Assembly (NCBI GenBank): GCA_026015145.1
Contig: JAOZGY010000070.1
Location: 1 to 33,059 of the forward strand
Direction of reading: 5' to 3'
Length of the DNA: 33,059 bases
DNA from: Candidatus Bathyarchaeota archaeon
GTDB taxonomy: Archaea; Thermoproteota; Bathyarchaeia; Bathyarchaeales; Bathycorpusculaceae
Part shown: piece by piece, positions 1 to 33,059 of the stretch
Position numbering within the stretch: the stretch's first letter is position 1
Layout: each line of letters opens with the position of its first letter
The notes under the pieces: generated by a model
The model's input: only the letters and a program-made list of their open reading frames with translations
Databases searched by the model: none
What the model was told of the DNA's origin: nothing
Translations under genes and position numbers: made by a program

Positions 1-125
1 TTTACATCTTTTTTTTTAAAATACCTTTTTTCAATCATTCTAATTGTGGTTAAAATTATTTAGTAATTGAAAAAATATATCCTACTACTGCAAATCATTT
101 ATTTCCTGTGTCTGTGACTTCAATT

Positions 126-201
126 ATCACGTTTAAATCACGTGTGATTATTTATTAACATACAATATCACATCATTTGTGATCCAAATGTGATTTGTGA
201 T
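126..201. promoter_or_regulatory. Cluster of GTGAT/ATCAC half-sites (putative operator region)
   Basis: ATCAC at 126-130, 137-141, 167-171; GTGAT at 144-148, 179-183, 190-194, 197-201; several form inverted pairs (AATCAC-GT-GTGATT; ATCACA-n5-TGTGAT). Confidence 0.4.
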
Positions 202-244
202 GTTCATGCTTATCGAATGAACTATTTATTCAATTAATAGTAAA

Positions 245-1039
245 TCAAATTTTTATAGTTGGAGGTAAACATCTTTTATGTTTATTAGAAAGCCATCTTT
301 TTTTGATTTTTAGAATTATATCTTTTCTAATTTTCAAATCATCAGCAATTTGATCAATTGTCATCATATGTTCTAGTCCGTAAAGAACGAGGTCAAGCTC
401 TTCATATTTAATTTCTAATTCAGATTCAGCCGATTGATTTTTCCATAAACCAGGAGAAGGAGGTTTTAAAGCAATTCTTTTTGGAATACCTAATCGTATG
501 GCTAGTTGCTGAACCTGGGTTTTATATAAACTCATTATTGGGGCAATATCAGATGCTCCATCACCCCATTTTGTAAAATACCCAATCATAGTTTCAGATT
601 TATCCGAAGTCCCACAAACTAGTCTGTTGAATGCGTTAGCATAATAATAAAGATAAAGCATTCTCATTCTAGCTTTAATGTTTCCTTTTGAAACTTTATC
701 GCGGGGATCAAAAACTGATAAATTATTATATAAAATACCTAGAACCTTTGATATATCCTGCATTTCTACTTTAATATTAAATTTATCTGCTACAATCTTC
801 GCATCATTAATATCCGCAATGTTATAGGTTTCTTTTTCAGGCAGGATTAATCCTATTATCTTTTCACCTCCAATTGCAGAACTTGCTAATGCAGCAACTG
901 TGCAACTATCAACTCCTCCTGAAATACCTAATACAATCCCTTCGAATTCGTTCCTTTCGACGTATCCTTTAATGAACTGTTTAATAATCTTCTCTACTTT
1001 GGAGAAATTGATATCTAAAACTGATGGATTTAGCTTCAT
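245..1039 (-). CDS. nadE: NH3-dependent NAD+ synthetase
   Basis: SGGVDS P-loop motif, GTSDKSE and FTKWGDGASDIAP motifs; no glutaminase domain. Confidence 0.95.
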   Translation of the reverse strand: MKLNPSVLDINFSKVEKIIKQFIKGYVERNEFEGIVLGISGGVDSCTVAALASSAIGGEKIIGLILPEKETYNIADINDAKIVADKFNIKVEMQDISKVLGILYNNLSVFDPRDKVSKGNIKARMRMLYLYYYANAFNRLVCGTSDKSETMIGYFTKWGDGASDIAPIMSLYKTQVQQLAIRLGIPKRIALKPPSPGLWKNQSAESELEIKYEELDLVLYGLEHMMTIDQIADDLKIRKDIILKIKKRWLSNKHKRCLPPTIKI

Positions 1040-1140
1040 AAGTAGTCGCTATCCTTAACATCTATGTTAGTAGGTAAGTATTTAAGAGAAACCACAAGTA
1101 TAAAGAAAATGCCAATCTACAACTGAGAAGGATAAACTAA

Positions 1141-1410
1141 ATGGGGCGAAAAAGGAAAAGGATAGTTCATATTCCTAAAAAACGGTTGCCGAAACTCTTT
1201 TCTTGTCCAAAATGCGGTAAAGAAACAGTTGGAGTAAAAATCTCAAGAGAGACTAAAAGAGCTATGGCAGGTTGTAGTAGTTGTGGTCTCAATGCAGATT
1301 TCCCAATTAAACCCGCTCAAACAGAAGTTGATATTTATTGTATGTTAACTGATAAAGTATTTTCTTCTCCCAAAAAAAACTTAGTTTCAAATACGCCAAA
1401 AAATACTTAA
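1141..1410 (+). CDS. Elf1-like zinc-ribbon transcription elongation factor homolog
   Basis: Basic N-terminus (MGRKRKRIVHIPKKRLPK), CPKCG...CSSCG Zn ribbon, VDIYC motif. Confidence 0.75.
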   Translation: MGRKRKRIVHIPKKRLPKLFSCPKCGKETVGVKISRETKRAMAGCSSCGLNADFPIKPAQTEVDIYCMLTDKVFSSPKKNLVSNTPKNT

Positions 1411-1418
1411 AAGGAGAT

Positions 1419-2171
1419 TTGGGCTTGTTTGGACCTATTGAGAAATACTTACTTGAAAAAATAAATAACGAGACATCAATCCACATGACACTGGTGGACC
1501 CAGAGAAAATTACTGCTAAACAAGCTTCAAAAATAGCTGAAAGTGCTAGTCAAAGTGGTACAGCTGCAATTATGATAGGAGGATCGACTTTCGTTTCACA
1601 AGATCACCTTGACGATGTTGTTAAATCAATTAAACAGACTGTAGAGATTCCAATAATTCTTTTTCCAAATAATATAACCGGAATAAGTCAGAATGCAGAC
1701 GCTATTTGGTTTATGTCTCTTTTAAATTCAGTTGATCCTTATTTTCTGATGGGTGCTCAAATATTGGGAGCTCCTTTAGTAAAAAAACTAGATTTGGAAC
1801 CAATTTCATTAGGTTATATAATTGTTGGTGACGGGGGAACTGCTGGTATTGTTGGTAAAGCACTTCCAATTCCTTATTCTAAACCTGAACTTGCAGTAGC
1901 ACATGCTTTGGCTGGGCAATATCTTGGAATGCACTTCATTTATCTTGAGGGTGGATCCGGAGCAAGAATTCCTGTTCCTCCAAATATTATTCGCACAGTC
2001 AAAAGCGTACTCGATATTCCTTTAATCGTGGGAGGAGGTATAAGAAATAAAGAACAAGCTATTGCTGCAGTTTCTGCAGGGGCTGATATTATAGTAACAG
2101 GAAATATCATTGAGAGTTCTGATGCTAATCAAAAGATGTCTGAAATTGTTAAAGGAATCAGAAATAAGTGA
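1419..2171 (+). CDS. Geranylgeranylglyceryl phosphate synthase
   Basis: MTLVDPEK start of TIM barrel, YLEGGSGA, VGGGIR and GADIIVTGN phosphate-binding motifs; TTG start. Confidence 0.93.
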   Translation: MGLFGPIEKYLLEKINNETSIHMTLVDPEKITAKQASKIAESASQSGTAAIMIGGSTFVSQDHLDDVVKSIKQTVEIPIILFPNNITGISQNADAIWFMSLLNSVDPYFLMGAQILGAPLVKKLDLEPISLGYIIVGDGGTAGIVGKALPIPYSKPELAVAHALAGQYLGMHFIYLEGGSGARIPVPPNIIRTVKSVLDIPLIVGGGIRNKEQAIAAVSAGADIIVTGNIIESSDANQKMSEIVKGIRNK

Positions 2172-2283
2172 TCTTTTTACCTTCTATCATTTTTGAATTA
2201 AATTCGCTTAACCATCCTCATTTAAGGGGGACTTTTTCTATTTTTTTTACAGCAACTCAAAATAAACAGCTTGATAACAATTC

Positions 2284-5200
2284 TTGAAGGGGGCTCTCTG
2301 CTTGGACAATGTAATGAGTGAATCCTACAAGAACTATGTTCAAACTCTAGAAAAAGCCCTTCAGAAGCTATATAATATTAGTGGTGCTGCGCGATCAAAA
2401 GGAATAGACCCTTCTTTAGAAACGGAATGTATTATCGCAAAAGACATTGCTGATTTAGTTGAAGGACTTATTGGTCCAAAAGGAGTAGCTAAAAGTATAA
2501 GAAAATTAAACGAGAGATTTCAGCGCGAGGAAATAGCCTTCAAAATAGCTGAAGAAATTGTCCGTGGTACATTCGGAAAAATGGAACCGGAAACTTCAGC
2601 GGAACAAGCTATTCGCACAGCTCTAGCAATTTTTACTGAAGGTCTCACTGCTGCTCCAATACAGGGAATAGCAAAAGTGAAAATAAAAACTAATTCTGAT
2701 CAAAGTAAATATCTTGCAATCTATTTTGCTGGGCCTATTAGATCAGCTGGAGGAACAGATCAAGCATTAACACTTGTGGTTGGAGATTTTGTGAGACGTT
2801 TATTAGGTCTTGATAAATATAAACCAACATCTGATGAAATCTCGCGTTTTGCAGAGGAACTAAGACTTTATGAACGCACTGTAGGGCGTTTTCAGTATCA
2901 TATACCTGATGAGGAATTAAAAAAAGCCCTTACTCTGTTACCAGTTGAAGTTACAGGTACAGAATCAGACAAAGTGGAAGTAGCTTCTTTTAGAAATCTG
3001 CCAAGAGTAGAGACTAACCATGTAAGAGGTGGAGCTCTTAGGGTGGTTAATGATGGCATTGTAGGTAGAGCTCCTAAAGTATTGACAATTGTTGAAAAAC
3101 TTGGTTTTCAAGGATGGGATTGGCTAAAAGATATTCGAAAAAAATCAGAAAAAAAATCTGCCGATTTTATGGATGATATTATTGCTGGTAGACCAATTTT
3201 CTCTTTTCCATCTAAGATTGGAGGATTTAGACTAAGATATGGAAGATCAAGAAACACAGGACTTGCAGCTGTAGGAATACATCCTGCAACAATGCTTGTT
3301 CTTGAAAATTTTCTAGCTGCTGGAACACAAATGCGGTTACAGCTTCCTGGAAAAGGATGTGTTACTATGCCTGTAGACTACCTTGAGCTTCCAATTGTTA
3401 TGTTAAAGGATGGTTCTGTGGTTCAGGTATCGGTGAAAAGTTATTATAAAATAAAGGGCAAGATTAAGAAAATTCTTTTCTTAGGAGACATTCTGATCAG
3501 TTATGGAGACTTTCTTTATACTCGAAAGCCGCTTTCACCTTCTGGATACGTTGAGGAGTGGTGGATTCAGGATCTTGATCTTATTCTTAAAAAAAAATTC
3601 TGTGGTAATATAAAGGACGCTAGCTCCAAAATCAAGATTGCTCCTAAGAGATTGACCTTGCTTCTGAAAGACCCTTATAAAAATAAACCAAGTGTTGAAG
3701 AAGCAGAGTTATTATCAATTAACCTTAAAGTCCCATTACATCCTGCTTTTACCTTTTATTGGTCGAATTTATCAAGTGTTGAGGAGGTCATGTTACTTCA
3801 AGAATGGTTATCTAACGCTAAAGTCTCTTTGAGTGATGCTAAGAATAGATCTATCGAAGGCAAGTTTGACAATAAAATATCTAACCTGCTTAGAAAAATT
3901 TTTATGCCCTTCAATATCTTACATGATAACATTTTTCTTAAAGGAGACCTTGCTTATGCTTTTTGCTTGAATTTAGGGTATAGTGTTTCTCAAAAACAAG
4001 AAAAAAACGATTCTATCTCTATACTTGACTTCATTAGTTCAATATCAGGAATCAAAATCAAGGACAAAGCTCCAACCTTTGTTGGTGCACGTATGGGAAG
4101 ACCTGAAAAAGCTAAACGACGAGAAATGCGCCCTTTAGTGCATGTTCTGTTTCCTGTTGGTTTATCAGGTGGGCCTAGAAGAGATTTAATAAAAGCATCT
4201 AAGCAAGGTCCTGTTTTTATCAACATTGTAAAACGTAAGTGCCCAGTTTGTAAATCTTTTACATCCAAAGTGAAGTGCAGTACTTGTAGTACGAAAACTA
4301 TACTGGAGAAGAATTGCCCTCGTTGTGGACTTTCACTAAAATCATCGTTTTGTCCAACCTGCAAAGTTGACAGTGTACCATATCAACGACAAGCAGTCAA
4401 CTTTAACCTTCTAGTTAAAAACGCTTGTCAAAAGATCAAAGTGAGCGCTCCAAAAATACTGAAAGGTGTTAAAGGACTAACTAATGAAGATAAAATTCCT
4501 GAAGCTATTGAAAAGGGTATTTTGCGCGCAAAATATGATTTATCTGTATATAAAGATGGTACAATTAGATTTGATGTAACTAATGCGCCTTTAACTCATT
4601 TTAAGTCTTCTGAAGTTGGAATTAAAATTGAAAAATTAAAACAACTTGGCTATTCTTATGATATAAATGGCACACTTTTGACTAGCTCTAGTCAAATAAT
4701 AGAACTAAAAATTCAAGATGTTGTGATTCCTAGAAAAGCAGTAAAATATTTTATTCAAGTAGCTAATTTCATAGATGATTTATTAACCAAGGTATATGAT
4801 CTTCCACCTTTCTATAACGTTAAACTGCCTGAAGATCTGATTGGTCATTCAATTATGGGTTTAGCTCCACATACATGTGTTAGCATTTTAGGAAGAATAA
4901 TTGGTTTTACTGAATTAAATATCTGTTATGCTCATCCAATCTGGCATTCAGCTAAGAGAAGAGATTGTGATGGAGATGAAGATGCAATTTTGTTAGCTCT
5001 AGATACTCTATTGAACTTTTCACGTCGATATCTTCCAGCTCAAATAGGCGGAATTATGGATACTCCATTACTATTGACTCCTTTTGTTAATACAAAAGAA
5101 GTCCAAAGGCAAGCTCATGATCTTGACGTTGATAAAACATACTCTCTTGAATTCTATGAAAAAACTTTTGATAATTTGGACGCTAAAGACGTGAGTCAAT

Positions 5201-5718
5201 TTATCGATATAGTTAGTCATAGGCTTGGAACCGAAGCCCAATTTCAAGGATTTTATTATACTACACCAGTTTCAAACATAAATCTTGGAAATTCCACTAG
5301 TTCATATAAATTATTTTCGTCAATGATAGAGAAGCTTCATAAACAACTTGATCTAGGAGAAAAAATTGATGCTGTTGATGTTAAATACGTTGCTTTAAAG
5401 GTTTTAACAACTCATTTTCTTAGAGATATTGCTGGTAATCTGCGTGCTTTTTCAACTCAAGGATTTAGATGCAAATCTTGTAACAAACGTTTTCGTCGAT
5501 TGCCATTACGTGGAAAATGTTCTTCTTGTAATGGTCCCTTGACGCTTACCGTTTATCGTGGCGGAATAGAAAAATACGTAGATGTTGCTCAAAAATTGAT
5601 TGATGAATACGATTTACCTGACTATTATTCTCAACGACTAACTTTGATAAGAGAGGAAATTGTGGCTTTATTTGATAATAATAAACCAAAACAACTGAGT
5701 CTATTAAAATTTACATAG
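2284..5718 (+). CDS. polC: DNA polymerase D (family D) large subunit DP2, intein-free
   Basis: YFAGPIRSAGGT, KRRDCDGDEDA catalytic motif, central and C-terminal Zn-finger CxxC pairs; true start may be an ATG a few codons downstream of the TTG. Confidence 0.96.
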   Translation: MKGALCLDNVMSESYKNYVQTLEKALQKLYNISGAARSKGIDPSLETECIIAKDIADLVEGLIGPKGVAKSIRKLNERFQREEIAFKIAEEIVRGTFGKMEPETSAEQAIRTALAIFTEGLTAAPIQGIAKVKIKTNSDQSKYLAIYFAGPIRSAGGTDQALTLVVGDFVRRLLGLDKYKPTSDEISRFAEELRLYERTVGRFQYHIPDEELKKALTLLPVEVTGTESDKVEVASFRNLPRVETNHVRGGALRVVNDGIVGRAPKVLTIVEKLGFQGWDWLKDIRKKSEKKSADFMDDIIAGRPIFSFPSKIGGFRLRYGRSRNTGLAAVGIHPATMLVLENFLAAGTQMRLQLPGKGCVTMPVDYLELPIVMLKDGSVVQVSVKSYYKIKGKIKKILFLGDILISYGDFLYTRKPLSPSGYVEEWWIQDLDLILKKKFCGNIKDASSKIKIAPKRLTLLLKDPYKNKPSVEEAELLSINLKVPLHPAFTFYWSNLSSVEEVMLLQEWLSNAKVSLSDAKNRSIEGKFDNKISNLLRKIFMPFNILHDNIFLKGDLAYAFCLNLGYSVSQKQEKNDSISILDFISSISGIKIKDKAPTFVGARMGRPEKAKRREMRPLVHVLFPVGLSGGPRRDLIKASKQGPVFINIVKRKCPVCKSFTSKVKCSTCSTKTILEKNCPRCGLSLKSSFCPTCKVDSVPYQRQAVNFNLLVKNACQKIKVSAPKILKGVKGLTNEDKIPEAIEKGILRAKYDLSVYKDGTIRFDVTNAPLTHFKSSEVGIKIEKLKQLGYSYDINGTLLTSSSQIIELKIQDVVIPRKAVKYFIQVANFIDDLLTKVYDLPPFYNVKLPEDLIGHSIMGLAPHTCVSILGRIIGFTELNICYAHPIWHSAKRRDCDGDEDAILLALDTLLNFSRRYLPAQIGGIMDTPLLLTPFVNTKEVQRQAHDLDVDKTYSLEFYEKTFDNLDAKDVSQFIDIVSHRLGTEAQFQGFYYTTPVSNINLGNSTSSYKLFSSMIEKLHKQLDLGEKIDAVDVKYVALKVLTTHFLRDIAGNLRAFSTQGFRCKSCNKRFRRLPLRGKCSSCNGPLTLTVYRGGIEKYVDVAQKLIDEYDLPDYYSQRLTLIREEIVALFDNNKPKQLSLLKFT

Positions 5719-5794
5719 AAAGCTTTTCTATTTAGACTTTCCTTTCTATATTTGGTGAAATACAATAAAAGAATTTTTTCACCCAAATGCCTAT

Positions 5795-6028
5795 TTGCAA
5801 CGTATAAGAAATGTACAAGCAGGTCTTAGGTCTAGAACTAAAATTCTAAATGTTTTAGAAAAAACTTCGAATCAGGCTATTTTTTTAACCAAAGCCACTT
5901 CTTTGTCATATTCTGTTGTGCTATACCATCTTAGACTTCTGGAACGTGAAGAAATAGTTAAGCGGAAAGGAAAGCGTCCCTATTATTGGTTAATTACTGG
6001 GATAGGACAGAAACAGCTTATCAGCTAA
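5795..6028 (+). CDS. Winged helix-turn-helix (ArsR-like) transcriptional regulator
   Basis: 77 aa with a wHTH pattern: SRTKILNVLEK...SYSVVLYHLRLLEREEIVKRKGKRPYYWLI; TTG start. Confidence 0.7.
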   Translation: MQRIRNVQAGLRSRTKILNVLEKTSNQAIFLTKATSLSYSVVLYHLRLLEREEIVKRKGKRPYYWLITGIGQKQLIS

Positions 6029-6266
6029 GACATGAAATTGTTTTGATGAATCTCTCAGTAGAGTGAATTTACTTGTTGCTCGCGACTCTTGTTTCTCTAA
6101 CAATCATTTCTGTTGGTTTTAGTTGTTTATTTATAACTAAATTCGTGGTTTTCCATTGAGATTATTCTTCCTATCTATTTGAAATTAAAAGCTTAATTGT
6201 TGCACAAAATTAATAATGCAGAAGTTTAATATTTGACCCAATTCGTGTTAGGATAGGAAACCCGAT

Positions 6267-6437
6267 ATGAGTAGAAAAAGAAAAGATAGCAGTCCAATGC
6301 CAGCTGCAAGCGCTGGTCTTCTTAGGTTCTTTGAAGAAGAAACTGAAGGTATAAAGATTAGACCGGAATTTCTAGTAGTGCTTGCTGTAATTGTAATAAT
6401 TGGTTCTGTTTTAGCAAATGTGTTTTTTATAACCTAA
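6267..6437 (+). CDS. Preprotein translocase subunit Sec61-beta (SecG-type)
   Basis: Not in ORF track. Manual translation MSRKRKDSSPMPAASAGLLRFFEEETEGIKIRPEFLVVLAVIVIIGSVLANVFFIT*: PMPAASAGLLRFFEEE plus a single C-terminal TM helix, typical of archaeal Sec61-beta. Confidence 0.92.
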   Translation: MSRKRKDSSPMPAASAGLLRFFEEETEGIKIRPEFLVVLAVIVIIGSVLANVFFIT

Positions 6438-6444
6438 AAAATTT

Positions 6445-6726
6445 TCAAGATTCACTGGCTAACACTTCTATTCTCTGTACAGAATTTAAGTGTAAGAATA
6501 TGTCTCCTCTTTCTTCTCTGCTTGCAACTTGAGGAATCGGCTGAGCTATTGTTGCTCTTAATACTATTGCTTCAACCTCTGAAATCCAGATTCCTGCTGG
6601 CTTCTGAGTTACTGCGGTTAAAGTTCCTTCAAAACCATATGCGGGATCGATAATTATCCTTACTCTTTTCCCAACGGTTCTTTCTAGCATATGAACTATT
6701 GAAGGTGGCATTTTTTTGTCTGACAT
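6445..6726 (-). CDS. Sm/LSM-like small protein
   Basis: VGKRVRIIIDPAYGFEGTLTAV... resembles an Sm1 motif followed by a second beta-rich segment; convergent with Sec61-beta. Confidence 0.5.
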   Translation of the reverse strand: MSDKKMPPSIVHMLERTVGKRVRIIIDPAYGFEGTLTAVTQKPAGIWISEVEAIVLRATIAQPIPQVASREERGDIFLHLNSVQRIEVLASES

Positions 6727-6969
6727 AAGCCTTGCAGAATCATTATGATCTGTGCTATTAAGATAAAAAAATTGCTCCTATCAGGAATTACTAATTCATG
6801 GAGTTTTTTTATTTTCTAAATTTATTTACTCAACTATTTTACATCTTTATTGTTAATTTTCAGAGCTTTCTTTTTTAAAATATATTTTAATTTGTATGTC
6901 CTATATCTGGATTATTGGATTTGATTTAGTTAAATTTTAATAGTTCTATTTGACTCCTTAAGAATCCTG

Positions 6970-8805
6970 TTGGAGGTATTGAACATGACTACTGAGACTT
7001 CTTTGAACCATTCAATGAATAATGCAATAAAACATTATTCATCCATGTTCTTTCTACCTTCTTTCAGGAAATCTTTGATTTTGTTGATATTTATTTGTGT
7101 AGGTTTAATAGGAGTTTCGACGATTGCTCTTTTTCCTACAATTGAAGGCTTAGCGTATAGTCTTTTGTTAGGTGTGATACTTTTCTTTTCAACTTTGTTT
7201 TTGGATTACTTGATGAGTAACGTATTTTTAAAGAATGATCCGATTTATGTTTTAAGAAGATCTTTGGCTCTTTCTCTTTTTTGTTGGATTATTTGGTTTG
7301 GTTTTCTAATTTTTGGATTAATCTTAGGTATCTTGTTTGAAAATTCGATATGGCTTAGACTTGTCTTTTTAGGTTTTGCTGCGGTGCTCACTTTTCGTGT
7401 AGTTGTGTTTCTTTCAACCTCATCCGTTGGAATATTGAACCGTTTGATTTCTTCTTTTATTCACCCATTTTTACATGTAATTATTTTTTTGGTTTTTTGG
7501 GAACGCATAGCTGGCTCTTTTTCTTTTCAATTTTTACCTTTTTTAGTTGGTTCTTCTATTGTTGCCTTCTTTTCGGCTACTTTGTTTATTTTTCTATTAG
7601 ATCGAATGGGACAAAAAAATTATAATGTACATGCTATTCCCCTTTTTAGAGCCTTTATGCTTAATTGGGTAGTTGGGCTTAATGCTCCATTCGAAAAATT
7701 TCTTGAAAAATTGGGAAAAAACGAGCTTATTGAAGTAATGATTCTGAAATTTGATTCTTTAAAAACTAAAGCAGCTATAATTGTGCCTTTTGTTCATCCT
7801 GGTCCTTTCAAAAATATTGGGAGCAGCCTCTTGCCGTCGCAATTAAAAAATAATTTTGAAAAAGAATTTAATTGTGATGCATGCGTACCTTTGGGTATTC
7901 TTGGTCATGAACTTGATTTAGCATCACAAGCTCAGAATAAAAAAATTATTAAATATGTGGTAGATGCTTCAGACTTTGCTACTTCAGCAAACCGTGCAAG
8001 CCCTTTTGTTAAGATATCAATTGATTCTGTTACAGCTTCCTGTCAAATTTTTGGAAAAACTGCCTTTCTTTCCTTTACTCTTGCTCCTGAAACTACTGAA
8101 GATCTACCTCAAGAATTAGGAAGTTTTGTTCGAGAAGAAGCAAAGAAATTAGGTATCGATTGTTGTATTGTAGTAAATGCACATAATAGTATAACTGATA
8201 AAACAGAAATTGATGTGTCTCTTAAGGCGTTAAAACATGTTGCTTTAAAAAGTCTTAGAAAAGCTTTTTCTTTACCTCATTATCCTTTTGAAATAGGGAT
8301 CAAGACTGTTTTTCCTAAAGAATTTACCTTAAGAGATGGTCTAGGTCCAGGAGGAATAACTTCCCTTATAGTAAATGTTGCTGAACAGAAAACTGCTTAT
8401 GTTGTTATTGATGGAAATAATATGATTTCGGGGTTGCGCGAAGAAATTATTTTACAACTTAAATCCAAAGGGGTTCATGAAGCTGAGATCTTTACAACAG
8501 ATACTCATGCAGTAAGTGCAGTTGTTTTAGGTCATCGAGGCTACCATCCTGTTGGAGAAGCAATGGATAAAAAAACGTTGTTTAATTATATTATGAGCGC
8601 AACAGAAACTGCGGTATCAAACTTAGAACCTTGTAGATCTGGGTGTACTCAAATTTTTATTCCTGAAGTTCGAGTAATAGGAGAAGAGAGGTTACATTCT
8701 TTGTCGACATTAGTTGATTCAGCACTTCAGAGAGCAAAGAAAACAGTTATTCCGATTTTTGGATTTGAAGGTTTATTTCTGATCCTTTTTCTAGCGTTTC
8801 TTTGA
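6970..8805 (+). CDS. DUF2070 family membrane protein
   Basis: N-terminal multi-TM domain, then a soluble domain with VPFVHPGPFKNIGSS and TTDTHAV motifs typical of archaeal DUF2070; ATG at 6985 is a possible alternative start. Confidence 0.8.
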   Translation: MEVLNMTTETSLNHSMNNAIKHYSSMFFLPSFRKSLILLIFICVGLIGVSTIALFPTIEGLAYSLLLGVILFFSTLFLDYLMSNVFLKNDPIYVLRRSLALSLFCWIIWFGFLIFGLILGILFENSIWLRLVFLGFAAVLTFRVVVFLSTSSVGILNRLISSFIHPFLHVIIFLVFWERIAGSFSFQFLPFLVGSSIVAFFSATLFIFLLDRMGQKNYNVHAIPLFRAFMLNWVVGLNAPFEKFLEKLGKNELIEVMILKFDSLKTKAAIIVPFVHPGPFKNIGSSLLPSQLKNNFEKEFNCDACVPLGILGHELDLASQAQNKKIIKYVVDASDFATSANRASPFVKISIDSVTASCQIFGKTAFLSFTLAPETTEDLPQELGSFVREEAKKLGIDCCIVVNAHNSITDKTEIDVSLKALKHVALKSLRKAFSLPHYPFEIGIKTVFPKEFTLRDGLGPGGITSLIVNVAEQKTAYVVIDGNNMISGLREEIILQLKSKGVHEAEIFTTDTHAVSAVVLGHRGYHPVGEAMDKKTLFNYIMSATETAVSNLEPCRSGCTQIFIPEVRVIGEERLHSLSTLVDSALQRAKKTVIPIFGFEGLFLILFLAFL

Positions 8806-8834
8806 TAGAAAACCTGTCTAAATCCTCATTTTTC

Positions 8835-9383
8835 TTAATTTACTTTTTTTGATCCAGTTTTCTTTTTTGGTTTTCTTTTTAATTTTGTTCCGCAGACTGA
8901 ACAATTTGTTGAATTGAAATTAGATAAATATTTTTTGTAGCATGCAGGACAATATCTAATCCATTTAAAAACACGCCGAATACCCCTTGTTGCTAAGGGA
9001 ATAAATTCAATTTTCATTTGACTTGCAACATTTTGCATAGAATAATCATCTGTGACGATTTTGGGTTTAACGCCGTTTGTTTTTAATTCTAAAGCTATTG
9101 CCAAAAGATCCAAATCAGCTTCTGAAAGTAAATATGAATCTCCTATTTTGTTTGCAATTTTTTTTATTTTTATTTTATACTCTTCGATTGGAGTTTTGAC
9201 TTCAATTTTCCCATTTTCTATAGCTATTTCAAAACGTAACCATAATATTGAGTTACTTTTTATTTCCTCTTTAACTTTAGGAACGGTAATATTGCGGTCT
9301 TTTGATGAAAAAGGATCGTATCCTGCAATAAAAGCTGAAGTATCTAGAACAATGGCATGGGTACCATCTTTGTGTTTTATCAG
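8835..9383 (-). CDS. NOB1-like rRNA maturation endonuclease (PIN domain + Zn ribbon)
   Basis: ORF track lists only the C-terminal part from a TTG at 9113. The frame stays open upstream and encodes LIKHKDGTHAIVLDTSAFIAGYDPFSSKDRNITVPKVKEEIKSNSILWLRFEIAIENGKIEVKTPIEEYKIKIKKIANKIGDSYLLSEADLDLLAIALELK..., a full PIN domain (LDTSAFIxG, SEADLDLLALA-like, VTDDYS), followed by CPAC...CSVCG. No ATG/GTG/TTG in frame at the 5' end; start shown as the CTG at 9383 (see findings). Confidence 0.85.
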   Translation of the reverse strand: MIKHKDGTHAIVLDTSAFIAGYDPFSSKDRNITVPKVKEEIKSNSILWLRFEIAIENGKIEVKTPIEEYKIKIKKIANKIGDSYLLSEADLDLLAIALELKTNGVKPKIVTDDYSMQNVASQMKIEFIPLATRGIRRVFKWIRYCPACYKKYLSNFNSTNCSVCGTKLKRKPKKKTGSKKVN

Positions 9384-9390
9384 CTTTTTT

Positions 9391-10239
9391 TCATCCCATT
9401 CCTTTGAAAAGTAGTCTACTCCTTAGCCGATGATAAAAATCATCTTCAAATCTTATAAAGGATGTATTATTCTTTGAATAAGATACTGAAAGCTTAGGAT
9501 CTTCTGATGTTATTATGTGTTTATAATTACCATCAATTAAAATAACCATTTTTTTAGGTCTAATTAGTTTTATTGAAACTTTTGATTTTGCTGAAAAGAC
9601 TAGTGAATGAAATACCGTTAAAGAACAAATCGGTGTTAGAACAAACGCGTCTATTTCTTTATCTAATACGGGGCCTCCAGCTGAAAGAGAATATCCTGTT
9701 GAGCCTGTTTGAGTTGCAAGTATTAATCCATCTGTTTGACATTTTAAAATCGGTTTACTGTTTTTAAAGATTTGAGTGTAAATGATTTTTGAGGGTTCTC
9801 CTGTTGAAATAACAACATCATTTAGAGCGTCAGGAAGATGTTTATTACCTACAGATATGGAAAGTTTGTTGGATTTCTCAATTTTGTATTCTCCCTTCAA
9901 ACATTTATCCAATGCCAAGAAAGCATCTTTTGGTTCCACTTCAGTTAGAAATCCTCGTACTCCCATGTTAATGGCTAATATTGGTGGTTCAGGTTTTGGA
10001 ATTGAAATTCCAGCTCTAAGAATTGTTCCATCTCCACCAATAGTAACTATAAAATCCGTTTTCATATTTTCAAGTTGAATAATTCTTTTTGGCTCATTCA
10101 TTTTTTCAGCTAGAGTGTCTTCAATAAAAACTTCTAATCCTTTCTTTTCAAGATATTTTGATATCTTTTCAGCGAGAATTATTGCTTGCTTCTTATCATA
10201 CCTAGCAACAATTCCTGCGGTCTTAAACACTTTTTTCAC
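9391..10239 (-). CDS. nadK: NAD kinase
   Basis: IVTIGGDGTILRA, GxxGFLTEV, TGSTGYSLSAGGPVL motifs. Confidence 0.94.
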   Translation of the reverse strand: MKKVFKTAGIVARYDKKQAIILAEKISKYLEKKGLEVFIEDTLAEKMNEPKRIIQLENMKTDFIVTIGGDGTILRAGISIPKPEPPILAINMGVRGFLTEVEPKDAFLALDKCLKGEYKIEKSNKLSISVGNKHLPDALNDVVISTGEPSKIIYTQIFKNSKPILKCQTDGLILATQTGSTGYSLSAGGPVLDKEIDAFVLTPICSLTVFHSLVFSAKSKVSIKLIRPKKMVILIDGNYKHIITSEDPKLSVSYSKNNTSFIRFEDDFYHRLRSRLLFKGMG

Positions 10240-10282
10240 TGCTCAATTAATAGCAATAGCTTAATCTATGAAGCTCATGCTT

Positions 10283-10366
10283 TTAGTGTTTTACCTTATA
10301 ATATTTTCCTTGCGTATTTTTATAGATTCTTTTACCCTTGCGTTTCATTTTCTTTTTATGTGACAT
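10283..10366 (-). CDS. Candidate 27-aa basic microprotein, THX/bS31-like
   Basis: Manual translation MSHKKKMKRKGKRIYKNTQGKYYKVKH*; GAGG Shine-Dalgarno 8 nt upstream of ATG; TATA-like CTTTTTATAG upstream (about 10425-10435, minus). Confidence 0.5.
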   Translation of the reverse strand: MSHKKKMKRKGKRIYKNTQGKYYKVKH

Positions 10367-10437
10367 TTTATTTTCCTCATTATTGCGATTTATAGATGTT
10401 GGAAATACGTGTCAAGAATTGAGGGCTATAAAAAGGT

Positions 10438-10653
10438 TTAGTGGTAGATTGGAACGTAGAATCGTCCGTCTACTGTTTTCTTTACTCCTGCAAACATTCC
10501 ACCAGCAATGTAGCTTATCCAATTATCTTCTTTAATACTAAAATGAGCTTGTTTACCTGTTACAGCTTTTTCTTTTGAAGTAGCTCCCATGGCTATAAGT
10601 TTTGATCTAATTCCTGCTTCAACTGCAAAAAGAATCCCTGAAGTTGCTTCCAT
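10438..10653 (-). CDS. Conserved hypothetical small protein (71 aa)
   Basis: Intact 71-codon ORF in line with the nadK/NOB1 transcription unit; no motif recognised with confidence. Confidence 0.6.
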   Translation of the reverse strand: MEATSGILFAVEAGIRSKLIAMGATSKEKAVTGKQAHFSIKEDNWISYIAGGMFAGVKKTVDGRFYVPIYH

Positions 10654-10759
10654 GTCCTAACTTCCATTAACATTTAGTTTAATATTTGCAATAAAATAGA
10701 AAAAACCGGATTACCGTTGAATAGTCTTCAAGAAAATTCTATCTTATAATATTTATATA

Positions 10760-10831
10760 GGCAGCCAAGTATTTAAGAACCAATTGTGAATTGATGATTA
10801 ACACAATAAAAAACTATTTTTTATGGCTGCT
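10760..10831. repeat. Inverted repeat / potential structured element upstream of aIF5A
   Basis: GCAGCCA (10761-10767) pairs with TGGCTGC (10824-10830); nested ATTGTG (10783-10788)/CACAAT (10802-10807). Confidence 0.35.
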
Positions 10832-10985
10832 TTACTGCCCAAATGGGAAGTGGTCCATTAGTGCTTTTAGCCTCAAAACATATTTTAACCAAAAACAGGG
10901 AAAAAAGTATCGAAAAACCGGTCCTAAATCTATATATGGGTGTTATTCAAATTTTCTTTAATTAGGTTAGAAAGTTGGTGGATAA

Positions 10986-11378
10986 ATGAGCAAACCAGTT
11001 GATGTTGGAAGTTTACGAGTTGGTTGTTACATGCTTATAGACAATCAACCTTGTAGGATTGTTGATATAACTAAATCGAAACCGGGGAAACATGGTGCTG
11101 CCAAAGCAAGAATTGTTGCTATTGGAACGTTTGATGGAGTTAAAAGAAGTATTGTTAAACCCGTTGACGCTAATACAGAGGTCCCATTAGTGGATAAAAG
11201 GCCAGGGCAAGTATTTACCCTTAATCCTAGCGGTGTCCAAATAATGGATCTTGAAACATATGAGTATGTCGATGCTCCTTATCCTGATGATGAATCCATA
11301 AAAGCTAAACTAGAAGTAGGTACCGAGATCGAATATTGGAAAATAATGGGTCGAATAAAAATCGTTAGAGCCAAATAG
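10986..11378 (+). CDS. Translation initiation factor aIF5A
   Basis: SKPGKHGAAKARI hypusination loop; typical length (130 aa). Confidence 0.96.
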   Translation: MSKPVDVGSLRVGCYMLIDNQPCRIVDITKSKPGKHGAAKARIVAIGTFDGVKRSIVKPVDANTEVPLVDKRPGQVFTLNPSGVQIMDLETYEYVDAPYPDDESIKAKLEVGTEIEYWKIMGRIKIVRAK

Positions 11379-11434
11379 TTGCTCTATCTTTTTATTTTTT
11401 AAAACTTTATTTCTATGCTCATGATTTATTAGTA

Positions 11435-11504
11435 ATGAAGCCAATGATGCATGAAGAGCCGTCTGATTTTGTGAAGATATATCTCATGGGGACTGAGGCT
11501 TCAT
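11435..11504 (+). ncRNA. Box C/D guide sRNA
   Basis: Terminal stem ATGAAGCC (11435-11442)/GGCTTCAT (11497-11504); C box ATGATGC (11444-11450), D' CTGA (11463-11466), C' GTGAAGA (11471-11477), D CTGA (11493-11496); 12-nt guide between C and D', 4-nt D'-C' spacer. Confidence 0.82.
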
Positions 11505-11624
11505 AAAACTTCTTAAGAACAAGAAAATATAACTATTGCTCTATCACAAAATTGTTTGCAACCAATATTTTAGGTGCAATATATATTTAAATACGATTTA
11601 GTTGGTAATGGTCGGAGTGCATAG

Positions 11625-12959
11625 ATGGTTTTAGATCGGTTAGGGACTTCTCTTTACGGAGCGTTAAAAAAAGTTTTCAGAGCTTCAGTAGTAGATGAAG
11701 CTACGGTTAAAGAACTTGTTCGAGATATTCAAAGAGCTCTTTTGCAAGCAGATGTGAATGTTAACCTTGTTGTTGACATATCCAAACGGATAGAAGAACG
11801 CGCTCTTAAAGAAAAAGTTCCCCCCGGGATAGCAAGAAGAGAACACGTAATAAAAGTCGTTTATGAAGAATTGACGCGTTTTGTGGGTGATAAACCTGTC
11901 CCAATTAAATTAGATCCTGGAAAACGAAAAATCTTGATGTTGGTTGGGATACAGGGTTCTGGAAAAACCACCGCAGCCTCAAAACTTGCTCGTTATTACC
12001 AAAAAAAAGGTTTGAAACCAGCTTTAATCTGTGCGGATACCTATCGTCCAGGAGCTTTTGCTCAGCTCCAACAATTAGCAAAGCGAATAAATATTCCTGT
12101 ATATGGAGACCTAAAAACTAATGATCCTTTGAAAGTAGTTTTTAAGGGAATCAAACTTTTTGCCGATAAGGATCTTATAATTGTTGACACTGCAGGGAGA
12201 CACAAAGAAGAACAAGAACTAATCAAAGAAATGAAAATTCTTGAAAAAAAAATTAAACCTGATGAAGTTATAATGGTTATCGATGGTACCATTGGTCAGC
12301 AAGCTCTCCTTCAGGCAAAAAAATTCCATGAAACAACTCCTATTGGTGCAATAATAGTTACAAAATTAGATGGTTCAGCAAGGGGAGGAGGAGCTCTATC
12401 TGCAGTAGCAGCAACAGGTGCCCCTATAAAATTTGTTGGTACTGGTGAAAAAATTGGAGATATAGAACCGTTTGTACCATCTAGATTCGTAGGGCGCCTC
12501 TTAGGGATGGGTGATTTAGAAACTCTCCTTGAAAAAGTTCGTGAAGCTGAAATCAAGGTTCCTCAGAAAAAAGCAAAAGCGATTCTAAGCGGTAAATTTA
12601 CCCTTACAGACATGTACGAGCAATTTGAAGCTGTTAAAGGCATGGGTCCATTTAGGAAAATCTTCAAGATGTTACCTGGTATGTCCTACGATGTTCCAGA
12701 AGAAATGTTGAACACTGCTGAAGACAGACTCGAGAAATGGCGAGTAATTATCCAATCGATGCGAGTTGAAGAGAAAGAGAATCCCAAAATTTTGAATTCT
12801 TCAAGAGTAAGGCGTGTGGCAAGAGGTTCTGGTACAACTGAAAAAGAAGTTAAAGACCTTCTAAAACAATATGCGATGATGCGGAAAATGTTAAAGATGT
12901 TCAAACGAAAAAAGAAACTGCCTTTTATGGGCAAGGGATTTCCAGCTGGCTTTAAGTAG
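11625..12959 (+). CDS. ffh: Signal recognition particle protein SRP54
   Basis: GIQGSGKTTAASKLARY, DTAGRHKEE, TKLDGSARGGGALS; Met-rich M domain. Confidence 0.97.
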   Translation: MVLDRLGTSLYGALKKVFRASVVDEATVKELVRDIQRALLQADVNVNLVVDISKRIEERALKEKVPPGIARREHVIKVVYEELTRFVGDKPVPIKLDPGKRKILMLVGIQGSGKTTAASKLARYYQKKGLKPALICADTYRPGAFAQLQQLAKRINIPVYGDLKTNDPLKVVFKGIKLFADKDLIIVDTAGRHKEEQELIKEMKILEKKIKPDEVIMVIDGTIGQQALLQAKKFHETTPIGAIIVTKLDGSARGGGALSAVAATGAPIKFVGTGEKIGDIEPFVPSRFVGRLLGMGDLETLLEKVREAEIKVPQKKAKAILSGKFTLTDMYEQFEAVKGMGPFRKIFKMLPGMSYDVPEEMLNTAEDRLEKWRVIIQSMRVEEKENPKILNSSRVRRVARGSGTTEKEVKDLLKQYAMMRKMLKMFKRKKKLPFMGKGFPAGFK

Positions 12960-12969
12960 GCATCAAATT

Positions 12970-14310
12970 ATGGCTATTTTAGAAAACGCGTTAGAAATGC
13001 TTAGTAAGTATCCTCTGTGTAATCATTGTCTGGGTAGACAATTTGCTCTTTTAGGTTATAATCTTGAAAATAAGGAAAGAGGAAAGGCAATAAAACTTGT
13101 TCTAGTTTTGCAATCAAGTAAAATTTATTCGGAAAAAAAATCTCTTGGTTTAAAACATCTCAAAGTTTTAGTCGAGAACGGGTTCTCTCAAGAATCAAAG
13201 CAGGTGCTTCAACACCTAGAAAAAAATAGTTTGGACGAAAATCCGTTAAAAGTTTGTTTTCTTTGCGATGACAAGTTTCAAATTCTAGAAGCTCTGATTA
13301 AAAAAATCCTGGAATCTCTTTCAAACTATGAATTTGCCTCTTTTTTAGTAGGAATTGAGTTGCCGGTAGAATTCGAAGAACGCAATGATGAATTCAAAGC
13401 TTTGTTCAATGTAATTTATGGGGAAAGCATTCGTCATGAATTTGCCAGGTTAATAGGTAAGAGAATAGCTGAATTAACAAACAAAACACCTGAATATAAA
13501 AAACCAGACATTGCAATAATAATAAATCCTTTTACTATCAAAGTACGACTTCAAGTAAATCCTTTGTTTATTGCTGGTCGATATAACAAACTTGTTAGGA
13601 CGATACCCCAATCGAAATGGTTCTGCTCTAAATGTCGAGGAAAAGGCTGCAAAAAATGCAATGGAACCGGTAAATTATATGAGGAATCTGTTGAAGAATT
13701 AATATCAGAACCACTCTTAAAACTTTCAGACGGTGAAAAAACTAGTTTTCATGCATCTGGAAGAGAGGATATTGACGCTCGAATGTTGGGTAATGGACGC
13801 CCTTTTGTTGTTGAGATTTCAAAACCAAAAAAGAGAACTATTAACTTAGACTTCTTATTAAAGAAAATTAATATTGGGACTGAAAGAAAAGTTGAAGTAT
13901 CTAATTTACAGTTTGCAGATAAAGATTTTGTAAGGCGTCTAAAAAAAGGCGAATCAGCCCAAAAAGAATATCGTGTTTTGATCGAATTTGAAAATGAATT
14001 ATCTGAGGATTCCTTATTTTTATTACAAGATAAACTAATTAAAACATTGATTAAACAGCAAACACCAATAAGGGTTTTACATCGCCGAGCAGATTTAACG
14101 CGAGAAAGGTACATATATAACATTAAAGTAAAGAGAGTGTCGCCTAGAAGGGCTGAGATGGAAATTCTTTGCCAAGGTGGACTCTATATTAAAGAATTGG
14201 TTTCAGGAGATGATGGTCGAACAACGCCAAGTGTTTCAAGTTTGCTGGAAAACCAAGCGAAGACTCTGGAACTTGACGTTTTAAATGTTATCTTAAATGA
14301 TAAAAAATAG
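12970..14310 (+). CDS. pus10: tRNA pseudouridine synthase Pus10
   Basis: N-terminal CNHCLGR and CFLCDD, CSKCRGKGCKKCNGTGK, HASGREDIDARMLGNGRPFVVEI catalytic motif. Confidence 0.95.
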   Translation: MAILENALEMLSKYPLCNHCLGRQFALLGYNLENKERGKAIKLVLVLQSSKIYSEKKSLGLKHLKVLVENGFSQESKQVLQHLEKNSLDENPLKVCFLCDDKFQILEALIKKILESLSNYEFASFLVGIELPVEFEERNDEFKALFNVIYGESIRHEFARLIGKRIAELTNKTPEYKKPDIAIIINPFTIKVRLQVNPLFIAGRYNKLVRTIPQSKWFCSKCRGKGCKKCNGTGKLYEESVEELISEPLLKLSDGEKTSFHASGREDIDARMLGNGRPFVVEISKPKKRTINLDFLLKKINIGTERKVEVSNLQFADKDFVRRLKKGESAQKEYRVLIEFENELSEDSLFLLQDKLIKTLIKQQTPIRVLHRRADLTRERYIYNIKVKRVSPRRAEMEILCQGGLYIKELVSGDDGRTTPSVSSLLENQAKTLELDVLNVILNDKK

Positions 14311-14616
14311 GTGAAATACATGACTGGTTCAAAAGGATATTATACAAGAGCTCGCCGTTTATTGAAAAAATCCACACGCGAGAAAGGTAAGCTAAATATT
14401 AGTAAGCTACTTACTAAGTATGAGATTGGATCTCAAGTTATTGTTAAAATGGATTCAAGCGTTCAGAAGAGTTTGCCTCACAAACGTTTTCATGGAAAAA
14501 TCGGAGTTGTAATTGAAAAACGAGGAAGAGGGTATGTTGTTAGCGTTCCAAAGGGTAATTCTGTCAGAAATATAATTGTGAGATCTGAACATTTAGAGCC
14601 ATATAGGGGTACTTGA
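14311..14616 (+). CDS. Large ribosomal subunit protein eL21
   Basis: TRARRLLKKSTREKGK... HKRFHGKIGVVIEKRGRGYVV typical of L21e; GTG start. Confidence 0.95.
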   Translation: MKYMTGSKGYYTRARRLLKKSTREKGKLNISKLLTKYEIGSQVIVKMDSSVQKSLPHKRFHGKIGVVIEKRGRGYVVSVPKGNSVRNIIVRSEHLEPYRGT

Positions 14617-14617
14617 A

Positions 14618-14956
14618 ATGAACAATAGAGAATTAAAAGAAAAAAAGCTTGCGTTGCCACAAGTAAAGAAAGTTTTGGAATCTATTGGAGAAGAAAATTT
14701 AGACCAGTTTCAACGACGCACCTTAGATTACGTGAATAAATTCTCTAAAGTGAAACTAGCCGCTTCTAAGAAACTTCTAAAAAAACTTGTGAAAGATTTT
14801 GATCTAGAGAAATCTGAAGCTGTCGCAGTTATAAACTGTATGCCGCAGTCTGTAGATGAGTTGCGTATCTTTCTAGCTGGGGGTAGAAAAATAATCGAAA
14901 TTGCTAAATTAGACTCTATAGTTGCCCTTTTAAATGAAAATAGAATAACTAAGTGA
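14618..14956 (+). CDS. rpoF: RNA polymerase subunit Rpo4 (RpoF)
   Basis: Rpb4-like fold, AVAVINCMPQSVDELRIFLAG; conserved eL21-rpoF-DUF655-ksgA order. Confidence 0.9.
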   Translation: MNNRELKEKKLALPQVKKVLESIGEENLDQFQRRTLDYVNKFSKVKLAASKKLLKKLVKDFDLEKSEAVAVINCMPQSVDELRIFLAGGRKIIEIAKLDSIVALLNENRITK

Positions 14957-15020
14957 TCCTGAGTTAGCTAAAGTATTTTTAAGCAGTAATAATCAATAAA
15001 GGTAAAGGATAGGGATCGCT

Positions 15021-15587
15021 ATGGAGAAGCGCTATGAGGAATATGCTTATGTGCTAGATTTCCTAGCTCATGGTAGACCAGGTTTTCGGTCTAGTGGAAG
15101 AACAAGCTATCGAGCTGGCGCTTTGATTCAATGTATTGGTGAGAATTTTTTTACGTTACTAGAAGCTTTAGTTAAGGAAAGTTTAATGCTTAAGCCTAAT
15201 GATCGTGTTTATGTAGGCAAAGCTTCACGGAGTGAAGTCACTTATATTATTGGTCGGATTAGTTTTGAAGAATTAACTGCTTCCGCCAAAGCTGAACTTT
15301 CTGGAGTCATCGGTAGTATTGTTGTAAATCGTGAGAAGTGGTTTGTAAATTTTTTTAACACTGCACGTGCTATTACACCAAGAATGCATGGTTTAGAATT
15401 GGTACCCGGTATTGGAAAAAAATACATGTGGCAAGTTATTAATGAACGTGAACGTCGTCCTTTTTCTAGTTTCGATGATTTACACCAAAGAACTGAATTA
15501 CCTAATCCTGTGAAGCTTGTGGTTAAGCGAATCCTAGAAGAGCTTGAAGGGGATAGCAAATATAGATTATTTACTCGCACACATTAA
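15021..15587 (+). CDS. DUF655 family RNA/DNA-binding protein
   Basis: YVLDFLAHGRP start, helix-hairpin-helix (LELVPGIGKKYMWQVINERERRPFSSFDDL); conserved neighbourhood. Confidence 0.9.
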   Translation: MEKRYEEYAYVLDFLAHGRPGFRSSGRTSYRAGALIQCIGENFFTLLEALVKESLMLKPNDRVYVGKASRSEVTYIIGRISFEELTASAKAELSGVIGSIVVNREKWFVNFFNTARAITPRMHGLELVPGIGKKYMWQVINERERRPFSSFDDLHQRTELPNPVKLVVKRILEELEGDSKYRLFTRTH

Positions 15588-15607
15588 ATAATCGTAAGGC
15601 ATAAGTC

Positions 15608-16426
15608 TTGAGCTTTTTCAAAACGCAGCTTCTACTAAGAGAACATGGAATTATTCCAAATAAAAAGTTGGGACAGAATTTCATGATAGATTCTTCGATA
15701 TTTCATAAACTTGGTGAATATGCTGCACTCAACAAAAATGACGTTGTGTTAGATGGTGGAGCAGGGTTCGGTTTTTTAACGCAGTTTTTAGCAAGAAGAT
15801 GTAAAAAGGTTGTGGCTGTGGAGAAAGACAAAAAAATTGTGAAAGTTTTGAATGATCAATTAAGAGCTTTTGGCAATGTAACAATTATTGAAGGTGATCT
15901 ATTAAAAGTTCTTTTGCCAGATTTTAACAAAGTTATTTCGATTCCACCCTATTATTTATCGTCGCGTTTGATACCGTGGTTGTTTTTGCACAAATTTGAT
16001 TGCGCCATATTGCTTTTGCAAAGAGCTTTTGCTGAAAGACTTTCAGCTAGGGTAGATTCTGAAGCCTATGGGTGGCTCTCAGTTATTACTCAATATAATG
16101 CGAACATAGATCTTTTAGATAAAGTAATTTCAGAAAAATTTTATCCAAAGCCAGAAGTTGACTCTGTAATTGTGCGAATTTCTCCCAGGGTATCGCCACA
16201 ATTCAAAGTTGCTCGACCAAAATTATTTAACCTTTTTGCAAAGCAACTTTTTACTAATCGTAATAAGAAACTTGTTAATTCTATCCATCCTTTTCTGAAA
16301 AATAGGTACAAGTTTTCAAAATTAGACACTGATAAGTTCTTATCAGTTTTTTCTTTTCGTGAAAAACGCGTAAGGAAATTATTAGCAAAAGATTTTGGAG
16401 AATTGATTAATGCTCTTCCGAAATAA
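15608..16426 (+). CDS. ksgA: 16S rRNA dimethyladenosine transferase KsgA/Dim1
   Basis: KLGQNFMID, VLDGGAGFGFLT, SIPPYYLSS motifs; TTG start. Confidence 0.94.
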   Translation: MSFFKTQLLLREHGIIPNKKLGQNFMIDSSIFHKLGEYAALNKNDVVLDGGAGFGFLTQFLARRCKKVVAVEKDKKIVKVLNDQLRAFGNVTIIEGDLLKVLLPDFNKVISIPPYYLSSRLIPWLFLHKFDCAILLLQRAFAERLSARVDSEAYGWLSVITQYNANIDLLDKVISEKFYPKPEVDSVIVRISPRVSPQFKVARPKLFNLFAKQLFTNRNKKLVNSIHPFLKNRYKFSKLDTDKFLSVFSFREKRVRKLLAKDFGELINALPK

Positions 16427-17036
16427 AACAGTTTTTTTTCGCGACTTCAAATTTATTATTAATGAAAATGTATACGAACCTGCTGAAGACTCTTTTCTTT
16501 TTGCTGAAAAACTTGATGTGAAGGTAGGAGACAGAGTATTAGATATGGGTACGGGCTGTGGGTTATTGGGTGTTTTATCTGCTGAAAGAGCCATCGAGGT
16601 TGTGGGAGTTGATATTAATCCACATGCTCTCCATTGTGCTGAAAAAAATGCTGAGTTAAATAATGTAATAAACGGTGTTTCTTTTATTCAAGGTGATTTA
16701 TTTGGTCCACTAAAAGAAACAAAAAAGTTTGACTTAATTCTTTTCAATGCTCCCTATTTGCCTGAAAATGAAAATATAAGTCTTTCTTGGATTGAAAGAG
16801 CTTGGGTTGGAGGTTCAAATGGTAGGAGCGTAATAGATGCTTTTCTTTCAAAAGTTGCGAATCATCTTTCTAAAACTGGTCGACTTCTTCTTTTGCAATC
16901 TACCTTGTCTGATGTAAATAGAACCCTTTTTCGTTTAGCTGAGTATAGCTTAGCAGCTAAAATAATTGCAGAGGTTAGGATTCCTTTTTTTGAAACTATC
17001 GTACTCATTGAAGCTACTTTTAATTCAATTTCTTAG
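16410..17036 (+). CDS. HemK2/Mtq2-like class I methyltransferase
   Basis: YEPAEDSFLFAE, VLDMGTGCGLLG, FNAPYLP motifs; overlaps the ksgA 3' end by 17 nt. Confidence 0.88.
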   Translation: MLFRNKTVFFRDFKFIINENVYEPAEDSFLFAEKLDVKVGDRVLDMGTGCGLLGVLSAERAIEVVGVDINPHALHCAEKNAELNNVINGVSFIQGDLFGPLKETKKFDLILFNAPYLPENENISLSWIERAWVGGSNGRSVIDAFLSKVANHLSKTGRLLLLQSTLSDVNRTLFRLAEYSLAAKIIAEVRIPFFETIVLIEATFNSIS

Positions 17037-17118
17037 GCTATTTAATATATCCTTTTAGCTGAAATTTTTGGGAATATTCTGGTCAGTGAAGAAATAGGTA
17101 TTCTGTTGTTGTGGAATT

Positions 17119-18456
17119 CTATTTTTGGAGAATATGAATTTCTCTACCAGTTTTATGTCTTTTATTGACATCTGTTAAGGAAGCGATTTTCCACATTTCC
17201 TCTTTTTTTATGATGGTTTTTCCAAAAATCTCTTTATTAAGCGGGAAAACTCGTGTGAATCCCAATTTTTTTGCTTTTTCATCAATATTCATAGTAATTG
17301 CCTTACCTGAACGTGTTTTCAAGTAGGGTGTAACAAAAACACATCTACAATTTTTCTTTAATACTTTGTATGATTCTTGTAAGAATAAACTGTAGAGTCT
17401 ATCCAGTTTGTTAATTATTTTTTGAGCATACGGATCTGTAGGAACTTGTCGCAATGCAGGGCCCAAATCTGGTTCTGTTGCCACACAATCAATTTCCTCA
17501 TATCCAATTTTTTTAGAAAGCTCCTGAATATCTCCCTGTATAACTCTAAAATCAGGTTTATCAATTTGGTAGTTATTACTTAACCACTCTAAATTTCTTT
17601 CACTTGCTTTAATACACCAAGGATTTATATCAACTCCAATAACTTTTGATCTATTTAACAAGCCCTCTTGAAGAATTGATCCCACTCCACAGAAAGGATC
17701 AAGTAAAATACTTTTTTGATCACATAAAGACAAGTTTACCAAAATCCTCGCTAGCCTAGGCGGCATAGCAAAAATTTTTCGCTGAATAGGTTTTTCTATA
17801 TCCCTTTTCTGGAATTCAAAAGGATTATGTACAGATTTGGTAGTAGATAACCATGTTTGGTGTCCATCTATACTTATAATAAATTCGCCATTACTTTCAA
17901 TTAATCTTTTTTTTAGAACTTCTACATGACTAAGTTGAGGAAGTCTTCTGTCTTTAGAGAATCCCATAAATCTTGATTTTTTTCCTTGTTCAGATAACTT
18001 TTTCTTTATTAAACTTCCAAAAAATCTCTGTATTGCTTTAGCAATTTTGCGTAATCTTTTTTCTGAACAATATATGCTTACTCCAAAAAAGGTTTTTTTT
18101 TCAGAACTGATCAAGTCATCAACTATTCTTGTTGTATCTGAAATGATGTTTCCTATCTCATTCTTTGAGGTCTTATCTTTATCAAGAATAGCTCTCTTTA
18201 GAACATCTGTTTGAAAAGAAGTGTTAATTTCTCCAATTTTTATTACCCCTCCTAAATCATCAATTAATGATGGTTTAATTTTTTTTTCAAACTGGACGAT
18301 AAAAAACTCTTTTGAGAAAGATTCTATTTGAAATTTACACTTTTTTACCTCGAAAAATGCTGCAAGCTCTGCTAAGGATAACAACCAATTTTTCCCTGGA
18401 ATAACAACTGTTGTATACATTACTCTAATTCTAGCCTCGTTATTAGATAACCACAC
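17119..18456 (-). CDS. THUMP-type RNA methyltransferase (Trm11/TrmG10-like) with atypical motif IV
   Basis: LLDPFCGVGSILQEG SAM motif, VIGVDINP; motif IV reads TEPDLGP rather than DPPYG. Confidence 0.78.
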   Translation of the reverse strand: MWLSNNEARIRVMYTTVVIPGKNWLLSLAELAAFFEVKKCKFQIESFSKEFFIVQFEKKIKPSLIDDLGGVIKIGEINTSFQTDVLKRAILDKDKTSKNEIGNIISDTTRIVDDLISSEKKTFFGVSIYCSEKRLRKIAKAIQRFFGSLIKKKLSEQGKKSRFMGFSKDRRLPQLSHVEVLKKRLIESNGEFIISIDGHQTWLSTTKSVHNPFEFQKRDIEKPIQRKIFAMPPRLARILVNLSLCDQKSILLDPFCGVGSILQEGLLNRSKVIGVDINPWCIKASERNLEWLSNNYQIDKPDFRVIQGDIQELSKKIGYEEIDCVATEPDLGPALRQVPTDPYAQKIINKLDRLYSLFLQESYKVLKKNCRCVFVTPYLKTRSGKAITMNIDEKAKKLGFTRVFPLNKEIFGKTIIKKEEMWKIASLTDVNKRHKTGREIHILQK

Positions 18457-18588
18457 TCTTTCTAATACATGGATAAACTATCTAACTGTTTATTTAAGCA
18501 AAATGTTGAAAAATGTTCAAATAATCCTTAAAACGAGCTACAAATCGTTTAAATATTTCTACTAAGGTATGCTAAAAAGGGATATTTC

Positions 18589-19119
18589 ATGCACGCGAGA
18601 AATTATCGACCTGTTAGGGGTCAAGCTTACACACGGAAAAAGTATGCAAAAGGATTTCCACCCCCTAAGATAGTAAAATTTACAATGGGCAATACCAAGG
18701 CGACATTTGAATATGAAGCAAGCCTTATTGCTTTGAAACGGGCTCAAATTCGTCATTCTGCGCTTGAAGCAGCAAGAATTGCTACAAACCGTATTCTCAA
18801 TGATGAATTAATTGAAGAATACTTTATGAAAATTCGTCCCTATCCACACATCATTCTTAGAGAAAACAAAATGATTTTTGGTGCTCATGCTGATAGGCTT
18901 CAACAAGGGATGCGTAGATCTTTTGGAACTGCAATAGGTACAGCAGCAAGAGTGAAAGCTTCTCAGATACTAATAACAGTAAAAGTTAATGAAAATGGTC
19001 TAGAAGCAGCTAAAAGATCCCTCAAGAGAGGAAGCTCAAAACTCCCAATTCCTTGCAGTATATCAGTGAAAAAAATAGAATCATTAAAAGCTCCTGATAA
19101 ACCAGAAACGGAGACATAA
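18589..19119 (+). CDS. Large ribosomal subunit protein uL16 (archaeal L10e)
   Basis: NYRPVRGQAYTRKKYAKGFPPPKI, GMRRSFGTAIGTAARVK. Confidence 0.96.
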   Translation: MHARNYRPVRGQAYTRKKYAKGFPPPKIVKFTMGNTKATFEYEASLIALKRAQIRHSALEAARIATNRILNDELIEEYFMKIRPYPHIILRENKMIFGAHADRLQQGMRRSFGTAIGTAARVKASQILITVKVNENGLEAAKRSLKRGSSKLPIPCSISVKKIESLKAPDKPETET

Positions 19120-19124
19120 CTGAT

Positions 19125-21542
19125 TTGACCAAACCTAACAATGAATTAATTTTATGGTTTGACGGATTACGAAATACTGATGTTCCAATAGTTGGAGGTA
19201 AAAACGCAAGTCTAGGAGAAATGATACATGCTGGTATGCCAGTTCCACCAGGTTTTGCTATTACAGCATATGCTTATGAAAAATTCATAAAAAAAACAAA
19301 AATTAGTAAGACTATCTACGAGATAATTGAGGAAACAATTAAAGATCATAATAATCCAAAACAATATGCTTCTGCTTCAAAGGAAATACGTAAACTTATT
19401 GAAAAAACAAAGGTTCCAAAAGAAATTATAACTGCAATCAAATTAGCGTATGAAAAACTCAATAAGCAATCTAAAGTAAACAACTCATTTGTTGCTGTCC
19501 GTTCAAGTGCTACTGCAGAAGATTTACCTGATGCATCATTTGCAGGTCAACAAGAGACATTTTTGAATGTTAAAGGTCATGAAGATCTTCTTGCCAAAGT
19601 TGTTAAATGCTGGTCCAGTTTGTTTACACCACGATCTATATTCTATCGCGACGAAAAAGGCTTTGAACACGATAAAGTTTTCATTAGCGTCGGCGTACAA
19701 AAGATGGTTAACTCTAGATCTGCAGGAGTTATGTTTTCAATAAATCCTGTTACTGGTGTCCAAAACGAAATCGTAATTGAAGGTAACTATGGTTTAGGTG
19801 AAACAGTGGTTTCGGGCGTAGTTAATCCCGATGATTTTATAATTGACAAAGAGACCTTAAAAATAAAAGAAAGACGAATTGCAAGAAAAACAATCCAATA
19901 TTTACGGGATCCTTCTACTGGCAAAACAGTGCATCTAGAAGTGCCTGAAGAAAAGCAAAAAATTTCTTGTGTAAACGATGAGGAACTTTACAAATTAAGC
20001 AATTTGGCAAAAGTTATTGAGGACCATTATAAAAAACCCATGGATATCGAATGGGCAATCGATAAAGACTTATCTTTTCCAAATAATATATTCGTGGTTC
20101 AAGCTCGACCAGAAACCGTTTGGGGTACTTCAGAAATGGAACAATCATCACAAGTTGAAGGAAAAAATTCGATTGAAGAATTAAAAGTTGTTGTAAAAGG
20201 GCAAGCAGCTGGAAAAAGAGGATATGCTGCAGGAGTAGCAAAAGTCGTATTTTCTCCTGATGAAGCCTCTGAAATAATGAAAAAAGGCGACATTCTAGTC
20301 ACGGATATGACTAATCCAGATTTCGTTCCCTACATGAAAATAGCAAATGCAATTGTAACTGACAAAGGCGGAATCACCTCTCATGCAGCTATTGTTAGTC
20401 GTGAACTTGCTATTCCTTGTGTTGTGGGAACCGAAACGGCTACCAAAGATATTAAGACAGGAAAAGAATACACTGTTGACTCGAGAAACGGAGTAATCTA
20501 CAAAGGTATTTTAAAACAAGCCAAAGAATCAACAGCAATACAATCAATTGCAATATCAGAGCCAGTTCCCGTTACTGCGACAAAAATATACATGAACCTA
20601 GGTGTTCCTGAGAAGATAGAAGATTACAAGAACATGCCTTTCGAAGGAATAGGCTTGATGAGAACGGAATTCATTTTAGCTAGTGCTATTGGTGAGCATC
20701 CTTTACATTTTGTTGAGACTGGAAGAAGCCAAGATTTCGTTGACAAGATGGCAGAAGGAGTAGCAAAGGTTGCTAGAGCTATACAACCTCGCCCAGTTGT
20801 TGTGCGCTTTAGCGATTTTAAAACAAACGAGTATAGAGAATTAAAAGGCGGAGACAAATACGAAATTGTTGAAGAGAATCCAATGCTAGGTTGGAGAGGT
20901 TGTAGCAGATACATTAGCAAATGGTACAAAGAAGCTTTTCGACTCGAATGTAAGGCAATTAAAAAATGTCGATCTGAATGGGGTCTGAAAAATGTTTGGG
21001 TTATGCTTCCTGTGGTGCGTACTCTTTGGGAAGCTAAAGCTGTGCTTGAAATAATGAAAGAGGAAGAATTGGAACGTTCTTTAGACTTTAAAATATGGTT
21101 TATGGCTGAAACCCCGTCGATCGCAATTATGGCAGACGAGTTTTCAAAACTTGCTGATGGATTTTCAATCGGATCAAACGATCTAACTCAAGGCATCTTA
21201 ATGATAGATCGCGACTCTGAGCGTCTCGGACAAATGGGATATTTTGATGAGCGAGATCCTGCAGTTAAAAGAATAATTGCTCATCTTATCCGTATAGCAC
21301 ATGAAAATGGTTGTACAGTTTCAATTTGTGGTGAAGGACCATCAAACTTACCAGACTTTGCAGAATTTCTGGTTCGTTCAGGGATTGATAGTATATCCGT
21401 AAATAATGATGCGGTGGTTACAACAAAGAAACTTGTAGCAAGTATTGAGCAAAAAATTATTCTTGAACGTTTAGCTGAACAATCAAAAGCAATTAATTTT
21501 TGTAATTCCTCAGAATTCAAACCTGATGATTTGGCATTATAG
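19125..21542 (+). CDS. ppsA: Phosphoenolpyruvate synthase
   Basis: GGKNASLGEM, VRSSATAEDLPDASFAGQQET, DKGGITSHAAIVSREL phospho-His motif, SIGSNDLTQ; TTG start. Confidence 0.97.
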   Translation: MTKPNNELILWFDGLRNTDVPIVGGKNASLGEMIHAGMPVPPGFAITAYAYEKFIKKTKISKTIYEIIEETIKDHNNPKQYASASKEIRKLIEKTKVPKEIITAIKLAYEKLNKQSKVNNSFVAVRSSATAEDLPDASFAGQQETFLNVKGHEDLLAKVVKCWSSLFTPRSIFYRDEKGFEHDKVFISVGVQKMVNSRSAGVMFSINPVTGVQNEIVIEGNYGLGETVVSGVVNPDDFIIDKETLKIKERRIARKTIQYLRDPSTGKTVHLEVPEEKQKISCVNDEELYKLSNLAKVIEDHYKKPMDIEWAIDKDLSFPNNIFVVQARPETVWGTSEMEQSSQVEGKNSIEELKVVVKGQAAGKRGYAAGVAKVVFSPDEASEIMKKGDILVTDMTNPDFVPYMKIANAIVTDKGGITSHAAIVSRELAIPCVVGTETATKDIKTGKEYTVDSRNGVIYKGILKQAKESTAIQSIAISEPVPVTATKIYMNLGVPEKIEDYKNMPFEGIGLMRTEFILASAIGEHPLHFVETGRSQDFVDKMAEGVAKVARAIQPRPVVVRFSDFKTNEYRELKGGDKYEIVEENPMLGWRGCSRYISKWYKEAFRLECKAIKKCRSEWGLKNVWVMLPVVRTLWEAKAVLEIMKEEELERSLDFKIWFMAETPSIAIMADEFSKLADGFSIGSNDLTQGILMIDRDSERLGQMGYFDERDPAVKRIIAHLIRIAHENGCTVSICGEGPSNLPDFAEFLVRSGIDSISVNNDAVVTTKKLVASIEQKIILERLAEQSKAINFCNSSEFKPDDLAL

Positions 21543-21597
21543 CTATAAAATCTATATTTCCTACTTTTTTATAGGTTAATTTAGTACTTGATAAGCA

Positions 21598-22608
21598 GTG
21601 AAGATTATGAAGCACTTTGATTTTGAAGAAGAAAAAATTATTGCAGAAATCAATAAACGTGGAGCTAAGCGCGTTTTGCTTCAATTCCCTGAAGGATTAA
21701 AATCTGAAGGTCTTCGTTTGGCTAGAATTCTTGAGAAAATTGGTGTTCTTCCGATTATTTCGGGTGATCCGTGTTATGGTGCTTGTGATTTGGTTGATTT
21801 TGAAACTGAACGTTTTGAAATAGATATCATATTCCATTTTGGACATACAAGAATGGTGCGAACTGAAAAAATTCCTATAATTTATGTGGATGTTCGATCA
21901 AATGCAATAATAAACAAAGCTATTGAGTCCGCTCTTTTTCTTTTAAATGGGTATCAGAAAATTGGGCTGGTCACTACAATACAACATGCTCACACAATAA
22001 AATCTGCTCAGGAGCTTCTAGTTAATGCTGGAAAGACAGTATTCGTAGGTGATTCAGATAAAATGCCCTACTCTGGACAAATTATTGGCTGTGATTACAG
22101 CAATGTAAAGTCCATTGCTAATGAAGTTGACGCATTTATTTTTATTGGAGGTGGTAGATTTCATGCATTAGGAGTAGCTCTATGCACAGCTAAGCCTACT
22201 ATTCTTGCGAATCCTTTTGATGAGAAAGCTCTTTTGCTAGATAATCAAGTGAAAAAAATTCTTCAACAACACTGGGATTCTTTGCAAAAAGCTAAAAAAG
22301 CTACAATTTTTGGAATATTGGTCGGTTTGAAACCTGGACAAGAAAATTTCGATAATGCATTGAAGATAAAAAACTTAATTGAAAGAAAAGGAAAAAGTGC
22401 TATAATCCTACTTATTAATGAAATTCTGCCAGAAGCTTTAATGGAATTTCCTGCTATCGATGCGTATATTAATACTGCTTGTCCACGAATTTCTTTTGAT
22501 GCGCCATTGAAATTCTTAAAACCAGTATTAACCATTAATGAATTTAAAGTACTTTCTGGAGAATATTCATGGGAAGATATGATCAAAAAAGGATTATTCG
22601 AAAAATAG
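21598..22608 (+). CDS. dph2: Diphthamide biosynthesis enzyme Dph2 (radical SAM-like)
   Basis: LQFPEGL, GDPCYGACDLVD, TACPRISFD cysteines; GTG start. Confidence 0.94.
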   Translation: MKIMKHFDFEEEKIIAEINKRGAKRVLLQFPEGLKSEGLRLARILEKIGVLPIISGDPCYGACDLVDFETERFEIDIIFHFGHTRMVRTEKIPIIYVDVRSNAIINKAIESALFLLNGYQKIGLVTTIQHAHTIKSAQELLVNAGKTVFVGDSDKMPYSGQIIGCDYSNVKSIANEVDAFIFIGGGRFHALGVALCTAKPTILANPFDEKALLLDNQVKKILQQHWDSLQKAKKATIFGILVGLKPGQENFDNALKIKNLIERKGKSAIILLINEILPEALMEFPAIDAYINTACPRISFDAPLKFLKPVLTINEFKVLSGEYSWEDMIKKGLFEK

Positions 22609-23270
22609 ATCTGGAAAAATTTATAGCAAAAACTGCTTCCCATCCTCATCCTCAAGCTAATTTAGAGCAATACACGACAACAGAAGCAATTGCAGCGACA
22701 ATTTTGTATCTAGTTGCGTATTCAAATGTTGATATTCCTGGAAAAACTGTTTTGGATTTAGGTTGTGGCACAGGAAGATTTGCTCTGGGTGCTGCTTATT
22801 TAGGAGCAAAACAAGTTGTTGGCATAGACATAGATAAAACAGCGATTAAAACCGCTTATGAAACTGCTAAACGATTAAACCTGAATAAAAACATCAATTG
22901 GATAATCGGGGATATTTCCGTTATAAACGGGTATTTTGATACTGTCCTACAAAATCCACCTTTTGGAATACAAAAACGATACGCTGATCGAAAATTCTTG
23001 AAAAAGGCTCTAGAAGTGGGCAAAACTGTGTATTCTATTCACAGTCACTCGGAATTTGACAAAAAGCTTATTAAACAATTTAAAAAAAATTCTTCAACTC
23101 TAATCAGAGTCAATCCATCTCCGTTTCTTCAAAAATATATTACAGAACACAATGGAAATATAAGAGCTGTTTATTCAATGCTAATGACTATTCCTAAAAT
23201 GTTTAATTTTCATAAAAAACAGCAATATTCCTTTGTTATTGATCTATACTGGATCGAACGATGTGAATAA
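22569..23270 (+). CDS. METTL5-like N6-adenine class I methyltransferase
   Basis: LEQYTTTEAIAA, VLDLGCGTGRFALGA, QNPPFGIQ, YSIHSH; overlaps the dph2 3' end by 40 nt. Confidence 0.88.
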   Translation: MGRYDQKRIIRKIDLEKFIAKTASHPHPQANLEQYTTTEAIAATILYLVAYSNVDIPGKTVLDLGCGTGRFALGAAYLGAKQVVGIDIDKTAIKTAYETAKRLNLNKNINWIIGDISVINGYFDTVLQNPPFGIQKRYADRKFLKKALEVGKTVYSIHSHSEFDKKLIKQFKKNSSTLIRVNPSPFLQKYITEHNGNIRAVYSMLMTIPKMFNFHKKQQYSFVIDLYWIERCE

Positions 23271-23413
23271 ATTTCTTTGCACAACACTATTGCTTTACCT
23301 GTTAATAATTAAGAGATTAATCAAAAGGTTTATTGATTAGCGAATAAACTTAGGATATACTCGTTAAATTATGCCTCCATGTACAAAACAATTTTAAAAA
23401 CAAGGGAATCTAA

Positions 23414-23995
23414 ATGAGTTCAAAAACACAGGAACACAAAAGTGGTAAATTAGTGATACCTGGCGAACGGTTAGGTGTTATTGAAGAGTTCATTCCTAAC
23501 TCTGGAACTTATGTTAAAGACGGGATAATATTTTCACAAGTTATTGGGCGTGCTTTGGTAGATTTGATAAGTAAGAAGGTTTCAGTATATCCTTTAGTTA
23601 GTGAATTAATTGCACCAAAAATTTCATCTATTGTGATAGGACAGGTAGGAAACGCGCAATCTGATAATGTTCTTGTGAGAATTTTTAGGGTTGGATCAAA
23701 CGCTCTTTCAGGAGTTTTCACTGGTATTTTTCATATTTCTGATGTACAAGAGAGGTATGTTAACTCCATGTCCGACGTGTGCAAACCAGGCGATATACTT
23801 CGTGCTAAAGTGATTAGCAATAAGAATAAGGTTTATCATTTATCAACAAAGGATAGCGGTTTAGGTGTTTTGTATGCTTTTTGTTCACGCTGTTCACATG
23901 TTCTAGAACCAAAACGCTATGATATGCGCTGTCCAAATTGTGGAAATATAGAAAGAAGAAAATTTGCTTTGGATTATGGCAAAGAAAAGATTTAG
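23414..23995 (+). CDS. Exosome RNA-binding subunit Csl4
   Basis: VIPGERLGVIEEFIPNSGTYVKDG, S1 domain, C-terminal CSRC...CPNCG Zn ribbon. Confidence 0.94.
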   Translation: MSSKTQEHKSGKLVIPGERLGVIEEFIPNSGTYVKDGIIFSQVIGRALVDLISKKVSVYPLVSELIAPKISSIVIGQVGNAQSDNVLVRIFRVGSNALSGVFTGIFHISDVQERYVNSMSDVCKPGDILRAKVISNKNKVYHLSTKDSGLGVLYAFCSRCSHVLEPKRYDMRCPNCGNIERRKFALDYGKEKI

Positions 23996-24017
23996 TTTAG
24001 ATATGAGTTGATTAAAA

Positions 24018-24299
24018 TTGAAGATCAAAGTATTGTCAAAATCAAAGAATGAACTTAAGATTGAGCTTGAAGGCACTGATCATACTCTCTGTAATCTTTT
24101 ACAAAAAAACCTTTTAGAGGATAAAAATGTGGATTTAGCAGGCTATGACATCCCCCACCCCCTAGCTTCAAATGCTGTACTATATGTGAGAACGAAGGGA
24201 GCTTCAAAACCTGAAACAGTACTCATTAAAGCTGCAAATAGAGCTTTAAAATTAAACAAAAAATTTAGGGATAGTTTAGAAAAATCCTTAAAATCATAA
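24018..24299 (+). CDS. rpoL: RNA polymerase subunit Rpo11 (RpoL)
   Basis: LEGTDHTLCNLLQKNLL, AGYDIPHPLASNAVLYVRT; TTG start. Confidence 0.94.
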   Translation: MKIKVLSKSKNELKIELEGTDHTLCNLLQKNLLEDKNVDLAGYDIPHPLASNAVLYVRTKGASKPETVLIKAANRALKLNKKFRDSLEKSLKS

Positions 24300-24533
24300 T
24301 TTTTTTGGATTTATAGATATAATAAGCTAAACCACGATTTTCAGTACTTTTTTCTATTTTAGTATTGTACAAAAGAGTAACTCAATTTGGCTAACTATTT
24401 TATAAATTGAAACGAATATTTGAATTGCCCCTACTTTTCTAAGAGTGAGAATTGATTCAGGGTAATTTTCCATAAAATGATACTCTTATTTGCTCCAACA
24501 CTTACTAATACATGATAGCTTGGAAGACTAATA

Positions 24534-25115
24534 TTGAAATCTTATAACCTGATTAAGCCTGAAATCAGAATTATAGGCCTAGATGACACTTCTTTTATTC
24601 CTCATTCAAAAGGAAAAATTGGAGTAATTGGCGTAGTATTTCGAGGAGGATATTGGTTAGAAGATCTAATGAAAACTGAAATAACAATCGATGGTTTTGA
24701 CGCAACAGAAAACATCTCATCAATGATAATAAATTCACCTCATTATCAACAATTACAATTAATTATGCTCAATGGGATAATGTTCGGTGGTTTTAACATA
24801 GTAAATATGAAGCAACTTAGCTTAACCACAAAACTTCCAATTCTCTCTGTGATACGGAAAAAGCCAGTTTTCTCCTCTATTCAAAAAGCATTAAGAAATT
24901 TCCCTAATTTTAAAGAAAGATGGAAAGCGATTCTTGATGCAGGAAAAATTATCGAAACTACTGCAAGAAATAGTAAATCAAAAATATATTTCCAAGCAAT
25001 AGGAATTTCTGAAAAAGATGCGCAAAAGATAATTCGATTAACCTCGACAATGAGCAATATACCAGAAGTTCTTCGTGTTGCTCATATTGTCGCTTCAGGA
25101 ATAGGATCAATCTAG
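24534..25115 (+). CDS. DUF99 family protein (endonuclease V-like fold)
   Basis: RIIGLDDTSF..., IGVVFRGGYWLE, PILSVIRKKP; TTG start. Confidence 0.85.
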   Translation: MKSYNLIKPEIRIIGLDDTSFIPHSKGKIGVIGVVFRGGYWLEDLMKTEITIDGFDATENISSMIINSPHYQQLQLIMLNGIMFGGFNIVNMKQLSLTTKLPILSVIRKKPVFSSIQKALRNFPNFKERWKAILDAGKIIETTARNSKSKIYFQAIGISEKDAQKIIRLTSTMSNIPEVLRVAHIVASGIGSI

Positions 25116-25242
25116 GTTCTATGGTACAATTTACACTTGAATAAAAGATTGTATTCTGAAAAATATTAAAGAATAGTTATATCTGTGAGCATTATGCTTA
25201 AGTGTATATAATAAAATAAATCAATTAGTAAGCATTAAAGGA

Positions 25243-26007
25243 TTGAATCTAATGTTCAAACTCAAAGTATCAGAAGCTAAGCTCTTAAGAGACATGGTTA
25301 ATGCCATATCGATTCTTGTTGATGAAGCTACCTTTAAAATTGAACCTGAGGGATTAAAATTGCGAGCTATGGACCCCTCTAGGGTTGCGATGATCGATTT
25401 TGAATGGCCTAAAGCAATTTTTGAAGAATACGAATGCGCTAAACCATCCAAAATGTGTGTCAATATAAGTGAACTTTTAAAGTTGCTTCGAAGAGCTGGG
25501 AAAACTGAGACTGTTGAATTATCTTTAGAGGAAAAAACTGGGCGTTTACAGATTATTGTAACAGGAAAATATAATCGTAGTTTTACTATGCAGACTTTAG
25601 ATGCTATTGAGGAAGAAGTTCCTACACCAAAAATTGATTTTAATATAAAGGCAAAAACCACAACTCAAGGTTTGAGTCAGGCTATAGAAGATGCCCAACT
25701 TGTTAGTGATCATGTTAGAATAGAGGCTGATACAGAGAAATTGCTACTAGTAGCATCTGGGGATCTAATGGGAGCAAATATTACTCTCCAAAAAGGAAGT
25801 GAAATGTTATTAGATTTAGAAGTAAAAGAGCCCTCAAAGGCTACTTATAGTCTTAGTTACCTTTCTGAAATTATTAAAGCAGCTTCAGCAACATCTGACA
25901 TTGCCACTCTTGAGTTTTCAACAGATATGCCTATTAGAATTGATTTTCAGCAAACCAAAGATGGGAAATTAACATTCTTTCTTGCCCCAAGAATTGAAAC
26001 AGACTAA
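25243..26007 (+). CDS. pcn: DNA polymerase sliding clamp (PCNA)
   Basis: LRAMDPSRVAMIDFEWPK, conserved clamp architecture, C-terminal LTFFLAPRIETD; ATG at 25252 is a possible start. Confidence 0.96.
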   Translation: MNLMFKLKVSEAKLLRDMVNAISILVDEATFKIEPEGLKLRAMDPSRVAMIDFEWPKAIFEEYECAKPSKMCVNISELLKLLRRAGKTETVELSLEEKTGRLQIIVTGKYNRSFTMQTLDAIEEEVPTPKIDFNIKAKTTTQGLSQAIEDAQLVSDHVRIEADTEKLLLVASGDLMGANITLQKGSEMLLDLEVKEPSKATYSLSYLSEIIKAASATSDIATLEFSTDMPIRIDFQQTKDGKLTFFLAPRIETD

Positions 26008-26084
26008 TTAGAATAGAGTTTATATCTCCTTTTTCTTTATCTGAATCAATAAATTCAAATGTAGTTCTGAAGAAAATAAATTCG

Positions 26085-27758
26085 ATGTGTAGATTTAAGG
26101 TTTCAAAAACACTACTCTTTTGCATTTTATTAATTTGGCTAAGTGTTTTATTAGCACTTATCAGTATCTTTCCAATTGTTACTCCTGATCTTAAAACAAA
26201 TATTGTTATTGAAAAATCTTTTAATTTAACCCAATCAGAAACGCTCAGATATGGTCTAGGTTCTTTTAGTGGCGGAGAAAATGTTTCTGTCTATGTCAGA
26301 AAAGTCCCATATTTTCCTCTCAATTTTTCAATAATAACTTATAGCAACATATTTTATTCTAATTCTAAAAATGCTGATATTGTCTTCTCTTTTGTAGCTG
26401 ACACTAATTATTATGAAGCCTTATTCTTTTCTTCGTCCAATGAAATTATTACAATTCAATTTGAGGTTTCAGTTGAACAAAACCAGATTTATTTCCCTTT
26501 TACTTCTTTTAATATAGTAGCGAAAGTTATGTTTTTATCAAGCATAGTTTCTGTTTTTCTGATAATTTTAAAATCGAATTTTCTTTCAAGTTCAAAATAC
26601 GCCTTAGTTGAAAAGAAAACTCGACGATTAACTCATAGAAGCAACTGGATGCTGATATTTTTAATTCTTTTGTCATTGAGTTTTTGGTTTGCAGTTATAC
26701 TAATTAATACAAATTCTTACGCATCTTTTGAAAATTGGTACACAGACCATGCCCGACATCCATACTCTTCTACCCTTTTTACAGAGTATGGTTTTTCAAT
26801 TTTCAATACTCCTTTAGGTGACTTAGCTAATATTGACGCATCATATTACAAGTTTGTAACTTGGTCTCAGATGCCGCACCTTTATCCACTTGGTAGTGTA
26901 TTGCTTTTTCTCCCTTTTGCTTTTCTACTCCAAAATGGAGTTAATCAGATTTTAGTATTCAAAATGGAAATAATTGTGTTACTTCTTTTCTCTCATATTG
27001 GCTTGTACTTGTTTTTTAAACGATTTTGGAATAAGAAATTGTTTTTGCTGCTTAAATTAATTGGAATATACGCTGTCTATATTCCACTCATTGTTTACTC
27101 AGCAAACGGAATGTTCGATAGTATTCCCTTTCTTTTTTCTTTGATTGCTATAGATTTGTTTTTGACTAAAAAATACGATTTTTTCCTTTTTTTCATTGCG
27201 ATTTCTTCAATATTTAAATATCAACCTTTACTTTTTCTATTTCCTCTTGTTATAGTGGCTTTATTGAAACTTCTTCAAAAATATTCGTTGAAAATGATTG
27301 TTAAGAATAAAGCTGTAATTGCTGGGATTATTCTCATGGCTTCTACTGTTTTTACAGCAGTTTTAAATGCTCCCTTTCTCTTTGATTCCAATAACATATC
27401 AGTGATGAATGGGATTAATGCTTTCAATCTTCATTCACAGATACCTTGGATAGTTCAATCATTAGCCGTATTATCGACTTTAACTATAACTTTGCTTTTT
27501 TCCATTTATTTTCTAGATAAGAATCCGATCATATCTTTGTCATCAATTTTTATTCTAATTCCTAGTTTTTTCTTGATCTACTTTCAAATTTGGTATCTTC
27601 CGTTCTTCTTCGTATATTCATTAATTCCTTGGAAAAAAAGAGAAGTAGACTTAACTCTTATTTGGATTCTTTTTATCGTAACAATGTTATCTTTTGGTAC
27701 TTTATCTTTCAATCCACTAAATGTTCTAAACGGTTGGATACAAGTTCTAGGCTTCTAA
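26085..27758 (+). CDS. Polytopic membrane protein, possible GT-C-type glycosyltransferase
   Basis: N-terminal extracytoplasmic domain between hydrophobic segments, then many TM helices; weak GT-C resemblance only. Confidence 0.5.
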   Translation: MCRFKVSKTLLFCILLIWLSVLLALISIFPIVTPDLKTNIVIEKSFNLTQSETLRYGLGSFSGGENVSVYVRKVPYFPLNFSIITYSNIFYSNSKNADIVFSFVADTNYYEALFFSSSNEIITIQFEVSVEQNQIYFPFTSFNIVAKVMFLSSIVSVFLIILKSNFLSSSKYALVEKKTRRLTHRSNWMLIFLILLSLSFWFAVILINTNSYASFENWYTDHARHPYSSTLFTEYGFSIFNTPLGDLANIDASYYKFVTWSQMPHLYPLGSVLLFLPFAFLLQNGVNQILVFKMEIIVLLLFSHIGLYLFFKRFWNKKLFLLLKLIGIYAVYIPLIVYSANGMFDSIPFLFSLIAIDLFLTKKYDFFLFFIAISSIFKYQPLLFLFPLVIVALLKLLQKYSLKMIVKNKAVIAGIILMASTVFTAVLNAPFLFDSNNISVMNGINAFNLHSQIPWIVQSLAVLSTLTITLLFSIYFLDKNPIISLSSIFILIPSFFLIYFQIWYLPFFFVYSLIPWKKREVDLTLIWILFIVTMLSFGTLSFNPLNVLNGWIQVLGF

Positions 27759-27861
27759 AAAAAACAAATAATATATGACTGGTTCTATTTCAGTGAAGAA
27801 GTTAAATGGTTAAATTTTAGAATACAACATCATTAAATCGAGAAATTAGCTGGTAGCAAAG

Positions 27862-29094
27862 ATGGCAAGCACTTCTTCACAAGCCTTCGTCTATAATACC
27901 TTTCATGAATACTATACTAGTTCCTCCTTTTCGGCACCTTCAATTACTAATTTCTCACAAAGAGAATTTGGTTTTTTTATGCTCAAGAATCGAAGTATGC
28001 TCCGACATGTAGGATTTCGAAATAAGGAAGACCTTCGGATTTTTTTAAGCAAAAACGTTCCCTCAGACGTTTATCGTTCAGGGGCTTATTACGAAGAACC
28101 AGAAGCAGAAATGAATCGAAAAGGATGGCTTGGTGCTGATTTAGTTTTTGATATAGACGCCGATCATATATCAACCTCATGTAAAAAAATTCATGATAAG
28201 TGGATTTGCATTAACTGCAATTTTGAAGGAAAAGGTATAACCCCGGAAGAATGCCCAATATGTAGAAGTAAAAAATTCAGCGCTAAAACTTGGCCATGCG
28301 AATCCTGCTTAACTTCTGCAAAAGAAGAGACTATAAAACTAGTTGATTTTCTAGAAACAGATTTTGGATTCTCACATAAAGAAATGCATACGTTCTTTTC
28401 TGGTCACCGTGGGTATCATGTCCATGTAGAAAATATGGCTGTTAAAACTCTGGATACTATCGCACGTAAAGAAATCGCTGACTATATGACTGGACTTGGT
28501 GTTACCCTTTTAGGTAATAAAAAGAAAAAAGTTTTTCGTGGCCTAATTTTAAGTGATTATGGATGGCAAAAAAGACTAAAATTGGGATTAAAACGATTCC
28601 TTTCTAATGCAAAAAAAGAAGATCTGCAAAAGGCTGGAATTAAAAGGAATTATAGTATACTACTTTTCAATAAAGAATTAATTTTGAATCGGTGTATTCT
28701 GGAAGGAAGATGGAATAGTATCAAGGGTTTAAGCAATAGAACTTGGGAAAAACTTTTTCACCACGTAAAAAATCTTGAATCCTCACAAATTGATACTGTT
28801 GTAACTACTGATATCCATCGATTGATAAGAGTAAATAACACATTACATGGTAAAACAGGTTTTAAAAAAATTGAGTTTCCTGTTTCCTATATTGATGTTT
28901 TCGACCCATTTAAAGAAGCAACAGCTTTTAATGGGGGGAATGTTAGAATCTTGGTCTCTGATGCGCCTTTATTCAGAATAGGTGATGAAATGTATGGTCC
29001 ATATAAACATCAGGTTGTTGAAATTTCAACTGCTGCCGCTGTCCTTCTTATTTGCAAAGAAAGGGCGAAATTGGTGAAAGGAAAAAATGTATAA
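27862..29094 (+). CDS. priS: DNA primase catalytic small subunit PriS
   Basis: LVFDIDADH catalytic acids, Zn-binding CINC...CPIC...CESC, FSGHRGYHVHV. Confidence 0.96.
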   Translation: MASTSSQAFVYNTFHEYYTSSSFSAPSITNFSQREFGFFMLKNRSMLRHVGFRNKEDLRIFLSKNVPSDVYRSGAYYEEPEAEMNRKGWLGADLVFDIDADHISTSCKKIHDKWICINCNFEGKGITPEECPICRSKKFSAKTWPCESCLTSAKEETIKLVDFLETDFGFSHKEMHTFFSGHRGYHVHVENMAVKTLDTIARKEIADYMTGLGVTLLGNKKKKVFRGLILSDYGWQKRLKLGLKRFLSNAKKEDLQKAGIKRNYSILLFNKELILNRCILEGRWNSIKGLSNRTWEKLFHHVKNLESSQIDTVVTTDIHRLIRVNNTLHGKTGFKKIEFPVSYIDVFDPFKEATAFNGGNVRILVSDAPLFRIGDEMYGPYKHQVVEISTAAAVLLICKERAKLVKGKNV

Positions 29095-29635
29095 TGAACT
29101 TTATAATGCTTGGAAATATGAAATCGAAAATGAGGAACTTGGAAGCCTAGCATTAGATTTTTACTCCAATTTATCAGATTATATTGATTGCATAAGAGAG
29201 GAAAATGATGATGAAAATAGAAAATCAGTAAAGTCTTCTCTTCTGTTGCATGAACTAACGCATGTAACTTGCATGATCGAAGAATTGATTTCGACTAGAT
29301 ACATTAAGCTAATCAAAATCATTGATACGAAAAAGAAATTGCCTTTATCTGCTTTATCGACTGAAGAAAAAAAAGTTTTTTCTAATTTTCTATCTTTCAT
29401 TAAAGAATATAAACTTTTTAGAAATAATCTAATGCAAGGGACTAGTTCAAAAGCGAATGCTAAAAAGCCTCCAAAAAGAGTTGTTCTAAGAATTTTAAAA
29501 GATATTCCCGCTCTAATTGGTTCAGATATGAAATCTTACGGCCCTTTTCTAGTGGAAGATGTTGCTTCTTTGCCTTCAGAAAATGCGGAACTGCTAATAA
29601 AGCAGGGATTAGGAAAATTGGTTGAAACCAATTAA
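29087..29635 (+). CDS. GINS complex subunit Gins51 (Gins15)
   Basis: Helical A domain first, small beta-rich B domain at C-terminus (VVLRILKDIPALIGSDMKSYGPFLVEDVASLPSENAELLIKQGLGKLV); immediately follows priS as in other archaea. Confidence 0.85.
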   Translation: MYNELYNAWKYEIENEELGSLALDFYSNLSDYIDCIREENDDENRKSVKSSLLLHELTHVTCMIEELISTRYIKLIKIIDTKKKLPLSALSTEEKKVFSNFLSFIKEYKLFRNNLMQGTSSKANAKKPPKRVVLRILKDIPALIGSDMKSYGPFLVEDVASLPSENAELLIKQGLGKLVETN

Positions 29636-29648
29636 TTAATGTAAACCA

Positions 29649-30638
29649 TCATTTGATAGTCTTCGATTTTATTTTTTTCAAGGAACGCTGAATAGCAAGG
29701 ATTATGAGAGGGTAAAATATGATCCATGAAATTGAGTAGAGTGGACCATAATAGAAGTGAAAAAGCTGAAAATCTCCCTGTTCCATTCCAATTGTAAATA
29801 TTGTAACTATTCGTAAGATATTGATTAAATAGGTTATCAAAGCTCCAATCATATAATATATCGTTTTTCTTTTCCAGGAAATTGGTAATCTTTTCAAGAA
29901 GAGCAAAATGATTACACTATAAATAAGTAGACTTTCAATTCCTGCACAGGGCCAAGCTATGTCGAATGTTGCACTTCTTAATGGATTATTTGGATCTATG
30001 GCGGTCAAACGAGGCATGTTGCCCATCGTTGTTAGTGTTGTGTCATAACCCAATAGACTCAAAATTTGGGTGGCTATCATTGCAGTTGTGGGTACTATTA
30101 GTTGAAATGGTGTAAATTCTCCGTATGGAAAAATGTTGTCAATAGCATACAGTGTACCAACTATTCCTAAAAACACGATTGGAATTGAAAATTTTTTTAA
30201 TCCATTTTTTCCAAATGATAAATATATTATCAGACCAGAAAGAAATGTGAATATAAGGTACTCTATTGAGAGCGCCATTGAATCCCACCATTGAATGTTC
30301 ATTTGTTTAGAAAAGCTTGTTATGAACACATTTAATCCAAAATAATTTGAAACCACTACATATGTCGCAGGTAATATCAATACTAAAATGTAAGTCAGAG
30401 ATTTAATTGAAAAAAGTGTTGTCTCTCTGATAGTTTGGATAGATTCCCAATTGAGAAGTACCTCTACAAATATTAGCCAAATAAAAAATAATTGAAATGT
30501 TCTTCCCTTCCACATTAACTCAAATGACATTGGATATAGCAGATACAACCATAGAATTGCAAAGGTAAATGCAATCAACGGCGCTGTCTTTAGAAATGAA
30601 TCTTTTGTTTTTCTTATCTCTTGTATTTTTATTTGCAT
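29649..30638 (-). CDS. Exosortase/archaeosortase family membrane protein
   Basis: Multi-TM; AWPCAGIESLLIY (catalytic Cys), LINILRIVTI (Arg), LFHFYYGPLYS (His) in canonical order. Confidence 0.85.
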   Translation of the reverse strand: MQIKIQEIRKTKDSFLKTAPLIAFTFAILWLYLLYPMSFELMWKGRTFQLFFIWLIFVEVLLNWESIQTIRETTLFSIKSLTYILVLILPATYVVVSNYFGLNVFITSFSKQMNIQWWDSMALSIEYLIFTFLSGLIIYLSFGKNGLKKFSIPIVFLGIVGTLYAIDNIFPYGEFTPFQLIVPTTAMIATQILSLLGYDTTLTTMGNMPRLTAIDPNNPLRSATFDIAWPCAGIESLLIYSVIILLFLKRLPISWKRKTIYYMIGALITYLINILRIVTIFTIGMEQGDFQLFHFYYGPLYSISWIIFYPLIILAIQRSLKKIKSKTIK

Positions 30639-30805
30639 GGTTGCAAACCAGAATTAATTTCCGTTAATATATCGGTAATCACTCATTTTAAAAAAAGTGC
30701 TGTTTGCAATTTTAAATTGAAAAAGTCTAGAGCTAAGGACGCTTAAAGATAAAGTAGTAATTTTTAATAACGAAAATCTGACACTTACCTATTGAGGGTC
30801 ATTTT

Positions 30806-32053
30806 ATGACAAATCAAAAAGTCTTACCTTTTGCACTAGATCAATTAAAATTAGCTTCTGAAAAACTGGATTTAGATAAAGGTATATACAAAATCCTCAA
30901 GGAACCAAAAAGAGCCATTTTAGTATCAGTTACAATAGAAAATGACAGTGAAAATATTGGTGTTTTTCAAGGGATTCGGGTGCAACACTGGGATGTGAAG
31001 GGCCCGTTCAAGGGTGGTATCAGATTTCATCCAAATGTAACATTAGATGAGGTTACTGCATTATCAATGTGGATGACTTGGAAATGTGCAATTGCTAATC
31101 TACCTTATGGTGGAGCAAAAGGAGGTATTTGTTGTAACCCTAAAAAAATGTCAACTAAAGAATTGGAGCGACTAACCAGAAGATATACGAGTTTAATCTT
31201 TGATTATTTAGGTCCTCACAGGGATATACCTGCACCTGATTTGTATACAAATGAACAGACAATGGCTTGGATGATGGATACTTACAGTCAATTAAAAGGT
31301 TATAGTGTTCCAGAAAGTGTTACTGGGAAGCCAATAGAAATAGGTGGATCTGAAGGGAGAAAGTGTGCAACTGCAAATAGTGTGGCTTTCTGTACAAGAG
31401 AAGCCGCGAAAATAGTGAGATTAAAACTAAAGAATGCAACAATAGCTATTCAAGGATTTGGAAGTGTTGGATACAATGCTGCCAGTGTTATGCATAACAT
31501 GGGCTGCAAAATTGTTGCTATTAGTGACTCTTCTGGAGGCGTCTTTTGTTCAGATGGAATAAACCCTGAGCGGTTATATTCCCATAAAATAAAAACAGGG
31601 TCTGTGCTTAATTTTGACACATGCGTAAACATTACAAACACTGAACTACTAGCTTCAAATTGTGACATTCTTGTACCTGCAGCTATGGAAAATCAGATTA
31701 CTGGAAAAAATGCTGATGATGTTAATGCTAAAATAGTTGCTGAAGGTGCAAATGGCCCTACAACTCCTAAAGCTGATCGAATACTATTTGAAAAAGGAGT
31801 GTATCTAATTCCTGATATTTTAGCTAATTCAGGAGGAGTAACAGTGAGTTATTTTGAATGGGTGCAAAATCTTACTAGAACCCATTGGACTCTAGATGAA
31901 GTCAATAATAAGCTTGAAAACAAGATAGTTGAAACTTTTTATGAAGTAGAAAGGTTGTCAAAAAAAGAGAAAAGTGATATGAGAACATCAGCATTAATGT
32001 TGGGTGTGGGACGGGTTGCCCATGCAATTAATACTCGGGGTCTTTGGCCTTAA
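30806..32053 (+). CDS. gdhA: Glutamate dehydrogenase
   Basis: GPFKGGIRFHPNVTLDEVTALSMWMTWKCAIANLPYGGAKGGI; IQGFGSVGYNAA Rossmann motif. Confidence 0.97.
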   Translation: MTNQKVLPFALDQLKLASEKLDLDKGIYKILKEPKRAILVSVTIENDSENIGVFQGIRVQHWDVKGPFKGGIRFHPNVTLDEVTALSMWMTWKCAIANLPYGGAKGGICCNPKKMSTKELERLTRRYTSLIFDYLGPHRDIPAPDLYTNEQTMAWMMDTYSQLKGYSVPESVTGKPIEIGGSEGRKCATANSVAFCTREAAKIVRLKLKNATIAIQGFGSVGYNAASVMHNMGCKIVAISDSSGGVFCSDGINPERLYSHKIKTGSVLNFDTCVNITNTELLASNCDILVPAAMENQITGKNADDVNAKIVAEGANGPTTPKADRILFEKGVYLIPDILANSGGVTVSYFEWVQNLTRTHWTLDEVNNKLENKIVETFYEVERLSKKEKSDMRTSALMLGVGRVAHAINTRGLWP

Positions 32054-32198
32054 TAATGCGAGCTAAGAATAAATTTTCATTGAAATTTTATTTTTTCTTA
32101 AAATATCTGAGCCTTTAATCTAAATCTTTAAACTGAGCTTCTTATATCCTGCTTACGCTACTTGAATTGATTAATGAGCGGGGAAGGGAGTCTTCTTA

Positions 32199-32750
32199 GT
32201 GAAAAAAAAGATCAAGAAATTGGATTTTTGTTACGAAAACCTTTTGACAAAAGTCATTGCTGATTCAGATCATCCTAAAATTAAACTTGCTGGATTATCT
32301 GTTGGTCCCTTCAAAGAAGGAAATGAATATGAAGTTCATTATTGGGTTGCGAAAGAGCTAGCTAACTCGAATATTGTGCATTTTAGTAAAGAAGATCTTG
32401 ACGCAACAAAACTCTACAAAATACAGTGGAGAGAACGAAACCAGGTTGCAGGACAGATATCTAAGCTTCCAGAGGGATTCTATCCCAAACTTCGTCGATA
32501 TCTGGGTAAATCGAAAAATGAATTAAAACTTCATCCAGAAAAGGTGCGAGAATATAATAAAGCAAAAGATCTAGCTTGGGACATCGTGAACTCTAGATTG
32601 AAAAAAATTGTTACTCTATCCTCAGGTCCTAATCAAACCGATTACATTCTTAAAAAATTTACAAATGAGGAACGCTTTATCTATCGGGAACTTGGTCAAA
32701 TAATCAATTATTGGAAGGAACATATACTAAACATAGAAGAGGTAAACTAA
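32199..32750 (+). CDS. GINS complex subunit Gins23
   Basis: N-terminal B domain (KLAGLSVGPFKEGNEYEVHYWVAKELANSNIVHF), then A domain (LPEGFYPKLRRYL...); directly upstream of mcm; GTG start. Confidence 0.85.
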   Translation: MKKKIKKLDFCYENLLTKVIADSDHPKIKLAGLSVGPFKEGNEYEVHYWVAKELANSNIVHFSKEDLDATKLYKIQWRERNQVAGQISKLPEGFYPKLRRYLGKSKNELKLHPEKVREYNKAKDLAWDIVNSRLKKIVTLSSGPNQTDYILKKFTNEERFIYRELGQIINYWKEHILNIEEVN

Positions 32751-32755
32751 ATAGA

Positions 32756-33059
32756 ATGGTCCATAGACTAGAGACAGTAGATCCTCAGGAACGGTTTCTT
32801 GAATTTTTCAAGAAAGAGAAGTATCGTGTCAAAATAGCACAATTAGCAATAACTGGACAAGAATCAATAATTGTTATTTTTGAAGATTTGTTCGCTTTTG
32901 ATCAACCTCTTGCAGAAAGCTTAATGGGAAAACCAGATGATTATCTTCAATACGCTAGTAATGCTGCTTATGCTCAACTTGAGATAGAAGATTTAGAGTA
33001 TTCTCGGAAAATAGATAAAGTTACTATAAGAATAATTCAACTTTTAGGAAGAGAACAAT
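32756..33059 (+). CDS. mcm: MCM replicative helicase, N-terminal fragment (truncated by window end)
   Basis: Manual translation MVHRLETVDPQERFLEFFKKEKYRVKIAQLAITGQESIIVIFEDLFAFDQPLAESLMGKPDDYLQYASNAAYAQLEIEDLEYSRKIDKVTIRIIQLLGREQ, open to the window end; matches the MCM N-terminal domain pattern. Missed by ORF track because no stop is present. Confidence 0.9.
   Translation, partial: MVHRLETVDPQERFLEFFKKEKYRVKIAQLAITGQESIIVIFEDLFAFDQPLAESLMGKPDDYLQYASNAAYAQLEIEDLEYSRKIDKVTIRIIQLLGREQ

Follow-up and report, generated by a model that had tools for sequence, protein, structure and literature searches.

Positions 11435 to 11504 of the Bathyarchaeota contig analyzed here hold a real, previously unannotated box C/D sRNA gene. 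It sits between the genes for aIF5A (10986-11378) and SRP54 (11625-12959) in a stretch of 33,059 nucleotides (the window) from a Bathyarchaeota MAG, whose nearest genome by aIF5A is that of the miscellaneous Crenarchaeota group-6 archaeon AD8-1. We consider it highly likely that this is a free-standing archaeal gene of about 70 nt with its own promoter, whose D' guide would address helix 90 of the 23S rRNA and direct methylation of the equivalent of C2510.

The site reads AUGAAGCC-A-AUGAUGC-AUGAAGAGCCGU-CUGA-UUUU-GUGAAGA-UAUAUCUCAUGGGGA-CUGA-GGCUUCAU (70 bases), exactly as given in a preliminary description of this DNA, which had also placed it between aIF5A and SRP54 and had called an 8-bp terminal stem, a 12-nt guide from box C to D' and a 4-nt D'-C' spacer (UUUU); all of these are borne out by the sequence (Table 1). 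It combines what characterizes an archaeal C/D RNA, namely kink-turn boxes at the terminal stem and an internal D'/C' pair with a short spacer. Box C departs from RUGAUGA in its last base, a departure that is kept across the family, and box C' is one base off consensus. When both strands of the window were scanned for the C-D'-C'-D order with archaeal spacings, 11435-11504 was the sole match, while 300 dinucleotide shuffles gave a chance expectation of 0.003 such sites per window and no shuffled window (0/300) in which the arrangement had a stem reaching 6 bp. The predicted fold of the sRNA has the 8-bp stem closed, at −20.2 kcal/mol (z −2.0).

Table 1. Sequence features of the sRNA gene and its surroundings (positions in the window; n, sequences aligned).
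Feature	Position	Strand	Remarks
Promoter-like BRE/TATA box AAAACTTTATTT of the sRNA gene	11401..11412	+	Motif pile-up upstream of relatives' stems
5' arm of terminal stem (AUGAAGCC)	11435..11442	+	Perfect pairing with 11497-11504
Box C (AUGAUGC)	11444..11450	+	AUGA and box G invariant, n=50
D' guide AUGAAGAGCCGU, 12 nt	11451..11462	+	11453-11461 GAAGAGCCG complementary to 23S CGGCUCUUC; G11458 is the N+5 base
Box D' (CUGA)	11463..11466	+	CUGA or CGGA in nearly all, n=50
Box C' (GUGAAGA)	11471..11477	+	GTGANGA in most, n=50
D guide region UAUAUCUCAUGGGGA, 15 nt	11478..11492	+	AUGGGGA at 11486-11492; weak candidate partner 23S UCCCCAU, E. coli 2473-2479
Box D (CUGA)	11493..11496	+	CUGAG invariant, n=50
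3' arm of terminal stem (GGCUUCAU)	11497..11504	+	Pairing as for 5' arm
TATA-like box TATATATTTAAATACG	11580..11595	+	About 30-45 nt upstream of the SRP54 start codon, 3' of the sRNA; similar in G001 and G002

Among the oriented aIF5A neighborhoods of 110 loci, this C/D RNA was present in 53 distinct versions, all of them 3' of aIF5A and hardly varying in the D' guide, and SRP54 followed the sRNA in at least 37 of the 53, mostly at about 75-320 nt and in the remainder at about 1.4 kb. An alignment of 50 sequences has 26 invariant columns. At the stem positions 96.3% of cells are paired and three pairs differ on both sides; pairing falls to 43-53% when the partner is shifted by one column. A covariance model matched 81 of the order's 151 genomes, as a single copy in almost all of them. 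The earlier call of a box C/D sRNA has held up on these conserved copies, on the covarying stem, on the matches across the order and on the promoter-like box discussed below. Model matches in families f25, f23, f50 and f57 were left out of the counts, being other C/D-like sequences in which the D' guide is absent. One contig of genome G096 carries two identical copies of the sRNA with its upstream flank (L158, L159), which may reflect a duplication or an artefact of assembly.

The 23S gene is absent from the window's own assembly, so the target was examined in genomes of the same genus. In G001 and G002 the 23S reads GAUGUCGGCUCUUCCUAU, which contains CGGCUCUUC, and GAAGAGCCG pairs with it at E. 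coli 2507-2515 through nine Watson-Crick pairs, the first base before D' (U) being unpaired with U2506. Coordinates were raised by 1, as the E. coli 23S copy used (L131) lacks one base relative to standard numbering. Counted from D', the fifth guide base stands opposite C2510, and the predicted mark is Cm2510. The preliminary description had proposed a target at about 2507-2515 of the LSU rRNA, just past the PTC loop, with the C2510 equivalent as the N+5 position; the same-genus 23S sequences contain that target, and the register was confirmed on aligned 23S. C2510 was the top site of the D' guide in the 23S of 10 of 10 genomes, at p values of 0 to 0.05 relative to shuffled guides. These per-genome values are modest, since a 9-bp match is by itself no great rarity in an rRNA of 3 kb. 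Where the 16S was scanned with the same guide, it scored below the 23S.

More distant relatives add to this picture. In f17, another family of the same phylum that we infer to be the Nitrosopumilaceae, the sRNA carries the guide GGAAAAGCC(G/A) and the 23S reads CGGCUUUUCC/CGGCUUUUC, the change at 2512 being answered by a change of the guide from G to A. Of the computational evidence for the target, this guide-target covariation carries the most weight. Families f46 and f49 retain GAAGAGCCG and CGGCUCUUCC, and the register of the guide to box D' is strict in nearly all sequences. Box C, guide, D' and C', searched together as one pattern, were found in 90 of 398 genomes of the phylum, and the reversed control in none.

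The gene would then act as follows. Its own promoter would yield an RNA of about 70 nt, whose C/D and C'/D' kink-turns would be recognized by L7Ae, which in turn would bring in Nop5 and fibrillarin. Over 9 bp, the D' guide would anneal to the 5' strand of helix 90 while the 23S rRNA is nascent, and the C2510-equivalent C, next to the peptidyl-transferase loop, would receive a ribose methyl group from fibrillarin. Nop5 and fibrillarin are encoded by neighboring genes in the window's genome (contig C121 of G000). The sRNA very probably directs the methylation of one nucleotide beside the catalytic center of the ribosome.

The D guide is less uniform. In the window, AUGGGGA can pair with UCCCCAU at 2473-2479, a match with p = 0.49, as shuffled guides do equally well in the 23S. 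The same site ranks first or second in 23S scans of several lineages. Across lineages, GGGG and box D are separated by anything from 0 to about 10 nt, so that an N+5 base would be displaced or fall outside the duplex. In three loci (L046, L060 and L064) the D guide region retains AUGGGG, but moved 8-10 nt from box D, where it cannot place an N+5 base; an anchoring or folding role of the motif in these copies is possible. A different D guide, AAACCCAGCG, is found in L005, L008, L021, L040, L157 and their relatives. It pairs with 2578-2586 and points to G2581, with 0 of 200 shuffles as good, in what we take to be the opposite (3') strand of 23S helix 90, the D' target being the 5' strand. At L166 the D' guide is lost and AAACCCAGCG is kept. 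For a third set of D guides, GAGGAGAG, no 23S target was found, nor was one found in the 23S for UUAUGAGUA, which is common to f17 and f49 (L132-L139, L143, L146). The 23S of one genome (G052, locus L120) has a 35-nt insertion just 3' of GAGCUGGGUUUAG, near E. coli 2588, perhaps a small archaeal intron. The D guide probably makes a second, less constrained rRNA contact that has been swapped between lineages.

The behavior of the D guide bears on a different view of the RNA, in which its guide arms serve chiefly as a folding chaperone of helix 90 and methylation is secondary. Such a role has been proposed for sRNAs whose guides address the two opposite strands of one helix (Dennis et al., 2015; PMC4644070), and the pairing of AAACCCAGCG with the strand opposite the D' target would suit it; the changing distance of AUGGGG from box D is also unexpected for a strict N+5 methylation guide. 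However, the constant register of the D' guide is what single-nucleotide methylation requires, and eukaryotes methylate the equivalent nucleotide (PMC11542601). We therefore regard a mainly chaperoning function as rather unlikely, bearing in mind that the two roles are not mutually exclusive, and keep the methylation guide as the preferred reading.

That reading takes the sRNA to be a gene in its own right, a point on which the flanking sequence is informative. In the 53 oriented upstream regions, RTTTAT clusters at −29 to −33 from the stem, usually as AAAGTTTATTT, with up to 11 sequences sharing one position against at most 4 in shuffles. The exact hexamer occurs within −42 to −22 in 32 of the 53, and most of the others have a variant such as CTTTAT. 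The sRNA and the −30 box are both conserved in G001 and G002, whose 3' flank has diverged. The second TATA-like box (Table 1) suggests that SRP54 has a promoter separate from that of the sRNA. One promoter-like box before the sRNA and another before SRP54 point to an independent sRNA gene and not to an mRNA leader.

The same observations weigh against a cis-acting kink-turn in the 3' end of the aIF5A mRNA or in the SRP54 leader, through which L7Ae would regulate those mRNAs. The idea has some appeal, as L7Ae is described in one report (PMC5539422) as binding kink-turns of archaeal RNAs and may regulate translation, and the site is flanked by two translation genes in many genomes. Nevertheless, SRP54 was not seen adjoining in 16 of the 53 loci and is about 1.4 kb further away in several others, and the relatives in f17, f46 and f49 came from a genome-wide search and not via aIF5A. 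Moreover, a leader needs neither two boxed guides nor a guide that covaries with 23S rRNA. With its own promoter-like box in front of the sRNA and another between it and SRP54, a cis element is very improbable, and an independent guide RNA gene is the reading we retain.

The gene is not universal. The preliminary description had suggested looking for the boxes and stem in the aIF5A-SRP54 gap of relatives, and this check gave a divided answer: they are kept in the 53 distinct sequences 3' of aIF5A but absent in the closest sister, AD8-1 (G003; L002/L031), in which aIF5A and SRP54 are still adjacent across a 224-nt gap with no visible remnant of the sRNA. Weak model matches in G003 and other genomes (E 0.04-0.9) had no C/D layout. 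In G012 (L167) the copy has decayed, and the damage extends to box C, the guide and box D. Missing in the former and decayed in the latter, the sRNA is evidently dispensable and can be lost. Such losses in relatives might suggest a dead relic or a chance arrangement in the window's genome as well, but this is scarcely credible for a copy with all boxes, stem and guide intact that scores 80.4 bits by the covariance model, against 88 for the best of the order, and chance is excluded by the shuffles described above.

Finally, we compared the sRNA with known guide RNAs. At the Rfam gathering threshold there was no match in the window or in seven related loci. It resembles the archaeal sR families of Pyrococcus, Sulfolobus and Pyrobaculum in size, in the C-D'-C'-D order and in its short spacers, and also in having dual guides and rRNA targets near the peptidyl-transferase center (PMC4644070; PMC7994747). 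None of the Rfam sR families reached its gathering score, the best being sR12 with 19.8 of 38 bits. Unlike these families, it has a longer, 8-bp terminal stem, reminiscent of eukaryotic C/D snoRNAs. The top Rfam score, 28.3 bits against a gathering score of 52, was that of snoR77Y (RF01178) and came from the stem and box flanks GAAGCCAAUGAUG...CUGAGGCUUCAU. The guides of snoR77Y differ, and the likeness is likely a convergent kink-turn flank. Membership in snoR77Y or SNORD91 was rejected, since the weak scores arise from that flank. Among archaeal guides, sR50 of Thermoproteus tenax addresses the same neighborhood, at alignment position 2783, which corresponds to about E. coli 2509, the neighboring nucleotide (PMC4644070, Table 3). 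In the collection of papers searched we found no report on box C/D sRNAs of Bathyarchaeota, and a crenarchaeal (Pyrobaculum) guide to C2510 may already be known.

The closest parallel in target is eukaryotic. By N+5, SNORD49 / AtU49 (RF00277 / RF00337, clan CL00062) and plasmodium_snoR28 (RF01604) target the same nucleotide. Arabidopsis Cm2880, human Cm4456 and Ostreococcus Cm2711 share one row of a published comparison, in which no yeast or P. abyssi site is listed, and the row of E. coli Um2552 gives Arabidopsis Um2922 and human Um4498 (PMC11542601, Table 2). As both offsets are 42 nt and there is no gap between archaea and E. coli in this region, the equivalent of Cm2880/Cm4456 is C2510. 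Human 28S Cm4456 is guided by SNORD49A/B (PMC9941101), and the U49-type guide site is among those conserved across eukaryotes according to Hoeppner and Poole (PMC3511168). Directly before D', the Rfam consensus of SNORD49 has GGAAGUGCCGU where the window has GAAGAGCCGU and f46 has GGAAGAGCCGU, a difference of one guide base. Little else of the RNA is alike, and the SNORD49 model gives 12.8 bits in the window and 17.7 in L148 (threshold 37). The resemblance of the guides is likely due to convergence, the simpler reading because an rRNA sequence that is nearly universal determines what the guide must be. Hoeppner and Poole found few archaeal counterparts for ancient eukaryotic guides, and the same caution on homology was reached for sR12 and SNORD43 (PMC3511168). 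Descent of the window sRNA and U49/SNORD49 from one guide present in the last ancestor shared by Thermoproteota and eukaryotes is unlikely, if worth keeping in view. The sRNA can be traced from Bathyarchaeota to lineages that appear to be ammonia-oxidizing archaea, with a target backed by covariation, and its counterpart in cultivable relatives makes the question of ancestry testable. If common descent were true, this would be an orthologous guide RNA traceable across the archaeal-eukaryotic divide, and the sRNA may bear on the age of such guides.
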